Shown here: in pieces, positions 1-64,000 of the stretch
Position numbering within the stretch: the stretch's first letter is position 1
Layout: every line of letters starts with the position of its first letter
DNA from: Martinezella tropici
GTDB taxonomy: Bacteria > Pseudomonadota > Alphaproteobacteria > Rhizobiales > Rhizobiaceae
Reading direction: 5' to 3'
NCBI RefSeq assembly: GCF_008370325.1
Contig: NZ_VNIP01000006.1
Location: forward strand, 496,001 to 560,000
DNA length: 64,000 bases
Position numbers and translations under genes: made by a program
The notes under the pieces: model-generated
What the model was told of the DNA's origin: nothing
Database searches by the model: none
What the model saw: the letters and a program-made list of their open reading frames with translations, nothing else

Positions 1-1664
1 GCGCAGAGCGAAACGGTGTTGCCATAGCTGACAAGCGTGATGTCGCGGCCGCGGGCGACGTGGCGCGACAGGCCGGGATGGACGAAGTGTTTGTCCAGAT
101 CCTCTGAGGTACGGCCGTCGGAATTGTTGAGCACAGCCTTCGGATAGAGGAAGACAGTCGGGCGCCGCGACTCGAAGGCGGCGTTGAGAAGCCCAGCGGC
201 GTCGCCGGCGCTGGAGGGCATGACGACGTCGATGCCGGGCGTATGCGCCAGCATGCCCTCGAAACTCTGGGCGTGGAACGGGCCGAGGCCGGGTTTATAG
301 CCGCCGCAGCTCACCATCAGGATGACAGGCGCTTCCCAGGCGCCATTGCTGCGCCAGAACATGCTGCCCATTTCCGAGACGATCTGGTTATAGGCGAGCG
401 GCAGGAAATCGGCGAATTGCAGGAAGGCGACGGGGCGCTGGCCGGCCAGTGCGCGACCGACGGCGGTGCCGACGATGGTGGATTCGGTGAGAGCGGCGTT
501 GCGCACGCGCTCCGGATATTTCGTGCTGAGGCCGCGGGTAACGCCGAAGACGTCGCCCTTCGGATCTTCGATATCCTGGCCGAACAGGACGACGTCGGGG
601 TTGGCGGCAAGCTGCTTGTCGAGGACTGCATTCAGCGCTTCGCGCATCGTCAAGGTCGATGCTTTTTCATTGCCGCGATATTCCGCTTTTCCCTTGAAGG
701 AAGCCGGATAGGGAGCCTTCGCATCCGGCTCGACCTTGGGTGCGTCTTCCTTGCGGGCGAGGGCGGCTTCCGCCTGGACCTCGGCCGTCAATTCCTGTTC
801 GAGCTTCCGAAGCGCATCGGCGTCGATGCCTGCCTTCTGCAGCATCGCCCGCAGGTTCGGCAGCGGATCGCGCGAGGAGCCGGCCTCGATTTCAAGCAGG
901 GTGCGGTAGGTTTTCTGATCGTCGGCATTGGTATGGTCGGACAGCCGCTCGACATTGAGGAGCACGATGCTCGGCGTACGGTTGTTGCGGCTGTGGCGGA
1001 CCGCCTTATGAAAGGCCTCGCGCGACGCCCGTAGATCGTCACCCTCGGTGCGGATGATCTCGACGCCATAAAAGCTGGAGGCTGGGCCGCCGGGCAGATC
1101 GAAGAAGGTCTGCTTGCTCGTCCTTGTCGAAATGGAGAAGCTGTTATCCTCGATGACGAAGACGACGGGATACTGGCCGCGCACGGCTTCGGCGACCGCT
1201 TCGAGGAATTCGCCCTGCTGGGTGGTGCCGTCGCCGACACAACAGACGGCAATCGGCATGCCGGGCTTGTGCTTCAGAGACGCGGCAACGCCGGCGGCGT
1301 GCAGCGCATTGTTGCCGACGGGGCCGACGATGGAGGTAATGTTGAGAGCGCGGGAGGAAAGATGCGCGCTCATCTGCCGACCGGCGGAGTGCGAACTGGC
1401 TGTGGCGAGCAGGCTGGAGAAGAACTCACGAATGGGCATGCCGCGCGCCAGCATCAATGCCTTGTCGCGATAATGGAGATGCAGCCAGTCGTCGTCTTGG
1501 AGAAACTCGTTGAGCAGCGCCGTGGACTCATGTCCGGCGCCGGAAACATGGAAATGTGCTATGCCCTGCTTGATGAATTCTCGCTCAAGACGGTCTATTT
1601 CTCTGGAAACGAAAAATATTCTGTGAAGTTGCTTGAGGTATTCTGTTGTGAACCTCCCTTCCAT
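1..1664 (-). CDS. 2-oxoacid dehydrogenase E1, fused alpha-beta subunits (3' end off window)
   Basis: Thiamine-diphosphate-dependent E1 component of a 2-oxoacid (pyruvate, acetoin or branched-chain type) dehydrogenase complex; it decarboxylates the oxoacid and passes the acyl group to lipoyl-E2. I translated the minus strand from an ATG at 1664: 554 codons remain open to the window edge. The N-terminal half carries the E1-alpha TPP motif (VGDGTTQQGEF, then IEDNSFSIST); an Ala/Glu/Lys-rich linker near residues 290-330 leads into an E1-beta domain (TMREALNAVLDKQLAANPDV, LFGQDIEDPKGDVFG, ALTESTIVGTAVGRALAG). The C-terminal end of the beta domain lies outside the window. The start is fixed by the reading frame; the ribosome site (AGGAAA, about 11 nt upstream) is weak. 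Substrate is not resolvable from sequence alone; an E2 gene may follow beyond the left edge. Confidence 0.88.
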   Translation of the reverse strand, partial: MEGRFTTEYLKQLHRIFFVSREIDRLEREFIKQGIAHFHVSGAGHESTALLNEFLQDDDWLHLHYRDKALMLARGMPIREFFSSLLATASSHSAGRQMSAHLSSRALNITSIVGPVGNNALHAAGVAASLKHKPGMPIAVCCVGDGTTQQGEFLEAVAEAVRGQYPVVFVIEDNSFSISTRTSKQTFFDLPGGPASSFYGVEIIRTEGDDLRASREAFHKAVRHSRNNRTPSIVLLNVERLSDHTNADDQKTYRTLLEIEAGSSRDPLPNLRAMLQKAGIDADALRKLEQELTAEVQAEAALARKEDAPKVEPDAKAPYPASFKGKAEYRGNEKASTLTMREALNAVLDKQLAANPDVVLFGQDIEDPKGDVFGVTRGLSTKYPERVRNAALTESTIVGTAVGRALAGQRPVAFLQFADFLPLAYNQIVSEMGSMFWRSNGAWEAPVILMVSCGGYKPGLGPFHAQSFEGMLAHTPGIDVVMPSSAGDAAGLLNAAFESRRPTVFLYPKAVLNNSDGRTSEDLDKHFVHPGLSRHVARGRDITLVSYGNTVSLC

Positions 1665-1706
1665 CTCAATGATTTTCCTAATCTTTCGTCTAAATCCACT
1701 GAAGGG

Positions 1707-1725
1707 ACCTAGGTAGACCCCTAGG
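1707..1725. promoter_or_regulatory. Paired CCTAGG sites upstream of the E1 gene
   Basis: Two copies of the palindrome CCTAGG (1708-1713 and 1720-1725) lie 12 bp apart, about 45-60 bp upstream of the E1 start codon, in the 226-nt region between the E1 gene and the hydroxylase gene. Spacing of about one helical turn fits a protein-binding site, but no family is assigned. The rest of 1665-1890 is AT-richer and shows no gene. Confidence 0.3.
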
Positions 1726-1890
1726 CTGCCTTTTTCAATACACGTTAAATGACAATATCTTCCCGGTTTGAAATCGAAATACGTGGATTGTCAGGCTGGA
1801 GTTTTTCGCAATGTTTCTGTCCACAAGGCATATATCGATAAACGCATCCGTCCGTGCGCCGTGCGATTGGTGCGTTTATCGAAAGCGATC

Positions 1891-2886
1891 CTAGCCTGAT
1901 TTGCGGATCCTGGCGTTGCTGTTCCGCCTTGCCGCAGCGGCCTTTGCGGCCTGTTCTTCCTGGAGGATCAATTCCTTCGGCTTCTTGCCGATAATCTCCT
2001 TGCGGCCCTGCCTGGAGAAGGGCTGCGCCAGCTGGGCGAGGAAGCCCTTGGCGACCTTGCCGGTGATGCCGATATCCGTGGAGGAGGGGCGGGGCGGGTT
2101 ATAGAAGGTGCCAAGAAGCTGATCCCAGATCACGAGGTTTTCCCCATAATTCGTATTGCCTTCGGCAAGCACCTTCGAATGATGCCAGCGATGCAGGCGC
2201 GGCGTCGAGAATATGAGGTCGAGCAGGCCGGTGCGCATATCGACATTGCAATGCGTGAGCAAGCCGATAAAGCCCGTGACGGCACCAATCCATAGAAAGA
2301 CGGATAATGGTGCGCCAAGCAGATAAAGCGGGATCTGGCTGAGCGCGATCTTGAAGAGCGAGTCCATGAAATGGAACCGGCCCGTATTGATGACCCACAG
2401 GCGCTCGACGCTGTGATGCAGAGCATGGAAACGCCAAAGCGACAGATGTTCGTGGGCAAGACGATGCGCCATGTAGAGGCCCAACTCGGCGATGAAGAGA
2501 CCAAGCGCCACCTGGAATATCAGCGGCCATCGATCCGGCCAGAAATGCGAGTGATAGCTGAGGACAGGGTGTGCGACTGTCGCCACCGCCATGGGAAACG
2601 AGGTACCGATTGCCGCTGCAATCTGCACGCCCCCTTTACTCAGCAGGGTGTGGGCGACATCGTTAAAGGTTTCTCCGTCGCGTTTCAGCCAGGTTTTTTC
2701 ATAGGGCATGAGCCATTCGAAGAACGCAATCACCGCCACGGTCGCAAGATAGACGACGTTGAACCAGAGGAGGTGCATGTTCGACTCGAAGGCGAAATAG
2801 GCGCCGGTCAATCCGGCGCAGAAGATTGCCGGCCACAACAGAGCTGAAACAGCAGCGTAGAGACGCGAACTGCTTTGAAATGTCAT
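1891..2886 (-). CDS. Sterol desaturase / fatty acid hydroxylase superfamily membrane protein
   Basis: Integral-membrane di-iron hydroxylase-type protein of 331 residues, probably acting on a lipid substrate. The three histidine clusters that hold the di-iron site are all present: HRLAHEH, then FHALHHS, then HRWHHSK, giving the HX3H / HX2HH / HX2HH pattern. Four or more hydrophobic segments cover the N-terminal half (two before residue 60 and others around 90-125 and 185-215); the tail is basic (AAKAAAARRNSNARIRKSG). The start codon follows a GAGGAT-type ribosome site. The gene is monocistronic and divergent from the acetyltransferase at 3020. The actual substrate (sterol, hopanoid, fatty acid, ornithine lipid) is not visible in the sequence. 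Confidence 0.85.
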   Translation of the reverse strand: MTFQSSSRLYAAVSALLWPAIFCAGLTGAYFAFESNMHLLWFNVVYLATVAVIAFFEWLMPYEKTWLKRDGETFNDVAHTLLSKGGVQIAAAIGTSFPMAVATVAHPVLSYHSHFWPDRWPLIFQVALGLFIAELGLYMAHRLAHEHLSLWRFHALHHSVERLWVINTGRFHFMDSLFKIALSQIPLYLLGAPLSVFLWIGAVTGFIGLLTHCNVDMRTGLLDLIFSTPRLHRWHHSKVLAEGNTNYGENLVIWDQLLGTFYNPPRPSSTDIGITGKVAKGFLAQLAQPFSRQGRKEIIGKKPKELILQEEQAAKAAAARRNSNARIRKSG

Positions 2887-3019
2887 TCCATCATCCTCAG
2901 ATTATGATCAGCGAAAAATCTGCGCGTGAGTATGCGCGATATGTAGCGTGATGATTGTGGAGTCGAAAGCGAAATTTTTCCATTCGCCGGCGGCAGGTGG
3001 CCGGATAGGAGGTCGAGAG

Positions 3020-3460
3020 ATGCTGATAGAGAAGGCGGGACACGAGCATCTGGAGGGTTGGGTGGGCCTGCGCGCGGCGCTTTGGCCCGACGACTCGGTC
3101 GAACACCACCGCGCGGAACTTGCGCAGTTTCGTTCTAATGAAAACGGTATTGCTTTCGTGGCGATCGATTCTGCCGGTCATGTCGGCGGTTTTGCCGAAG
3201 CGACATTGCGGCACGATTACGTCAATGGCTGCGAGACCTCACCGGTCCTCTTCCTCGAGGGAATCTATGTGCGTCCGGAAAATCGGCGGGAAGGGGTGGC
3301 GCAGGCGCTTTGCCAGGCTGTTGCCGCTTGGGGGCGAGATGCCGGCTGCGTGGAATTTGCCTCGGATGCGCTGATCGACAATCTTGCGAGCCACGCTTTT
3401 CACGCCGCGCTCGGCTTCGTCGAAACCAGGCGCGTGGTCTATTTCCGCAAGCTCTTGTAG
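3020..3460 (+). CDS. AAC(6')-I-like aminoglycoside N6'-acetyltransferase (GNAT)
   Basis: GNAT enzyme of 146 residues matching the length and sequence signature of the AAC(6')-I family, which acetylates the 6'-amino group of kanamycin/tobramycin-type aminoglycosides with acetyl-CoA. Family-like blocks seen are LRAALWPDDSVEHH near the N-terminus, YVNGCETSPVLFLEGIYV in the middle, the acetyl-CoA loop RPENRREGVAQAL, and EFASDALIDN ... HAALGFVETRRVVYF at the end. The start at 3020 is chosen because a perfect AGGAGG (3007-3012) lies 7 nt upstream; an upstream in-frame codon at 2948 would add 24 residues with no family match. It stands alone without integron, transposon or other resistance genes, so it is probably an intrinsic chromosomal gene whose natural substrate may differ. 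Confidence 0.8.
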   Translation: MLIEKAGHEHLEGWVGLRAALWPDDSVEHHRAELAQFRSNENGIAFVAIDSAGHVGGFAEATLRHDYVNGCETSPVLFLEGIYVRPENRREGVAQALCQAVAAWGRDAGCVEFASDALIDNLASHAFHAALGFVETRRVVYFRKLL

Positions 3461-3485
3461 GCCGGCGCTGCAGAGAAGTATCGGG

Positions 3486-4148
3486 TTATCCGAATGTCAG
3501 CTTGGTCTTCTGCTGTCTGGCTTCGTCGAAATTCTCCGGCTTCAGCCAGCGTTCGTAGCCGGCCTTCAACCGCGGCCAATCGGTGTCGATTATGGCAAAC
3601 CAGGCGGTGTCGCGGTTTTTACCCTTCGCGACCATGTGCTGGCGGAAGATGCCTTCGAAAACGAAACCAAAGCGTTCGGCCGCCTGCTTCGAGGGTTCGT
3701 TGAGGTTGTTGCACTTCCATTCGAAGCGGCGATAGCCGAGCGTGTCGAAAACATAGGATGCAAACAGATAGAGGGTTTCCGTCGTCACGCGGCTGCGAGC
3801 GATCGCGGGTCCCCAAAGGATGCTGCCGATCTCGATGACGCCATGCGTGTTGTCGATGCGCATCAATGCCTGCCGGCCTTCGGCGCGGCCCGTGCGCTTG
3901 TCGATCGTCGCGAAGAAGAGCGGATCGGTGCCTGACGACGCTTTCTCGAGCCATGTCGAAAAGTCGGCATAGTCCGGCGGCACATGTTCGAAGAGGTAGC
4001 GGAAACGATCTTCGGCGCCAGGGGCACGGGCCGAGGCATAGAGATCCTCGCCATGACGGGCCGGATCGAGCGGTTCGATCCGCGTGTAGTTGCCTTCCAG
4101 AGTAATACGCTCGGGGCGGGGTACGCCCTTCCAGTTCGTCAGATCCAT
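3486..4148 (-). CDS. GNAT family N-acetyltransferase (RimJ/RimL-like)
   Basis: 220-residue GNAT protein of the RimL-like type that acetylates small molecules or protein N-termini. Features: N-terminal ERITLEGNYTRIEPLDPARHG, typical of the group; the central strand-helix IEIGSILWGPAIARSRVTTE; and the C-terminal FEWKCNNLNEPSKQAAERFGFVFEG block, which matches the end of the acetyl-CoA fold in this subfamily. It is convergent with the AAC(6')-like gene, with 25 nt between stops, and the start codon lies 29 nt from the end of the flavin protein gene at 4178-4861. The substrate is unknown. Confidence 0.85.
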   Translation of the reverse strand: MDLTNWKGVPRPERITLEGNYTRIEPLDPARHGEDLYASARAPGAEDRFRYLFEHVPPDYADFSTWLEKASSGTDPLFFATIDKRTGRAEGRQALMRIDNTHGVIEIGSILWGPAIARSRVTTETLYLFASYVFDTLGYRRFEWKCNNLNEPSKQAAERFGFVFEGIFRQHMVAKGKNRDTAWFAIIDTDWPRLKAGYERWLKPENFDEARQQKTKLTFG

Positions 4149-4177
4149 GTCAACGTCCTTTGGTCATCAAATATAGC

Positions 4178-4861
4178 CTAGCGGAGCCGGCCGGATTGTA
4201 TCAGGTCTGCGAGGGGTTGTGGCAGTTCCATCCCGTCGGGCAAGCCGGGGGCTGGCTGTGGCGATACCAGACGGCTTTCAATGGGTAGGACGCCAGCCCA
4301 GACCGGATGATCTGCCTCGTCCACATCGCCCGGCGGGCCGTTGCGGATCTTGGCCGAGGCCTCTTCGATTTTCATCCGCATGACTGAGGTCGCTTTGACC
4401 TCCTGTTTGGTCATCGGTCTCAGGCCATCCCAGCGGCCGGGAAACAGGTCTTCGATCAGGCGGCGCAGCGCATCGGTCTTCTCGTCGAGATCATCGACCA
4501 GACGAGCCGTGCCGAAGACCATGGCCGAGCGGTAATTGACGGAGTGATTGAAGGCGGAGCGGGCCAGCACATAGCCATCGATGATGCTGCAGGTCAGGCA
4601 GACAGGCATATCCTCGGCGGCGCGCAGGAAGCGGCTGGCGGACGAGCCATGCCAATAGACATAATCGCCCTCACGCCAGTGCAAGGTCGGCGTCACATAG
4701 GGCGCACCGTCGATGACGTAGCCGACGTGACAGAGCGGGGCGGCATCCAGAATGGCGTGGACATCGGCATGGGAGTGGCTGCCGCGCTTCGGGCTGCGCC
4801 GGATGCGGGTGCGCTCAGTGGTCGGGTAGGTGCTTGAAACGGGCGGATAGTGATCGGCCAT
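4178..4861 (-). CDS. Pyridoxamine 5'-phosphate oxidase-family FMN-binding split-barrel protein
   Basis: 227-residue flavin split-barrel protein related to pyridoxamine-phosphate oxidases and nitroimidazole-resistance (NimA-like) proteins. Visible blocks are the N-terminal RRSPKRGSHSHADVHAILDA, the barrel strands HVGYVIDGAPYVTPTLHWREGDYVYWHGS, a NYRSAMVFGTARLVDD strand and the C-terminal RLIEDLFPGRWDGLRPMTKQE segment seen in this subgroup. Ribosome site GAGGAAG precedes the ATG. It is divergent, across only 94 nt, from a MocR-type PLP-binding regulator. This pairing suggests control by that regulator and a link to vitamin B6 or amine metabolism, but that is inference. Confidence 0.82.
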   Translation of the reverse strand: MADHYPPVSSTYPTTERTRIRRSPKRGSHSHADVHAILDAAPLCHVGYVIDGAPYVTPTLHWREGDYVYWHGSSASRFLRAAEDMPVCLTCSIIDGYVLARSAFNHSVNYRSAMVFGTARLVDDLDEKTDALRRLIEDLFPGRWDGLRPMTKQEVKATSVMRMKIEEASAKIRNGPPGDVDEADHPVWAGVLPIESRLVSPQPAPGLPDGMELPQPLADLIQSGRLR

Positions 4862-4955
4862 GTCTTCCTCACAGATCGGGCGTTGATCTCTGCCAGCAAA
4901 GAGGTAGGCTATAAACGGCCAGTTTTTTGATTTTCAGCAGACCAGTTGAGGTTTC

Positions 4956-6383
4956 ATGACAGCGGTGGCGCAATGGCCGGCACTCGACCGGAGTTCGGGT
5001 GACCTCGAGGGCCAAGTCTATCGCCTGATGCGCGATCGGATCCTGCATGGACAGATGCCGGCAGGGCAGCGCGTGCCGTCGACGCGGACGATGGCGCTCT
5101 CGCTCGGCGTTGCGCGTTCGACCGTCGTTAATGCCTATGATCGCCTGAAAGCGGAGGGCTACCTGCAATCGGCAACCGGTGCTGCAACGCGCGTCGCAGC
5201 CTTTCCGTCGCCACCGTTGTCAGGGCAGGCCGCTGCGCCGCTGCCGAACCAACCGCGCGTTACGGAATTCAAAACAGGAGGTTTGTTCGAGCCGGGTGTG
5301 CCGGATGTGTCAGTCTTTCCCCATGCAGCCTGGGCGCGTTGTCTGGGTGCCCGGGGCCGCTCTTTGCGGGTTCATGATCTCGGATACCGCGATCATGGCG
5401 GCGTTCGCGAGTTGCGCGAAGCCATCCTCGATCATATCGCTGCGACGCGCGGCGTGATTGCCCGCCCTGAGCAGGTGGTGATCGTGCCGTCGACGGGCGC
5501 CGCGATCGGGCTGCTTGCGAGCGCGCTGATTCGTGCCGGAGATCCGGGTGGCGATGTGGTCTGGATGGAGGATCCCGGCTATGCCAGCGCGCAGGCAATT
5601 CTGCGGATGGCCGGCGCCAATCTCGTGCCGGTTCCTTGCGATGCGGAGGGCATCGATATCGCGCGGGGTGTCGGGCCGTCGCCGCGACTGATCTATGTCA
5701 CGCCTTCGCATCAATATCCGACCGGCGTCACCATGAGCCTGCCGCGCCGTCTCGCTTTGCTCGAATTTGCCCGGGTCAATGGCGCGATCGTGCTGGAAGA
5801 TGATTACGACAGCGAGTTCCAGTATGCGTCGCGACCGATCGCCGCCTTGCAGGGCATCGATCGCGGCGAAGTGGTCGCCTATGTTGGCACCTTCTCGAAG
5901 ACGCTCGCGCCCGGCCTGCGTGTTGCATACGCCGTCGTGCCGTCCCGGTTGGTGGCGGCGACCGAGGCGGCGCAGCGGCTCAGAGGCACCGTCGTGCCTG
6001 TTCATATCCAGGCGGCTCTTGCCGATTTCATGCGCGAGGGGCGGTTTCGTGCGCATCTGAGGCAGATGAACGCCATTTATGCGGAGCGCATGGCGGCGAC
6101 CGTATCGGCACTCGATCATTATTGCGGCGCTTGGCTGGAGGTGGGAGCAGGCGGCGGCGGGTTGCAGCTGGCAAGCTGGTTCCGCGATACAAAGACCGAT
6201 GATGTCGCCGTCGCGCGGATCATCAATGCCAATGGTTTCGCTGTTCGGCCGATATCGGCGCTGTATCTCGGCCCCGCGCGACCCGGGCTGCTGCTCGGCA
6301 TCGCCCGCATGGCGGCCCAGGCAGCGGATGCGGCGGCGGCGGCGATTGCCAGGCTGCTGGAAGCGGCGCCTGTCAGCGCCTGA
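4956..6383 (+). CDS. MocR/PdxR-type transcriptional regulator (GntR HTH + aminotransferase domain)
   Basis: 475-residue MocR-subfamily regulator. Residues about 15-85 form a GntR winged helix (GQVYRLMRDRILHGQMPAGQ, PSTRTMALSLGVARSTVVNA); the remainder is a fold-type I aminotransferase-like domain that binds PLP, with the lysine region YVGTFSKTLAPGLRVAY and the EDDYDSEFQYA block. Such proteins sense PLP or an amino compound and control vitamin B6, GABA or taurine genes. The neighbouring divergent flavin split-barrel gene is the obvious candidate target. The 3' end overlaps the convergent AraC gene by 11 nt. Confidence 0.9.
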   Translation: MTAVAQWPALDRSSGDLEGQVYRLMRDRILHGQMPAGQRVPSTRTMALSLGVARSTVVNAYDRLKAEGYLQSATGAATRVAAFPSPPLSGQAAAPLPNQPRVTEFKTGGLFEPGVPDVSVFPHAAWARCLGARGRSLRVHDLGYRDHGGVRELREAILDHIAATRGVIARPEQVVIVPSTGAAIGLLASALIRAGDPGGDVVWMEDPGYASAQAILRMAGANLVPVPCDAEGIDIARGVGPSPRLIYVTPSHQYPTGVTMSLPRRLALLEFARVNGAIVLEDDYDSEFQYASRPIAALQGIDRGEVVAYVGTFSKTLAPGLRVAYAVVPSRLVAATEAAQRLRGTVVPVHIQAALADFMREGRFRAHLRQMNAIYAERMAATVSALDHYCGAWLEVGAGGGGLQLASWFRDTKTDDVAVARIINANGFAVRPISALYLGPARPGLLLGIARMAAQAADAAAAAIARLLEAAPVSA

Positions 6384-7236
6384 GAAACATTGCCCGATAT
6401 TCGCGCGGGGTCATGTCCTTCAGCGCCTTGAACTGCCTGTTGAAATTGGCAAGCGAGGCGTAGCCGACGGCATCGCCGATGTGGTGGATGGCTTGATCGG
6501 TGGAGGAGAGGCGTGCGCAGGCGTCGCCGATGCGCATGCGCATGAGATAATCCGATACCGTCCCGCCGGTATGGCGGCGAAACATGCGGTGCAGGCCGGA
6601 AGCGCTGAGGGCAGCGATATCGGCCAGTTCATCGAGGCTGATTGCGCGGGCATAGTGAAGATGCATATGCGTCAGTACGCGGTCGATGCGCTCGCGGCTC
6701 TCCTTGAGATCAGGCGCCTGTGCGGGTGCACTTGCAAGCGGCGTTGTCTGCCAGTCTTCCGCGACTCTCACCAGAATGCCGAGCAGTGATAAGAGACGCT
6801 CGACGGGCGGCTTTTCGAAAATGGTTTCGAAGGCAGGGCGGACGGCGGCCGAGGTCGTCTGCGAAAAGCGCAAACCGTTGTCTCCGCGTTGCAGCATGGC
6901 TTCGATCGATCGGAATTCGACGGCACCCGCCGTCATCTGTAGCAGCCATTCGCGATTGAACCAGAGCACGAGCGCGACATGCGGCTTTTCCTCCTCGATC
7001 TTGGCGCGCGAAACCCAGCTGTGCGGCAGATTGGGCCCGACGAGGACGAGATCGCCGTCACCATAATCCGCGCTGTGGTCGCCGATGAAGCGCTGCCCGA
7101 TGGAGTTCAGCGTGAGCGTCAGCTCGAATTCCGGATGGTGATGCCATTGGAACGGAATGCAGTCGTCGAGCCGGCGGTTCAGCATGCTCCAGGATGCTTC
7201 CGGCGAACGGGGCAGGACTTCGAGATAGGGCCTCAT
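6373..7236 (-). CDS. AraC family transcriptional regulator
   Basis: 287-residue regulator with an N-terminal cupin-type sensing domain (FQWHHHPEFELTLTLNSIG, DLVLVGPNLPHSW) and a C-terminal AraC double helix-turn-helix (ISLDELADIAALSASGLHRM; IHHIGDAVGYASLANFNRQF). It is divergent from the phytanoyl-CoA-dioxygenase-type gene at 7371 with 134 nt between, so it probably regulates that gene and itself. The ATG at 7236 lacks a good ribosome site, so the start is less certain. Confidence 0.9.
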   Translation of the reverse strand: MRPYLEVLPRSPEASWSMLNRRLDDCIPFQWHHHPEFELTLTLNSIGQRFIGDHSADYGDGDLVLVGPNLPHSWVSRAKIEEEKPHVALVLWFNREWLLQMTAGAVEFRSIEAMLQRGDNGLRFSQTTSAAVRPAFETIFEKPPVERLLSLLGILVRVAEDWQTTPLASAPAQAPDLKESRERIDRVLTHMHLHYARAISLDELADIAALSASGLHRMFRRHTGGTVSDYLMRMRIGDACARLSSTDQAIHHIGDAVGYASLANFNRQFKALKDMTPREYRAMFLRR

Positions 7237-7370
7237 AGGGCGTCCAAGGTATTACAGAGGCCAGAATAGTATCAGAACTGGCCAGAGCTGGGCAACATCG
7301 AAACTCCAGGTGGAGGTACAACTTGTTCCGTCACCCGAAACCAGAGGGGCCAGCGAGATGGAGGAAACCG

Positions 7371-8306
7371 ATGCAACCTGCCTTGAAACGAGACGCTCAC
7401 CCGACCGCGTCAGCGGTCACGACGCAATTGAAGGATATCCAGAAGACATTGCCGCTCAGGGTGCTGTCGAAGGACGATTGGCAGCATTGGATCACGAAGG
7501 GTTATGTGATCGTACGCCAGGCGGTGCCGGCGGCGAATGTCGAGCGGCTTGTCGACGTTTTGTGGCGTTTTGACGAGAAGGACCCGAACGACCCCTCCAC
7601 CTGGTATGCGCCGCAGCGGCGCGAGCACAAAATGAAGGAGCTCAACAATACCGGCATGCTGGAGATCTACAATCACCAGCATCTCTGGGACAACCGGATG
7701 GAAAAGCGGATCTATGATGTCTTCGTCGATATATGGGATCGCGAGGATCTCTGGGTCACCATCGATCGCGCCAATCTCAACCCACCGAAGAAAGTGAAGG
7801 GTAATCCGAACGGCTTCATCCACTGGGATGTCGATACCTCGATCCGTCCGCTGCCAATCGGCGTGCAGGGTGTTTTGAGCCTGAAGAAGCAGGATGGCGA
7901 TGTCGGCGGGTTCCAGTGCGTGCCTGAGCTCTTCGAGCATTTCGAGGAGTGGGAAAAGACGCAGCCGGCCGATCGCGATCCGATGCATCCCGACATGACG
8001 GGTCTCTCGGTCGTCAACATCGACATGGAGCCCGGCGACCTGATGATCTTCAACTCACTGCTCGCGCATGGCGTCCGTCCCAACCATTCGGACAACCGCG
8101 TTCGCATGGCGCAATATATCTCCATGCATCCGGCGGAATACGACAATGTCGCCGAGCGGGAGGAACGCATACGTCTGTGGCGCGAGCTCGACCATCCGAG
8201 GCGCGACGCCTTTCCCGGCGACCCTCGCGAATGGGAAAAGCACAATGCGACGCCGGCCGAACTGACGCCGCTTGGCGAAAAGCTGCTGGGCCTCGAGCCC
8301 TGGTAA
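7371..8306 (+). CDS. Phytanoyl-CoA dioxygenase (PhyH)-family Fe(II)/2-oxoglutarate oxygenase
   Basis: 311-residue member of the PhyH group of non-haem iron, 2-oxoglutarate-dependent oxygenases. The HxD pair His151/Asp153 (FIHWDVDTS) and the distal His233 (LLAHGVRPNHSDNRVRMAQY) supply the facial triad, and an arginine just after it (Arg243 or Arg245) is the probable 2-oxoglutarate ligand. ATG 7371 is chosen because GGAGG sits 6 nt upstream; an in-frame TTG at 7323 is less likely. The substrate is unknown: family members hydroxylate acyl-CoAs, amino acids or natural products. A hairpin terminator follows at 8331. Confidence 0.85.
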   Translation: MQPALKRDAHPTASAVTTQLKDIQKTLPLRVLSKDDWQHWITKGYVIVRQAVPAANVERLVDVLWRFDEKDPNDPSTWYAPQRREHKMKELNNTGMLEIYNHQHLWDNRMEKRIYDVFVDIWDREDLWVTIDRANLNPPKKVKGNPNGFIHWDVDTSIRPLPIGVQGVLSLKKQDGDVGGFQCVPELFEHFEEWEKTQPADRDPMHPDMTGLSVVNIDMEPGDLMIFNSLLAHGVRPNHSDNRVRMAQYISMHPAEYDNVAEREERIRLWRELDHPRRDAFPGDPREWEKHNATPAELTPLGEKLLGLEPW

Positions 8307-8330
8307 GCGGCTGAAGGTCGGCTTCCTGAA

Positions 8331-8365
8331 AAACATCGAGCGGCCTTGGGCCGCTCGAAATGTTT
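8331..8365 (+). terminator. Hairpin terminator after the PhyH-family gene
   Basis: Stem CGAGCGGCC (8337-8345) / GGCCGCTCG (8349-8357) with loop TTG, extended by AAACAT/ATGTTT outer arms. It lies 24 nt after the stop and 30 nt before the end of the convergent phosphatase gene, so it may serve both. Confidence 0.7.
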
Positions 8366-8395
8366 ATGGAGATTTGGCTGAGTGCTGCGCGTCCG

Positions 8396-8977
8396 TTAGA
8401 TTTCGTTCCAGCGGCGGATGACCGGTTCGGTCAGATCATGCTCGTAGCCGAGCACGCTGATGCTTGTGGTATCTAGGATCAGATGCGCACCGCCCTCCGG
8501 TGGCAAGCCGACCCAGCGGGCGGCGAAGACGCGCAGGAAATGGGCGCTTGAGAAGATCAGGACGGAGCCGTCAATGCCGCGAAGTTCGCCGATGATCCGG
8601 TCGGCGCGCGCGCCGACATCGGCGGCAGACTCGCCGTTCGGGCAGCCGTCGCGAAAGACCTGCCAGCCCGGTCGTTCGGCAAGGATCGCCTTGGTGGTGA
8701 TGCCTTCATAGGCGCCGTAATCCCATTCGGCCAGGTCGTCCTTGACGACGCGCCGGTCGCCGAAGCCGGCCAGCGCACAGGTGTTTTGCGCGCGCTGCGA
8801 GGGGCTTGACCAGACGGCGGCGAAATCGATTAGGGGCAGGCGGCCTGCGACTTTGCGGGCCGCTTCCTCACCTGCTGCGGTCAAGGGAATATCGGTCCGG
8901 CCGGTATGCCTGCCGGAAAGGCTCCACTCCGTCTGCCCGTGCCGTACGAGATAGACTTCGGGATAGGCGCTGCTCAT
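8396..8977 (-). CDS. Histidine phosphatase family protein (phosphoglycerate mutase-like)
   Basis: 193-residue protein of the histidine phosphatase superfamily. The catalytic RHG motif is in VYLVRHGQTEWSLSGRHTGR, followed by PLTAAGEEAARKV, SPSQRAQNTCALAG and the second catalytic His in FSSAHFLRVFAARWVG. The start at 8977 is preferred over an upstream in-frame codon because it is preceded by AAGGAG and begins right at the family domain; the upstream stretch overlaps a RIME-like repeat. The physiological phosphoester is unknown. Confidence 0.85.
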   Translation of the reverse strand: MSSAYPEVYLVRHGQTEWSLSGRHTGRTDIPLTAAGEEAARKVAGRLPLIDFAAVWSSPSQRAQNTCALAGFGDRRVVKDDLAEWDYGAYEGITTKAILAERPGWQVFRDGCPNGESAADVGARADRIIGELRGIDGSVLIFSSAHFLRVFAARWVGLPPEGGAHLILDTTSISVLGYEHDLTEPVIRRWNEI

Positions 8978-9000
8978 GCCGTTTCTCCTTTTCGCTACAG

Positions 9001-9104
9001 CATCGGCCGAAAATCGGGATCGATTTTCGGAAAGCCTGATGCGTAGATTCAAACATTGAGAGCGTCCTTTGTGCGTCCGTACGGACGCACGGCGCTCTAG
9101 CATG
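9001..9104. repeat. RIME-like rhizobial intergenic mosaic element
   Basis: About 105 bp with two large palindromes: 9007-9030 (CCGAAAATCG, 4-nt centre, CGATTTTCGG) and 9071-9090 (perfect 20-mer centred on CGTACG), the latter bracketed by AGAGCG (9059) and CGCTCT (9093). Two palindromes in about 108 bp is the described architecture of Rhizobium-specific intergenic mosaic elements (RIME1). It sits just upstream of the phosphatase gene. Confidence 0.7.
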
Positions 9105-9111
9105 CGGAATT

Positions 9112-9127
9112 CTTCGCATCTGCGAAG
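9112..9127. repeat. Short palindrome beside the RIME-like element
   Basis: CTTCGCA-TC-TGCGAAG, a perfect 7-bp inverted repeat. It could be part of the mosaic element or a weak terminator. Confidence 0.4.
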
Positions 9128-9166
9128 GGTTCTGTCGAGGGTTAAGGCTGTTCGGCAGGTGTCGTG

Positions 9167-9204
9167 ACAACCCTCTGCAAATCCAAGCTCTTGCAGAGGG
9201 TTGT
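9167..9204. terminator. 14-bp perfect inverted repeat, probable terminator hairpin
   Basis: ACAACCCTCTGCAA (9167-9180) and TTGCAGAGGGTTGT (9191-9204) are exact complements around a 10-nt loop. It starts 6 nt after the stop of the small membrane protein gene read on the minus strand, the expected place for its terminator. No clear T-run follows on either strand. Confidence 0.55.
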
Positions 9205-9209
9205 GGATC

Positions 9210-9416
9210 TCATCGTTTCACGGCGCGACGGACGCTGTAGAACAGGATGGCGAGACAACCGACCAACAGGAGAAGGCCGCCTGCGAGCGGCGGCATGGCG
9301 AGAAACTCCACCGCTCCGGCAACCACCAGGATAAGGATGAGGCAGAGAGTGGCGAGGCTGCCGTCGTCGATGAACATGCCGATAAGCTCTGACAGCGCGA
9401 TGCGGAGGAGGGTCAT
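9210..9416 (-). CDS. Small two-helix membrane protein
   Basis: 68-residue hydrophobic protein with two predicted membrane segments (TLCLILILVVAGAVEFLA and LAGGLLLLVGCLAILFYSV) and a basic C-terminus (RRAVKR). Its ATG overlaps the TGA of the preceding membrane protein gene (ATGA at 9413-9416), so the two are translationally coupled and probably work together. No family recognised. Confidence 0.75.
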   Translation of the reverse strand: MTLLRIALSELIGMFIDDGSLATLCLILILVVAGAVEFLAMPPLAGGLLLLVGCLAILFYSVRRAVKR

Positions 9417-10159
9417 TGGGCTGCCTTTGCTGTCGGGTTGCCGCGCGTGACGCGGATGATGGCATAGGAGGCGAGGGAGACGATCGCGAAGATGGCGATC
9501 AGCGCGAGATCCTCGCCCGGCCAGTGCGCGCCGATGCCTTCGCCGGTCCAGAAGATGCCGAAGCTTGTCAGCATGAGGCCGACGACGAATTTGAGCGTGT
9601 TTTCCGGCACGGTGGCGAGCGGGCGGTGGACCAGCAACCCAATCAGCATGACCAGCACGAAGGCGGCAAGCGCGCCGAGGCCGGCATAGAGCGTCAGGCC
9701 ATGCGCGCCGCCGACGGCGATGACGATGAAGACAACTTCGACCCCTTCGAGCAGCACCGCCTTGAAGGCGGCGAGGCCGGCAAGATAATCGGCGCGGCGA
9801 TCCGAAGACTGTGCCTGCAGCGCCGCCGTCTCTTTCGAGAAGGCAGCTTCCTCGTCATGCAGGGCGATGACGCCGATCGAGCGGAGAATGGCTTTGCGCA
9901 GCCAGCGCATGCCGAACAGGATGAGGAGAACGCCGACGACGAATTGCAGCGTCTCGATCGGGATCAGCGCCAGCAGCGGTCCGAAGATGAGGACGAGGGC
10001 CGCCAGCACCGCGAGGGCAAGGGCTGCTCCTGTCAGCGCCGGACGCCAGCTTCGCGTGACGCCGACGGCAAGCACGATGGTGAATGCCTCCACGACCTCG
10101 ACGAACGAGGCAAGGAAGGATGCCGTCACGGTGGAGAGAATGGGTGTGAGGCTGTTCAT
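9413..10159 (-). CDS. Predicted multi-pass membrane protein with internal duplication (COG4280-like)
   Basis: 248-residue membrane protein with about seven hydrophobic segments arranged as two repeats. Repeat one has SFVEVVEAFTIVLAVGV and PIETLQFVVGVLLILFGMRW; repeat two has VLLEGVEVVFIVIAVGG and PENTLKFVVGLMLTSFGIFW. The conserved acidic E-V-x-E helix in each half recalls GDT1/TMEM165-like and related duplicated transporters, which use such helices for cation transport. It lacks the exact ExGD(K/R) motif, so I leave the function open. The start follows GGGAA. Confidence 0.75.
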   Translation of the reverse strand: MNSLTPILSTVTASFLASFVEVVEAFTIVLAVGVTRSWRPALTGAALALAVLAALVLIFGPLLALIPIETLQFVVGVLLILFGMRWLRKAILRSIGVIALHDEEAAFSKETAALQAQSSDRRADYLAGLAAFKAVLLEGVEVVFIVIAVGGAHGLTLYAGLGALAAFVLVMLIGLLVHRPLATVPENTLKFVVGLMLTSFGIFWTGEGIGAHWPGEDLALIAIFAIVSLASYAIIRVTRGNPTAKAAQ

Positions 10160-10278
10160 GAAATGATTCCCGAATGACGGTTAGGGCATTGGCTACAAAC
10201 GGTATTTTCCGGGCGGTCGTTCTTCATGTCCTGCGTGAGCTTGCGAGAGGGCCATTCCGGATTGGCGTTTTCTCGTCT

Positions 10279-11175
10279 TCAATTGCGCTTCCTCGCGCCG
10301 CGCTTACTCCATGATTTATCGAGGGCGCCACGCAGCTGAGTGAGCTGGTCGAGGCTGTCGATTGCGACGTCCCTGCCCTTGGCCGCCAGCGCGATGACCA
10401 ATGCCTCGATCAGCACCATCGTGCCGGCATGCATGGCGAGGTGGCCGGCATTGCCGCGCGGGACGGGAAGGACTTCCGCGACCTTATCGGCGGTGAGCGG
10501 GCCAAGATCGTCGCTGATGAGTATGACCGGCACGCCATGCTTGCCGGCGTGTTCCAGCAGCACTTCGACCTCGCGATAGAGCGGGGCATAGGCCATCATC
10601 AGCACGACGTCGCCTTTGCTTATCCCAAGCAGTCGGTCCGCCAGAGCGATGCCCGACGCCGAAAGCGCATGGGTCGGCAGGCCGATGCGGTTGAATTGAA
10701 GGCTGGCATAATCCGCCATCGCGCCCGAAGGACCGATGCCGAAGACATGGCGCCGCGTGGCGCCTGCAAGAATATCGACGCTGCCTTCGAAGCTTACGGC
10801 AAATTCCTCACGTCGCAGGACGTCCAGGGCCTGTTCGTGCATGCCGATAACGTGGCGAAGCGCATCGACGGCCTGGCTGCCCGTTGCAGCCAATGTACGC
10901 TCCATCCGTGTTCCGGGTGAGGGTGTTCCTGTCAGCTCCGCAAGCACAGCGGTCCGCAGCGCCGACAGGCTTTCAAAGCCAAGGGTGCGCGCCGTGCGCA
11001 CGACGGTGGCGTCGCTGGTGCCGGCGAGTTGCGCGATCTGAGCCGCCGAGTTCAGCAAGGTTGCCTGCTTCTGGTCGATAAAGAAGCGGGCAACGCGCTG
11101 CTCCGCAGGCGCCAGCGTTTCGAGCATGCCGAGAATGCGGTCGTCGACAGTATGAGGTTTTGTCTTCTCTTCCAT
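10279..11175 (-). CDS. RpiR family transcriptional regulator (HTH + SIS domain)
   Basis: 298-residue RpiR-type regulator: N-terminal helix-turn-helix (VARFFIDQKQATLLNSAAQI, then AGTSDATVVRTARTLGFESL) followed by a SIS sugar-phosphate-binding domain (RRHVFGIGPSGAMADYASLQ, ISKGDVVLMMAYAPLYREVE). Such proteins sense phosphosugars. The start at 11175 is preceded by GAAGG; an upstream in-frame start at 11226 is possible. No obvious sugar gene adjoins it, so the target is unknown. Confidence 0.88.
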   Translation of the reverse strand: MEEKTKPHTVDDRILGMLETLAPAEQRVARFFIDQKQATLLNSAAQIAQLAGTSDATVVRTARTLGFESLSALRTAVLAELTGTPSPGTRMERTLAATGSQAVDALRHVIGMHEQALDVLRREEFAVSFEGSVDILAGATRRHVFGIGPSGAMADYASLQFNRIGLPTHALSASGIALADRLLGISKGDVVLMMAYAPLYREVEVLLEHAGKHGVPVILISDDLGPLTADKVAEVLPVPRGNAGHLAMHAGTMVLIEALVIALAAKGRDVAIDSLDQLTQLRGALDKSWSKRGARKRN

Positions 11176-11334
11176 CGGCTGCCTTCGATATGTAGCGGAC
11201 ACTACTAATTTCGATATCGGTAGCATTTACTGCAAGAAGATGACAGCGCAAAAACAGCGGGCACCTCGCTGCATTGCGAAGCGCTCGCTGATCCGATCGA
11301 TTATCAAAGGCGACAGGAAGACACTCGGCTGCGA

Positions 11335-12372
11335 TTATGCCGCCAGCGCGGCGCGCACGGCCGGGATCACCTTCCGGCCATAGAGTTCGATGCAGCGCAG
11401 CATCTTGTCGTGGCCGAGTGCTCCGGCGCTGTACTTCAGCTGGAAGCGGCTGATGCCGAGCGTCTTGACGACCGGAGCGAGCTTGGCGGCGACCGTTTCC
11501 GGCGAGCCGACATAGAGCGATCCCTTTTCGATTTCGCTGTCGAACTCAGCACGCGTCATGGGCGGCCATCCGCGCTCGCGGCCGATGCGGTCGCGCATCG
11601 CCTTGAAGCAGGGCCACAGTTCTTCGCGTGCCTGTTCATCCGTCTCGGCGATATAGCCGGGCGAATGGATGCCGACCGGCTGCACCGGCTTGCCGAGTTG
11701 CTCGAAGGCGCGGTGATAGAGATCGACATAGGGTTGGAAGCGATAGGGGCTGCCGCCGATGATCGCCAGCATCAGTGGCAGATCATAGTGAGCCGCACGG
11801 ACTACGGATTCCGGACTGCCGCCGACGCCAATCCAGGTCTTCAGCTGGCCGCTCTCGATGGTCGGGAAGACTTTCTGGTTGCGCAGCGGCGGACGGATGC
11901 TGCCCTGCCAGTTCACCGGCTCGTTTTTAAGGAGGGCCGCGAACAGATCGAGCTTTTCCTCAAAGAGCTGCTCGTACTGCGACAGCTCGAAGCCGAACAG
12001 CGGGAAGGACTCCGTAAACGAGCCGCGGCCGAGAATGACTTCGGCGCGGCCGTTCGAAACCGCGTTCAGGCTGGAGAAGCGCTGGAACACGCGGATCGGG
12101 TCATCCGAGCTCAGTACCGTTACGGCCGAACCGAGATGGATTTTCGATGTGCGGCTGGCGATAGCGGCCAGGATCGTTTCGGGCGAAGAGACCGCGAAAT
12201 CCTCGCGGTGATGCTCGCCGATGCCGAAGAAGTCTATCCCGAGCTGATCGGCAAGGACGCCTTCCTCGACGACATTGCGCAGCACCTGCGCATGCGGCAA
12301 CGGCGTGCCGTTGTCGTCAAAGGTCACGTCGCCGAAAGTATCTAGGCCGAATTCGACATTGTGTGTCGTCAT
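11335..12372 (-). CDS. LLM-class flavin-dependent oxidoreductase (luciferase-like monooxygenase)
   Basis: 345-residue bacterial-luciferase-like flavin monooxygenase. N-terminal VEFGLDTFGDVTFDDNG begins the TIM-barrel; family blocks include IDFFGIGEHHREDFAVSSPE, RTSKIHLGSAVTVLSSDDPI, GRAEVILGRGSFTESFPLFG and the C-terminal LYVGSPETVAAKLA. ATG 12372 is chosen since AGGAAAAA precedes it and the family N-terminus starts there. The substrate is not apparent; it is divergent from a small cupin gene over about 200 nt. Confidence 0.88.
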   Translation of the reverse strand: MTTHNVEFGLDTFGDVTFDDNGTPLPHAQVLRNVVEEGVLADQLGIDFFGIGEHHREDFAVSSPETILAAIASRTSKIHLGSAVTVLSSDDPIRVFQRFSSLNAVSNGRAEVILGRGSFTESFPLFGFELSQYEQLFEEKLDLFAALLKNEPVNWQGSIRPPLRNQKVFPTIESGQLKTWIGVGGSPESVVRAAHYDLPLMLAIIGGSPYRFQPYVDLYHRAFEQLGKPVQPVGIHSPGYIAETDEQAREELWPCFKAMRDRIGRERGWPPMTRAEFDSEIEKGSLYVGSPETVAAKLAPVVKTLGISRFQLKYSAGALGHDKMLRCIELYGRKVIPAVRAALAA

Positions 12373-12574
12373 GATTTTTCCTGTCATGTGTCGAAATGAT
12401 AATGTTGAGACAGCATGTAGTGTCGCTCCCAATCATCCACTACCCGGAAAGTTTCGGCGAAAACCTTCGAGGAATTCGATATGCCAGGGCACGGGCCGGC
12501 GTTGCCTTCGGCAAGGCCGACGTCAATATTGGCCACGGCGGTATCATGCCGTTTGGGCCTAGAGGAGGAAGCAT

Positions 12575-12952
12575 ATGGTCGTGCTGAAGAAGATCAATCT
12601 TACCAAGGCTTTCGCAGCATTCGATGAGGCGTGGAGTCCGCGCATCGGCGGCGACATCAACGATTTCCAAGTCAAGCTCGTGAAGCTGGATGGCGCTTTC
12701 CATTGGCATCATCATGAAGAGGAGGACGAGCTGTTCCTCGTCGTCAAGGGCACGCTGCGCATGAAGCTGCGCGAGGAAAACGGCGGCGACATCGTGCTTG
12801 GACCCGGCGAGTACATCATCATTCCACATGGGGTGGAACATTGCCCGGTCGCCGAACCGAGCTGTGAAGTCGTGCTTTTCGAGCGCAATACGACGCTCAA
12901 TACCGGCAATGTGGAAAACGAGCGGACGATCCGCGAGCCTAAACGACTTTGA
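12575..12952 (+). CDS. Single-domain cupin protein
   Basis: 125-residue cupin with the metal-binding first motif GAFHWHHHEEEDELFLVVKG and second motif GDIVLGPGEYIIIPHGVEHC. A strong ribosome site (GAGGAGG region) precedes the ATG. Function is unknown; such small cupins are often isomerases, sugar-binding or mannose-isomerase-like proteins. The intergenic stretch 12373-12574 must hold both divergent promoters. Confidence 0.85.
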   Translation: MVVLKKINLTKAFAAFDEAWSPRIGGDINDFQVKLVKLDGAFHWHHHEEEDELFLVVKGTLRMKLREENGGDIVLGPGEYIIIPHGVEHCPVAEPSCEVVLFERNTTLNTGNVENERTIREPKRL

Positions 12953-13012
12953 GATATCTCCAAGGCTCGGCGGCCCCGCCGAAGCAGAGGCCGCCTGCCA
13001 TTGCTCAGTCCG

Positions 13013-14674
13013 TCAGTTCAGCGCCAGCTTGTTCGATGGCGTGCGGCAGGCGGCGAACACGTCCAGCTTGGGATCGTAGGCTTTCGTCGATACGTCCATC
13101 ATGCCGAGAACGCTGTGGAAGATATTGTCGTGGGAATAAGTGCCCTCGGCGGCACGTTTGGAGAGGCAGGCCATGTCGAAACCGGCTGCCTTGGCGAGAT
13201 CGTCGGCCATCCATACCAGCATGGGCACCTGCGTCTGCTGCGACGGGGCGATGATATAGGGCGTGCCGTGCAGGTAGATGCCGTTTTCGCCGAGGGATTC
13301 GCCGTGATCGGAGAAATAGAGCACGGAGCCGGATACCGAATTCGAGCGCTGTTTCAGCTTGTCGATGATCATCGAGACGACATGATCCGTATAGAGGATC
13401 GTATTGTCATAGGCATTGGTGATTTCTTCCTGCGAGCAGGAGCTGAAGTCGTTGGAACGGCAATCCGGGCGGAAGCGGCGGAATTCCTCGGGATAACGCT
13501 GATAGTAGGCCGGGCCGTGGCTGCCGAGCTGATGCAACACCAGCACGCTGTCGCCCTTCACCTTGTCCAGCCAGCCGTCGATCTTGTCGACGAGGATCTC
13601 GTCCCTGCATTCGCCATCCTGGCAGAAGCGCGGATCGGCAGAGTGCGGCAGGTAGGTGTAGGAGACGCGATCGGTCACATTGTAGCTGCCGGTGTCGTTG
13701 TCGAGCCAGGTAACGTCAACCTTGGCATGGGTCAGCACATCGAGCAGGTTTTCCGTCTCCAGCCCCTTGCGATGGCTGTATTGTTGGCGCGTGTAGACCG
13801 AGAACAGGCAGGGTATGGAGGTGGCCGTCGCGGTACCGCAGCTGCTCGTATTCGGGAAATAGACGACGTCGCGCTTTGCCAGCTCCGGATTGGTCATCTT
13901 GGCGTAGCCGCCGAGCGAAAAGTTCTGCGCACGCGCCGTCTCTCCTGCAACGATGATCGTGACGCGCGGCTTGCCGCTATCGACCACGCCGACCCTGCGG
14001 GCATCCGTGCCCAGCGGTTGCGCGACGACGTTTGCGTTCCTTTGGGCATCGATCACGTAACGCACCGCGCTTGTGATCGGCATCACCGGATTGAGCGTAT
14101 CCATCAGATCTCGATGAGCGCGGCCGACGCCGGCATAGGTTTTGTAGAAGCTGGTGCCGGCAACGACGAAGATCGCCGAACAGGCGAGAATGACGGCGGT
14201 ATTGTAGACAAGCTTTTTGAGGATAGGACGATGAACGATCCGGATCCACATGATGACAAGCGAAGGCAAAATGCCCGTCAGCAGGACATAGGTCACGAAG
14301 CGCGCCGTGATCAGGTGCGCGCTTTCCGCCCCGGTCGACACTGCGGCATTGCGGATCATTTCCTTGTCGATGATGACGCCGAACTGATCGTTGAACCAGG
14401 ACGACACGGATGCGACCAGCACGAAGAAAATCAGGACCGGCTTCATGACGTATTTAGCCGAGAAGAACGTGAAGAGCGCCATGACCACCGCGGAGACACC
14501 AAGCACGAAGGCGGCGAAGGCGGCGGGTTCAGCGATAAAATAGCCGTATGCCTTGGTCCAAAACATCCGATTTGTCACAAGAAGTACATATAAAGCGGCT
14601 ATGAGGCAAAGTGTGACGCTACCGATGGCTGGCCTGAATTTTTGCCGGCCGGGCGTGGCGTTTTTGTTGGTCAA
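13013..14674 (-). CDS. eptA: EptA-type phosphoethanolamine transferase
   Basis: Inner-membrane alkaline-phosphatase-superfamily enzyme (about 553 residues) that transfers phosphoethanolamine to lipid A, reducing negative charge and polycationic peptide binding. An N-terminal membrane domain has about five hydrophobic helices; the soluble domain has VTIIVAGETARAQNFSLGGY (metal-binding Glu), the nucleophile Thr near residue 281 in FPNTSSCGTATATSIPCLFS, and LVLHQLGSHGPAYYQRYP plus YFSDHGESLGENGIYLHG near the end. TTG 14674 is chosen for the GGAGAAG 4 nt upstream; a TTG at 14746 adds 24 residues. Nearby are a receiver-domain protein and a PAP2 lipid phosphatase, so this is a lipid A modification cluster. 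The precise acceptor is inferred from the family. Confidence 0.85.
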   Translation of the reverse strand: MTNKNATPGRQKFRPAIGSVTLCLIAALYVLLVTNRMFWTKAYGYFIAEPAAFAAFVLGVSAVVMALFTFFSAKYVMKPVLIFFVLVASVSSWFNDQFGVIIDKEMIRNAAVSTGAESAHLITARFVTYVLLTGILPSLVIMWIRIVHRPILKKLVYNTAVILACSAIFVVAGTSFYKTYAGVGRAHRDLMDTLNPVMPITSAVRYVIDAQRNANVVAQPLGTDARRVGVVDSGKPRVTIIVAGETARAQNFSLGGYAKMTNPELAKRDVVYFPNTSSCGTATATSIPCLFSVYTRQQYSHRKGLETENLLDVLTHAKVDVTWLDNDTGSYNVTDRVSYTYLPHSADPRFCQDGECRDEILVDKIDGWLDKVKGDSVLVLHQLGSHGPAYYQRYPEEFRRFRPDCRSNDFSSCSQEEITNAYDNTILYTDHVVSMIIDKLKQRSNSVSGSVLYFSDHGESLGENGIYLHGTPYIIAPSQQTQVPMLVWMADDLAKAAGFDMACLSKRAAEGTYSHDNIFHSVLGMMDVSTKAYDPKLDVFAACRTPSNKLALN

Positions 14675-14918
14675 TAATCTTCTCCGCGCATCTGCTGCCG
14701 GTCGGGGCGGAAATGCCACTACCGCAGGATGCGTTTTGGCTGCCAAAGCCGGCCACCATGGTCATCAATCCTGACATCTACCTGAATGGCGAGCTGTTGT
14801 GCAGAGCTGCTTCAAGCGCTGTTCGGATTATCTCCGCTTTTTGTTGACCTCCCGCTCTGAGTTCAGGTCGCCGTCAGAAATAGGCATCATAGCTGCCCGA
14901 TGGCAACGGGGAGCAATC

Positions 14919-15305
14919 GTGCGGCTCTTATTGATCGAAGACAATCCGGCTATAGGCAATGCCGTGCAGGATCATCTGCATGCGGACGGCTGGTCGGTCG
15001 ACTGGTCGATCAATCTCGAATCCGCAACGGCCGCAGTTGCGGTGAAAACGCATGATGTGGTTCTTCTCGACCTTCGATTGCCGGATGGAAGCGGTCTCGA
15101 CGTGCTGAAGCTTATGGAAGCCCGTGGCGACACGACACCGGTCGTCGTCATGTCTGCCTATGATCAGTTATCGGACCAGATGACCGCCATGAGCATCGGC
15201 GCCGTGGATTATCTGGTGAAGCCCTTTGCGCTTGCCGAGATGGCGGTCCGTGTGCGGAAGGCAGCCTCGCGCGGCAGCCTGATGCGCACGCGCAATGTCA
15301 GCTGA
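14919..15305 (+). CDS. Receiver-only response regulator
   Basis: 128-residue CheY-like receiver of the OmpR/PmrA type with no output domain. Acidic pocket in LLLIEDNPAIG, phospho-acceptor Asp in DVVLLDLRLPDGSGLDVL, Thr/Ser switch region VVVMSAYDQL, and Lys in DYLVKPFALAEMAVRV. It ends shortly after (SLMRTRNVS), just where the winged helix would begin, and the next gene's end is only 12 nt away, so the DNA-binding half is genuinely absent. GTG 14919 follows GGGGAG. No histidine kinase is adjacent. It could be an eroded PmrA/FeuP-like regulator or a true single-domain regulator of the flanking lipid A genes. Confidence 0.85.
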   Translation: MRLLLIEDNPAIGNAVQDHLHADGWSVDWSINLESATAAVAVKTHDVVLLDLRLPDGSGLDVLKLMEARGDTTPVVVMSAYDQLSDQMTAMSIGAVDYLVKPFALAEMAVRVRKAASRGSLMRTRNVS

Positions 15306-15317
15306 GCGAGCGCCTTT

Positions 15318-16160
15318 TTAGGATTGAGTCGATACAGCCGGCCGCAGGAAATCGATCACGGCCATGGCAGCAGCAAAGACGACAAGGGGCAGGAGCCAGC
15401 CCAGGACGGCATCCGACAGGTAATGCGCGCCCGTCATAACGCGCATGACCGGCATCACGATCGAGACGATGGCGAGCGGAATACCGAGCCGGAGGCGCAG
15501 CTGTGGCGGCAGCAACAGTATGAGACAGAGCAGCCAGCCGCCCGACGACGCTTCTCCGGAAACGAAGGAGCAGTTTCCAAGGCACCTACCGGCAAATGAC
15601 CCTGCCTGGACGAAGTCGAGCGAACCGCCGAAGAGATCGGTGCTGCGCGGCCGCGGCCTGCCGGAATAACTTTTGAGCAAAGTGTTCACGATGAGGCCGC
15701 AGCCGATTATCAGCGATATCAAGGCGGCGACATATCGATCCGTTTTCGGCGTGCGCCAGTCGGCGCCATGTTTGCGCCAGGACGAAATCAAGCTCGCGAT
15801 AAGGGTGACCCCGGCGATGTAGGGTAGGGCAAGCGTCACGGCCCGCACGGTCTTGAAAAGAGGATTCTTGGCAAGAGCAAAGACGCCGCACACTTTACCG
15901 GGAAGGGTGGCCGACGCGCAGGGTGTAGCAGTGAAGACGTTCTTAGCGATGAGGAGATCGATCCCGGGGAAACGATAGAAGACAAACAGCAGCGCCCACC
16001 AGAGCGTGAAGAGCGCCAGAAACGCGACGAAGGATCTGCTTACTGGGGTCGTCCGTTTTGTATAGGCAATGGAATTGTCGAACATCGGGAACGTCGGCCA
16101 CGGTCTGAACAAGTTCAAAAGAGCGCCCGTCTGGGTTTTGCAAAACGCCGAGACGGCCAC
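15318..16160 (-). CDS. PAP2-family lipid phosphatase (LpxE-like)
   Basis: Membrane phosphatase of up to 280 residues. PAP2 motifs are all present: KSYSGRPRPR (motif 1), CSFVSGEASSG (motif 2, with SGE where many PAP2 enzymes have SGH, as I recall for rhizobial lipid A phosphatases), and MRVMTGAHYLSDAVLGW (motif 3, HxxSD). About six hydrophobic segments. In rhizobia, LpxE and LpxF remove the 1- and 4'-phosphates of lipid A; neighbouring eptA supports that role, but I cannot decide which phosphate. The start is uncertain: GTG 16160 or ATG 16085, neither with a strong ribosome site. Confidence 0.8.
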   Translation of the reverse strand: MAVSAFCKTQTGALLNLFRPWPTFPMFDNSIAYTKRTTPVSRSFVAFLALFTLWWALLFVFYRFPGIDLLIAKNVFTATPCASATLPGKVCGVFALAKNPLFKTVRAVTLALPYIAGVTLIASLISSWRKHGADWRTPKTDRYVAALISLIIGCGLIVNTLLKSYSGRPRPRSTDLFGGSLDFVQAGSFAGRCLGNCSFVSGEASSGGWLLCLILLLPPQLRLRLGIPLAIVSIVMPVMRVMTGAHYLSDAVLGWLLPLVVFAAAMAVIDFLRPAVSTQS

Positions 16161-16241
16161 TATCGAGTGTCCCGTACGACAGAAATCTGACAGCAGCCTG
16201 AAAGATCAAATGCTTAAGAAAATCAGACGACAAGAGCAATC

Positions 16242-16264
16242 CCGGTCAGGCCGATCCTGACCGG
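16242..16264 (-). terminator. Hairpin after the VOC gene
   Basis: CCGGTCAGG (16242-16250), 5-nt loop, CCTGACCGG (16256-16264). It lies 33 nt past the stop of the minus-strand VOC gene. No T-run is obvious. Confidence 0.55.
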
Positions 16265-16297
16265 TCCAATGGGTCTCGATGTTGCCTTGGTTACGCT

Positions 16298-16675
16298 CTA
16301 TTCGCCGGTCTGGAAATAGGCTTCCAGCCGATAGCCGTCGGGATCGATGACAAAGGCGGCATAGTAGAACTGGCTGTAGTCCGGCCGGATGCCCGGCTTG
16401 CCGTTGTCTTCGCCGCCATTGGCGATGCCGGCGGCATAGAAGGCGTCGACGGCAGCCTGGCTTGGGGCGATGAAACAGAAATGTAGGCCGGAGCCGCGAT
16501 CGGCGGGCACGGGGCGCTCCACCTCGCTAACCCAGAACTGGGCGCGCTCCGCGCCATATCCGACCGTGCCGTCGAAATTGGTCACGCGCTCATAGCCAAG
16601 CGGTGCCAACGCAGCGTCGTAAAACGCCTGTGCCCGCGGCAGATCTTTGACGCCGATCGAGATATGGTCGAACAT
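16298..16675 (-). CDS. VOC (glyoxalase/bleomycin-resistance) family protein
   Basis: 125-residue vicinal-oxygen-chelate protein. N-terminal MFDHISIGVKDLPRAQAFYD, a mid GSGLHFCFIAPSQAAVDAFY and the C-terminal YYAAFVIDPDGYRLEAYFQ show the paired beta-alpha-beta-beta-beta modules; the metal ligands could be His4, His75-region and Glu near residue 118. Function in the cell is unknown. Confidence 0.88.
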   Translation of the reverse strand: MFDHISIGVKDLPRAQAFYDAALAPLGYERVTNFDGTVGYGAERAQFWVSEVERPVPADRGSGLHFCFIAPSQAAVDAFYAAGIANGGEDNGKPGIRPDYSQFYYAAFVIDPDGYRLEAYFQTGE

Positions 16676-17027
16676 GAAAACAAGCTCCGTGTTGTCCGCG
16701 GAGTATTGCGAAGCCGCCCGTAGAAGACGACAGCTTTCGAAGCCCGCAGGTTCAATTCGGCCTCACAATCTTGCAATGGTTATGGGAAGTCAACAAAGCG
16801 AAGCGACGGGTTGCCGGATCGTTCGTTTCAAATTTCCGGTCGTGAAATCGGTTGGACGCTGCCGACCTTGATGAGCCGTGCCGGCCGGACGTGGGATTGT
16901 CGATGCTTGGCTGTGATACAATTTTTTTGGAGGCAACTGTCGATTTGCGAATGACTGCTTCGTTGTCAATATGAGCGGGCTTGTTCAGCGGCAATGGTGC
17001 CAGCGTCTCGCTTCCGGAGGAATTTCC
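16676..17027. promoter_or_regulatory. Intergenic region with two TGTCGA boxes (candidate ECF42 promoter)
   Basis: 352 nt between the divergent VOC and YCII genes with no gene visible. TGTCGAT occurs twice, at 16898-16904 and 16938-16944, 130 and 90 nt upstream of the YCII start. TGTCGA is the -35 type element I remember for ECF42 sigma factors, so these are candidate autoregulated promoters. A GGAGGAA ribosome site sits just before ATG 17028. Confidence 0.45.
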
Positions 17028-17420
17028 ATGCGTTTCATGTCTATCGTCACCTCTGCCCATCACATGGCTCCGACGCCGGAGCTTGCCGAAGCCATGGGCA
17101 AGCTTGCCGATCGGGAGATCAAGGCCGGCCGCATGCTTGACACCGCGGGGCTGCTGCCGCTTGCGACCGGCGCTCGCGTCACGATCAAGGATCGCAAGTT
17201 GAGCATCGTCGACGGTCCGTTCGTGGAGGCCAAGGAGGTCATCGGCGGCTATGCGATCTTCGAGCTGCAAAGCAAGGAAGAGGCCGTGGCCCTGGCAGTG
17301 GAGTTCATGCAGCTGCACAAGGATTTCATGCCCGGCTGGGAAGGCACATGTGAAGTGCGTGCTTATTTCGAGCCCGGTGCGGAGGGGATATGCGATCCTC
17401 TTGCCGAAGCAAGGGCATGA
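17028..17420 (+). CDS. DGPF/YCII domain protein, partner of ECF42 sigma factor
   Basis: 130-residue YCII-related (DGPF) protein. The diagnostic DGPF motif is in LSIVDGPFVEAKEVIGGYAI; the N-terminus MRFMSIVTSAHHMAPTPEL starts the small alpha-beta barrel. GGAGGAA precedes ATG 17028. DGPF proteins are the standard genomic partner of ECF42 sigma factors, and the sigma gene follows within about 30 nt, so the two form an operon. Biochemical activity is unknown. Confidence 0.9.
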   Translation: MRFMSIVTSAHHMAPTPELAEAMGKLADREIKAGRMLDTAGLLPLATGARVTIKDRKLSIVDGPFVEAKEVIGGYAIFELQSKEEAVALAVEFMQLHKDFMPGWEGTCEVRAYFEPGAEGICDPLAEARA

Positions 17421-17451
17421 TGCTTTCGGCCTATCATCGGGGCGGGCGGCC

Positions 17452-18723
17452 GTGACGGCCGCCGGCACCCATCGGGCGATTCTGGCCGTCTGGCGGATCG
17501 AACAGCCACGGCTCATCACCAGCCTGGCGCGATTGCTGCGCGACGTGCCGCTGGCCGAGGATCTGACACAGGAAGCGCTTGTGGTCGCCCTGGAGCGATG
17601 GCCGGAAACGGGCATCCCCGAGCGCCCAGGCGCATGGCTGATGACCACTGCCAAGCGCCGGGCGCTCGACCATCTGCGCCGTCGCCGGATGCTCGACCAG
17701 AAGCACGAGATGATCGTTCGGGAAATGGAAGAGGACGAACGGATCATGCCAGACCTGGACACTCCTCTCGATGACGATATCGGCGACGAAATGCTGCGCC
17801 TGATCTTCACGGCGTGCCATCCGCTGATTGCGCGCGAGGCACGCGTGGCGCTTGCCTTGCGGATGATCTGCGGCCTGACGACCGAGGAAATCGCCAGAGC
17901 GTTTCTCCTGTCGGAAGCGACGATCGCCCAACGCATCGTCCGCGCCAAGAAGACGTTGTCGGAATCGGGGCTTGCCTATGAAACGCCGCATGGCGAGGAA
18001 TTGTCAGAGCGCCTGGCTTCGGTGCTGGAAGTCGTCTACCTGATCTTCAACGAGGGTTATACCGCCGCGCGCGGCGAGAACTGGCTTCGGCTGCAACTAT
18101 GCAATGAGGCGCTGCGGCTGGGCAGAGTGTTGACCTCCGTTGCCCCGCTGGAGCCGGAGGCGCATGCGCTGCTGGCCCTGATGGAGCTGAACGCGTCCCG
18201 CGCGGCTGCCCGGACTGGTGCCGACGGCAACCCGATCCTCCTGCTCGAGCAGAATCGCGGCCGCTGGGATCGATTGCAGATTCAGCGCGGTTTGAAGGCC
18301 CTGAGGCGGGTAGAGGAGCTCGGGGGCGCCAGCGGGATCTATGCCTTGCAAGCCGCGATCGTCGCATGTCACGCGCGGGCGAGGACGGCCGATGAAACCG
18401 ACTGGCGGCAGATCGCCGATCTTTATGCCGAGCTTGCCGAACTTATGCGTTCGCCGATTGTCGAACTCAATCGTGCGGTCGCCATCGGCATGGTCGACGG
18501 TCCCGAAGCGGCATTGGAGATCATTGAAGGTCTTCGCGACGAGCCGGCGCTGAAGGGCTATCATCTTTTGTCGAGCGTTCGCGGAGATCTTCTTTATAAA
18601 CTTGGTCGATACGGCGAAGCGCGGCTGGCCTTCGAAGCGGCAGCCGCGATCGCTGAAAATCAGAGGGAGCGTGATCTCCTGCTGCGCCGCGCCGCCGAAG
18701 CTGCCGGCGCGGAGAAGGAGTGA
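17452..18723 (+). CDS. ECF42-type RNA polymerase sigma factor with C-terminal TPR-like extension
   Basis: 423-residue extracytoplasmic-function sigma factor, far longer than a plain ECF (about 180-200). Region 2 is in SLARLLRDVPLAEDLTQEAL ... PGAWLMTTAKRRALDHLRRR; region 4 in RVALALRMICGLTTEEIARA ... SEATIAQRIVRAKKTLSESG; the remaining 230 residues are the helical extension typical of ECF42 (VYLIFNEGYTAARGENW, AIVACHARARTADETDWRQI, SPIVELNRAVAIGMVDGPEA). No anti-sigma factor is adjacent, as expected for the group. GTG 17452 was picked by family length; TTG 17401, overlapping the YCII gene, is an alternative. Confidence 0.88.
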   Translation: MTAAGTHRAILAVWRIEQPRLITSLARLLRDVPLAEDLTQEALVVALERWPETGIPERPGAWLMTTAKRRALDHLRRRRMLDQKHEMIVREMEEDERIMPDLDTPLDDDIGDEMLRLIFTACHPLIAREARVALALRMICGLTTEEIARAFLLSEATIAQRIVRAKKTLSESGLAYETPHGEELSERLASVLEVVYLIFNEGYTAARGENWLRLQLCNEALRLGRVLTSVAPLEPEAHALLALMELNASRAAARTGADGNPILLLEQNRGRWDRLQIQRGLKALRRVEELGGASGIYALQAAIVACHARARTADETDWRQIADLYAELAELMRSPIVELNRAVAIGMVDGPEAALEIIEGLRDEPALKGYHLLSSVRGDLLYKLGRYGEARLAFEAAAAIAENQRERDLLLRRAAEAAGAEKE

Positions 18724-18754
18724 CCCGCCCATCGGCGGGCCAACTTGCTTCGGG

Positions 18755-20155
18755 CTATTCCGCAGCCTGATAATTCGCGGCTCTGGCGGCGGACGAACGC
18801 GGGCCGAGGGCTGCGAGCAGCGTGATGGCGGCAGCGAGGATCGTCACGAAACCGATGCCGGCAACATAGGGGTCCCAGCCGAAGTTCGGAGCCGCGCTGA
18901 AGACTGCTGATGCCGCCGCCAGGATGATGCCGCCGCCGATCTGGAAGGAGGCAAACAGCATGCCCGAAGCCAGGCCGGATTCATCGTCGCCAACGTCGGA
19001 GAGGGCGGCGACCTGGATCGATGGGTAGGTCATGGCATAGCCGACACCGAGCAGGAGCTGCGAGATGGCGACGAGCACTATCGTATCGATATGTCCGGCC
19101 GACAGTACCCAGAAAAGATAGCTGATGGCCTGCAATCCCACGCCGAAGGTCATCAGCAGGGTCGTGCCGCGATTCTGGCCGATCGTCGCGAAGCGTGGTG
19201 CCAGGAACATGACGCAGGTGCCGCCGATGGCGAAGGCGAAGCCGGTTGCAAAGGCCGACCAGCCGACGACGGTCTGGTAATAGAGCGTCGCGATGAACTG
19301 GAAGCCGACATAGGCTCCCTGATACAGAGCGGCGATGGCATTGGCATGGCTGAGCTTGGTGCGGCGGAACATGGCAAGTGGCACCATCGGATCATGATGG
19401 CGCGATTCCACGATCAGGAACAGGACGATCAGGATCAATGCGGCGAGGAGCGAACCCCAGGTCGCAAAGGCTTGCCAGCCATCGGCGGCGGCATTGGTGA
19501 CGCCGAAGACGAAGAGCAGCAGTCCGGGCGTGATCGTCAGGGCACCGGCCCAATCGAAACGAGCTCCCGGGCCGCTGCGCTTTTGGTCAGCCGGCAGGAC
19601 CAGTGGAGCGATGATCAGCGCCAGGATGGCGACGGGAGCACCCATGACGAGGGTCGCGCGCCAGCTGACGAGGGTTGCCGCGCCGCCCAGCACCATGCCG
19701 AGCACGAAGCCGGCAGCACCGGTGGAGGAGAAGACGCCAAGCGCTTTGGCGCGGGCATTGCCTTCTCCGAAGACGGAGAGAAGGAGGGCAAGTGCCGCCG
19801 GTGCGGTGAAAGCGGCGGCGATGCCCTTGATCAGGCGAGCGGCGATCAGGGTTGGGGCGCTATCGACGAAGCCGCCGGCAATGCTGGCGGCGGCAAAGAC
19901 GGCGAGCGACCAGAGGAAGACGCGGCGGTGGCCGAAAAGATCGGCGACACGGCCGCCGAGCAGCAGGAAGCCGCCATAGCCGAGCACATAGGCGCTGACG
20001 GCCCATTGCAGGGAGGTCGCCTGCATGCCGAGCTCTTTCTGGATCGCGGGCAGGGCCACGCCAATGGTGGAGACGTCCATGGCGTCGAGGAAATTGGCGG
20101 CGCATAGCAGCAGCAACGCCAATCCCGCCCCGCTTCGGGTTTGTGAAGAAGTCAT
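18755..20155 (-). CDS. MFS drug-efflux-type transporter (DHA2, about 14 helices)
   Basis: 466-residue major facilitator with FLDAMDVSTIGVALPAIQKE in helix 1 (family motif D), the loop 2-3 motif GGRVADLFGHRRVFLWS, and helix-5-type SSTGAAGFVLGMVLGGAATL. The number of hydrophobic stretches (about 14) fits the EmrB/QacA-like DHA2 group of proton-driven multidrug exporters. A divergent LysR gene lies 120 nt away and is its likely regulator. Confidence 0.88.
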   Translation of the reverse strand: MTSSQTRSGAGLALLLLCAANFLDAMDVSTIGVALPAIQKELGMQATSLQWAVSAYVLGYGGFLLLGGRVADLFGHRRVFLWSLAVFAAASIAGGFVDSAPTLIAARLIKGIAAAFTAPAALALLLSVFGEGNARAKALGVFSSTGAAGFVLGMVLGGAATLVSWRATLVMGAPVAILALIIAPLVLPADQKRSGPGARFDWAGALTITPGLLLFVFGVTNAAADGWQAFATWGSLLAALILIVLFLIVESRHHDPMVPLAMFRRTKLSHANAIAALYQGAYVGFQFIATLYYQTVVGWSAFATGFAFAIGGTCVMFLAPRFATIGQNRGTTLLMTFGVGLQAISYLFWVLSAGHIDTIVLVAISQLLLGVGYAMTYPSIQVAALSDVGDDESGLASGMLFASFQIGGGIILAAASAVFSAAPNFGWDPYVAGIGFVTILAAAITLLAALGPRSSAARAANYQAAE

Positions 20156-20275
20156 CGGGATCGTTCCTTTCTAGGTTGCCGCCTTTTGGGAGGTTGAAAG
20201 CGGCAGGGAACGAGAAAATGTACATCTTCAAACCCTATTGCAAATTGATAGTAACCATGTCAGGTATTACCGGCG

Positions 20276-21271
20276 ATGATGAATGATGCGACCCTGCGAA
20301 AAATCGATCTCAACCTGCTGCTCGCCTTCTCCGTGCTGATGCAGGAGCGGAATGTGAGCCGTGCGGCCGAGCGCCTGCTGCTTGGCCAGCCGGGTCTTTC
20401 TGCCGCGCTTCGCCGGCTGCGCGAGACGCTGGATGACGAATTGTTCGTCCGTGTCGGGCGCGGCTTGCAGCCCACACCGCGCGCGCTGTCCATCGCGCCG
20501 GCGATCGAGGATGCTCTCTCCGGCATCGAGCGTGCCATCCGCCCGCCGGCAGCCTTCGATCCGGGAAGCTGGCAGGGGGAATTCCGCATCGGGCTTTGCG
20601 ACAATCTCGAATCATCCTTCTTCGGGCCGCTGGCGGCGCGGTTGCGCCAGCTGGCGCCGAATGCCCGGCTGACCAGCGTCGCCTTCGACCGGCGTGACGC
20701 CGTGCGGCTGCTGGATGAGGGCGCCTTTGACTTCAGCATCTCGGTGCATGATGAGCCCGCCTCTTGGCATGTTCGCGCGCCGCTGTTCGAACAGGCTTCG
20801 CTCTGCATCTACGATGCCCGGCATCTCAAATGCGCGACGCCGCTGAGCCTGAAGCATTTCGCCAGCGCGCCGCATGTGACCGTTTCGCTTGAAGGCTCCA
20901 TATCCACCAGTGTCGACGTCGCTCTCGCGCGCCTCGGCCATCGCCGGCAGGTGGTGGCGACGGTTCCCCGCTTTTCCGCCCTGCCGACGACGCTGCAGGC
21001 CATCCCGGCCATTGCGACGGTTCCTGAAGCGATTGCCCGCTGCATGGCACAACTGCATGATCTCACGATTTCGGAGCCGCCGTTCGAACTGCCGGCCGAT
21101 CCGGTAACGATGCTCTATCGCCGCATCGATCAGGCCGACGGCCGCTCGGTGTGGTTTCGCCGCCTGTTCGTGGAGGTGGTGACGGCAGCGCTTGAGGCGA
21201 GCGGGTGCCGCATGGGCGTATCCACGGATGCCTGCTGCTACGATCCGCCTGTACTCGCCGAGGCGGTATGA
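20276..21271 (+). CDS. LysR family transcriptional regulator
   Basis: 331-residue LysR regulator: helix-turn-helix within LRKIDLNLLLAFSVLMQERN-VSRAAERLLLGQPGLSAALR, then an effector domain. The LDLNLL-like opening and LFVRVGRGLQPTPRALSIAP place it in the NodD/LinR-like subgroup that often responds to aromatics. It is divergent from the MFS exporter and probably controls it. A GNAT gene follows 20 nt downstream on the same strand. Confidence 0.9.
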   Translation: MMNDATLRKIDLNLLLAFSVLMQERNVSRAAERLLLGQPGLSAALRRLRETLDDELFVRVGRGLQPTPRALSIAPAIEDALSGIERAIRPPAAFDPGSWQGEFRIGLCDNLESSFFGPLAARLRQLAPNARLTSVAFDRRDAVRLLDEGAFDFSISVHDEPASWHVRAPLFEQASLCIYDARHLKCATPLSLKHFASAPHVTVSLEGSISTSVDVALARLGHRRQVVATVPRFSALPTTLQAIPAIATVPEAIARCMAQLHDLTISEPPFELPADPVTMLYRRIDQADGRSVWFRRLFVEVVTAALEASGCRMGVSTDACCYDPPVLAEAV

Positions 21272-21291
21272 CCCTTCGAGGGGGAGGGGCC

Positions 21292-21795
21292 ATGATCCGA
21301 CATACGTCGCGCCTTTTCCTGCGGATGCCGGAAGAGCGGGATATCGACTTTCTTACGGCCCTGTTTTCGCGGCCGGAACTGGTCGCCCATCGGCCCGATC
21401 CGAGACCGGATTCTTCAGAAGAAAGCGCTCGGCGGTTGGCCCGTGACCGGGCACACTGGCGCCTGCACGGGTTCGGGCGCTGGGCGATCGAAACGGAACG
21501 GCGGCTGATCGGTTTTGGGGGCGTTACCGTCTCAACGGAATTCGAAGGGCTCAATCTCTCCTATCATCTGCATCCCGATTACTGGGGAAGCGGTTATGCG
21601 ACGGAGCTGGTGAGGGAAGCCCTGGCCTTCGCCCGCAATGATCTGAAGGCGAAGCGGGTTGTCGGGCTCGTTCGGCCGATCAATATTGCCTCGCGGCGAG
21701 TACTGGAGAAGTGCGGATTTGATTTCGAACGCGAAGTCATGCTGCATGGAGCGCCAACTCATCTCCTGTCCCATAGGATGGCGGGTGTCGATTGA
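21292..21795 (+). CDS. GNAT family N-acetyltransferase (RimJ/RimL-like)
   Basis: 167-residue GNAT protein: RLFLRMPEERDIDFLTALFS opening, GRWAIETERRLIGFGGVTVS, and the acetyl-CoA-binding block LHPDYWGSGYATELVREALA, ending with VGLVRPINIASRRVLEKCGF. Start at 21292 preceded by GGGGAGGGG. It lies 20 nt after the LysR stop, so the two may be co-transcribed. Confidence 0.88.
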   Translation: MIRHTSRLFLRMPEERDIDFLTALFSRPELVAHRPDPRPDSSEESARRLARDRAHWRLHGFGRWAIETERRLIGFGGVTVSTEFEGLNLSYHLHPDYWGSGYATELVREALAFARNDLKAKRVVGLVRPINIASRRVLEKCGFDFEREVMLHGAPTHLLSHRMAGVD

Positions 21796-21817
21796 CGGGA
21801 TTGGACGCGTGGCTAGT

Positions 21818-22279
21818 TTAGCCGTCCGGATAGGGCATGCCGTCCTTGTGCACGAAGCGTCCGTCCGTGCTGGAGCTCATCATGTCGACATCAGAACAGG
21901 TAATGAGGTCCGTGGGCGAGCGCGTGCCTGCCTCGAGATAAACAGCCGTCGTGTTCGATTTGTTGATCATGTGATGGCCGTTGCCCGAACCTTTCGGGAA
22001 GGCGGCGCAATCGCCGGCGCGTAAGATGGTTTCACCATCATCCTCGATCAGCGTGAGTTCGCCTTCTAATATATAGACGAACTCATCCTCCTCCGAATGC
22101 CAGTGCCGCTGGCTCGACCAATTGCCCGGCGGCAGCCGCATCAGGTTGACGCCGAAATCCGTGAGGCCGCCGGCATTGCCCAGCCGCTGGCGTATGCGCT
22201 CGGCGCAGGGGTCATTGAAGGGGGCTGGATAACGCGTGCCTTTGACTTCGGGTATGGCTGCAATATCGATCTTCGGCAT
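21818..22279 (-). CDS. Cupin domain protein
   Basis: 153-residue cupin: QRHWHSEEDEFVYILEGELT (motif 1) and GDCAAFPKGSGNGHHMINKS (motif 2) form the metal site; the C-terminal SSTDGRFVHKDGMPYPDG tail is conserved in the rhizobial members I know. Ribosome site AGGA. Role unknown; convergent with the GNAT gene. Confidence 0.85.
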   Translation of the reverse strand: MPKIDIAAIPEVKGTRYPAPFNDPCAERIRQRLGNAGGLTDFGVNLMRLPPGNWSSQRHWHSEEDEFVYILEGELTLIEDDGETILRAGDCAAFPKGSGNGHHMINKSNTTAVYLEAGTRSPTDLITCSDVDMMSSSTDGRFVHKDGMPYPDG

Positions 22280-22409
22280 GATGATCCTGCCTGCGATTTG
22301 CCATGGATGGATGCGCTGTCTGTGTGGTCAAGTCTACCAAAACTCATCACTGCCAGTCCAGCAATGTATCTCGGTAAAGCGCGTGGGAAGTGCTGGTGAA
22401 TTGCCTTTG

Positions 22410-22486
22410 TTGTCACCTGGTTGTCATCGTTCGTACACACATGCGGCGTTTGAGCAACACATCATATGTACATGCTGTCACATATG
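22410..22486. promoter_or_regulatory. Direct repeats and inverted repeat upstream of the porin gene
   Basis: The 364-nt region 22280-22643 between the cupin and porin genes has no gene. It contains TTGTCA twice at 22410 and 22421, an 11-bp spacing typical of OmpR-family binding, and an inverted repeat CATATGT (22463-22469) / ACATATG (22480-22486). These are plausible regulator sites for the porin; identity of the regulator is unknown. Confidence 0.4.
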
Positions 22487-22643
22487 TTTAGGCCCTGCGT
22501 AGACCCTTGTAAAAGCAAAATAGTAAATGCAGCTTACTAACCGAAAGTGAAGCCTTGTGCTTCGAGTTTGGCACTGGAACTTGATGTCGAGCGGTCCCCC
22601 AGGTTCGTCCATCGCGCGAGTTCATTTGACGGATGGAGTTACC

Positions 22644-23744
22644 ATGAACATCAAGAGTTTGCTTATCGGTTCCGCTGCTGCCCTCTGTGCCGTATCCGGC
22701 GCGCATGCGGCCGATGCCATTGTTGCCGCAGAGCCGGAGCCGCTGGAATATGTCCGCATCTGCGATGCGTTCGGCGCTGGCTACTTCTTCATTCCCGGCA
22801 CCGAGACCTGCTTGCGGGTTGGCGGCAAGGTCCGCACCGAGGGCCAGTGGAAGGATCCCTATAATCGCGCCAGCAGCTTCGGCACCAAGTGGCACACCCG
22901 CGCCGAACTCAACCTCAATACCGCGACCGATACCGAATATGGTCCGTTGAAGACCGAAACCATCGTGCGCTGGGACTGGAACGACGGCAACGCAACGTCT
23001 ACTAATCTGCTGTGGGCCTATATCACGCTCGGCGGCTTCACCGTGGGTAAGACGGACTCGCAGTATAACCAGTTCACCGGTTACGCCGGCGACGTGATCC
23101 AGGACGATGTGATCTATGACGGCCCGTACGAACTGAACCAGATCACCTACAACTACGATAGCGGCACCGGCTTCACCGGCGTCATCTCGCTCGAAGACAG
23201 CAATTCCGGATCCACCACCAGCGCCTATGGCGGCAGCTGGCAGCTGTCCGAGGCCGATCATTACGCGCCGAACGTCGTCGCCGGCCTCGGCTACAAGGCC
23301 GGGGCATGGCAGTTCCGTGTCGTCGGCGGCTATGACTCGATCGTCGAGGAAGGCGCCATCAAGGCCCGTATCGATGCCGACTTCGGCGTTTTCTCGGCCT
23401 TCCTGATGGGCGGCTGGAACACCGACGGCGACAAGCTCAACCAGTATGCCGGCTCGAACCAGAACGTCTCGGCCTGCACGACCTCCGACGGCGTTGTTCA
23501 CGGCGCGGACTGCGGCTGGGGTGACTGGGCTGTCTGGGGCGGTGTCGGCGTTCCGGTTAACGACAAGCTGAAGTGGAACCTGCAGCTCGCCTATACCGAC
23601 TCGAAGATTTTCGAAGCCACCACCAACGTCAAGTTTAATCCGGTCAAGAACCTGCTCATCGAGCCGGAAGTGACCTATGTTCACTACGACCTGCCGGGTG
23701 ACGATACCTTCTCAGGTATCCTTCGCTTTGAACGGACGTTCTGA
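22644..23744 (+). CDS. RopA-like outer-membrane porin (Porin_2 family)
   Basis: 366-residue alphaproteobacterial trimeric porin. Signal peptide MNIKSLLIGSAAALCAVSGA with cleavage after AHA. The mature start AAEPEPLEYVRICDAFGAGY plus TCLRVGGKVRTEGQWK is the hallmark of rhizobial porins, and the chain ends in Phe (GILRFERTF), as needed for barrel insertion. Two cysteines in the first 60 mature residues (C near VRIC and TETC) and two in the SACTT/DCGW loop are family-typical. Ribosome site GGAG. Terminator hairpin at 23778. Confidence 0.92.
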   Translation: MNIKSLLIGSAAALCAVSGAHAADAIVAAEPEPLEYVRICDAFGAGYFFIPGTETCLRVGGKVRTEGQWKDPYNRASSFGTKWHTRAELNLNTATDTEYGPLKTETIVRWDWNDGNATSTNLLWAYITLGGFTVGKTDSQYNQFTGYAGDVIQDDVIYDGPYELNQITYNYDSGTGFTGVISLEDSNSGSTTSAYGGSWQLSEADHYAPNVVAGLGYKAGAWQFRVVGGYDSIVEEGAIKARIDADFGVFSAFLMGGWNTDGDKLNQYAGSNQNVSACTTSDGVVHGADCGWGDWAVWGGVGVPVNDKLKWNLQLAYTDSKIFEATTNVKFNPVKNLLIEPEVTYVHYDLPGDDTFSGILRFERTF

Positions 23745-23777
23745 CGCTTTCGGTCTGATATGACCTTCATCTTGAAT

Positions 23778-23801
23778 AGGCCCGGTATTCATATCGGGCC
23801 T
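23778..23801 (+). terminator. Terminator of the porin gene
   Basis: AGGCCCG (23778-23784) / CGGGCCT (23795-23801) around a 10-nt loop, 33 nt after the porin stop; the downstream side is only moderately T-rich. The rest of 23802-24031 holds no gene that I can support. Confidence 0.6.
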
Positions 23802-24031
23802 CATCTCTTGCCGGATGATTTCTAGAATCTCCGCTCGGCCCGCATCTGCCCATAGGCACCATGCGGTGCATGCTGACCTCTAGCGCAATCGTACCCAAAC
23901 GGGCGCCGGGTCACCCCTGGCAGTGATCAAACAGCCGATAAAGGGAAGTCGGCTCACTGTCATAAATCCAATGCTAATCAACGACTATCTCATTTTCGAT
24001 AGCGCTCTTCAGCGCGACCAAAGGAAGCCCC

Positions 24032-24343
24032 ATGAAGACGATCATCATACTTGCCGCAATTGGAATGTTCTCCACGAACGCGATGGCCATGTCGGCCTAT
24101 AACTCCAAGTCGATGACCTGCGCGACCGTGCATGAAAAGATGGCCCAGGAAGGGTCGATCGTGCTGAGATATCCCTCGCACCATCCGGGCCTGATGATGT
24201 ACCATCGCACCGTCTCGAATTCGATGTCCTGCCTCGGACAGGGCGCGATGGCCAGCGCCAGCGTGCCCACGAGCGACGATCCGAAGTGCAAGATCAAGAC
24301 GTGCAGCTTCTCTACGGGCAAGGGTCCGAACAAGAATCACTGA
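24032..24343 (+). CDS. Small secreted cysteine-containing protein, function unknown
   Basis: 103 residues: signal peptide MKTIIILAAIGMFSTNAMAM with likely cleavage near AMA, then an 80-residue periplasmic domain with four cysteines (MTCATV, SMSCLG, PKCKIKTCSF), compatible with two disulfides. A clear AAAGGAAG ribosome site precedes the ATG. Proteins with this YNSKSMTCATVHEKMAQEG pattern occur in rhizobia; I know no function. A strong terminator follows at 24403. Confidence 0.75.
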   Translation: MKTIIILAAIGMFSTNAMAMSAYNSKSMTCATVHEKMAQEGSIVLRYPSHHPGLMMYHRTVSNSMSCLGQGAMASASVPTSDDPKCKIKTCSFSTGKGPNKNH

Positions 24344-24402
24344 GCCGAAAGCAGGGCTGATTGTCATTAAGGATCAGCCGCCGGACCTTCTCGGATCGCA
24401 AT

Positions 24403-24434
24403 ATCAGACGGCAGGAAAGCTCCTGCCGTCTGAT
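24403..24434 (+). terminator. 14-bp stem terminator
   Basis: ATCAGACGGCAGGA (24403-24416), loop AAGC, TCCTGCCGTCTGAT (24421-24434), followed by GTTCTC. It lies 60 nt after the small secreted protein gene. Confidence 0.75.
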
Positions 24435-24599
24435 GTTCTCATTATGCTTCAGGCCGAAACCGGCCGCCAAAGAGCATTTCACCGCACATTCGGCAGGATG
24501 AAAGTGAGAACGCGTGTGCTATTATCGCACCCATGAATGGCTGATACGATCAGTGCTGCGGCTCGCGCTCTTTCGCGGAAACATTTGCGGGGTTATCCA

Positions 24600-25502
24600 A
24601 TGCCGCTTGTTTACAGACCTGCTCGCGCGGACGATTTGGCCGCGACTGATGCTTTGGTGGTTGCCTGCATCAACGATCTCACGGTCCGGCATGGCTTCGG
24701 CCCGATGGCGACGGCAAGCCCTCCCAGCTTTCAGCTGTTTTCGCTGGAGGACGATCCCGATGGATTATGGGTCGCAGAGGACGGCGAGGAAATTCTCGGT
24801 TTTGCCTGGAGTTGGGTTTGCGGCGATGTCTGGTTCCTCGCCCAGCTGTTCGTCGATCCCGCCCGACAGGGCGAGGGCATCGGCAATGAACTCTTGAAAC
24901 GGACGATGGATCACGCCCGGAAATCGGGAGCGGCTCACAAGGCACTGATTACCTTCACCTTCAATCGTGTCTCGCAGGGCCTTTACATGCGGCACCGCCT
25001 CTTTCCCAAGATGCCGATTTACTTTTTCAACGTCGAGCGCGAACGGATAAGGCAGACCTTGCCGCAACCGCCATTGCGCGCCACCGCGATCGACGGCGGC
25101 GCTGCGACCATGGAAAATCTCGCCGGGATCGATTCCCGCGCCATCGGCGCTTCACGGGAGAAGCATCACCGCTATCTGCTCGACGACCCGGCGACCAAAG
25201 GGGTTTTGCTCTACGCCGGCGATGATATCGCCGGCTACGGCTATATCGGCTCCAACGGGCACATCGGCCCCCTCGCGGTCCCGCGTCCTGACCTTCTCCG
25301 CAATGCCTTTGCGACCATGCTGAAGCTCGCGGCTGACGGCTCTGCTGAGAAGATATCGGCCTTCCTGCCAGGTACATGCGACAGCGCCTTGAGCCTTGCG
25401 ATCGATCAAGGCATGCGGATCACCTTCCCAATGCTGCTGATGGCATCGCCCGGCTACGGAGACTGGACGCAGTATCTGCCGCGAAATCCGGGGTTTATGT
25501 AA
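24600..25502 (+). CDS. GNAT family acetyltransferase with second domain
   Basis: 300-residue protein. The N-terminal half is a GNAT domain: LVYRPARADDLAATDALVVA, FAWSWVCGDVWFLAQLFVDP, and the acetyl-CoA loop ARQGEGIGNELLKRTMDHAR. The C-terminal half (from about residue 170) has another GNAT-like fold (GVLLYAGDDIAGYGYIGSNG, HIGPLAVPRPDLLRNAFATM) without a clear acetyl-CoA motif, so this is a tandem-domain member. Start 24600 (after GGGG) is chosen over an in-frame ATG at 24537 that lacks a ribosome site. Substrate unknown. Confidence 0.82.
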   Translation: MPLVYRPARADDLAATDALVVACINDLTVRHGFGPMATASPPSFQLFSLEDDPDGLWVAEDGEEILGFAWSWVCGDVWFLAQLFVDPARQGEGIGNELLKRTMDHARKSGAAHKALITFTFNRVSQGLYMRHRLFPKMPIYFFNVERERIRQTLPQPPLRATAIDGGAATMENLAGIDSRAIGASREKHHRYLLDDPATKGVLLYAGDDIAGYGYIGSNGHIGPLAVPRPDLLRNAFATMLKLAADGSAEKISAFLPGTCDSALSLAIDQGMRITFPMLLMASPGYGDWTQYLPRNPGFM

Positions 25503-25613
25503 TAAGTCAGGAAATGGCGCGCCGGACGAGATGAAACTGGGCACCGCTATGTCATTGTTTGTACGATGGCAAACGCCTGCGATTGATCCAGTACGTGTCG
25601 GGCGCAGGAGCGG

Positions 25614-26516
25614 CTAGCCGTTGGCGGCTGCGAACTCCCTCGCGGCCTGAATAAACGCACTAAAGGCAGCCGGCGGATACCTCCTGCTAGGGTAATACAG
25701 CGCCAGTTGGGCCAAAGGTGGCGTCCAATCCTCAAGAACGCGTACCAGCCGCCCGGCAGCAATGTCATCGCGCACATCCGCCTCCATGACATATCCGAGC
25801 CCGATCCCATTCTGTGCCGCAATCCTCACGAGGCTTGGCTCGTCGAGCGTGATCGAGCCCTGCACATCGATCTTCACGGCGTTCCCGTCTTTCTCGAAGG
25901 GCCACCGGAGCAGCGCGTTGTTGGGGAGGCGGGCTCGGATACAGCGAAATCGGTATAGGTCAGCGGGAACGGTTGGCGTGCCGTGAATGCGCAGGTAGTC
26001 CGGTGATGCGACGACGGCATTGCTGCGCTTCAGGCCGAGCGGCACAGCGATCATGTCGCTCGGTACCAAGTCGGTCTGCCTGAGGCCAAGGTCGAAGCCG
26101 GCAGCAACGATGTCGACCAATCGTCCTTCCGTAACCAGATCGATATGCACCTGCGGATAGCGCCTCAGGAACGAGAGGATGAGCGGTGCGATCACTTCTC
26201 GGGCTGCTGACGCAAATGCATTGATGCGTAACGTGCCGGTCGGTGTCGCCTGAAGCGATTGAGCCGCGAGCATGGCGTAATGGATATCGGCCATTGCTGG
26301 TCCAACCCGCTCGACGAACGTCTGCCCTGCATCGGTGAGCGAGACGCTTCGCGTTGTACGGTTGAACAGGCGAATGCCTAGGCGCTGCTCAAGCTTCGCG
26401 ATGGAGTTGCTCAATGCTGTTGTGGACATGCCAAGTTCTAGTGCCGCAGCCCGAAAGGAACCTTGGCGGGCGATGCTGAGAACAGCATCTAGATCGGCAA
26501 TCACAGATCGAGTCAT
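25614..26516 (-). CDS. LysR family transcriptional regulator
   Basis: 300-residue LysR regulator of the CrgA-like subgroup: HTH in [36 protein letters not shown] and a periplasmic-binding-like effector domain ending [16 protein letters not shown]. Ribosome site GAGGGA close to the ATG. It is divergent, across 142 nt, from the SnoaL-like/SDR operon and probably regulates it. Confidence 0.9.
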
Positions 26517-26658
26517 TATCCCTCTTTTCGCAATTACTCATCCTGCTTTATCTCGCTTATCGCGTCAATCGCTTTGACTTAAATTAACCCCTGTCGACCT
26601 CCGAAGGGCCGATGCCCCGCAGCCTAAAGAGGGTTGAAAACATGATTGGAGGATCAGA

Positions 26659-26988
26659 ATGAGCATAAAACTACCTGAGAGCATCGAAGCCTATTTCGAC
26701 GCCGACCGCGATGGCGGCCCCGATGCTGTCGCTGCTGCTTTCACCGAAGACGGTGTGGTGAAGGATAAAGGCAAGACCCACAGGGGCCGCGATGCCATTC
26801 GCAAGTGGATGGCTGAGGCCGCCCAGGAATACAGCTATACGGTCGAGCCCTTCTTCATCGCCACCGAAAACGGAAAGACCCAGGTGACGACCCATGCTGT
26901 CGGAACCTTCCCCGGCAGCCCGATTGATCTGCGGTTCTTCTTCGTGCTTGCGGACGACAAGATCGCAGAACTGGAGATCACCGTATGA
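26659..26988 (+). CDS. SnoaL-like (NTF2-fold) polyketide cyclase-type protein
   Basis: 109-residue NTF2-like cone protein: [20 protein letters not shown], then [24 protein letters not shown], the standard SnoaL pattern of an acidic pocket and HxGRDAI turn. Strong GGAGG ribosome site. Its TGA overlaps the next gene's ATG (ATGA at 26985), so it is translationally coupled to the SDR gene. Function unknown; such proteins may be small-molecule isomerases or binding partners. Confidence 0.85.
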
Positions 26989-27764
26989 CGCCCTTCCTCA
27001 CATTGCAGGGCCGCCGAGCCCTAATTACCGGAGGTACTTTGGGTGCCGGCGCCGCAACCGTGGCACTGTTCAAGGAGCTAGGCGCTCGCGTGCTGACAAC
27101 GGCGCGCACCAAGCCGGTGGGCTTCTCTGGTGCAGCCTTCGTCGAAGCCGACCTGACCACAAAGACGGGGGTTCAAGCCGTCGTCGATGCGGTGCATAGG
27201 GAGCTCGGCGGGCTCGATATTCTCGTGAACATGCTGGGTGGCTCTTCAGCCCCTTCAGGCGGCTTTGCTGCACTCACCGATGAGGAATGGGAAAAAGAGT
27301 TCAACCTGAACTTCTTTCCGGCAGTCAGGCTGGATCGCGCACTGATCCCCGGCATGGTCGCTCAGGGAAGTGGCGTCGTCATCCACGTCACCTCGATCCA
27401 GAACCGCCTGCCGCTGCCGGAAGCGACGACTGGCTACGCATCGGCCAAGGGGGCCCTCAACACCTACAGTAAAAGCATCTCCAAGGAGGTTTCCCCGAAG
27501 GGTGTACGGGTGGTGCGGGTTTCTCCCGGCTGGATCGCCGCTCCCGGTTCCAATGGCCTGGCCCTGCGCATAGCCGAGGAAGCTGGCATTGACTACGACG
27601 CCGCGGTGCAGGTGATCATGAATTCGCTCGGCGGCATACCGCTCGGACGACCGGCCGCGCCGGAAGAAGTTGCTGACTTGATCGCGTTCCTTGCATCGGA
27701 CCGAGCGACGTCAATTACCGGGACCGAGCATGTGATCGACGGCGGCACTATTCCCATCGCGTGA
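26985..27764 (+). CDS. SDR family NAD(P)-dependent oxidoreductase
   Basis: 259-residue short-chain dehydrogenase: cofactor motif [27 protein letters not shown] (variant of NNAG), the catalytic Ser in [10 protein letters not shown] and Tyr/Lys in [15 protein letters not shown], and the C-terminal [17 protein letters not shown] typical of the classical group. Coupled to the SnoaL-like gene by a 4-nt overlap. The missing second N in NNAG (NMLG) is a mild deviation. Substrate unknown. Confidence 0.9.
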
Positions 27765-27929
27765 ACAGCGGTGCGCACCACGGTGTGCATCGGATCCTCG
27801 GCCATCCACTTCGGCATCACGAAGATCTAGGAAATAACCTGTGAACCCGATCAACAGGATTGACAGCTTTGGGCGCGAAGCTCCCGTTCTTCGGTACCCA
27901 GTTTTGTTCTGGAGTGGACATATCGGTTT

Positions 27930-28006
27930 TGGCGCACCCGACAGGATTCGAACCTGTGACCTTTGGAATCGGAATCCAACACTCTATCCAGCTGAGCTAC
28001 GGGTGC
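27930..28006 (-). tRNA. tRNA-Arg (anticodon CCG)
   Basis: On the minus strand the 5' acceptor GCACCCG pairs with CGGGTGC at the 3' end, followed by discriminator G and an encoded CCA (27930-27932). The D arm has AGCTCAGCTGGATAGAGT, the anticodon stem TTGGA/TCCAA encloses TTCCGAT with anticodon CCG, and the T arm is AGGTTCGAATCCT. It decodes CGG arginine codons. I see no integrase or duplicated 3' end near it. Confidence 0.95.
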
Positions 28007-28118
28007 ATGCCTTAGGCGGGTTGAATCGCCTGTCCGATGGCTGGTTCTTAGCCTAGGAAGCGCTTGGCTTCAATGCGGAAAATTCAGGAAAGCGTGAGAT
28101 CGGACGTTTTGGTGGGAT

Positions 28119-28147
28119 GAGGCCGCGGGCTTTTGGCGCGCGGCCTC
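28119..28147 (-). terminator. Possible terminator of the xyl operon
   Basis: GAGGCCGCG (28119-28127) / CGCGGCCTC (28139-28147) with an 11-nt loop, 22 nt past the xylG stop. No T-run on the minus strand, so confidence is limited. The remainder of 27765-28168 apart from the tRNA shows no gene. Confidence 0.45.
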
Positions 28148-28168
28148 GGTTTCGGTGGCCGTATCGGC

Positions 28169-28951
<783 letters not shown>

Positions 28952-28966
28952 GGTTCAGAATTCCTT

Positions 28967-30295
28967 TTACTTGGCACGCGAGCGGTAGACGATGTCGAGC
29001 CAGACGGCGACCACCAGGACGACGCCGACGACGACGTTTTGAATGGGGGTGTCGACATTGGCGAGCCCCATGCCCGATTGCAGCGACTGCATGACCAGGG
29101 CGCCAAGCATGGCGCCGGCGACCGTGCCGCTGCCGCCGGCGAGCGACGTGCCGCCGATGACGGCAGCAGCGATGGTGAAGAGTTCGTAGGTGGTGCCCTG
29201 TGAGTTCACCGCCGAATTGAGGCGGGCGGTCGAAATCGCTGCGGCGACGGCGGCGAGCAGGCCCATCAGCGCGAAGATCTTCACGATGACCCAGCGGGTC
29301 TTGATGCCGGCAAGCTCGGCCGCTTCCGGATTGCCGCCGATCGCGAAGACGTAGCGGCCGAAGCGCAGGCGGGTCGCGATGAAAGTCATCACGATGCCGA
29401 TGAGAACGGCGACGAGGACCGGAACCGCGATGCCGTAGGGGATATCAAGGCCGGTCTCGGGCCAGGGAATATTGTGCTCCGTGGCATAGCGCTTGGCGAT
29501 GCCGACCGGCCAGTCATAGCTGTTGAAGAGATAGACGGTGCCGAGGACGAGTAGGGAACCGAGGCCGGCGAGGAAATATTCCGCCCAAAGTGGACGGCGC
29601 GGAAAGTGAAAGCGCTTTCTTTGCCGGCGCGAGCCGACGATGCCGACGATGATCAGCAGGCAAGAGATCACACCCACTACCCAGCTCCACGTGGAGCCGA
29701 TCGAGCCGGTGGCGCCGCTGCCGCCCATGATGACGAAGGTGGAATCCATCGGTGCCACGGTCTGACCGCTGGTGACATACCAGGCGAGGCCGCGCCAGAC
29801 GAGGAGGCCGCCAAGGGTCACGATGAAGGAAGGGACGTTCATGAAGGCGATGATCGCGCCCTGGAAGGTGCCGATGGCCGTGCCGATCGCCAGACCGCAG
29901 AGGAGGGTAATGATCCAGGTCCAGGAACTGTCGAAGCCAAGATATTGCGGCAGCCATTTTGCCTGCATGACGCCCATGATCATGGCGACGAAACCGAGCA
30001 CCGAGCCCACCGACAGGTCGATGTTGCGCGTGACGATGACCAGCACCATGCCTGTGGCGAGAACCGCGATTTCACAGGTCTGCACCGAAAGGTTCCAAAG
30101 ATTTCTGGCCGTCAGGAATTCCCGACCGTCGAAGACCCTGAGGTAGAGATCGAAGCCGATCCAGATGATCAGCAGCGCTCCGATCATGCCGAGCAGGCGG
30201 GTATCGATTTCTGTGGCGCGCAGAAAGCGGGTGATCGCGCCGGCATCTGCGTTCCGAGGCCCGCTCGATGTGGTGGACTGTGTCATGTCGGCCAT
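28967..30295 (-). CDS. xylH: Xylose ABC transporter permease
   Basis: 442-residue inner-membrane permease with about ten helices, family BPD_transp_2: [20 protein letters not shown] near residue 80, the conserved GTFQGAIIAFMNVPSFIVTL block, YVFAIGGNPEAAELAGIKTR, and the end SLQSGMGLANVDTPIQNVVV. Partner of XylF and XylG. The long insertion around residues 180-290 with a charged loop (GSRRQRKRFHFPRRPLW) makes it larger than E. coli XylH. Confidence 0.88.
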   Translation of the reverse strand: MADMTQSTTSSGPRNADAGAITRFLRATEIDTRLLGMIGALLIIWIGFDLYLRVFDGREFLTARNLWNLSVQTCEIAVLATGMVLVIVTRNIDLSVGSVLGFVAMIMGVMQAKWLPQYLGFDSSWTWIITLLCGLAIGTAIGTFQGAIIAFMNVPSFIVTLGGLLVWRGLAWYVTSGQTVAPMDSTFVIMGGSGATGSIGSTWSWVVGVISCLLIIVGIVGSRRQRKRFHFPRRPLWAEYFLAGLGSLLVLGTVYLFNSYDWPVGIAKRYATEHNIPWPETGLDIPYGIAVPVLVAVLIGIVMTFIATRLRFGRYVFAIGGNPEAAELAGIKTRWVIVKIFALMGLLAAVAAAISTARLNSAVNSQGTTYELFTIAAAVIGGTSLAGGSGTVAGAMLGALVMQSLQSGMGLANVDTPIQNVVVGVVLVVAVWLDIVYRSRAK

Positions 30296-30519
30296 CGCTT
30301 TGCCGTTCTCCCTCTGTCGGGCGCGGCCGGCGACGCGTTCTGGCTATCGCTGGCAATCGCGCCAATCTCAAAAATGTTTGCCATCGCCTGTCCAACCGGC
30401 ATTTATCCGGTCCCGATGACCGCCATCCGGCAGGCCAGGGGGATGCGGCGGCACACGACGCTGCGGGGAAGTTCTGTCTCCCGCCGCAAGGGAGGGTTGT
30501 TGGCTTCCAATCCGCATTC

Positions 30520-30549
30520 GACGCCGCAACGGTGTGCCGCTGCGGCGTC
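30520..30549 (-). terminator. Hairpin between xylF and xylH
   Basis: GACGCCGCA (30520-30528) / TGCGGCGTC (30541-30549) with a 12-nt loop lies 35 nt after the xylF stop, inside the 288-nt xylF-xylH gap. Such hairpins commonly stabilise the binding-protein mRNA or attenuate read-through so that XylF exceeds the permease. No T-run on the minus strand. Confidence 0.6.
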
Positions 30550-30583
30550 GGTGTTTTGATAGGTCAGTTCGTTCTAAAGACGT

Positions 30584-31624
30584 TTATTTGCAGGCCGCGA
30601 CGGCGCCGGCCTTGACGCCCTGGCAAGCTTCAGCCTTGGAGATCCAGCCGGCGTCGATGACGACGTTCAGATTGTCCTTGGTGATGGCGACCGGGGTCAG
30701 GAAGACCGACTTCATCGGGACGTGCTTCGGACCGCCGTTGAAGGTCTGGACGCCGGCGATCTGATCCATCGTCTTGCCGCCGGCAAGGGACAGAGCGATT
30801 TCGGCGGCGCGCTTGCCGAGTTCACGCGAGTCCTTCCAGATGGAAACGGTCTGCGTGCCGAGCGCGATGCGGTTCAGAGCGGCCTTGTCGGCATCCTGAC
30901 CGGAAACCGGCACGGAGCCTGCGAGGCCCTGGGCGTCGAGGGCAGCAACTGCGCCGCCGGCGGTGCCGTCGTTGGAGGCGACGACCGCGTCAACCTTGTT
31001 GTTGTTGGCGGTCAGGAACTGCTCCATGTTGCGCTGTGCGTTCTGCGGCAGCCAGCCGTCCGTATAGGCTTCGCCGACGTTCTTGATCTTGCCGGCGTCG
31101 ATGGCGGACTTCAGCACTTCGATCTGGCCGGAGAAGAGGAAGTCGGCGTTCGGGTCGGACGACGACCCCTTGATGAAGACGTAGTTGCCTTCCGGCTTTG
31201 CCTTCAGCACTTCGCGAGCCTGCATGCGGCCCACTTCCTTGTTGTCGAAGGTGATGTAGAAGGCGGCCGGATTTTCGATCAGGCGGTCGTAGCCGACAAC
31301 CGGAATGCCTTCGTCGGCAGCCTTTTCGACGGCCGGGCCGATGGCGTCTGAATCCTGCGCGAGGATGATGAGGGCGTTGGCGCCCTGCGAAATCAGCGAT
31401 TCGACGTCGGTCAGCTGCTTGGAAGCGGACGACTGGGCGTCGGCGGAAATGTACTTGGCGCCGGCCGCTGCGAGTGCCTTCTTGATGGCGGCTTCATCGG
31501 TCTTCCAACGCTCTTCCTGGAAATTCGACCAGGAAACGCCAACGACGAGATCCTTGGCGAAGGCAGCCGTCTGCATGGTCAAAACGATGGCCGCGCCCGC
31601 GGCCAGCTTGATGAAAGCTTTCAT
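30584..31624 (-). CDS. xylF: Xylose-binding periplasmic protein
   Basis: 346-residue substrate-binding protein: signal peptide [20 protein letters not shown] with cleavage after AFA, then [16 protein letters not shown]. The blocks [40 protein letters not shown] and [20 protein letters not shown] closely follow E. coli XylF, which is the basis for the D-xylose call. GGAGGA precedes ATG 31624. First gene of the operon; expression is probably blocked by the ROK repressor encoded divergently, through the palindrome at 31711. Confidence 0.9.
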
Positions 31625-31710
31625 GTGATCCTCCCGAGTGAATGCGACCGCACGTATCCTGAACTCCCGTCGGCCGCGGCGAAATGCTGACGAGAAAAGC
31701 CTTGGACTTT

Positions 31711-31729
31711 TTTCTCGACAGTCGAGAAA
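31711..31729. promoter_or_regulatory. XylR operator-like perfect palindrome
   Basis: TTTCTCGACAGTCGAGAAA: two perfect 9-bp arms about one central base, between xylF (start 31624) and the divergent ROK gene (start 31846), placed where it would cover the xylF promoter. A half-site-like CGAGAAA is also seen at about 31691. Confidence 0.7.
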
Positions 31730-31845
31730 TTTAGTGTCAGAGATTTTTTCAGCTGTCAACACCCGCACTGCCCGGTTTCATCGGTCGTCCGAAAGAGCTA
31801 TCTGCGGCTGCGGAGGGGAGGGTTGAATGAGCAGGGAGTTTGCCG

Positions 31846-33087
31846 ATGCTGGCCAAATCGAGCACCGAATTGGTCCGTCAAAAGAACAGCGCCCTGGTCT
31901 TGTCGGCGCTGCGCCGGCACGGCCCGCTCGCCCATACCGAGCTCTCTGATTTCACGAAGCTTTCCTCCGCGACAGTATCCGTCATTACGGCGGATCTGGA
32001 GCGGGCGCAAATCATCGAAAAGGCGGAGCAGCAGGCTGCCAGCGGCCGCGGGCGGCCGCGTGTCTTGTTTTCGCAGCGCCGCGATTGCGGCTACCTCATC
32101 GTCGTCGTCATCTCGTCGGATGCCGTGCAATATTCGCTTGTCGATTATACCGGGCGGCTGATCGACCGTTTTATCGAGGACAGGCAGCAGAACGTCGTCG
32201 GTGTCGATCGCTTCGTGGCCGGCCTGCGGGATGCGTTGAGCCGGATCGTCACCCGCTCGCAATTGCCGCGCGACAAGGTGCTGATGATCTCGATCAGCAG
32301 CAAGGGGCTCGTCGATGCCTCGGAGCCGGTGCTGCGCTGGTCACCGATCTTCGGGCGTGAGGAAATCGATTTCGCCGCCGTGCTTCGCGACGAATGGTCG
32401 GCGCAGGTTATTCTCGGCAACGAAACCCTGCTGGTGGCCGCAGCCCTCGGGCGGCAGGAAGAAATCAATATGCGCGGCGATTTCCGCGCAATGGCGGCCC
32501 TGTCGCTTGGCCACAGCATCGGGCTTGGCATCGTGCGCCGGGATCATGAAGGCAATCATCATATATCGGCGCCGAATTTCGGGCACATGATGCATGTGCC
32601 TGGCGGCGGCCTTTGCCGCTGCGGCGCGCGTGGATGCATCGAGGCTTATGCCGGCTTCTACGCCATGCTGCGCACGGCTTTCGACGTGCCGCTCGACACG
32701 ATCCCGGCGAAGTTCGTTCCGATTGCCGAACTCGACAAGATCGCAGCGGGAGCGCGGCATGGCGGACGCCGCAATGTGTTGGCCTTTCGCCAAGCCGGCC
32801 TGGCGCTCGGCAATGGCCTTTCGCGCGTCTTGAGCCTGCATGAGCGGATGCCGATCGTCATCACCGGTCCGGGTGTGCGTTACTACGATCTGCTGATCGA
32901 GGGCATAACCGACGGACTGGCGGAATCGCATGTCGTGCGTATGGAGGGCATGCCGGAGCTGCGCGTCATCGTCGACGAGCCGACCCTCGTCTTCGAAGGG
33001 CATCTGAACCGCGCCTTTTCGATCATCGACAATGACATCGTGAGAAGGGGAGCTTCCGTCGTGGAGTTGCGCGACCGGGCCGGTTGA
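31846..33087 (+). CDS. xylR: ROK family transcriptional repressor (XylR-type)
   Basis: 413-residue ROK regulator: N-terminal winged helix (VLSALRRHGPLAHTELSDFT, KLSSATVSVITADLERA) and a sugar-kinase-like domain with the zinc motif GGGLCRCGARGCIEAYAG. The divergent xylFHG operon and the shared palindrome indicate a xylose-responsive repressor. ATG 31846 follows GGGAG; a TTG two codons upstream is also possible. The ATP-binding N-terminal motif of ROK kinases is not obvious, as expected in a regulator. Confidence 0.88.
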   Translation: MLAKSSTELVRQKNSALVLSALRRHGPLAHTELSDFTKLSSATVSVITADLERAQIIEKAEQQAASGRGRPRVLFSQRRDCGYLIVVVISSDAVQYSLVDYTGRLIDRFIEDRQQNVVGVDRFVAGLRDALSRIVTRSQLPRDKVLMISISSKGLVDASEPVLRWSPIFGREEIDFAAVLRDEWSAQVILGNETLLVAAALGRQEEINMRGDFRAMAALSLGHSIGLGIVRRDHEGNHHISAPNFGHMMHVPGGGLCRCGARGCIEAYAGFYAMLRTAFDVPLDTIPAKFVPIAELDKIAAGARHGGRRNVLAFRQAGLALGNGLSRVLSLHERMPIVITGPGVRYYDLLIEGITDGLAESHVVRMEGMPELRVIVDEPTLVFEGHLNRAFSIIDNDIVRRGASVVELRDRAG

Positions 33088-33132
33088 GAACCAAGACGGC
33101 AAGGGGCCGCGCTGCGGCTAGCCGCTGCTGGA

Positions 33133-33756
33133 TCAATCCGTCAGGCGCAAGGGCTGTTCTTCCTCGCGAATGTGCAGGATTCGGTCGATCAATCCCCATT
33201 CCAGCGCTTCTTCTGCCGTCATAAAGTGGTCGCGATCCATGGCGCGTTCGAATTCTTCATAGGAGCGGCCGCAATGCTCGGCGTAAAGCCGCGTCATGCG
33301 ATGCTTCGTTCGTCTCATTTCCTCGGCGTGGATAAAGATGTCCGATGCCTGTCCCTGGAAACCGCCCAATGGCTGGTGAATATGGATGCTGGCATTTGGA
33401 AGTGCGGTGCGCTCACCCGGCTGGCCGGACATCAAGAGGAACGAGCCCATCGAACGGGCGGTTCCCATGCAAAGCGTATGCACCGGCGCACGAACGTAAC
33501 GCATGGTGTCATACATCGCGAGACCACTGGTCACCACGCCACCGGGCGAATTGATGTAGAGATGGATCGGTCTCTTGGGATTTTCGGCCTCGAGAAACAG
33601 CAGTTGCGCGCAGACAAGCGCCGAGACGTCATCGTTCACCTCGCCGTTCAAGAAGATGATTCTCTCGCGCAGCAAGCGGGAATAGATGTCGAAAGACCGC
33701 TCTCCTCTGCTGGATTGTTCCACGACCATAGGGACGAGTTGCATCGCTTCGCGCAT
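33133..33756 (-). CDS. clpP: ATP-dependent Clp protease proteolytic subunit (ClpP paralogue)
   Basis: 207-residue ClpP serine peptidase, the barrel subunit that degrades substrates delivered by ClpA/ClpX. Catalytic triad seen: Ser102 in [13 protein letters not shown], His127 in [18 protein letters not shown], and Asp176 in RDHFMTAEE. The usual GQAASMG is changed to GTARSMG, placing an Arg next to the nucleophile, so this is a divergent paralogue; rhizobia carry several. It is convergent with xylR, with 45 nt between. Confidence 0.92.
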
Positions 33757-33800
33757 CTGCGAACTCCAATGTTCTTGAAATTGTTGATCTATTCAGAGCG

Positions 33801-34160
33801 TCAGGCGGCGCGCATGACGGTCAGGCTGTTATTGTTTGCCGCAGCCTTCTCAGCCTTGCGAAGCCGTGCATCATCAAGTTCGTGGATGATCCGCAGGTTC
33901 GTGCCGCCATTTGCGTTCGGGGTTATCCTGAAGGTTACGGTGCTTTCGAGGAATGGCGGCGCGTCGTCACGCAGGCGGTAGCGCACCTCTTTACCCGGCG
34001 TGACGGATATGGCCCGGGGATCTGCCAGGGCTTCCTTCGGCAGCCAGTTTTCGCGAAGCTCGGGGGTGCTGACCGCGCGCCAGACCTTCTGAGGCGGCTC
34101 ATCGAAATCGTACTCAAGTTCGATGCCGGGTTTTCGTAGAGCTGTCTTCAGGTCGTTCAT
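33801..34160 (-). CDS. SRPBCC / AHSA1-like domain protein
   Basis: 119-residue START-like fold protein: ELEYDFDEPPQKVWRAVSTP, ENWLPKEALADPR, and TVTFRITPNANGGTNLRII match activator-of-Hsp90-ATPase-like (AHSA1) proteins. Its ATG overlaps the TGA of the ArsR gene (ATGA at 34157-34160), forming the very common ArsR-SRPBCC operon; the regulator probably controls the pair. Ligand unknown. Confidence 0.85.
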   Translation of the reverse strand: MNDLKTALRKPGIELEYDFDEPPQKVWRAVSTPELRENWLPKEALADPRAISVTPGKEVRYRLRDDAPPFLESTVTFRITPNANGGTNLRIIHELDDARLRKAEKAAANNNSLTVMRAA

Positions 34161-34471
34161 TGGTCCATATCCTTCAGCAAGACCTTGAGAGCTTCGATGC
34201 GGGCGGGCCAGTAGGCGCGGTATTTCGCCAGCCATTGCGCGATGAGGGCAAGCCCTTCCGGATCGACTTCGTAATTCACGAACCGCCCCTGCCGTTCTTC
34301 CCTGACGAGCCCAGCGCCCCGCAGAACGGCGAGATGCTGGGACATCGCCGGTTGACTGATATCAATGCCTTCGCGCAGGGCGCTGGCGTTCATGCCGCCT
34401 GCAGCCAGCTTTTCAAAAATGGCGCGGCGGGTCGGATCCGCCAAGGCCCGGAATATCTCATTCTCCATCAT
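34157..34471 (-). CDS. ArsR family transcriptional regulator
   Basis: 104-residue winged-helix regulator: EIFRALADPTRRAIFEKLAA, recognition helix region ISQPAMSQHLAVLRGAGLVR, and wing RFVNYEVDPEGL. The cysteine metal-binding ELCVCDL motif is missing, so it is probably not a metal sensor. First gene of the ArsR-SRPBCC pair. Confidence 0.9.
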   Translation of the reverse strand: MMENEIFRALADPTRRAIFEKLAAGGMNASALREGIDISQPAMSQHLAVLRGAGLVREERQGRFVNYEVDPEGLALIAQWLAKYRAYWPARIEALKVLLKDMDQ

Positions 34472-34574
34472 GAATGACAGATAAGCACGTACTTATGTGA
34501 TTCGCAAGAGATTTCGGTAACGGAGGGTCATAGCCTCGAAAGGCGAGAATGACCCGGGCGTTCCGGCCAAAGAA

Positions 34575-34608
34575 AAAGTCCGCCGCGAAGTGATTCGCGG
34601 CGGACTTT
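34575..34608 (-). terminator. Rho-independent terminator of idhA
   Basis: A 15-bp perfect stem AAAGTCCGCCGCGAA (34575-34589) / TTCGCGGCGGACTTT (34594-34608), GTGA loop, then TTCTTT on the minus strand, 36 nt after the idhA stop. Confidence 0.9.
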
Positions 34609-34644
34609 GGGGAGGATCATATTCCTTGCAGGAATCGAGGCTGT

Positions 34645-35637
34645 TTAGTCGACCTTTACCAGGCGGCCTTCCTTGACCGACTGCAGGGCGGCATCCGCCA
34701 GCTTCAACGCGGCAAGGCCATCGGTGCCCGACGGGGTGATGGTGGCGTCCTTTTCGATTGCGGCGATGAAGCTCGCGATCTCGTTGGCATAGGCTTCCGT
34801 ATAGCGGGTCATGAAGAAATCATGCAGCGGCGGCCGGGTATAGCCGTCGCCATTGGCGACTTCGATCGAGAAGGGGCGCTGATTTTCGGCCGCGACCATT
34901 CCCTTCGAGCCGTGAATTTCGATGCGCTGATCGTAGCCGTAGGTGGCCCGGCGCGAGTTGGAGATGATCGCCTGCTTGCCTGATGCCGTCTGAAGGATGA
35001 CGGATACGCTGTCGTAATCGCCGGCTTCGCCGATCGCCTTATCGACCAGCACGGCGGCGGTCGCGGTCACGGCCACCGGCTCTTCGCCGAGCAGGAAGCG
35101 GGCCATGTCGAAATCATGGATGGTCATGTCGCGGAAAATACCGCCGGAGCGCTTGATGTAATCGACGGGCGGGGCGCCCGGATCGCGCGAGGTGATCGTC
35201 ACCATCTCCACGATGCCGATGCGGCCTTCGTCGATAGCCTTCTTGACGGCCATGAAATGCGGGTCGAAGCGGCGGTTGAAACCGACCATCAGCTTGCCCT
35301 TGGTTTCTTTGACGACCTTGATGCAGGCCTCGACACGGGCGACGTCGAGATCGACCGGCTTCTCGCAGAAAACGGCCTTGCCGGCGCGGGAGAAGCGTTC
35401 GATCAGATCGGCATGGGTATCGGTCGGCGTGCAGATGACGACGGCATCGATATCCTTTGCCGCTTCGATGGCCTCGATGGTACGCACTTCGCAGCCATAG
35501 GCAGCCGAAATTGCTTCCGCAGCCGCCGGAAAGGCATCCGCGACGGCGACGAGCTTAGCGTTGGCATCGCCGCTGACGGCCTTCGCATGCACTTTGCCGA
35601 TGCGTCCGGCGCCGAGCAGACCAAATCTGACAGTCAT
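34645..35637 (-). CDS. idhA: Inositol 2-dehydrogenase
   Basis: 330-residue Gfo/Idh/MocA oxidoreductase that oxidises myo-inositol to scyllo-inosose with NAD, the first step of inositol catabolism. Rossmann motif FGLLGAGRIGKVHAKAV, catalytic EKPVDLD (Lys), and RDMTIHDFDMARFLLGEEPV (His) are visible. The length equals that of the S. meliloti IdhA. ATG 35637 follows GGGAGG; an upstream in-frame start at 35790 has no support. The IolR-like motif at 35686 lies just upstream. Confidence 0.9.
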   Translation of the reverse strand: MTVRFGLLGAGRIGKVHAKAVSGDANAKLVAVADAFPAAAEAISAAYGCEVRTIEAIEAAKDIDAVVICTPTDTHADLIERFSRAGKAVFCEKPVDLDVARVEACIKVVKETKGKLMVGFNRRFDPHFMAVKKAIDEGRIGIVEMVTITSRDPGAPPVDYIKRSGGIFRDMTIHDFDMARFLLGEEPVAVTATAAVLVDKAIGEAGDYDSVSVILQTASGKQAIISNSRRATYGYDQRIEIHGSKGMVAAENQRPFSIEVANGDGYTRPPLHDFFMTRYTEAYANEIASFIAAIEKDATITPSGTDGLAALKLADAALQSVKEGRLVKVD

Positions 35638-35685
35638 TCTTACCTCCCTGGATTCGGAACAAATGAACCGAATATCAATCTCTAT

Positions 35686-35699
35686 GGAATTTTCATTCC
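35686..35699. promoter_or_regulatory. IolR-type operator, GGAA-N6-TTCC
   Basis: GGAATTTTCATTCC, 49 nt upstream of idhA. GGAA-N6-TTCC is the motif described for the rhizobial RpiR-type inositol regulator IolR. Farther out, a longer inverted repeat AATTCCGAA (35737-35745) / TTCGGAATT (35770-35778) may be a second site or belong to the divergent gene at 35870. Confidence 0.65.
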
Positions 35700-35869
35700 A
35701 TTTTCCCATGGCGGCGTCAAGCCGCCCTGACTTCACAATTCCGAAAATCATAATGCCAATGCCGGCATATTCGGAATTTGCCCTTGGCACCTTATTTTAT
35801 CCAGGCCGCTTCACAATTTTCCCGATGATGCGCTAAAGACAAGTCTTCTTGAACAGGCAAAAGAGACCC

Positions 35870-36133
35870 ATGCAACTGATCGATCCCAGCCATCCCATCT
35901 ACAAGCCGCTTTGGGTGCGCATTCTCATCGTGGCCGTCTGTTTTGGCTGGGCAGCCGTCGAAACTTTCGGCTCGCAGCCGTTCTGGGCCATGCTGTCGGG
36001 TGCGCTCGGCGCCTATTCGGCCTGGATGCTGCTTCTGAATTTCAAGCCGCAACCGCCTGCGGCAACCAGCGATGCGCCTGCGCAGGACGATGCTGCCGAA
36101 GATGATGAGCCGCCCTCTGAGGACAAGAAATGA
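35870..36133 (+). CDS. Small membrane protein with acidic tail
   Basis: 87 residues: N-terminal cytosolic stretch LIDPSHPIYKPLWVR, two predicted membrane helices (ILIVAVCFGWAAVETFG, FWAMLSGALGAYSAWMLLL), and a C-terminal tail rich in Pro, Asp and Glu (APAQDDAAEDDEPPSEDKK). ATG 35870 has an AAGAGA-like ribosome site. No family recognised. Its stop and that of the next gene touch (TGATCA). Confidence 0.7.
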   Translation: MQLIDPSHPIYKPLWVRILIVAVCFGWAAVETFGSQPFWAMLSGALGAYSAWMLLLNFKPQPPAATSDAPAQDDAAEDDEPPSEDKK

Positions 36134-36595
36134 TCATCGCCTGAGACGGCGTATGGCTTCGTCGATCAGCTGATTGGCGAGCGTCATGCGGGTCGTCGCC
36201 TGTTCACGGAACAGGGCGGCGACGCTGTCGGGATGATTGGCCTTGGCAAAGCCGCGGCGCTTCTCCTGCAGGATCTCGCGCGTGTGTTCGGCGGTAATTG
36301 CGAGCTCCGCCGCGATCTCTTCCCGTGATGTCCGGCTCAGGTGTTCCGGCATGGTTGGCGGCTCCGGCTCTTGCGGCGCTGGTTCGGGTTCGGGCGGGAT
36401 GATCGGGTCGCCAAGATTGTCGCGATAGGCTTCGTCGGGCCGGTGCGTTTCAGGCGTCTCGCCGCCGGGCACCGCCGCGGCAAAACTGACGTTGAGGCCA
36501 CGGATGCGATGCGCCGCCTCTTCCTGTTCCGATGTGTCCTCCTCGGTATCGAGGCGGTCGAGCACGGATTGAAATAATGATTGCCTGAACAACAT
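36134..36595 (-). CDS. J-domain-like protein with HPD motif, function unknown
   Basis: 153 residues. The C-terminal 50 residues (ITAEHTREILQEKRRGFAKA, then NHPDSVAALF) resemble a J domain: helix II is rich in basic residues, the HPD tripeptide that stimulates DnaK ATPase is intact, and a helix with TTRMTLANQLIDEAIRRL follows. The N-terminal part is acidic and the middle Pro/Glu-rich (PPEPEPAPQEPEPPTMPEH), so unstructured. No G/F or zinc domains, so not a DnaJ. Start 36595 is chosen for the GGAGG 6 nt upstream; ATG 36619 is possible. Stop codons with the convergent gene are adjacent. Confidence 0.7.
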   Translation of the reverse strand: MLFRQSLFQSVLDRLDTEEDTSEQEEAAHRIRGLNVSFAAAVPGGETPETHRPDEAYRDNLGDPIIPPEPEPAPQEPEPPTMPEHLSRTSREEIAAELAITAEHTREILQEKRRGFAKANHPDSVAALFREQATTRMTLANQLIDEAIRRLRR

Positions 36596-36670
36596 GCGGG
36601 CCTCCACGCCACGTTTCATAGGGGCGGAAGTTGGCGTGGAGCTTATGGGCGCGGGGCTTAGAACGTAACG

Positions 36671-37696
36671 TTATGTCAGCGAAAGATTCCTGCTCTCTTC
36701 CAGGATCATATCATGCAGCAGCCGGGCGCTTGGCGGCATGGCGCGTTCGCGCGCTGTAATCAGGCTGTACGGTCTGACGTCAATGTCGAAGTCGATCGCA
36801 AGGATGCTGGATTCGCCGGCCTGCGATGTCTGCCCACAGATGAATTGCGCCATGTCCAGCGCGATGGGGGCGATCGCGTCCGTCTTGCAGACCACCGCAA
36901 GCGTCAGCAGCAGGGATGAGGTGTTGATGACATTTTCCGGCAAAGGCACGCCTGCCGCAAGGAAGATGTCCTCCACCTTGCGCCGCAGCAATGTGCCGGG
37001 TGGCTGGAAGACCCAGTCGTAGCCGGCGAGATCCGGCAGGCTGGCCACTTGCTTTTCAAGCAGTGGATGCCCGTTGCGGACCACGAGACAGGCTTTCTCG
37101 ACGCCGATTTCATGGGCGGTGAAGAGGCGCGGATCGAGGTCGTCGGGAATGCGGCTGATGATGAAGTCGTGGCGGGCGGTCAGCAGCTCGCGCGCGAGCA
37201 CATTGCTGTTCTCCACCTCGATGTTGATCTCGATGCCCGGATAGGTACGCGTTACACGCTGGATTGCCGGCACCACGAGGCTGATCGCCGGCGCGGTCAC
37301 GGCGCCCAGAAAGACGGAACCGCCCCTGCCGGTCCGCAGCGCGCCGAGCTCGCGACCGGCCTCGCGCAGCTCGAGCAGGATCTTGCGCGCCCGTTTCGCG
37401 AGCGCAAGGCCGAATGGGGTTAGCACTACACCGCGGGCGACGCGCTCGTAGAGCGGACTTTTAACGATCGACTCCATTTCGGAGAGCATCCGTGAAGCCG
37501 CAGGTTGTGACATGTTCATGGACTCAGCGGCGGCCGAAATCTGTCCGTGGTCCTCGATCGTGACGATCATCCGCAGGTGATTGAGCTTCAAACCGGCCTT
37601 CAGCAACGTGTCGTCGCGAAAATTGTCGGAATGAATCTCAATGCCTTCGCTCAAATAGTCGTTATATATTTTCTCCATGGCGGCCAAATTTCCCAT
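36671..37696 (-). CDS. gbpR: LysR regulator GbpR, control of chvE
   Basis: 341-residue LysR family protein divergent from chvE, the position of GbpR (galactose-binding-protein regulator) in Agrobacterium, which activates chvE with sugars such as arabinose, galactose or fucose. An N-terminal extension (about 30 residues, DDTLLKAGLKLNHLRMI) precedes the HTH IEDHGQISAAAESMNMSQPA. Effector domain follows, ending SARLLHDMILEESRN. ATG 37696 or 37678 may be the start; neither has a good ribosome site. Confidence 0.85.
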   Translation of the reverse strand: MGNLAAMEKIYNDYLSEGIEIHSDNFRDDTLLKAGLKLNHLRMIVTIEDHGQISAAAESMNMSQPAASRMLSEMESIVKSPLYERVARGVVLTPFGLALAKRARKILLELREAGRELGALRTGRGGSVFLGAVTAPAISLVVPAIQRVTRTYPGIEINIEVENSNVLARELLTARHDFIISRIPDDLDPRLFTAHEIGVEKACLVVRNGHPLLEKQVASLPDLAGYDWVFQPPGTLLRRKVEDIFLAAGVPLPENVINTSSLLLTLAVVCKTDAIAPIALDMAQFICGQTSQAGESSILAIDFDIDVRPYSLITARERAMPPSARLLHDMILEESRNLSLT

Positions 37697-37738
37697 TCGT
37701 CGGCAAAAAAGTACTATTTTTTAACATTATATCAAACT

Positions 37739-37787
37739 TGGTATATGTTTTACCAGTTATTCTATTTGACAGTTATACGAAATCGTA
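37739..37787. promoter_or_regulatory. Candidate GbpR-binding palindromes
   Basis: TGGTA-N7-TACCA (37739-37755) and TACGAAATCGTA (37776-37787) lie in the 255-nt gbpR-chvE divergent region. Both are T...A-ended dyads of the LysR type; the second is nearly 165 nt upstream of chvE. Confidence 0.45.
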
Positions 37788-37891
37788 CGAGTTTGCCGAT
37801 CGTGCGCTGGTTGCAGCTCATAAACCGTGAGAGCGTGGAGGAGACCTACTTCGTTTCTCACAATTAGAAGTAAACCATTCCTTCTACGGAA

Positions 37892-37927
37892 CCTGCCGCA
37901 GTTTCGGGCGGGCATTTTTTGTCCGCC
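37892..37927 (+). promoter_or_regulatory. Possible attenuator in the chvE leader
   Basis: Stem CCTGCC (37892-37897) / GGCGGG (37907-37912) directly followed by CATTTTTT resembles an intrinsic terminator, 32 nt before the chvE ATG. The downstream arm could instead pair with CCGCC (37923-37927) through GGCGG (37907-37911), removing the terminator. Two mutually exclusive hairpins suggest attenuation or a small leader RNA; this is inference. Confidence 0.45.
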
Positions 37928-37951
37928 ACATTAACAACAAGGGAGAGAGTA

Positions 37952-39016
37952 ATGAAATCCATTATCTCATTGATGGCCGGCGCTGCGTTCGGCGTCGCTA
38001 CGCTGGTGGTACCTGCCTTCGCGGCGGATAAGGGCACGGTAGGCATCGCCATGCCGACCAAGGCTTCGGCCCGCTGGATCGATGACGGCAACAACATCGT
38101 CAAGCAGCTCCAGGCTGCCGGTTACGGCACCGACCTGCAGTATGGCGACGACGACATTCCGAACCAGCTCTCGCAGATCGAAAACATGGTCACCAAGGGC
38201 GACAAGGTTCTCGTTATCGCTTCGATCGACGGCACCACGCTGTCCGACGTTCTGCAGAAGGCGCACGATGCCGGCATCAAGGTCATCGCTTATGACCGCC
38301 TGATCCGCAACAGCGGCAACGTCGACTATTATGCGACGTTCGACAACTTCAAGGTCGGCGTCCTCCAGGCCGGCTCGATCGTCGACGCCCTCGGCCTCAA
38401 GGATGGCAAGGGTCCGTTCAACATCGAGCTGTTCGGCGGTTCGCCTGACGACAACAACGCCTTCTTCTTCTATGACGGCGCAATGTCGGTCCTGAAACCC
38501 TACATCGACAGCGGCAAGCTGGTCGTGAAGTCCGGCCAGATGGGCATGGACAAGGTCGGTACGCTGCGTTGGGACCCGGCAACGGCCCAGGCCCGCATGG
38601 ATAACCTGCTGTCGGCTTATTACACCGACAGCCACGTCGATGCCGTTCTGTCTCCGTATGACGGCCTGTCGATCGGTATCCTCTCCTCGCTCAAGGGCGT
38701 TGGTTACGGTTCCGGCGGCGTGAAGCTCCCGATCGTTACCGGCCAGGACTCCGAAATTCCGTCGGTCAAGTCGATCATCGCCGGCGAGCAGCACTCCACG
38801 ATCTTCAAGGACACCCGTGACCTCGCCAAGGTTACCGTCGGAATGGTCAACGCTCTGATGGAAGGCAAGACGCCTGAAGTCAACGACACCAAGACCTACG
38901 ACAACGGTGTCAAGGTTGTTCCGTCCTACCTGCTGACCCCGGTCGCAGTCGACAAGACCAACTACGAAAAGATCCTCGTCGAAGGCGGTTACTACAAGGC
39001 TGATCAGCTGAAGTAA
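37952..39016 (+). CDS. chvE: ChvE sugar-binding periplasmic protein
   Basis: 354-residue substrate-binding protein of the GguAB importer, and in Agrobacterium also the sugar sensor for VirA; binds L-arabinose, D-galactose, D-glucose, D-fucose, D-xylose. Signal peptide [20 protein letters not shown] with cleavage after AFA. Blocks [60 protein letters not shown] and [20 protein letters not shown] follow ChvE. Ribosome site GGGAGAG. The length equals A. tumefaciens ChvE. Confidence 0.93.
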
Positions 39017-39033
39017 TTTTCCGACATAGCGGT

Positions 39034-39059
39034 CAGGGCTCGCCGAAATGCGGGCCCTG
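39034..39059 (+). terminator. Hairpin between chvE and gguA
   Basis: CAGGGCTCGC (39034-39043) / GCGGGCCCTG (39050-39059), 6-nt loop, one G-T pair. It lies 18 nt after the chvE stop and probably limits read-through, so ChvE is made in excess of GguAB. Confidence 0.65.
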
Positions 39060-39121
39060 GCTTTGATATTTAAGACGATCGCGCGGTCTGCTATGTTCGA
39101 TCGCGGCGTTGGATACGGACA

Positions 39122-40660
39122 ATGGACAATACCATCCTCGAAATGCGGAGCATTACCAAGTCGTTCCCCGGTGTGAACGCCCTGGAAAATGTCAATCTGA
39201 AGGTCCGTCAGGGCGAGATACATGCTTTGGTCGGCGAAAATGGAGCCGGCAAATCCACTCTCATGAAGGTGCTCTCGGGCGTTTACCCGGCCGGCACTTA
39301 TGACGGCGACATCTATTATGATGGCGCGGTTCGCCAGTTCAGGACCATCAAGGACTCCGAAGAAATCGGCATCATCATCATCCATCAGGAGCTGGCGCTC
39401 GTTCCGCTTCTGTCGATCGCCGAAAATATCTTCCTGGGCAACGAAGTCGTCGCCAATGGCGTGATCAATTGGCAGGAAACCTTCACCCGCACCAAGCAGC
39501 TCCTTGCCAAGGTCGGCCTCAGGGAATCTCCGAATACGCTCGTGACCGACATCGGCGTCGGCAAGCAGCAGCTCGTCGAGATCGCCAAGGCCTTGTCGAA
39601 GAGCGTCAAGCTTCTCATTCTCGACGAGCCGACGGCATCGCTCAACGAAAGCGATTCCGATGCTCTCCTCAATCTCCTCATGGAGTTCCGCAACCAGGGC
39701 ATCACCTCGATCATCATCACGCACAAGCTCAACGAAGTGCGCAAGGTGGCCGATCAGATCACGGTTTTGCGCGATGGCATGACGGTAAAGGCACTGAACT
39801 GTCACGAGGAAGAGATCAGCGAAGACATCATCATTCGCAACATGGTCGGACGCGAGCTCGCCGACCGCTATCCGCCTCGCTCGGTGCCGATCGGCGAGAC
39901 CATCTTCGAAGTCAAGAACTGGAATGCGTTCCATCAACAGCACCGAGACCGCCAGGTTCTGCACGATATCAACATCAATGTGCGCAAAGGCGAAGTGGTC
40001 GGCATTGCCGGCCTGATGGGTGCGGGACGTACCGAATTTGCCATGAGTGTCTTCGGCAAGTCCTACGGCCACAAGATCAGCGGCGAAGTTTTGGTCGACG
40101 GCAAGCACGTCGATACCAGCACCGTTCGCAGGGCGATCGACGCCGGTCTCGCCTATGTGACGGAAGACCGCAAGCAGCTCGGCCTCGTTCTGACGAACAA
40201 TATCCTGCACAATACGACGCTTGCCAATCTGATGGGCGTCTCCAAGGGAACGGTCATCGACGACGTACGCGAGCTGCAGGTGGCGACGAACTATCGCTCC
40301 AAGCTGCGCATCCGTTCGTCCGGTGTTTTCCAGGAAGCAGGCAACCTGTCCGGCGGCAACCAGCAGAAGGTGGTGCTGTCGAAGTGGCTGTTCTCGGATC
40401 CGGATGTCCTGATCCTCGACGAGCCGACGCGCGGCATCGATGTCGGCGCCAAATACGAAATTTATTCCATCATCAACCAGCTTGCCGCCGACGGAAAGGG
40501 CGTTCTGATGATCTCATCGGAAATGCCTGAGCTTCTCGGTACCTGCGACCGCATCTACGTCATGAATGAGGGTCGAATCGTTGCCGAGCTGCCGAAGGCA
40601 GAGGCAAGCCAGGAGAGTATCATGCGCGCTATCATGCGCTCAGGGGAGAAGCATCAATGA
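39122..40660 (+). CDS. gguA: Sugar ABC transporter ATP-binding protein GguA
   Basis: 512-residue, two-domain ABC ATPase. Domain 1: Walker [10 protein letters not shown] near residue 40, [20 protein letters not shown]. Domain 2: [20 protein letters not shown] in place of a full Walker A, as usual for the sugar family, then [20 protein letters not shown] and [20 protein letters not shown]. Acts with GguB. Its end overlaps gguB by 4 nt (ATGA at 40657). Confidence 0.93.
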
Positions 40661-41865
40661 GTTCGGCCAACCCAGCCACGGAAAGCAGCCACGTCGTTTC
40701 GATCGGCGACCACATCCGCAACAACATCCGCGAATACGGCATGCTGATTGCGCTCGTCGTCATCATGCTGTTGTTCCAGTACCTCACCAACGGCGTTCTG
40801 TTCAGGCCGCAGAACCTGACCAACATCGTGCTGCAGAACTCGTTCATCGTCATCATGGCGCTTGGCATGCTGCTGGTCATCGTGGCCGGCCATATCGACC
40901 TGTCGGTCGGTTCCGTGGTCGGTTTCGTCGGCGCAGTTGCAGGCGTGCTGGTCGTGCAGATGCATATGAACCTGGCGCTTGCGACGGTCATTTGTCTTCT
41001 GATGGGGGCCGCGGTCGGTGCCTGGCATGGATATTTCATCGCCTACCACCGCATTCCGTCGTTCATCGTCACGCTTTCCGGCATGCTCGTCTTCCGCGGC
41101 TTGACCTATACGATCATCAACACGACCGGCAACGGCAGCAGCATCGGTCCGTTCCCGCCGGCGTTCCAGATCGTCGCCACTGGCTTCATTCCCGATTTCG
41201 TCGACATGGGCGGCATCCATTCGACATCGATCTTCCTGACCATTGCCATCCCGATTGTGATGTTCCTCCTCGCGTGGCGCGGTCGCAGCGTGAACGAGAA
41301 GCATGGCATCGATGTCGAGCCTTTCAGTTTCTTTATCGGCCAGAACCTGGTAATCGCCGCCGCGACCATCTTCATCGGCTACCAGATCTCCTCGTACAGA
41401 GGATTGCCGAACGTTCTGGTTCTCATGCTGCTGTTGATCGCCCTCTACGGTTTCGCCACCCAGCGCACCACGATCGGCCGCCGCATCTATGCCATGGGCG
41501 GCAATGAGAAGGCGACGAAGCTTTCGGGTATCGATACCCGCCGGCTGACCTTCTACACCTTCATCAACATGGGCATTCTTGCCAGCATCGCCGGCATCAT
41601 CATCGCCACGCGCCTGAATTCGGCAACGGCCAAGGGCGGCGACGGTCTCGAGCTTGACGTGATCGCGGCCTGCTTCATCGGCGGCGCTTCGGCCTCCGGC
41701 GGCGTCGGCAAAGTGACGGGCGCGGTTATCGGCGCCTTGATCATGGGCGTGCTGAACCAGGGCATGTCGATCCTCGGGTATCAGACGGACTCGCAGAAGA
41801 TGATCAAGGGTGCGGTCCTGCTCGCTGCCGTGTTCATCGACGTCTACAACAAGAACAAGGGCTGA
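40657..41865 (+). CDS. gguB: Sugar ABC transporter permease GguB
   Basis: 402-residue membrane permease with about ten helices: [20 protein letters not shown] (helix), [20 protein letters not shown] block, [20 protein letters not shown] cytoplasmic EAA-like loop, and the end [20 protein letters not shown]. The start overlaps the gguA stop, so translation is coupled. Confidence 0.93.
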
Positions 41866-41913
41866 TCGCTTAAGCGGCCAGCCGAGACTTTAAAAACCAA
41901 ATCCATGACAGAG

Positions 41914-41936
41914 TCCGGCTCTCGCTGAGAGCCGGA
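41914..41936 (+). terminator. Hairpin between gguB and gguC
   Basis: TCCGGCTCTC (41914-41923), GCT loop, GAGAGCCGGA (41927-41936), 49 nt after the gguB stop. No T-run, so perhaps a processing or stabilising stem in the operon. Confidence 0.55.
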
Positions 41937-41974
41937 ACGGTAAACTGCATCCGATCTCTGTCTGTTAGGAAAGG

Positions 41975-42982
41975 ATGAAAGACATGCTCATCTCGCAGAT
42001 CAAGGGCTCGAACGGCGATATCGTCGTTGCCGTGCGCAACGGGCCTGGCGAAGTTGCCAAGGCTGTCGTCAATGCCGGCAGCGTCTATAAGCTTGCGATG
42101 GAAGCGGCCGACAGCGGCAAATCGCTGGCATCGGTCATCGAGGCACATGGGCTCGGCGAAACGGTCGACCTTGAAAAGGTCTATGCCGAAGGTCGTTTCC
42201 TTCCGCCGATCACCCATCCGGATGCCGCCCACCTGCATCTGACCGGTACGGGCCTGACGCATCTCGGCTCGGCCGCCACGCGCGATTCCATGCACAAGAA
42301 GACAACGGAAGCGGCTGAAGAGACGCTGACCGACTCCATGAAGATGTTCAAGATGGGTATCGAGGGCGGTAAGCCGAAAGCCGGCGAGAAGGGCGTTCAA
42401 CCGGAATGGTTCTACAAGGGCAACGGCTACGGCGCCGCGGCCCCCGGTGCAGCACTCGTGTCGCCTTCCTTCGCGCTCGACGGCGGCGAGGAGCCGGAGA
42501 TGGCCGGCATCTACGTCATCGCCAAGGACGGCACGCCGTTCCGCATCGGCTTCGCGCTCTCGAACGAATTTTCCGATCACGTCACCGAGCGGATCAACTA
42601 TCTCTATCTTGCCCATTCCAAGCTGCGCCCGGCAAGCTTTGGCCCGGAAATCCGTATCGGTGCGGCGCCCGAGGATATCCGTGGCACGTCCCGCATCAAG
42701 CGCGGCGACAAGGTGATCTTCGAAAAGCCGTTCCTTTCCGGGGAGGCGAACATGTCGCACACTTTCGCCAACCTTGAATATCATCACTTCAAGTACGGCC
42801 TCTTCCGTGTTGCGGGCGATGTGCACGTGCACATGTTCGGCACGGCGACACTTTCGTTCGCGGAAGGCATTAAGCCGGAAGCAGGTGACGTCTTTGAGAT
42901 CGAAGTTGCCGAATTCGGCCTGCCGCTGCGCAATCCGCTGGCGGTTGACGCAGAGGAAAATGTGGCTGTTCGTCAGCTGTAA
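41975..42982 (+). CDS. gguC: GguC, fumarylacetoacetate-hydrolase-fold protein, likely 2-keto-3-deoxypentonate dehydratase
   Basis: 335-residue FAH-superfamily protein: EWFYKGNGYGAAAPGAALVS, DGGEEPEMAGIYVIAKDGTP and NEFSDHVTERINYLYLAHSK fit the metal-binding FAH C-terminal fold. GguC of Agrobacterium is a known neighbour of chvE-gguAB but was dispensable for sugar uptake. Because the two following genes encode a 2-oxoglutarate-semialdehyde-type dehydrogenase and a pentonate dehydratase, this enzyme is likely the missing step between them (2-keto-3-deoxy-L-arabonate to the semialdehyde). That is inference. Start 41975 (AGGAAAGG) or 41984. Confidence 0.8.
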   Translation: MKDMLISQIKGSNGDIVVAVRNGPGEVAKAVVNAGSVYKLAMEAADSGKSLASVIEAHGLGETVDLEKVYAEGRFLPPITHPDAAHLHLTGTGLTHLGSAATRDSMHKKTTEAAEETLTDSMKMFKMGIEGGKPKAGEKGVQPEWFYKGNGYGAAAPGAALVSPSFALDGGEEPEMAGIYVIAKDGTPFRIGFALSNEFSDHVTERINYLYLAHSKLRPASFGPEIRIGAAPEDIRGTSRIKRGDKVIFEKPFLSGEANMSHTFANLEYHHFKYGLFRVAGDVHVHMFGTATLSFAEGIKPEAGDVFEIEVAEFGLPLRNPLAVDAEENVAVRQL

Positions 42983-42990
42983 TTCGTCGA

Positions 42991-43015
42991 GCCCGGCCGC
43001 AAGGGTCGGCCGGGC
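42991..43015 (+). terminator. Hairpin after gguC
   Basis: GCCCGGCCG (42991-42999) / CGGCCGGGC (43007-43015), then ATTTTC; 9 nt after the gguC stop. It may partly terminate transcription before the aldehyde dehydrogenase gene. Confidence 0.65.
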
Positions 43016-43047
43016 ATTTTCAATACGATCCAGGAAGGCATGACGCC

Positions 43048-44481
43048 ATGACCATTCATCAGAACTTGATCGCCGGCGAGTGGACCGGGACGAACGGCAC
43101 CGAGAACATCAACCCGTCGGATACGAACGAGGTCGTCGGCCTCTATGCGAGCGCCAGCACGCAGGATGTCACTGACGCGATCGCGGCGGCCAAGGCGGCC
43201 TTTCCGGCATGGTCGCGCTCCGGCATTCTGGAGCGTCATACGATCCTGAAGAAGGCCGGCGAAGAGATCCTGGCTCGTAAGGACGAGCTCGGCGCGCTGC
43301 TTGCGCGCGAGGAAGGCAAGACGTTGCCGGAAGCCATTGGCGAGACGATCCGTGCCGCTCAGATCTTTGAATTCTTCGCCGGCGAGGCGCTGCGCCTTTC
43401 AGGCGAGGTGGTGCCTTCCGTGCGCCCGAACATCGGCGTCGAGATCACCCGAGAGCCGCTTGGTGTCATCGGCGTCATCACGCCCTGGAACTTCCCGATC
43501 GCCATTCCCGCCTGGAAGATCGCGCCGGCGCTTTGCTACGGCAACACCGTCGTCTTCAAGCCGGCCGATCTCGTGCCCGGCTGTTCTTGGGCGATCGTCG
43601 ATATCCTGAACCGCGCCGGCCTGCCCAAGGGCGTGTTGAACCTCGTGATGGGCAAGGGCTCGGTCGTCGGCCAGGCGATGCTCGACAGCCCGGTTCTTTC
43701 GGGTGTCACCTTCACCGGCTCGGTCGGCACCGGCAAGCGCGTGGCGCTTTCCTCGGTCGAGCATGGCCGCAAGTACCAGCTGGAAATGGGCGGCAAGAAC
43801 CCGATGGTCGTGCTTGACGATGCCGATCTGACGGTTGCGGTCGAAGCGGCCGCCAATTCCGCCTTCTTCTCGACCGGCCAGCGCTGCACGGCCTCGTCGC
43901 GTCTCATCGTCACCGAGGGCATCCATGACCGGTTCGTGGCGGCGCTGACGGAGAAGCTGAAGACGCTGAACATCGACAATGCCATGAAATCAGGCACGCA
44001 TATCGGCCCGGTCGTCGATGCCAAGCAGCTGAAGACGGATACCGACTATATCGAGATCGGCAAGCAGGAGGGGGCCAAGCTTGCCTTCGGCGGCGAGCTC
44101 GTCAATCGCGACACACCCGGCTTCTACCTGCAGCCGACGCTGTTTACCGAGGCGACGAACCAGATGCGCATCAGCCGCGAGGAGATCTTCGGACCGGTTG
44201 CTTCCGTTATCCGCGTCAAGGATTACGAGGAAGCGCTGGCAACGGCCAACGATACGCCGTTCGGCCTGTCCTCGGGCATTGCCACGACGAGCCTGAAGCA
44301 TGCGACGCATTTCAAGCGCAATGCGGAAGCCGGCATGGTGATGGTCAACCTGCCGACCGCGGGCGTCGACTTCCACGTGCCGTTCGGCGGCCGCAAGGGC
44401 TCGTCCTTCGGTTCGCGCGAGCAGGGCAAATATGCCGCCGAATTCTTCACCACCGTCAAGACGGCTTACACGCTCGCCTGA
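43048..44481 (+). CDS. Aldehyde dehydrogenase, likely 2-oxoglutarate semialdehyde (2,5-dioxovalerate) dehydrogenase
   Basis: 477-residue NAD(P)-dependent aldehyde dehydrogenase: GVITPWNFPIAIPAWKIAPA, FTGSVGTGKRVALSSVEHGR, YQLEMGGKNPMVVLDDAD with the catalytic Glu, and STGQRCTASSRLIVTEGIHD with the nucleophile Cys. Located between gguC and an arabonate-type dehydratase, it probably performs the final step of the non-phosphorylative pentose pathway, oxidising 2-oxoglutarate semialdehyde to 2-oxoglutarate. The substrate is inferred from context; other aldehydes are possible. Confidence 0.88.
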   Translation: MTIHQNLIAGEWTGTNGTENINPSDTNEVVGLYASASTQDVTDAIAAAKAAFPAWSRSGILERHTILKKAGEEILARKDELGALLAREEGKTLPEAIGETIRAAQIFEFFAGEALRLSGEVVPSVRPNIGVEITREPLGVIGVITPWNFPIAIPAWKIAPALCYGNTVVFKPADLVPGCSWAIVDILNRAGLPKGVLNLVMGKGSVVGQAMLDSPVLSGVTFTGSVGTGKRVALSSVEHGRKYQLEMGGKNPMVVLDDADLTVAVEAAANSAFFSTGQRCTASSRLIVTEGIHDRFVAALTEKLKTLNIDNAMKSGTHIGPVVDAKQLKTDTDYIEIGKQEGAKLAFGGELVNRDTPGFYLQPTLFTEATNQMRISREEIFGPVASVIRVKDYEEALATANDTPFGLSSGIATTSLKHATHFKRNAEAGMVMVNLPTAGVDFHVPFGGRKGSSFGSREQGKYAAEFFTTVKTAYTLA

Positions 44482-44543
44482 TCATTGATTTCAAAGCCCA
44501 GGCGCGAACGAGGCGGCCTGGGCGATGCAAAGGGTACTGAGAC

Positions 44544-46289
44544 ATGAAAAAGAAAGCTGAATGGCCGCGCAAGCTGCGCTCCTACGACTGGTTCGGCGGC
44601 ACCGGCAAGAACGCGATCATGCATCGCTCCTGGATGAAGAACCAGGGTCTGCCGGCCGATACGTTCGATGGCCGTCCGATCATCGGCATCTGTAACACCT
44701 GGTCGGAGCTGACGCCCTGCAACGCGCATCTGCGCGATCTCGCGGAGCGCGTGAAGCGCGGCGTCTACGAGGCCGGCGGTTTCCCGGTCGAATTCCCGGT
44801 CTTTTCCGTCGGCGAAAGCACACTGCGTCCGACGGCGATGATGTTCCGCAACCTGGCGGCCATGGATGTGGAAGAAGCGATCCGCGGCAATCCGGTCGAT
44901 GGTGTCGTGTTGCTCGGCGGCTGCGACAAGACCACGCCGAGCCTGCTGATGGGCGCTGCTTCAGTCGACATCCCGGTCATCCTCGTTTCCGGCGGCCCGA
45001 TGCTGAACGGCAAGTGGCGCGGCAAGGATGTCGGTTCCGGCACGGCGATCTGGCAGTTCTCGGAAATGGTGAAGTCCGGCGAGATGTCGCTGGATGAATT
45101 CATGGATGCGGAGCAGGGCATGGCCCGCTCGGCCGGTAGCTGTATGACCATGGGCACGGCCTCGACCATGGCGTCGATGGCCGAAGCGCTCGGCATGACC
45201 TTGCCCGGCAATGCCGCCATCCCGGCTGTCGATGCGCGCCGCCGCGTCATCTCGCAGCTTTCCGGCCGCCGCATCGTTGATATGGTCAAGGAAGACCTGA
45301 AGCCTTCCGATATCCTGACCAAGGAAGCGTTTGAGAATGCGATTCGCGTCAACGGTGCCGTCGGTGGTTCGACCAATGCCGTTCTGCACCTTTTGGCGCT
45401 CGCCGGCCGCATCGGTGTCGACCTGTCGCTGGACGATTGGGATCGTCTCGGCCGCGAAGTGCCGACCATCGTCAACCTGCAGCCGTCGGGCAAGCACCTG
45501 ATGGAAGAGTTCTACTATGCCGGCGGCCTGCCCGTCGTCATCAAGGCGGTCGGCGACATGGGCCTGCTGCACAAGGATGCAATCACCGTCACCGGCGATA
45601 CGATCTGGGCCGGCGTCAAGGATGTGGTCAACTACAATGACGACGTCATCGTCCCGCGCGAAAAGGCACTGACGCAGTCGGGCGGCATCGCCGTTCTGCG
45701 CGGCAACCTCGCGCCGAAGGGCGCGGTCCTCAAGCCGTCAGCCGCTTCGCCGCACCTGATGCAGCACAAGGGCCGCGCCGTGGTCTTCGAAAGCATCGAG
45801 GACTATCACGCCCGCATCAACCGCGACGATCTCGACATCGACGAGAACTGCGTCATGGTGCTGAAATATTGCGGCCCGAAGGGTTATCCGGGCATGGCAG
45901 AAGTCGGCAACATGGGCCTGCCGCCCAAGGTGCTGAAGAAGGGCATCACCGACATGATCCGTATCTCCGATGCGCGCATGTCCGGCACCGCCTACGGCAC
46001 CGTCATCCTGCACACCGCTCCGGAAGCCGCCGATGGCGGACCGCTGGCGCTGGTTCAGAACGGCGACATCATCGCCGTCGACGTTCCCGCCCGCACCATC
46101 CAGCTCGAAGTGTCGGATGAGGAACTGGCAAAGCGCCGCGCCGCCTGGGTTTCCCCGGTCAAGCCGCTCACCGGCGGCTACGGCGGTCTTTACGTGAAGT
46201 CGGTCATGCAGGCCGACACTGGTGCCGACCTCGACTTCCTCGTCGGTCCGCGTGGGTCGGAAATCCCGAATAATCGCGACAGCCATTAA
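44544..46289 (+). CDS. IlvD/Edd family dehydratase, likely L-arabinonate dehydratase
   Basis: 581-residue iron-sulfur dehydratase. The cluster cysteines are visible as Cys50 (GICNTWSELTPC), Cys127 (LLGGCDKTTPS) and Cys200 (RSAGSCMTMGTASTM); ISDARMSGTAYGTVILH holds the catalytic Ser/Mg region. Length and sequence fit the L-arabinonate dehydratase of R. leguminosarum (about 580 residues, [2Fe-2S]) rather than IlvD. It dehydrates L-arabonate to 2-keto-3-deoxy-L-arabonate, feeding gguC and the aldehyde dehydrogenase. Strong terminator follows. Confidence 0.88.
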   Translation: MKKKAEWPRKLRSYDWFGGTGKNAIMHRSWMKNQGLPADTFDGRPIIGICNTWSELTPCNAHLRDLAERVKRGVYEAGGFPVEFPVFSVGESTLRPTAMMFRNLAAMDVEEAIRGNPVDGVVLLGGCDKTTPSLLMGAASVDIPVILVSGGPMLNGKWRGKDVGSGTAIWQFSEMVKSGEMSLDEFMDAEQGMARSAGSCMTMGTASTMASMAEALGMTLPGNAAIPAVDARRRVISQLSGRRIVDMVKEDLKPSDILTKEAFENAIRVNGAVGGSTNAVLHLLALAGRIGVDLSLDDWDRLGREVPTIVNLQPSGKHLMEEFYYAGGLPVVIKAVGDMGLLHKDAITVTGDTIWAGVKDVVNYNDDVIVPREKALTQSGGIAVLRGNLAPKGAVLKPSAASPHLMQHKGRAVVFESIEDYHARINRDDLDIDENCVMVLKYCGPKGYPGMAEVGNMGLPPKVLKKGITDMIRISDARMSGTAYGTVILHTAPEAADGGPLALVQNGDIIAVDVPARTIQLEVSDEELAKRRAAWVSPVKPLTGGYGGLYVKSVMQADTGADLDFLVGPRGSEIPNNRDSH

Positions 46290-46310
46290 AATTGGTGCGC
46301 CTGGAATTGG

Positions 46311-46340
46311 AAAAGGGCGGAGCGAAAGCTCCGCCCTTTT
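46311..46340 (+). terminator. Strong terminator of the chvE-ggu-pentonate operon
   Basis: A 13-bp perfect stem AAAAGGGCGGAGC (46311-46323) / GCTCCGCCCTTTT (46328-46340) closed by a GAAA tetraloop, then CATTG; 22 nt after the dehydratase stop. Confidence 0.92.
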
Positions 46341-46398
46341 CATTGCTGGCACTTTGAGGCGGCCATTGACTAACTCGCGTTAGGTGACCATATTTTAT

Positions 46399-46410
46399 GT
46401 ACATCTGTAC
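46399..46410. promoter_or_regulatory. Operator-like palindrome before the antitoxin gene
   Basis: GTACATCTGTAC, two perfect 5-bp arms, 14 nt upstream of the antitoxin ATG. Phd/YefM antitoxins autorepress through such short palindromes. Confidence 0.6.
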
Positions 46411-46423
46411 GGGAATAGTGGTC

Positions 46424-46669
46424 ATGTCTATCAAATCTGTCGGTGCAGCCGAATTCAAGGCAAAATGCCTTCATCTGATCGATCAAATGGGCGACGACGG
46501 CGAGCCAATTATCATTACGAAGCGCGGAAAGCCTGTTGCTCTGCTGACACCCGCGCCGGAGAAATCAGATCGCTCCAGTATCATTGGCGCGATGAAGGGT
46601 ACTGTTCTCCAATATGACCATCCGTTCCTGCCTGTTATCGATGTGGAAGAATGGGATGCGATGCGTTGA
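46424..46669 (+). CDS. Phd/YefM-type antitoxin
   Basis: 81-residue antitoxin: N-terminal DNA-binding SVGAAEFKAKCLHLIDQM with EPIIITKRGKPVALLTPAP (the Phd strand motif), and an acidic C-terminal toxin-binding tail ending FLPVIDVEEWDAMR. Start 46424 by family N-terminus; ATG 46397 would add nine residues including the operator. Overlaps the toxin gene, the usual arrangement. Confidence 0.88.
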   Translation: MSIKSVGAAEFKAKCLHLIDQMGDDGEPIIITKRGKPVALLTPAPEKSDRSSIIGAMKGTVLQYDHPFLPVIDVEEWDAMR

Positions 46670-47076
46670 TCGTCATCGATACGCATATTCTCATCTGGGC
46701 CATGCATGACGATCCGCGGCTGAGCGCAGGGGCTCGGCAGCTTATCGATGAAACTACGGCGCGCAGTCGCATTCTGATCTCGGCGATCACGCCCTGGGAA
46801 ATCGCTATGCTCGCACAGAAGGGACGCATCGCACTTGGTTACGACGTTGGTCGTTGGCTCGACACGGCACTCGCCTTACCTGGTTTGCAGCTTGCTCCCA
46901 TAGAGCCACAGATTGTGGTGGATAGCGTGCGCCTGCCGGGAGAGTTCCATGACGATCCGGCTGACCGGATTATTGTGGCGACGGCACGCTTCCACCGTAT
47001 CCCGCTACTGACAGCCGATAACGCAATCCTCAGCTATGGCGACAAAGGTCATGTCGAGGTTGTCCCGGCAGGATGA
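46651..47076 (+). CDS. PIN-domain toxin (VapC family)
   Basis: Up to 141 residues of a PIN ribonuclease, typically cleaving tRNA or rRNA. Acidic metal ligands: first Asp in VIDTHILIWAMHDDPRL, Glu in AITPWEIAMLAQKGRI, Asp pair in FHDDPADRIIVATARFHRIP, and TADNAILSYG. Start may be ATG 46651 or TTG 46666, the latter overlapping the antitoxin stop (TTGA), which would give 136 residues with the family N-terminus; both couple translation to the antitoxin. Confidence 0.88.
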   Translation: MGCDALIVIDTHILIWAMHDDPRLSAGARQLIDETTARSRILISAITPWEIAMLAQKGRIALGYDVGRWLDTALALPGLQLAPIEPQIVVDSVRLPGEFHDDPADRIIVATARFHRIPLLTADNAILSYGDKGHVEVVPAG

Positions 47077-47086
47077 ATTATGCCTA

Positions 47087-47905
47087 TCAGCTCTGGCTCT
47101 GACTCTGCCCCTGGCTTGCCACCGATACCTTGACCATAAGGGTTTCGCCCGGCGTGCCGATGCGCATGCCGGAGACGGGAGCGGCGTCGCGATAGCAGAG
47201 GCCGGTCGCGATGCGGACGTAGCGGGCGTCGGGGCAGACGTCGTTAGCCGGATCGAAGCCGACCCAGCCGAGGCCGGCAATATGCGCCTCTGCCCAGGCA
47301 TGGGTAGCAGCCTGCTCGTTCTTGCCTTCCATCATCAGGTAGCCGGAGACGTAACGGGCAGGGATCTGCAATGCACGGGCGCCGGCTAGAAAGATGTGCG
47401 CATGGTCCTGGCAGACGCCGCTCTTTGCCTCCAGTGACTGTTCCGCCGTTGTCTCGGTGTCACTGGTGCCCGGCTTGTATTCCACGGTCTCGTGGATTGC
47501 CTTCATCAGCGCGTGCATCTTGCCGAGCTCGTTGTCGCCTAAAACGCCGCGCAACAGCTCCTTCGTCAGCCTGCCCGCCTTGGTGCGCGGCGAATCCCGC
47601 AGGAAGAGCCAGAGCGGGCTGAACCCCACGTGTGGGCCGATCACGCCGTTCAGATCCTTTGTCTCGACTTCGCCCGACGCAATGATCCTGGTGGAATCCT
47701 GTTGGCCGTCGAGGGAAACCAGTGTGGCGCGATTGCCGAACTGGTCGTCATATTCCACTTCCGGCTTGGCGCCTTCGACCGAAAGCTTCCAGTCGATAAC
47801 CGTCTGTCCCACGCCCGTCAGCGGCGTCAGGTGAAGCCGTTGCAGGGAAAACTGCGCCGGCTCGTCGTAGCGATATTCCGTGATATGGCTGATCGTCAGT
47901 CTCAT
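47087..47905 (-). CDS. Transglutaminase-like protein of the ATP-grasp/alpha-E operon
   Basis: 272-residue protein of the bacterial transglutaminase-like cysteine protease group. The triad is Cys165 (GVCQDHAHIF), His202 (THAWAEAHIA) and Asp218 (FDPAND). N-terminal beta-sandwich half (RLTISHITEYRYDEPAQFSL) is the typical partner domain. Third gene of the operon 50302-47087, which is a widely conserved three- or four-gene module predicted to make or process a peptide; the C-terminal tail is Ser/Gln-rich (ASQGQSQSQS). Confidence 0.88.
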   Translation of the reverse strand: MRLTISHITEYRYDEPAQFSLQRLHLTPLTGVGQTVIDWKLSVEGAKPEVEYDDQFGNRATLVSLDGQQDSTRIIASGEVETKDLNGVIGPHVGFSPLWLFLRDSPRTKAGRLTKELLRGVLGDNELGKMHALMKAIHETVEYKPGTSDTETTAEQSLEAKSGVCQDHAHIFLAGARALQIPARYVSGYLMMEGKNEQAATHAWAEAHIAGLGWVGFDPANDVCPDARYVRIATGLCYRDAAPVSGMRIGTPGETLMVKVSVASQGQSQSQS

Positions 47906-47917
47906 GATATCGCCCGC

Positions 47918-48859
47918 CTATTCGTAGAACCGGTAGCCGTCGGAGATCTCGGCGCCCAGCTTGTTGTTGTGGGCGACGAAATCCTCGAGGAACTCATGCA
48001 GGCCCTGGTCCATAATATTCTTGACCGAAAGCCGTTGCAGCGATTGGCGGATGGCTTCCGCGGTATCGTGCGCCGGCAGCCGTTTTTCATGTTCGGCGCT
48101 GAGATAGCCGATATTGCTGACGATCTTGTCATAGCAATAGGCGAGCGAACGCGGCATCTGGCCGTTCAGGATCAGGAAGTCGGCAATGTTGGCCGGCTTG
48201 TATTCGGGGTCATAGGCCCATTTATAGGCCCGGTGCGCCGAAACGGATCGCAGGATCGATTCCCATTGCGCGTTGTCGAGCGATGAGCCGACATGCGAGA
48301 CGGATGGCAGCAGGACGTAGTATTTCACGTCGAGGATGCGGGCGGTATTATCGGCACGCTCGATGAAGGTGCCGATGCGGGCGAAATTATAGAGCTCGTT
48401 GCGCAGCATCGAGCCGTGGAAGGCACCGCGGATCAAGCCGGCGCGCTGCTTGATGACGTCGATCATCTCGGGCAGTTCCGCCGTCTTCAGCCGCCGGCCG
48501 AGCATCGACTTCAGCTCGATCCAGCATTCGTTGGTCGCTTCCCAGGTGTCGCGGGTCAATGCCGTGCGCACCATACGGGCATTGTTGCGGCCGTATTCGA
48601 TGCAGGACATGACACTCGACGGATTGGAGCGGTCGCGCATCAGATAATCAATCGCATCGGTTCCGGTCAGCTTGCCATGCACTTCGTTATAGGCTTCGCG
48701 CACACCGGCGCTTTGCAGGACGCCGTCCCAATCGTCATCGACGGCGTCGCTGCGGGTCAGCGACATACGCTGGCCGGCGTCGACCAGGCGGGCTATGTTT
48801 TCGGCGCGCTCGATGTAACGGAACATCCAGTAGAGGCCATTCGCGGTTCTTCCCAGCAT
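47918..48859 (-). CDS. Alpha-E domain protein
   Basis: 313-residue all-helical alpha-E (COG2307) protein: LGRTANGLYWMFRYIERAEN-IARLVDAG is the hallmark start, and NFARIGTFIERADNTARILD repeats the ERAxN pattern. Found nearly always next to a circularly permuted ATP-grasp protein and a transglutaminase, as here, with 6 and 12 nt gaps. Role unknown beyond that association. Confidence 0.9.
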   Translation of the reverse strand: MLGRTANGLYWMFRYIERAENIARLVDAGQRMSLTRSDAVDDDWDGVLQSAGVREAYNEVHGKLTGTDAIDYLMRDRSNPSSVMSCIEYGRNNARMVRTALTRDTWEATNECWIELKSMLGRRLKTAELPEMIDVIKQRAGLIRGAFHGSMLRNELYNFARIGTFIERADNTARILDVKYYVLLPSVSHVGSSLDNAQWESILRSVSAHRAYKWAYDPEYKPANIADFLILNGQMPRSLAYCYDKIVSNIGYLSAEHEKRLPAHDTAEAIRQSLQRLSVKNIMDQGLHEFLEDFVAHNNKLGAEISDGYRFYE

Positions 48860-48865
48860 GTCCGT

Positions 48866-50302
48866 TCAGTCCTCCAGAACCCAGGTGTCTTTGGTGCCGC
48901 CGCCCTGGCTGGAGTTGACCACCAGCGAGCCTTCCTTCAGCGCCACGCGGGTCAACCCGCCGGGGATGATCCGCACCTTGTCGGAGACGAGGACGTAGGG
49001 CCGCAGATCGACATGCCGCGGCGCAATGCCCTTGTTGACCAGGATCGGCACGGTCGACAGCGAAAGGGTTGGCTGCGCGATATAGTTGTTCGGCTTGCTC
49101 TTGAGCTTCTCGGCAAAGGCCGTCCGCTCCTTCTTCGTCGCCGTTGGTCCGACAAGCATGCCGTAGCCACCGGAGCCATGGACTTCCTTGACGACGAGAT
49201 CGGCGAGGTTATCGAGCACATATTGCAAGCTGTCGGGCTCCGAACAGCGCCAGGTCGGCACGTTCTCGAGGATCGGCTTGCGGCCGGTGTAGAATTCGAC
49301 GATTTCAGGCATGTAGGAATAGATCGCCTTATCGTCGGAAATGCCGGTGCCGGGCGCATTGGCGATGGTGATATTGCCGGCGCGGTAGACGTCCATGATG
49401 CCGGGAATACCGAGCGCGGAATCCGGGCGGAAGGTGAGGGGATCGAGGAAATCGTCGTCGACGCGGCGATAGAGCACGTCGATGGCCTCATAGCCGCGCG
49501 TCGTGCGCATCTTCACCTTGCCGTCGATGACGCGCAGATCCGAGCCCTCCACCAGCTCCACGCCCATCATGTCGGCGAGGAAAGAATGCTCGTAATAGGC
49601 AGAGTTGTAGATGCCCGGCGTCAGCACGGCGACGCGCGGCTTGCTGCTGCAACCGGGAGGCGCGAGCGAGGCAAGGCTCTGGCGCAGCAGCAGTGGATAG
49701 TCCTCGACCCGCTGCACCTTGTTCTGATGAAACAGCTCGGGGAACATCTGCATCATCGTTTCGCGGTTTTCCAGCATGTAGCTGACGCCGGACGGCGTCC
49801 GGGCATTGTCCTCGAGCACGTAGAACTGGTCTTCGCCGGTGCGGACGATGTCGGTGCCGACGATGTGGGTGTAGACGCCGCCCGGCGGACGGAAGCCGAT
49901 CATCTCGGGCAGGAAGGCGTCGTTCTTCTCGATCAGCTCGCGCGGAATGCGGCCGGCGCGAATGATTTCCTGCTTATGGTAGATGTCGTCAAGGAAAGCG
50001 TTGAGGGCAATGACCCGCTGCTCGATGCCCTGGGCGAGCTTGCGCCATTCGCGGCCTGATATGATGCGGGGGATGATGTCGAAGGGGATGAGCTTTTCGG
50101 AGGAGTCTGCGTGTCCGTAGACCGCGAAGGTAATGCCCGTCTTCCGGAAGATGGTTTCCGCATCGCGGGATTTGGCAATGAGGTGGCCCCTGTCCTGTCC
50201 CGAGTACCACTCGAAGTATTTCTCGTAAGGCGCGCGCGGACTTTCATCCGCAGTTATCATTTCATCAAATGCCAAAGGTGCGGTCCCCGTGTTTTTACCC
50301 AT
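48866..50302 (-). CDS. Circularly permuted ATP-grasp type 2 protein
   Basis: 478-residue protein of the DUF404/DUF407 group, predicted peptide-bond-forming ATP-grasp ligase. Blocks YEKYFEWYSGQDRGHLIAKS, IPRIISGREWRKLAQGIEQR, LNAFLDDIYHKQEIIRAGRI and YTHIVGTDIVRTGEDQFYVLEDN are conserved in the family, and the C-terminal GSGGYGMLVGPTATKKERTA and PYVLVSDKVRIIPGGLTRVA contain nucleotide-binding residues. First gene of the operon. ATG 50302 is tentative; no good ribosome site is seen. Confidence 0.88.
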   Translation of the reverse strand: MGKNTGTAPLAFDEMITADESPRAPYEKYFEWYSGQDRGHLIAKSRDAETIFRKTGITFAVYGHADSSEKLIPFDIIPRIISGREWRKLAQGIEQRVIALNAFLDDIYHKQEIIRAGRIPRELIEKNDAFLPEMIGFRPPGGVYTHIVGTDIVRTGEDQFYVLEDNARTPSGVSYMLENRETMMQMFPELFHQNKVQRVEDYPLLLRQSLASLAPPGCSSKPRVAVLTPGIYNSAYYEHSFLADMMGVELVEGSDLRVIDGKVKMRTTRGYEAIDVLYRRVDDDFLDPLTFRPDSALGIPGIMDVYRAGNITIANAPGTGISDDKAIYSYMPEIVEFYTGRKPILENVPTWRCSEPDSLQYVLDNLADLVVKEVHGSGGYGMLVGPTATKKERTAFAEKLKSKPNNYIAQPTLSLSTVPILVNKGIAPRHVDLRPYVLVSDKVRIIPGGLTRVALKEGSLVVNSSQGGGTKDTWVLED

Positions 50303-50672
50303 TTGAATACAACGGTTTTTACAATGCAAGAACTATGCGCAGTTGCCGTTGCGAATTTCGCAACATCGAAAAATGCCGGATTTACAGGCATTTAAGAATA
50401 ATCTGATCGTCACCTGCCGAGTTTCGCCGCAATACTCGGATCAAAATTTGAGCATTTGCTTCTTTTGCGGACTGAACGCTTGGGTAGTGACGGAAATTCC
50501 TGAAACCAGAGCGATGGCTCGCCGGGCGTGAAGAAAAATTGATTGCTGTTTTCAGCAGATCGATTTTGACCACTCCGCTGTCATCGGCTATCAGCCTTCA
50601 ACCTCTCCGCGCGAAACCCGAGTTCGACCAGGATTCCGGCTCCGAAGCGCCAAACATATCGGTCCGATTTCT
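50303..50672. other. Intergenic region with no gene seen
   Basis: 370 nt between the divergent ATP-grasp and EamA genes. It is AT-richer than the flanks, must contain both promoters, and shows no convincing ORF, RNA gene or long palindrome. Confidence 0.5.
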
Positions 50673-51566
50673 ATGTCCCTCGATAAACTCGCGCCGGCGA
50701 TTTTCGTCTTTCTCTGGTCTACCGGCTGGATCGTCGCCAAATATGCCTCGCAGCATGCCGGTCCTTTCACCTTTCTGATGATCCGCTACAGCCTGTCGGC
50801 GCTCGCCTTCGTGCTGCTCTGTTCGATCGTCGGCGCCCGGTGGCCGCGCGATTGGTCGAGCGTGTTCCGGGCCATCTATTCCGGCATTTTCCTGCACGGC
50901 ATCTACCTGGGCGGCCTCTGGTGGGCGATCGCCGAAGGCGTGCCGGCCGGTATCTCCGGCATCATCGCGGCGCTGCAGCCGCTGATGACCGCTATGGCCG
51001 CGCCGTTTCTCGTCGGCGAACGGCTGCAGCCGATCCAGAAGGCCGGACTGCTGCTCGGCTTTCTCGGCATCGCCATCGCGATCTCGCCGAAACTCTTGGC
51101 GACGGACACGGCCAATCTCTGGCAATCTGCCGTTCCGCTTGTCGTCAATCTGTTGGGTATGGTCTCGGTGACCTACGGCACGCTCTACCAGAAGCGGCAC
51201 CTGCAGACCGGCGACCTCAGAACCATTGCGACCTTGCAATATGTCGGCGCGCTGATCGTCACCGTGCCACTTGCCTTCCTGTTCGAAGGTTTGCGTTTCG
51301 ACGGCACGCATGAAGCCATTCTCGCGATGCTATGGTCGGTCTTCGGCCTGTCGATGGGCGCCGTCGGCCTGCTGCTCTATCTCATTCGCCGCGGGCAAGT
51401 GTCGCGGGCAGCATCGCTGATCTACTTGATGCCGCCAGCCGTCGCCATCGAAGCGGCAATCGCCTTTGGCGAACCACTGACGCTGCCGATCATCATCGGC
51501 ACGGTGATTGTGGTGATCGGTGTTTACCTCACCAACCGGCGCGCGGCGGATGTAGTGCCGGAATAG
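50673..51566 (+). CDS. EamA/DMT family transporter
   Basis: 297-residue drug/metabolite exporter with ten predicted helices in two EamA repeats: FVFLWSTGWIVAKYASQHAG and later LLLYLIRRGQVSRAASLIYL. The PPAVAIEAAIAFGEPLTLPI helix is typical of the second repeat. Export of an unknown metabolite or amino acid. Its stop is 1 nt from that of the convergent second EamA gene. Confidence 0.9.
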   Translation: MSLDKLAPAIFVFLWSTGWIVAKYASQHAGPFTFLMIRYSLSALAFVLLCSIVGARWPRDWSSVFRAIYSGIFLHGIYLGGLWWAIAEGVPAGISGIIAALQPLMTAMAAPFLVGERLQPIQKAGLLLGFLGIAIAISPKLLATDTANLWQSAVPLVVNLLGMVSVTYGTLYQKRHLQTGDLRTIATLQYVGALIVTVPLAFLFEGLRFDGTHEAILAMLWSVFGLSMGAVGLLLYLIRRGQVSRAASLIYLMPPAVAIEAAIAFGEPLTLPIIIGTVIVVIGVYLTNRRAADVVPE

Positions 51567-51567
51567 G

Positions 51568-52476
51568 CTATGTTCTCTTGCCGATGTCGATCCGTCGCCG
51601 CCATCGCAGAAGTCTGCCATCGACAACCACCAGGCTGGAAGCGATCAAGGCCAATCCGAGGAATTCGTAAGGTTCCAGACGCTCTCCAAGGAATGCGGTA
51701 CTCAAGATGATTGCGCTCGCCGGCACGAGCAGCGTCACCAGCGACGCATTTGTCGCCCCGGCAGAGGCGATGAGATTGAAATAGAGAATGAAGGCGAAGG
51801 CAGTCGTCACGATTGCGAGAGAGCCAATGGCCAGCCAGATCGAGATATTCGCGCTTAGGATGTCGCTCGAATCGTAGAGAAGAAAGACGATCGGCGTCAT
51901 CAGGATGGTAGATGCGGTCAGCTGGCCGGTGGCAACAACGACCGGCTTCATATCCCGAAATCGTTTGGCAAAGACGGCTGCGAAAGCATAGGAAACCGCC
52001 GCTCCGATGACAGCAAGTTTCGCCCATGTCGGTCCACCGAAATTGGAGAAGAAGCCAGGGCCAATCATGGCGGCAGCACCGCCAATCCCGAGAGCCACGC
52101 CCATAAGCTTGCTGGTGGAAAGCTTTTCATCTGCCGTCAGCAGATTTGCGACCAGGACCGTCCAGAGGGGCGTCGTCGCGTAAAGGACCGAAGCAAGGCC
52201 CGCTCCGATCTTCGTTTGGCCGCTGAATATCAAAGAAAACGGGATAACATTGTTGAGCAGTGCGAGAGTCAGAAACGAGGCTGATCTGGCTATGGCGGGG
52301 GCAAAGGAAATATGACGCAGGCGCAACCAGAGATGCAGAACCAGCGCGGCAATCGAAACTCGATAGAGGACCAGCGCCAGCGGCGGAATTTCCGCCACCG
52401 CTATGCGCGCAAAGAAGAATGATCCGCCCCACAGCGCGCCGAGAAGCAAGAGCTGGCCCCAGTCGCTTACGGTCAT
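51568..52476 (-). CDS. EamA/DMT family transporter
   Basis: 302-residue ten-helix EamA protein: LLLLGALWGGSFFFARIAVA, then LPLWTVLVANLL-like TTPLWTVLVANLLTADEK and LLVPASAIILSTAFLGERLE, both standard EamA repeats. Start 52476 fits the family; a farther in-frame start (52575) has no support. Convergent with the preceding EamA gene, but sequences are too different for a recent tandem copy. Confidence 0.9.
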   Translation of the reverse strand: MTVSDWGQLLLLGALWGGSFFFARIAVAEIPPLALVLYRVSIAALVLHLWLRLRHISFAPAIARSASFLTLALLNNVIPFSLIFSGQTKIGAGLASVLYATTPLWTVLVANLLTADEKLSTSKLMGVALGIGGAAAMIGPGFFSNFGGPTWAKLAVIGAAVSYAFAAVFAKRFRDMKPVVVATGQLTASTILMTPIVFLLYDSSDILSANISIWLAIGSLAIVTTAFAFILYFNLIASAGATNASLVTLLVPASAIILSTAFLGERLEPYEFLGLALIASSLVVVDGRLLRWRRRIDIGKRT

Positions 52477-52693
52477 CGGCTGTGTCGCCTTCGTCTGCAA
52501 CGTTCGTCCCCTCAACCTCCAAGCATGCTTTAACCTATGCCGGGAAGAGCCTGGTTGGAGGAAACAGTCGTCCAAACATTGCTCGCTAAGCGAAATCGAA
52601 ATGTCAGGCGGCGAGGAAGTTTCGAATTTACTCTCATGACCGCGTCGGCAGTCATGCGTACAGGCTTGTTGACTACGGAGCTGTCGATAGCAA

Positions 52694-52717
52694 AAGGGGG
52701 CCCCAATCGGCCCCCTT
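52694..52717 (-). terminator. Terminator of the DEAD-box helicase gene
   Basis: AAGGGGGCC (52694-52702) / GGCCCCCTT (52709-52717), then TTGC on the minus strand with a short T-run; 9 nt after the helicase stop. Confidence 0.85.
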
Positions 52718-52725
52718 GAACTCTA

Positions 52726-54369
52726 TCAGGCGCGTTCGCGGCGCTGGCCACCGTTGCCGGGACCACGGCGCTTCATGCGGCCGTTGCCGCCATTGCGCTG
52801 CTGTTCGCCCTGGGCGCCGCGTTCTTCGTTGTGGCGGCCCGTAGGACGGCCGTGGGCGTGGCGCTGTCCGCGATGGGCGCCGCCCTCATGCGAGGCGCCA
52901 TTGCCGTTGGACTGGCCGTTGTGCTGCTTGCGAGCGGGACGGAAGTCCGAGGTGGAGACGAGATCGTTGTCGGCTTCCGGACGCGGCGTTGGCTCGTTGC
53001 GGCGCTGGCCGCGGAAATCGGCATTGCGATTGTTGTCGCGCTGCGGGCGATCGTCGCGTTGGTGGCGTTCCTGACGCTCGCCGTTCTGACCACGGGCTTC
53101 GCCATTTTCCTTGTCGAAGAAGGGACGACGGGCAGGACGAGCCGGGCGACCTTCGGCGCGGCCCTGGCCTGCGCCACGGCCTTGGCCCTGACCTTGACCG
53201 CTGCGGCCCTTGCCGCGAACGGGACGGCCGCGGTCGGCCGGAGCCTCGCCGCTGGCAACGGCAATCTCGATGCCCATCAGGCGCTCGATGTCGCGCAACA
53301 GGCGGATTTCATCCGGGGCGCAGAAGGCGATGGCGATGCCGTCGCGGCCGGCGCGCGCTGTGCGGCCGATGCGGTGAACATAGGCGTCGGGAACTTCCGG
53401 CAGGTCGTAATTATAGACATGCGAAACGCCGGGGATGTCGATGCCACGAGCCGCAACGTCGGTTGCGACGAGAACGCGGACGTCGCCGTCACGGAAGCCC
53501 TTGAGGGCGCGCTCGCGCTGGCCCTGGCTCTTGTTGCCGTGGATGGAAGCAGCGGCGAAGCCGACATGGTCGAGATGCTTCATCAGCTTTTCGGCGCCAT
53601 GCTTGGTGCGCAGGAAGACGATGGCGCGGCCGTCCGGATTGGCCGAGATCGTTTCCTTGAGGATTTCGGTCTTGTGGTTCTGGCCGGCAACGAAGTGGAC
53701 ATACTGTTCCACCTTGTCGGCTGCCTTGCCCGGAGGCGAGACTTCGACCTTGACCGGGTTGGTCAGGTAGTCGGAGGCGAGATCGGCGATTGCCTTCGGC
53801 ATGGTGGCCGAAAATAGCAGGGTCTGGCGCTTGGCCGGAACCATCTTGGCGATCTTGCGCAGGTCGTGGATGAAGCCGAGATCGAGCATCTGGTCGGCTT
53901 CGTCGAGGACGAGGTGGGTGACATGGCCGAGCGAGAGGGCACGGCGATTGATGAGGTCGAGGAGACGACCAGGGGTAGCGACGAGAATGTCGGTGCCGCG
54001 CTCGAGCTGAAGCTGCTGCTTATTGATCGACGCGCCGCCGACCACGAGGTTGATCCGCAGCTGCGTCTTGCGCATGAAGAGCCTGAGATTGTCGGCGATC
54101 TGGTTTACCAGCTCGCGGGTCGGAGCGAGGATCAGTGTGCGGACGGTGCGGTTGTCCGGGCGCTTGGCCTCCTTCAGCAGCATTTCGATGATCGGCAGGC
54201 CGAAAGCGGCCGTCTTGCCGGTGCCGGTCTGGGCGAGGCCGATGAGATCGCGGCCCTGGAGGACGAGCGGGATCGCCTGTGCCTGGATCGGCGTCGGCGT
54301 AGCGAAGTTGTTCTGCGACAGCGTATCGACGATCTGCTTGGAGAGACCAAGCGAGTGAAAATCGGTCAA
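52726..54369 (-). CDS. DEAD-box RNA helicase (RhlE-like) with disordered tail
   Basis: 547-residue RNA helicase: Q-motif ATPTPIQAQAIP, Walker A AQTGTGKT (46-53), DEAD at 156-159, SAT at 187-189, VATDVAARGIDIPGVSHVYN and HRIGRTARAGRDG. Residues about 375-547 form a low-complexity tail rich in Gly, Arg, Gln and Asn (RGKGRSGQGQGQGRGAG, RQERHQRDDRPQRDNNR), which may bind RNA or drive condensation. TTG 54369 follows GAAAGG; it starts exactly at TDFHSLGLS, the family N-terminus. Frame upstream stays open to 54579, but with no domain there. Confidence 0.9.
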   Translation of the reverse strand: MTDFHSLGLSKQIVDTLSQNNFATPTPIQAQAIPLVLQGRDLIGLAQTGTGKTAAFGLPIIEMLLKEAKRPDNRTVRTLILAPTRELVNQIADNLRLFMRKTQLRINLVVGGASINKQQLQLERGTDILVATPGRLLDLINRRALSLGHVTHLVLDEADQMLDLGFIHDLRKIAKMVPAKRQTLLFSATMPKAIADLASDYLTNPVKVEVSPPGKAADKVEQYVHFVAGQNHKTEILKETISANPDGRAIVFLRTKHGAEKLMKHLDHVGFAAASIHGNKSQGQRERALKGFRDGDVRVLVATDVAARGIDIPGVSHVYNYDLPEVPDAYVHRIGRTARAGRDGIAIAFCAPDEIRLLRDIERLMGIEIAVASGEAPADRGRPVRGKGRSGQGQGQGRGAGQGRAEGRPARPARRPFFDKENGEARGQNGERQERHQRDDRPQRDNNRNADFRGQRRNEPTPRPEADNDLVSTSDFRPARKQHNGQSNGNGASHEGGAHRGQRHAHGRPTGRHNEERGAQGEQQRNGGNGRMKRRGPGNGGQRRERA

Positions 54370-54754
54370 TTCAATACCTTTCGGGGGCGCCAAAGCAAAT
54401 AGGCCGGGTCGCACCATGCGGTCCGGTCTGTCTCTGGCGTCAAGAACCCCGCGTGAAGTGGGAACTTGTAAGTTGGAAATAGCTTTCCAGCGCATTCGGC
54501 CAGCGCTCCGCGCGGCCTCATTATCAAAAGCGCTTTTGTCCTTCTCTTGCGTACAGATTGTCCCGCAGGGCACGCTCACGCGGCGGCCGGAAGGTGAAAG
54601 CTGAGGCGCATTTGGTCTTAAATCCCGCCAATGTCAAGGGGTGTGAGCGAAAGCTTTTCAACAGACGGACGAAAATGCCGCCGGAATCCGGCGGCATTCG
54701 AGAGCTGCGACGACTGGCAGGGAGCTTTAAAGGCGCCCTGCGGCACGTCAGGCG
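54370..54754. promoter_or_regulatory. Helicase leader region with a palindrome
   Basis: 385 nt between the helicase start and the next gene. It holds the perfect palindrome CAAAAGCGCTTTTG (54525-54538), about 156 nt upstream of the helicase start, and the terminator at 54674. No other gene is seen. The palindrome could be an operator or sit in a long structured 5' UTR. Confidence 0.45.
54674..54698 (-). terminator. Terminator of the glycine-zipper protein gene
   Basis: AATGCCGCCGG (54674-54684), AAT loop, CCGGCGGCATT (54688-54698), followed by TTCG on the minus strand; 57 nt past the stop of 54755-55069. Confidence 0.8.
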
Positions 54755-55069
54755 TCAGCGGCAGACTTCGACGCGGTAGGGCCGGCCCCAGCCGTCGTGA
54801 CGCCATGCCCAGTAGCAGCGGGGATAGGGACGCACGTAGACCCGTTCGTAGACCGGGCCGTCGTAGTAGGCAGGATAGGCCGGATAATAAGCCGGATAGG
54901 CCGGCCGCATGGCTCCGGCCGCCAAGGCGCCGCCGACGACGCCCGCGGCAAGACCGCCAAAGAAGGCGCCGCGATCCGACGCGCTGGCAGTGGTGGTGGT
55001 CACGGCGGAGGCGCTGCCAAGCGTCAGCGCGATCAGACCGGCTGTCGTTAATGTGCGAAGCACAGACAT
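54755..55069 (-). CDS. Secreted glycine-zipper protein, function unknown
   Basis: 104 residues: signal peptide MSVLRTLTTAGLIALTLGSA, a glycine-zipper segment FFGGLAAGVVGGALAAGA, a Pro/Tyr/Ala repeat (AYPAYYPAYPAYYDGPVY), and a C-terminal RCYWAWRHDGWGRPYRVEVC with a possible disulfide. Such proteins are found in rhizobial outer surface or periplasm; function is not known. Start 55069 is preferred over 55075 for spacing to GGAAAGGGA. Confidence 0.78.
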   Translation of the reverse strand: MSVLRTLTTAGLIALTLGSASAVTTTTASASDRGAFFGGLAAGVVGGALAAGAMRPAYPAYYPAYPAYYDGPVYERVYVRPYPRCYWAWRHDGWGRPYRVEVCR

Positions 55070-55216
55070 TGACATTCCCTTTCCAAAGAACACGTGGCTC
55101 CCAGCCGAAGCCGGGTTTGAAGTTGCGTGGGAAAGGGGGCGAAGTCGCGGCCAGAAAATGGGCCGCTATATTAAATTTCGTTCATGATACGGGGCGTAAA
55201 AGCCCTTGATTTTCAA

Positions 55217-56803
55217 CTAGAAATCGGTGGGAACGCCACCCTCTGCCTTGCGCCTGGCGACGAAGGCGTCGAGCTCTTCCTCGATGGCCGGATCGAGTGG
55301 CGGCTGTTCGTAGCGCGCCAGCGTTTCCTTATAGACGCGGTTGGCGTGATCGTAAGTTGTGGGCCGCCCGGCTTCCGCCCAGGTTTCATTGTTTCGCCAG
55401 TCCGACAGGATCGGCGAATAGAATGCGGTTTCATAGCGGGCGAGCGTGTGCGCCGTGCCGAAATAGTGGCCGCCTGGGCCGACATCGCGTACGGCATCCA
55501 GCGCCAGCGCGTCGGGGCTGACATCGAGCGGCGTCAGGAATTCGGCGACCATCTGCAGCATGTCGACGTCAAGGATGAACTTCTCGAAGGAGGCGGTAAG
55601 CCCGCCCTCGCTCCAGCCGGCCGCATGCAGCACGAAATTGCCGCCGCCCTGGGTCAGCGCCCATAGCGACAGTGCCGATTCGTAGGCGGCTTGGGCATCC
55701 AGCGTATTCGACGCGTTCGTGTTGGAGGTGCGATAGGGGATGCCGTAGCGGCGGGCAAGCTGGCCGCCGCAGATAACGGCCTTCATATATTCCGGCGTGC
55801 CGAAAGCGGGCGCACCCGTCTTCATGTCGACATTCGAGGTAAAGCCGCCATACATGACCGGCGCGCCTTTCCGCACCATCTGCGTGAAGGCGATGCCGCA
55901 CAGTGCCTCGGCATTCTGCTGCACCAGCGCGCCGGCAATCGTCACCGGCGCCATGGCGCCTGCCAGTGTGAACGGAGTGACCACCACCACCTGACCGCGC
56001 GACGACATTTCGATGATACCCTGCAGCATCGGCCCGTCGAGACGCAGCGGCGACGAGGAGTTGATGACGGTGAAGAGCGAGGGTTCGCGCTCCATCTGTT
56101 CCATGCTGACGCCGCGGCCGATGCGGGCAATCTCGATCGCGTCGAGATTGCGCTGCTGGCCGAGCGAATAGCAGTGGAAGGCCTTGTCGGTGAGTTTCAC
56201 GATATCGGAGAGGCAGTCGAGATGACGCACCGAGGGATGGATATCGATGGGCTCGACCGGATAGCCGCCCGTCATGTGAATGATATCGTAGGACTGGGCG
56301 AGCTTGATGAGCTTGCGGAAATCCTCCTGATTTCCGGCTCTCCTGCCGCCTTCACGGTCCGCGACGAAGGGGGCGGAGGCGACCTGAGCGAAGACGAGAT
56401 TGCGCCCACCGATTTGGACATTTCTCAGCGGATTGCGGGCGTGAAGAGTGAAGGTCGATGGAACGGAGGCGATCAGCTCCATGATCATGTTGCGGTCGAA
56501 GCGGACCCGTTCCTTCCCCGGCGTGACATCGGCGCCGGTGGCCTTCATGCGCTCACGCGCTTCGGGCAAGATGATATCCATGCCGATTTCTTCGAGGATG
56601 GTCAGCGATGCCTCGTGAATATCGCCCAGTGCCTCGGGCGACAGGAGTTCCGTACGAGCGAGATTGTTGACCAGATTGAGATACTTGGTGCCGCTCGGCT
56701 TGCGGCTGCGCTCGGCCCCGCGACCGCCGGCCCGCCGCCGCCGTTCGCCCGTCGCTGCTGCGACCTGCGCTTCGTTCAAGGTCAGGCTTGCTTCGTCGCT
56801 CAT
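55217..56803 (-). CDS. Trimethylamine methyltransferase-like protein (non-pyrrolysine MttB)
   Basis: 528-residue MttB superfamily protein, in which non-pyrrolysine members demethylate glycine betaine, proline betaine or related quaternary amines through a corrinoid protein. TIM-barrel blocks: PEALGDIHEASLTILEEIGM, SLFTVINSSSPLRLDGPMLQ, GAPVMYGGFTSNVDMKTGAP, RYGIPYRTSNTNASNTLDAQ, AGWSEGGLTASFEKFILDVD. No in-frame amber codon is present. Start 56803 follows GGGAG; the N-terminus has an odd Arg/Gly/Ala-rich stretch (RRRRAGGRGAERSRK). No corrinoid protein gene is adjacent. Confidence 0.88.
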   Translation of the reverse strand: MSDEASLTLNEAQVAAATGERRRRAGGRGAERSRKPSGTKYLNLVNNLARTELLSPEALGDIHEASLTILEEIGMDIILPEARERMKATGADVTPGKERVRFDRNMIMELIASVPSTFTLHARNPLRNVQIGGRNLVFAQVASAPFVADREGGRRAGNQEDFRKLIKLAQSYDIIHMTGGYPVEPIDIHPSVRHLDCLSDIVKLTDKAFHCYSLGQQRNLDAIEIARIGRGVSMEQMEREPSLFTVINSSSPLRLDGPMLQGIIEMSSRGQVVVVTPFTLAGAMAPVTIAGALVQQNAEALCGIAFTQMVRKGAPVMYGGFTSNVDMKTGAPAFGTPEYMKAVICGGQLARRYGIPYRTSNTNASNTLDAQAAYESALSLWALTQGGGNFVLHAAGWSEGGLTASFEKFILDVDMLQMVAEFLTPLDVSPDALALDAVRDVGPGGHYFGTAHTLARYETAFYSPILSDWRNNETWAEAGRPTTYDHANRVYKETLARYEQPPLDPAIEEELDAFVARRKAEGGVPTDF

Positions 56804-57019
56804 ATCGCTCGCTCCCAATGATCCGTTGACGGATTCTTGGCAGAGTTTGCCTCGGCGTGCCGTTGTCGTTTGCGACCAGGGGATGGCCGTTATAGGATAG
56901 TGCATAGTCTGAACGCGACGTTGCCGCAGCGATCAAACATGGTTAAGGCTTTGTTAAAGCGGGATGTGCTAGAGCCTTGTTTCATGAACTATCATGCGCG
57001 GTGAGAAGAGGGGCTCCGT

Positions 57020-60000
57020 TTGACCCTGGACGGTGAACTGCTTGACATAGTGTGCCGCCGGATCGCCAATCTGGACAGGCCCGCCTACATCAAGAACAGC
57101 GAGCTTCGGTACGTCGCCGTCAATGATGCCTATGCGCGTTTTTTCGGCCGGGATATTTCCGATTTCATCGGCAACCGCAGCCAGGATCTTCTCGATGCCG
57201 GCGAGAGCGCCGACAGGGAGGACAAGGAGCGCCGCGCCCTCGTCTTCGGTTCGGAGGAGGTTGCACTGTGCTTCGATGCGTCGGGCCGCCAGCGTTCGCG
57301 CGTGGAAATCGAGAGCTTTTCCCCGTCGGAAGACCGCGTCTACATATTCGGAGTGTTCTTCGCCGTACCGGCTGTTGCGCGCGACGCCTACTCTGCCGAG
57401 GCGGTGCAAAGGGAGGCCGATGAGCCTGACTTTTTCCGCTGCGTGCTGGAAGGTCTGCCGGTTGCCACCTTCGTGCGCGATTCCAGCCATCGCTTGATTT
57501 ATGCCAATGCGGCCCATTCCGAAATTACCGGGCTCGATCGCCACGAAATGCTCGGTAAGACCGAGCATGAAATGTTTGACGTCGGCGCCGACGACTTTTT
57601 CGTGGAAAACGAAGCCGTGCTGCACGAGGGACAGAGGCATGAATTCGAAAGCGAAATCGTCGACCGACAGCAGGTGACGCATCCGGTGAAAATTTGCCTC
57701 AACCGCGCGACGACGGCGGAGGGCAAGCATTACGCTGTGGGTTCGGTCACCGATACTTCGGCGCTGAAGCAGCGTGAGATGCAGCTCATCGAGGCGCAGG
57801 CCCGCGCCGAAGCGTTGCATCAGGATCTCGACAACATCCTCCGCTCGATGCCGATCGGCGTCCTCATCCATAATGGCGACCATATCGTCGAATACGTCAA
57901 CGATGCCTTCTATGACATTTGGAAATATTCGAAGGACGAGCGTTTTGGAGGTCGCCCCTATCGCGATATCATCGCAAAGCACTACGAGCTGGCACGCTTC
58001 GGCGCCGATGGCCGCAGCATCGACGACATATATCAGGGGTGGCTGGCCACGCTGCACAAGGGCGGCGAGCATCTGCAGACGGAAGTGAACTTTGCCGACG
58101 GCAAATCCGTCATCATCGATGCGCGCAAGATTTCCAATGGCCGGACATTGATGTCCTACACGGATATTTCTTCCGTGAAGCAGCAATCCAGGGAGATCAC
58201 CGAGACCCGACTGGCGCTGGAGCATCTCGGCGAGTTGATGGCTGATGCCATGCAGGCGATGTCGCAAGGCCTGCTGATCGTCCAGGACGGCGCGATCCTG
58301 CTGGCCAACGATCGGCTGAAGGACATGCTGAAACTGCCGGCCGAACTCACCGAGGTGGGGACGGACTGGTCCGCGGCGTTCGACTATTGCGCGGAACGCG
58401 GTGACTTTGGCAATGGTTCCGAGGGGCTGCGGGAATCATGGGCGCAGAGCGTTGCGGCGGGCAAGCCGATCTCCTGCGTATTCCAGGTCGTCGGCGACCG
58501 CTGGATACAGCTCGGCGCCGCGATCGGCGAGCATCGCCGCTGGACCGTGGTGTTCACCGATGTCACCGAGATGAAGGAACGCGAGGCGGATCTGCAGCTG
58601 CTGCTGGCGCGCAGCAATGCGGCGGATCGCGCGAAATCCGAATTCCTGACCCATATGAGCCATGAAATCCGTACGCCGATGAACGGCGTGCTCGGCATGG
58701 CAGAGCTGCTCGGCAAAACGGATCTCGATCCGCGGCAGAAGACCTTTGTCGATATCATCGTCAAGTCGGGCAATGCATTGCTGACCATCATCAATGACAT
58801 TCTCGATTTTTCGCGCATCGACACCGGCGATATGCATCTGCGCAAGATGGCATTCGACCCCGCCGAAGCTGTCGAAGACATAGCGACGCTGCTGGCCGCC
58901 GCCGCATCGGAAAAGAATGTCGAGCTGATGGTGCGCATCGCTCCCGGCGTGCCGGCGGCAATGCTTGGCGACGCCGGCCGCTTCCGCCAGATCGTGACCA
59001 ATCTCGTCGGCAATGCGATCAAGTTCACCGAACGCGGCCATGTGCTGGTGGAGCTGGACAGCCAGTCCGCGCCGGACGACAACATATTGCTCGTGCTCCG
59101 CATCGAAGATACCGGGATCGGCATTCCCGCCGAGAAGCTCGATACGATCTTCGACAAATTTTCGCTGGCGGATTCTTCCTTTGCACGGCGCCTCGAAGGA
59201 TCAGGTTTGGGCCTTGCCATTACGGCAGGCCTCGTCGATCTTTTCGGTGGCTCACTCTCGGTCGAGAGCGAATGGGGCAAAGGATCGGTTTTCACGGTCC
59301 ATTTGCCCATGCCGCTGGTCGCCGCACGCGGCAAGGTTCCGGAGCTGCCGGCCAACGTGAAGCGTGCCGGGATCCTGATCGTGGAAGATGATGAGATTCA
59401 TCGGCGCATATTGACTGAGCAATTGACGCAATGGGGTTTTGACAGCCACGCGGCCGAGGACGGTAAGACCGCGCTTGCCATTCTGGATGCCGCGTTCGAT
59501 ATGGGCGTGTCGGTCGACGCGATCATCGTCGACTATAGTATGCCCGGCATGAGCGGCTATCAGATCGCGAGTGCGGTGCGCGCCGACCCGCGCTTCGAAG
59601 CGCTGCCGATCGTATTTCTGACATCGATGGGCGTCGCCGGTCGCGACAAGGATTTTACCGCGGTCAATGGTCAGGCGCATCTCATGAAACCCGTGCGCGC
59701 CAATGTGCTGCGCAACACGATCATCGATGTCGTGCGCGCGTCGCGGCGGAAAAACGCGGGCGAGCAGTCTGGCTTTGCCTCCCAGCCGTTGCCGATAGAG
59801 GCGGAGGCCGCAGCCGCGATCGAAGCCACCGACCGGATGGCACCTGTCAGACCTGGCAACACCATCGACGTTCTCGTGGCCGAGGACAACGAGGTGAACC
59901 AGATCGTCTTCACACAGATCTTGCAGGCGACCGGACTTCGCTTTCTTGTCGTGGAGAACGGCCAGGCGGCGGTGGACGCATGGCGTCAATTGCGGCCCTC

Positions 60001-60268
60001 GCTAATCCTGATGGACGTTTCCATGCCGGTCATGAACGGCCATCAGGCGACGCGCATGATCCGGCAATTCGAGGCGCAAATCGAGCAGGGATGGCACGTC
60101 CCCATCATCGGGGTTACGGCACAGGCATTGGACGTCGATCGCATCGCATGCATGCAGGCTGGCATGGACGACTGCCTATCTAAACCGATCAGCCCCGAAC
60201 TTCTCGAGGCGAAGATCCAGCGCTATCTCGGCGAAGCCGTTTTCCAGGCGGATCGTTCCAACAGCTAG
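57020..60268 (+). CDS. Hybrid sensor histidine kinase with PAS domains and two receivers
   Basis: 1082-residue cytosolic hybrid kinase. Order: PAS-like (about 10-115), PAS (about 135-250), PAS (about 270-390), a fourth PAS-like segment (about 400-515), HisKA with the phospho-His548 in MSHEIRTPMNGVLGMAEL, HATPase_c (GDAGRFRQIVTNLVGNAIKF, DTGIGIPAEK, GSGLGLAIT), then receiver 1 with Asp838 (IIVDYSMPGMSGY) and receiver 2 with Asp999 (LILMDVSMPVMNG). No membrane helix. TTG 57020 follows GAGGGG. No cognate regulator or Hpt domain is adjacent. Confidence 0.9.
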   Translation: MTLDGELLDIVCRRIANLDRPAYIKNSELRYVAVNDAYARFFGRDISDFIGNRSQDLLDAGESADREDKERRALVFGSEEVALCFDASGRQRSRVEIESFSPSEDRVYIFGVFFAVPAVARDAYSAEAVQREADEPDFFRCVLEGLPVATFVRDSSHRLIYANAAHSEITGLDRHEMLGKTEHEMFDVGADDFFVENEAVLHEGQRHEFESEIVDRQQVTHPVKICLNRATTAEGKHYAVGSVTDTSALKQREMQLIEAQARAEALHQDLDNILRSMPIGVLIHNGDHIVEYVNDAFYDIWKYSKDERFGGRPYRDIIAKHYELARFGADGRSIDDIYQGWLATLHKGGEHLQTEVNFADGKSVIIDARKISNGRTLMSYTDISSVKQQSREITETRLALEHLGELMADAMQAMSQGLLIVQDGAILLANDRLKDMLKLPAELTEVGTDWSAAFDYCAERGDFGNGSEGLRESWAQSVAAGKPISCVFQVVGDRWIQLGAAIGEHRRWTVVFTDVTEMKEREADLQLLLARSNAADRAKSEFLTHMSHEIRTPMNGVLGMAELLGKTDLDPRQKTFVDIIVKSGNALLTIINDILDFSRIDTGDMHLRKMAFDPAEAVEDIATLLAAAASEKNVELMVRIAPGVPAAMLGDAGRFRQIVTNLVGNAIKFTERGHVLVELDSQSAPDDNILLVLRIEDTGIGIPAEKLDTIFDKFSLADSSFARRLEGSGLGLAITAGLVDLFGGSLSVESEWGKGSVFTVHLPMPLVAARGKVPELPANVKRAGILIVEDDEIHRRILTEQLTQWGFDSHAAEDGKTALAILDAAFDMGVSVDAIIVDYSMPGMSGYQIASAVRADPRFEALPIVFLTSMGVAGRDKDFTAVNGQAHLMKPVRANVLRNTIIDVVRASRRKNAGEQSGFASQPLPIEAEAAAAIEATDRMAPVRPGNTIDVLVAEDNEVNQIVFTQILQATGLRFLVVENGQAAVDAWRQLRPSLILMDVSMPVMNGHQATRMIRQFEAQIEQGWHVPIIGVTAQALDVDRIACMQAGMDDCLSKPISPELLEAKIQRYLGEAVFQADRSNS

Positions 60269-60321
60269 GGTTGGGCGCAAGGCCGAATAGCGGCTTTCGG
60301 CCATCGCGCTGATCGGCATTC

Positions 60322-61149
60322 TCAGCCATCGGTCGAAACGGTAACAGATCTCCATGCTTCGACCTCCTGTTTGAGGCGCTCAATTCTATCAGTCACAAGT
60401 CCAAGGGCGTCGCTACCGAGTAGGAGTTGCGGCGGAGGCGCGTCGGATTCGATCAGATCCAATACGGCGGCAGCGAGCTTGTCTGGATCGCCGAGCTGCT
60501 TGCCGCTTTTGGCCTGCCGCGCCTGGCGGATCGGATCGAACAACGCGTCGTAGTCCGCGATCGAGCGCTCGGTCCGGATCATCGAGCGCCCCGCCCAGTC
60601 TGTCCGGAAGGAGCCAGGGCATAGGGCGGTGACGCGAACGCCGAACGGAGCCATTTCTGCACGCATGACTTCCGAAATGCCTTGAAGGGCGAACTTGCTA
60701 CCGCAGTAATAGGCGATGCCGGGCATGGTGATCATGCCGCCCATCGAGGTCACGTTGACGATGAAGCCGCTCCGCCTTTCGCGGAAGCGCGGCAGGAAGG
60801 CTTTGGCAATAGCGACGGCGCCAAAGACGTTCACATCGAACTGGCGCCGCATCTCCTCGATGGACGACTCTTCGAGGATTCCCTCGTGGCCGTAGCCGGC
60901 ATTGTTGATCAGCACGTCGACCGGCCCATGATCCTCCTCGGCCTGTCGAACGATGTCAGCTATCCGGTCGAACTCCGTCACATCGCACAGGATGGACCGC
61001 GCCGCCGGCAGGCGCTCCGCAAAGGCTGTCCTCGACTGTTCCGAGCGGACGGTGCCGATAACGTTATGGCCTTGGCTGCTCGCGGCCGCTGCGATCGCGA
61101 AGCCGAAGCCGGAGTTCGCGCCGGTGATGAAGAAGGTTTTTCGTGACAT
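60322..61149 (-). CDS. SDR family oxidoreductase
   Basis: 275-residue short-chain dehydrogenase: cofactor motif FFITGANSGFGFAIAAAASS, LINNAGYGHEGILEESSIEE, catalytic Ser in IVNVTSMGGMITM and YYCGSKFALQGISEVMRAE (YxxxK). Divergent from an AraC regulator across about 80 nt, which likely controls it. Substrate unknown. Confidence 0.9.
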   Translation of the reverse strand: MSRKTFFITGANSGFGFAIAAAASSQGHNVIGTVRSEQSRTAFAERLPAARSILCDVTEFDRIADIVRQAEEDHGPVDVLINNAGYGHEGILEESSIEEMRRQFDVNVFGAVAIAKAFLPRFRERRSGFIVNVTSMGGMITMPGIAYYCGSKFALQGISEVMRAEMAPFGVRVTALCPGSFRTDWAGRSMIRTERSIADYDALFDPIRQARQAKSGKQLGDPDKLAAAVLDLIESDAPPPQLLLGSDALGLVTDRIERLKQEVEAWRSVTVSTDG

Positions 61150-61226
61150 GATTGGTGTTCTCTTCTTGATTGGTGAGTGCCACTGACTGATAATCTTCGA
61201 AACTGCTGCCAGCGATCGTGAAAACT

Positions 61227-62162
61227 ATGAATAGCTTGCCAAATCCTATGAAGATGGAGTGTCGGGTGTCGAAGCGCGGGGCGTTGGTGGAACTGGCGGG
61301 GCTTCTTGCTCCTCGCCAGGGATACAATCCGACCGCGCTCGCTGGTGTACGCCTTCTCAGGACCGAGACGGTCCTTCACGATGTTCCCGTGCTCTACAAG
61401 CCGGGTGCGGTATTCGTGTTGCAGGGCCGAAAGCAGGGCATGCTTGACGGCGAGGTTTATCTCTATGATGAGGAGCACTATCTGGCCGTATCGGTACCCG
61501 TTCCGTTTCGGATGGAATCCTCGGCCAGCGCAGAACGTCCCCTGCTTGCTGTTTACGTCGAGTTCGACATGCTTCTGGCTGCGGAGATCGCCTCGGAAGT
61601 GGGGATGAGACGTTCCGAGCCGAAAGCCGGCAAGGTGCGAAGTCTGGTATCGAGCAGAATGGAGGCAGCTATCGAGGATGTCGTGCTGCGTTTGCTGCGG
61701 GCGCTGTGTGATCCCGTCGAGCTCGCGGTTCTCGGTGCAGGCATCCTACGCGAGCTGCATTACCGGGTGCTCGTCGGCCCGCAGGGCGGCGCGATGATCT
61801 CAGCCCTGCAGCAGCGGGGCACGTCCGGGAGGATCGTGCGAAGCCTGGCCCGGTTGCGCGAAACCTACGGTTCCGAAATTTCGGTCGCGGCGCTGGCGCA
61901 TGAGGCAGGCATGAGCGTTCCCTCCTATCACGTTCATTTCAAGGCCCTGACGGGCAGCAGTCCGATACAGTACTTGAAGGCGATGCGGCTCCACGAGGCG
62001 CGGTTGATGCTCGCGCGCCAGGACAAGACAATCGCCGAGGTCGCGACATTGGTTGGCTACGCCAGTCCCGCCCAGTTCAGCCGTGACTTCAAGCGACACT
62101 TTCGGCGTACGGCATCGGAAGAGGCCAATTGGGTTCGCCGGCATCTTGGTGAGCTGGCCTGA
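61227..62162 (+). CDS. AraC family transcriptional regulator
   Basis: 311-residue AraC protein with an N-terminal AraC_N-type domain (RLLRTETVLHDVPVLYKPGA, FVLQGRKQGMLDGEVYLYD) and two HTHs (ISVAALAHEAGMSVPSYHVH, TIAEVATLVGYASPAQFSRD). The start is not decided by a ribosome site: GTG 61218, ATG 61227 or 61251 are possible. Paired divergently with the SDR gene, so regulation of it is the natural guess. Confidence 0.88.
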   Translation: MNSLPNPMKMECRVSKRGALVELAGLLAPRQGYNPTALAGVRLLRTETVLHDVPVLYKPGAVFVLQGRKQGMLDGEVYLYDEEHYLAVSVPVPFRMESSASAERPLLAVYVEFDMLLAAEIASEVGMRRSEPKAGKVRSLVSSRMEAAIEDVVLRLLRALCDPVELAVLGAGILRELHYRVLVGPQGGAMISALQQRGTSGRIVRSLARLRETYGSEISVAALAHEAGMSVPSYHVHFKALTGSSPIQYLKAMRLHEARLMLARQDKTIAEVATLVGYASPAQFSRDFKRHFRRTASEEANWVRRHLGELA

Positions 62163-62206
62163 ACGCTCGCGACAATTGTTTCTAGCTTGATCGATGAGCC
62201 CCGACC

Positions 62207-62941
62207 TCAGGCCGGCTTGACGCCGCACAGCATTTCCCGCTTGCCGGCGAAGCCTTTGCGCCGCTCGACGATAAAACCAGCCGCCTGCAGGTTTCGGCGC
62301 ACGAAGCCCGCGGCTGCGTAGGTGGCGAAGGTGCCGCCGGGAACGGTCTTGTCGCAGAGTACCTGCATCAGCTCGGGCGACCACATGTCGGCATTGCGTG
62401 ACGGTGCGAAGCCGTCGAGATACCAGGCGTCGAAGCCCGGTTGAGCAAAGCTCACGCCGTTCAGCGCCGGGCCGCAGACGACGCTGAGGCGCGTGTTTTG
62501 ATCGAGCGCCAGCGATACGATGCCTTGCGGATCGTCAGGCCAAGCAGCGACAAGGGCCTGACGTTCGCGATCAATTTCCGGCCAGTGCGACAGAGCCCGG
62601 TCGATCTCATTCGCATGCATGGGATAGAGTTCGAACGACATGAAGTGCAGTTGCGAACCCGGTGCTGCCTGCTGTCGCCACTGGCGCCAGGTCTCGCAGA
62701 AGTTCAGGCCGGTGCCGAAGCCGAGCTCACCGATGAGGAAATCCTGCCGCCCCTGCCAGCGGGTGGGCAGGCCGTTGCCGGCCAGGAAGACGTGACCGCA
62801 TTCCAGCCGGCCGTCGGTCTGGCAATAAAAATGGTCGCCAAAAGCCGCTGAATAGGGCATATCGCCGTCGCGCCATTCGAGCTCCGGGCTTGCCGCATTG
62901 GTTTCGGACGCCTCAGTCCGATCGGAAACTGGATCTGTCAT
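62207..62941 (-). CDS. mnmD: MnmD-type tRNA 5-methylaminomethyl-2-thiouridine methyltransferase
   Basis: 244-residue SAM-dependent methyltransferase homologous to the N-terminal domain of MnmC: LEWRDGDMPYSAAFGDHFYC, FLAGNGLPTRWQGRQDFLIG, ELGFGTGLNFCETWRQWRQQ, and WYLDGFAPSRNADMWSPELM. It completes mnm5U in wobble uridine 34 of certain tRNAs. In E. coli the second half of MnmC is an FAD domain; here an FAD oxidoreductase is encoded divergently, its start sharing CATG at 62939-62942. GTG 62962 is an alternative start that would overlap further. Confidence 0.85.
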   Translation of the reverse strand: MTDPVSDRTEASETNAASPELEWRDGDMPYSAAFGDHFYCQTDGRLECGHVFLAGNGLPTRWQGRQDFLIGELGFGTGLNFCETWRQWRQQAAPGSQLHFMSFELYPMHANEIDRALSHWPEIDRERQALVAAWPDDPQGIVSLALDQNTRLSVVCGPALNGVSFAQPGFDAWYLDGFAPSRNADMWSPELMQVLCDKTVPGGTFATYAAAGFVRRNLQAAGFIVERRKGFAGKREMLCGVKPA

Positions 62942-64000
62942 GGAAAGAGCCGATAATCCCACACGACCCGCCGGTCAATCATCTGTCGATCTGTTGATCG
63001 TTGGCGGCGGGATCATGGGCCTGTGGGCGGCCGTTCATGCCGAGCGTCTCGGCATTCAAGCCTTGCTCGTCGAAGCTGGCCATTTCGGGCAGGGGGCGAG
63101 CGGCGGCCTGCTCGGGGCGCTGATGCCGCATATGCCGGACAAATGGTCTGACAAGAAGCAGTTTCAGTTCGATGCGCTGGTGTCTCTGGAAGAGGAAATC
63201 GCAGCATTGGAGGCAGAGACGGGACTTTCGGCGGGCTACCGTCGCGCCGGCCGTCTGATCCCGCTGCCGAAGCCGCATCTAAGGCAGATTGCGCTTGGGC
63301 ATTCCCGAGATGCGGAAACGCATTGGCGGCTGGATAAACATGAATTTCACTGGCATGTGCTCGATGCGGCGCCCGTTCCAGGCTGGATTGAGCCTTCTGC
63401 TGCCGAAAGCGGATTTGTCTTCGATACTTTGGCGGCGCGCGTTGCGCCGCGTGCGTTGTTGAACGTACTGCGTCAAAGTCTTACCGGAGCAACACATGTC
63501 CAGCTCGCCGAGGGCGTTGCCGTCGAAAGCATCGATCCGGATAGAGGGCTGGCGCGTACGAATGAGGGCGATATCCGCTTCGGACGCTGCATGCTTGCTG
63601 CCGGTCATCGGTCGTTTCCAATCCTCGACGGGTTGACGGAAGGCCGCAAGTCCTCGCTTGGCCAACCGGTGAAGGGACAGGCGGCCATGCTGAAGGCGGA
63701 TGTCGACGGCCGTCTTCCGGTGATCTTCCGCGATGGCCTTTACATCGTTCCGCATGAGAATGGATTGGTCGCGGTCGGCAGCACGAGCGAGAATCGTTTC
63801 GACGACCCGCTGTCGACTGATGGACAGCTCGACGATCTTCTGGCCGCAGCGCGCGCCATGGCGCCGGTTCTGGTCGGCGCGGAGGTGGTGGAGCGCTGGG
63901 CCGGCCTGCGGCCGAAGGCGGTCGATCGCGATCCGATGGTGGGTGCGCATCCCGACCATCCGTCCTTGATTGCATTGACCGGTGGCTTCAAGGTGAGTTT
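62940..64000 (+). CDS. FAD-dependent oxidoreductase, DAO family (3' end off window)
   Basis: 353 codons visible, running off the right edge. Rossmann FAD motif VDLLIVGGGIMGLWAAVHAE, then GASGGLLGALMPHMPDKW, an internal LAAGHRSFPILDGL and GQPVKGQAAMLKADVDG, and DGLYIVPHENGLVAVGSTSE, all DAO/glycine-oxidase type. The GASGGLLGALMP segment recalls the MnmC1 domain GASGN..GALYP. ATG 62940 has GGAT 7 nt upstream; TTG 62994 is an alternative. Either a ThiO/DadA-like oxidase or the separate half of a split MnmC. Confidence 0.8.
   Translation, partial: MERADNPTRPAGQSSVDLLIVGGGIMGLWAAVHAERLGIQALLVEAGHFGQGASGGLLGALMPHMPDKWSDKKQFQFDALVSLEEEIAALEAETGLSAGYRRAGRLIPLPKPHLRQIALGHSRDAETHWRLDKHEFHWHVLDAAPVPGWIEPSAAESGFVFDTLAARVAPRALLNVLRQSLTGATHVQLAEGVAVESIDPDRGLARTNEGDIRFGRCMLAAGHRSFPILDGLTEGRKSSLGQPVKGQAAMLKADVDGRLPVIFRDGLYIVPHENGLVAVGSTSENRFDDPLSTDGQLDDLLAAARAMAPVLVGAEVVERWAGLRPKAVDRDPMVGAHPDHPSLIALTGGFKVS

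Follow-up and report, generated by a model that had tools for sequence, protein, structure and literature searches.

Organization of the locus

The window, i.e., the whole 64,000-nucleotide stretch of DNA analyzed here, carries at its right edge two divergently oriented genes whose start codons coincide. The minus-strand gene, mnmD (62207-62941, 244 aa, ATG start), encodes a tRNA (5-aminomethyl-2-thiouridine)(34) methyltransferase of the MnmC2 type, and the plus-strand gene (62940-64000 within the window, 394 aa) encodes an FAD-dependent oxidoreductase of the DAO superfamily, proposed below to be an alphaproteobacterial MnmC(o)-like enzyme. The ORF of the latter gene runs past the window edge and ends at window position 64124, as read from the contig DNA beyond the edge. 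The plus strand reads C62939 A62940 T62941 G62942, with the mnmD ATG at 62941-62939 (minus) and the ATG of the FAD gene at 62940-62942 (plus). Thus, both ATGs are contained in one shared CATG (62939-62942) and the two ORFs overlap by two bases at their start codons; the divergence from a single CATG claimed in the original prediction is borne out base by base.

The assignment of the two products to the MnmD type and to the DAO-type FAD proteins, made in the same prediction, also holds. The mnmD product belongs to the MnmD/MnmC2 family by its NF033855 score (256.4 bits, curated cut-off 136), matches Pfam Methyltransf_30, and among PDB sequences aligns with the N-terminal half of MnmC from Y. 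pestis and E. coli (E 5e-51 to 3e-46). The FAD protein matches Pfam DAO with 148.6 bits. A nearly full-length mnmE was found in the genome of the window (248 bits, 4 below the cut-off).

Identity of the FAD protein

The full FAD protein scored below the curated cut-offs of both the canonical MnmC1 family (TIGR03197, 64.7 bits, cut-off 174.2) and the glycine oxidase family ThiO (TIGR02352, 123.1 bits, cut-off 250.8), the latter being its best-scoring curated family. A separate ThiO is encoded elsewhere in the same genome (C21:193777, 270.3 bits). The comparison with ThiO and DadA called for in the original prediction revealed no clear grouping with either, and both identities were rejected: ThiO on its score and on the presence of the genome's own ThiO, and DadA only by its absence among the NCBIfam matches. 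No protein above the MnmC1 cut-off was found in the window's genome; its best MnmC1 match is a partial one to another DAO protein (66.6 bits vs. 62.9 for the FAD gene), which resembles L-pipecolate oxidase (246 bits, cut-off 600).

The FAD family and the canonical MnmC1 domains are separated by sequence profiles in both directions. Members of the FAD family scored 260-674 bits against the family profile, compared with at most 43 for canonical MnmC1 domains, and when scored against E. coli MnmC1 the canonical domains obtained 28-180 bits and the FAD-family members at most 16. In the tree of 66 proteins, the FAD family forms one clade (100/99) and canonical MnmC1 another (93/95); the tree does not unite the two, but a single clade comprising both was not rejected either (p-AU 0.41). 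The candidate explanation of an E. coli-type MnmC merely split in two was rejected, since the FAD half belongs to a different clade and lies below the MnmC1 cut-off. The split, divergently transcribed MnmC envisaged in the original prediction thus most likely stands in function, whereas membership in the MnmC1 family is not supported.

The structural comparison was based on the model of a relative with 92% identity (locus L010; mean pLDDT 90.9, residues 1-12 disordered). The folds nearest to it are those of glycine oxidases (Z 43.4 and 42.9), MnmC reaching Z 37.0. The fold does not separate ThiO from MnmC1, because a glycine oxidase is also given as the nearest structural relative of canonical MnmC1 in the structural account of that enzyme (PMC3648344). 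The E. coli MnmC FAD-binding residues Ser-304 and Arg-567 named in the same account (PMC3648344) align with Ser54 and Arg324, which are invariant in 47 sequences, although this pair is general for the superfamily and not diagnostic. By the curated cut-offs, the protein is neither a canonical MnmC1 nor a ThiO and represents its own branch of the glycine-oxidase/DAO superfamily; the curated families tested would label it only as a generic FAD-dependent oxidoreductase.

Conservation of the divergent pair in related genomes

A contig search with the window FAD protein yielded 115 relatives, and the analysis was carried out on the 80 best-matching ones. All but one of these loci are titled Rhizobiaceae or Rhizobiales (79/80), the exception being L042 with a non-rhizobial MAG title. 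In all of these best 80 of 115 relatives (80/80), mnmD lies directly upstream of the FAD gene and is divergent to it. Both ATGs are contained in one CATG in 72 of the 80 loci, including two with shifted coordinates (L023 and L086), a proportion that may be inflated: the loci were selected as the best matches to the window FAD protein and one of the six search peptides was its N-terminus, so that CATG-type loci may be over-represented. The other 8 loci (Sinorhizobium, Ensifer, R. giardinii, and other isolates) have start codons approximately 40-60 bases apart, with the FAD start downstream. The shared CATG was also observed in genomes reached via MnmD (L135 and L138) and via the FAD alignment (L198, L199, and L201). 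The recurrence in related rhizobia that the original prediction had called for was thus obtained, and the divergent pairing extends beyond rhizobia.

Divergent pairs in other families are separated by short gaps, as in L128 and L129 (about 23 bases) or in f215 (about 95-110 bases). Hence, the CATG overlap looks like a derived, closed-up state of the divergent pair. On the tree of the 80 loci, the two start states require 2 changes. Relatedness was taken into account only in the parsimony counts on this tree, all other counts being of raw loci or genomes.

Codon usage, wobble positions, and Shine-Dalgarno (SD) sequences were counted in the 70 loci with the CATG at locus position 4000, and the start-codon count was made on 69 of them after removal of L072, which has a variant motif. 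Among these 69 CATG loci, the distance from the ATG to the GxGxxG FAD-binding motif takes 13 different lengths (21-38 codons), and the frame is always open. No alternative ATG, GTG, or TTG occurs between the upstream stop and GxGxxG in the FAD ORF of 17 of the 69 loci, and mnmD likewise has no alternative start codon in 34 of the 69. The shared CATG exceeds chance coincidence.

Two other start codons were considered and rejected. Initiation at TTG 62994, which the original prediction had suggested as a downstream FAD start, was not supported: this codon is in frame, but it has no SD match (duplex energy +0.3), and a TTG occupies the same place in only 9 of the 70 CATG loci, although a TTG is found a few codons away in other loci. 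GTG 62962, considered as a start of mnmD, would fall between the predicted -10 and -35 elements, and among the 80 loci this GTG is confined to L010 and L045.

A predicted mnmD promoter within the FAD gene

The predicted mnmD promoter is located on the minus strand at 62950-62978, within FAD codons 4-13, and consists of TTGACC (62978-62973) and TATCGG (62955-62950). In the window, 18 nt separate TTGAC from TATC, and a further 8 nt lie between the TATCGG hexamer and the mnmD ATG. On the plus strand, the block GATA...GGTCAA follows the CATG on its 3' side at one fixed distance in 75 of the 80 loci; read toward mnmD, TTGAC-N18-TATC (with GTCAA allowed) is present in 79 of the 80. L085 has no promoter block, and in L086 the block lies 23 nt from the mnmD ATG. 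The block agrees with the rhizobial sigma70 motif CTTGAC-N17-CTATAT given in a published description (PMC2873474), its -10 element retaining only the TAT of CTATAT. A generic sigma70 and terminator scan of 62700-63200 returned nothing, an E. coli-type promoter included.

The block is frozen at the DNA level. Parsimony over the 70 loci gives no third-position changes at FAD codons 5, 12, and 13, compared with a median of 19 among the core FAD codons (n=363), only 3% of which have 1 or fewer. The contrast holds for each amino acid separately: the GGT of the block has 0 third-base changes vs. 4-33 at the gene's 22 conserved Gly codons, CAA has 0 vs. 4-6 at 3 conserved Gln codons, and GAT has 0 vs. 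14-20 at 5 conserved Asp codons. GGT is found in 69 of the 70 loci and CAA in all 70, whereas elsewhere in the gene they account for 20 and 23% of their respective codon families. The spacer, FAD codons 8-11, varies freely at all three positions in the 70 loci. The loci of the Sinorhizobium/Ensifer type have this block in the gap separating the start codons, outside the FAD protein (in L085 it is without the -10 part). Taken together, the frozen wobble bases, the extragenic position in Sinorhizobium/Ensifer, and the disordered N-terminus of the model argue that this stretch is kept as DNA and not as protein, and they strongly suggest that a predicted mnmD promoter is embedded in the FAD coding sequence.

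Translation starts of the two genes

The mnmD ATG follows the -10 element closely. An in-frame mnmD ATG stands 6-8 nt beyond the -10 hexamer in 78 of the 80 loci: the distance is 8 nt for 71 of them, 7 nt for 3, and 6 nt for 4. Of the 71 loci, four contain an additional in-frame ATG at a distance of 2 nt. Given this spacing, the mnmD transcript should start at its ATG or within about 2 nt of it.

SD-like duplexes at normal spacing were found for the FAD ATG in 66 of the 70 loci but for the mnmD ATG in just 1; the random background was 23% (948 of 4200 positions). These numbers refer to the interval from -15 to -5, a shortened anti-SD string, and a threshold of -3, settings that were chosen after a first version of the test. 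The first, wider version, which covered -20 to -4 with a longer anti-SD string and a threshold of -4, gave no separation (FAD 45/70, mnmD 39/70, random 26%); the narrow interval was preferred because the wide one picks up the G-rich -10 region of mnmD. In the window, the FAD gene has a weak SD sequence, GGA, on the plus strand at 62931-62933, 6 nt before the ATG and within mnmD codons 3-4; the score for the window itself (-3.5) refers to the wider -20 to -4 stretch. With an SD-like sequence in a single locus of 70 and an ATG 6-8 nt past the -10 element, the mnmD mRNA is predicted to be probably leaderless, with translation from the ATG. Leaderless mRNAs beginning with AUG are documented in S. 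meliloti, where 171 of them are reported (PMC3616915). No head-to-head overlap of leaderless genes was found in the literature searched.

A second frozen block within mnmD

Another block of frozen wobble positions is located inside mnmD (62821-62866, mnmD codons 26-41) and is assigned to the plus strand, where it probably acts on the FAD gene as promoter or regulatory site. Here, parsimony gives an average of 4.3-5.5 wobble changes for the least variable windows of six codons vs. a median of 18. Two Phe codons of the block are TTT in all 80 loci, the usage further along mnmD being 74% TTC. The second of the two is unconstrained in the outgroup families, and the first is TTT in most outgroups, also in those without an adjacent FAD gene of this family; since TTT is widespread there regardless of the FAD neighbor, the first Phe codon carries little weight. 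In L201 its place is taken by a Tyr codon. A weak sigma70-like match within the block comprises GTCGCC (62834-62839) and GCATAT (62857-62862) separated by N17, with 7 of 12 bases matching. We read mnmD codons 26-41 as probably harboring the promoter of the FAD gene or a site for its regulator.

The original prediction had placed the promoter and ribosome site of each gene inside the coding sequence of its partner. For the promoters, wobble conservation on both sides favors this placement; for the ribosome sites, it would apply to the FAD gene and apparently not to mnmD, with its one SD-like sequence in 70 loci.

Co-occurrence of the FAD family with stand-alone MnmD

Co-occurrence was assessed in two genome samples, with counts that refer to genomes and not to independent events. 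In the order sample (249 genomes, FAD threshold of E 1e-50 or better, 7 candidates scored per genome), MnmD was found in 35 genomes (14%) and the FAD family in at least 27, all 27 being among the 35. Both genes lie on one contig in 24 of the 27 genomes and are divergent in all 24; the matched stretches are separated by 231 bases or fewer in 23 of them and by about 1.2 kb in G474. In the remaining three genomes the genes are on separate contigs of assemblies comprising 160 to 770 contigs. In each of the families f1, f175, and f179, some genomes carry the two genes together and others carry neither.

The phylum sample (349 genomes, E 1e-35 or better, 5 candidates scored per genome) contains the FAD family in at least 30 genomes, four of them shared with the order sample, and MnmD in 28 of the 30. 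In 8 of the 30 the presence of MnmD had already been established; among the other 22, MnmD was found in 20, and in all 20 the genes are divergent neighbors. The two genomes without mnmD are G788, which has a strong FAD gene (337 bits) with a divergent neighbor that is a transporter by eye, and G792, with a weak FAD match (124 bits) in a genome that is 80% complete. With 7 and 5 candidates scored per genome, these counts of FAD genomes are minimum values, and an FAD gene without mnmD could escape. A class-wide FAD profile (2/385 genomes, 4 candidates per genome) was excluded from the counts because it missed the f25 genomes G022, G154, and G252, whose FAD genes later surfaced.

Eight of the 35 MnmD genomes of the order sample have no member of the FAD family (G426, G419, G494, G390, G439, G420, G475, and G460). 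G426 encodes a canonical MnmC fusion, and such fusions are present in some genomes of the window's class. In G419 and G494, a different, ThiO-like FAD gene is divergent to mnmD (ThiO 189 and 198 bits, below the cut-off). The gene divergent to mnmD is a non-FAD one in four genomes: AlkZ-like in G390 and G439, PhyH in G420, and a hexapeptide protein in G475, which has two MnmD genes, the hexapeptide neighbor belonging to the first. These four cases indicate that MnmD can occur without a neighboring FAD partner.

One stop codon inside the aligned stretch of the FAD match was noted in G477 (order sample) and in G904, G816, G813, G872, G807, G154, G252, G022, and G911 (phylum sample).

Proposed function and alternative explanations

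We propose that the FAD protein would oxidatively strip the carboxymethyl group from cmnm5(s2)U34 in tRNA, yielding nm5(s2)U and glyoxylate, and that MnmD would next methylate the nm5 group to give mnm5(s2)U34. The FAD protein would thereby perform the MnmC(o) job without being a canonical MnmC1. In the proposed scenario, the rhizobial genes have been drawn together until, in most loci examined, their start codons coincide in one CATG. The mnmD promoter would double as the first approximately 14 FAD codons, which are disordered in the model; the mnmD mRNA, with its 5' end at the ATG or no more than about 2 nt from it, would be translated as a leaderless message, and the FAD mRNA would begin inside mnmD and use the weak SD sequence in mnmD codons 3-4.

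The proposed enzymatic role has to be weighed against a glycine/sarcosine oxidase (ThiO-like) or other small-amine oxidase whose adjacency to mnmD is merely inherited gene order. Such an enzyme would agree with ThiO as the best curated score (123), with the glycine oxidases as nearest folds (Z 43.4 and 42.9, MnmC 37.0), and with the retention of the FAD gene without mnmD in G788. However, the score is below the ThiO cut-off of 250.8 and the true ThiO (270 bits) is elsewhere; the structural resemblance is shared by canonical MnmC1, itself nearest to glycine oxidase in the structural account cited above (PMC3648344); and gene order alone explains poorly the occurrence of MnmD in 27 of 27 FAD genomes vs. 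14% overall. We therefore regard an amine oxidase with an inherited neighbor as unlikely.

The DNA features admit other readings as well. It is conceivable, if rather doubtful, that the block in the FAD codons is a regulator binding site or a bidirectional promoter and not a simple sigma70 promoter of mnmD: the -10 core GATAATC/GATTATC may be read on both strands, and the conservation exceeds what would be expected of a rhizobial -10 element, described as poorly conserved in the S. meliloti study (PMC3616915). The TTGACC and the 18-nt TTGAC-TATC interval nevertheless face mnmD (79/80), and in the CATG loci a rightward start at this position would come too late to include the FAD ATG. We consider it improbable that FAD translation really begins only after the frozen block, as it does in Sinorhizobium, with the FAD-frame ATG of the CATG being a by-product of the conserved mnmD start. 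The disorder of residues 1-12 in the L010 model, the evolution of codons 8-11 without protein constraint, and the 8 of 80 loci that have the FAD start downstream and no shared CATG are in line with a downstream start, but 17 of the 69 CATG loci offer no other ATG, GTG, or TTG before GxGxxG, the frame is open across 13 lengths, the ATG in the CATG has an SD-like sequence before it in 66 of 70 loci, and mnmD dictates only the CAT and not the G after it.

The preferred reading as a whole, i.e., a two-gene, divergent replacement of MnmC with embedded promoters, a leaderless mnmD, and an SD-led FAD gene, is judged probable on the sequence comparisons. Our judgment tips only narrowly in favor of the fullest form of the proposal, by which the FAD protein would be the missing alphaproteobacterial MnmC(o), separately recruited from the glycine-oxidase superfamily; in Rhizobiaceae it would form a reciprocal unit with mnmD, the N-terminal codons of each gene serving as the promoter and start region of its partner, with leaderless and SD-led mRNAs pointing apart and polymerases competing over 120 to 160 bases. 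If the proposal is true, consecutive steps of one tRNA modification would be expressed from one shared start site. The CATG would then be a compact natural case of a promoter doubling as the N-terminal coding sequence of the opposite gene, for which the Sinorhizobium/Ensifer-type loci, with the block between the start codons, would serve as the comparison.

Comparison with known systems

No description of the mnmD/FAD gene pair was found in the literature searched, which also contained nothing usable on the modified wobble uridine in Agrobacterium or Rhizobium. A replacement of MnmC is known from Gram-positive bacteria, where MnmL is a stand-alone FAD enzyme (YurR); the MnmL/MnmM system is reportedly the subject of a paper by Jaroch and colleagues from 2024. 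In one published account, MnmL/MnmM of Gram-positives are listed as the MnmC replacement for nm5s2U and mnm5s2U, with MnmL in B. subtilis (PMC12548931). The 2023 MnmM paper states that MnmM and MnmC occur mutually exclusively and that MnmC(o) is missing in alphaproteobacteria, and it predicts that organisms with an orphan mnmC(m) encode some unidentified MnmC(o)-like enzyme (PMC9976899). On the evidence of sequence and gene neighborhood, the divergent FAD family is one well-defined candidate for this predicted enzyme and a strong candidate for the missing MnmC(o) of alphaproteobacteria. In Bartonella, a relative, the modification is reported to go no further than cmnm5s2U (PMC10965804); this would be consistent with a lineage that has neither of the two genes.

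The bifunctional MnmC (E. coli b2324; PDB 3ps9, 3awi, and 3pvc) resembles the rhizobial pair in that its methyltransferase half matches mnmD and its FAD half has the same fold as the FAD protein, the two aligning over 334 columns that include Ser-304 and Arg-567. In contrast to it, the rhizobial pair comprises two proteins encoded by divergent genes, and its FAD half belongs to another clade, is 19% identical, and falls below the MnmC1 cut-off. Separate, adjacent MnmD and FAD genes are also found in the same class in L097, L113, and L115, where a stand-alone canonical MnmC1 lies by MnmD; unlike the rhizobial FAD gene, theirs is codirectional with mnmD and falls in the canonical MnmC1 clade. 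Glycine oxidase ThiO has the closest fold and the best curated score, but the FAD protein is below its cut-off and the true ThiO is a separate protein.

Start Regions of the mnmD/FAD Gene Pair

Two features of the start regions were noted by eye. Many loci of taxonomic family f25 (L190-L209) carry a TGCCYTA-like stretch on the plus strand immediately 5' of mnmD, the gene of the stand-alone MnmC2-type tRNA methyltransferase; this stretch is possibly another -10 element very near the mnmD start. In an Ensifer adhaerens locus, a 14-codon frame (L089:3996-4040) begins at the ATG opposite the mnmD start, and its terminal ATGA overlaps the start of the divergent DAO-superfamily oxidoreductase gene (FAD gene), an overlap that could provide translational coupling.

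Genomic Context and Alternative Divergent Genes

Beyond the right edge of the window, 3' of the FAD gene, lies a putative purine/urate breakdown cluster (L003:6041-13216, equivalent to window positions 65041-72216). Its putative members, named by eye from their translations, are a polysaccharide-deacetylase-type allantoinase, OHCU decarboxylase, ureidoglycolate lyase, HIU hydrolase, guanine deaminase, and a membrane urate oxidase with cytochrome c. The cluster also contains a small ORF (L003:7494-7886), judged by eye to be HepT-like (DUF86-type), for which no partner was evident.

In two f180 loci (L130:897-2099 and L139:195-1394), the gene divergent to mnmD encodes an AlkZ-like DNA glycosylase and not an FAD protein. 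Two f208 loci (L136 and L137, from genomes G419 and G494) carry at this position a ThiO-like FAD gene different from the FAD family. Its products scored 189 and 198 bits, respectively, against ThiO (curated cut-off 250.8) and 94 and 99 bits against MnmC1 (cut-off 174.2), all below the cut-offs; possibly an MnmC(o)-like oxidase was recruited independently a further time here.

Genome G788 retains an FAD family member (C15:59404-60489), and MnmD was not detected in this genome; if the FAD protein acts as proposed, the end product there would be nm5U.
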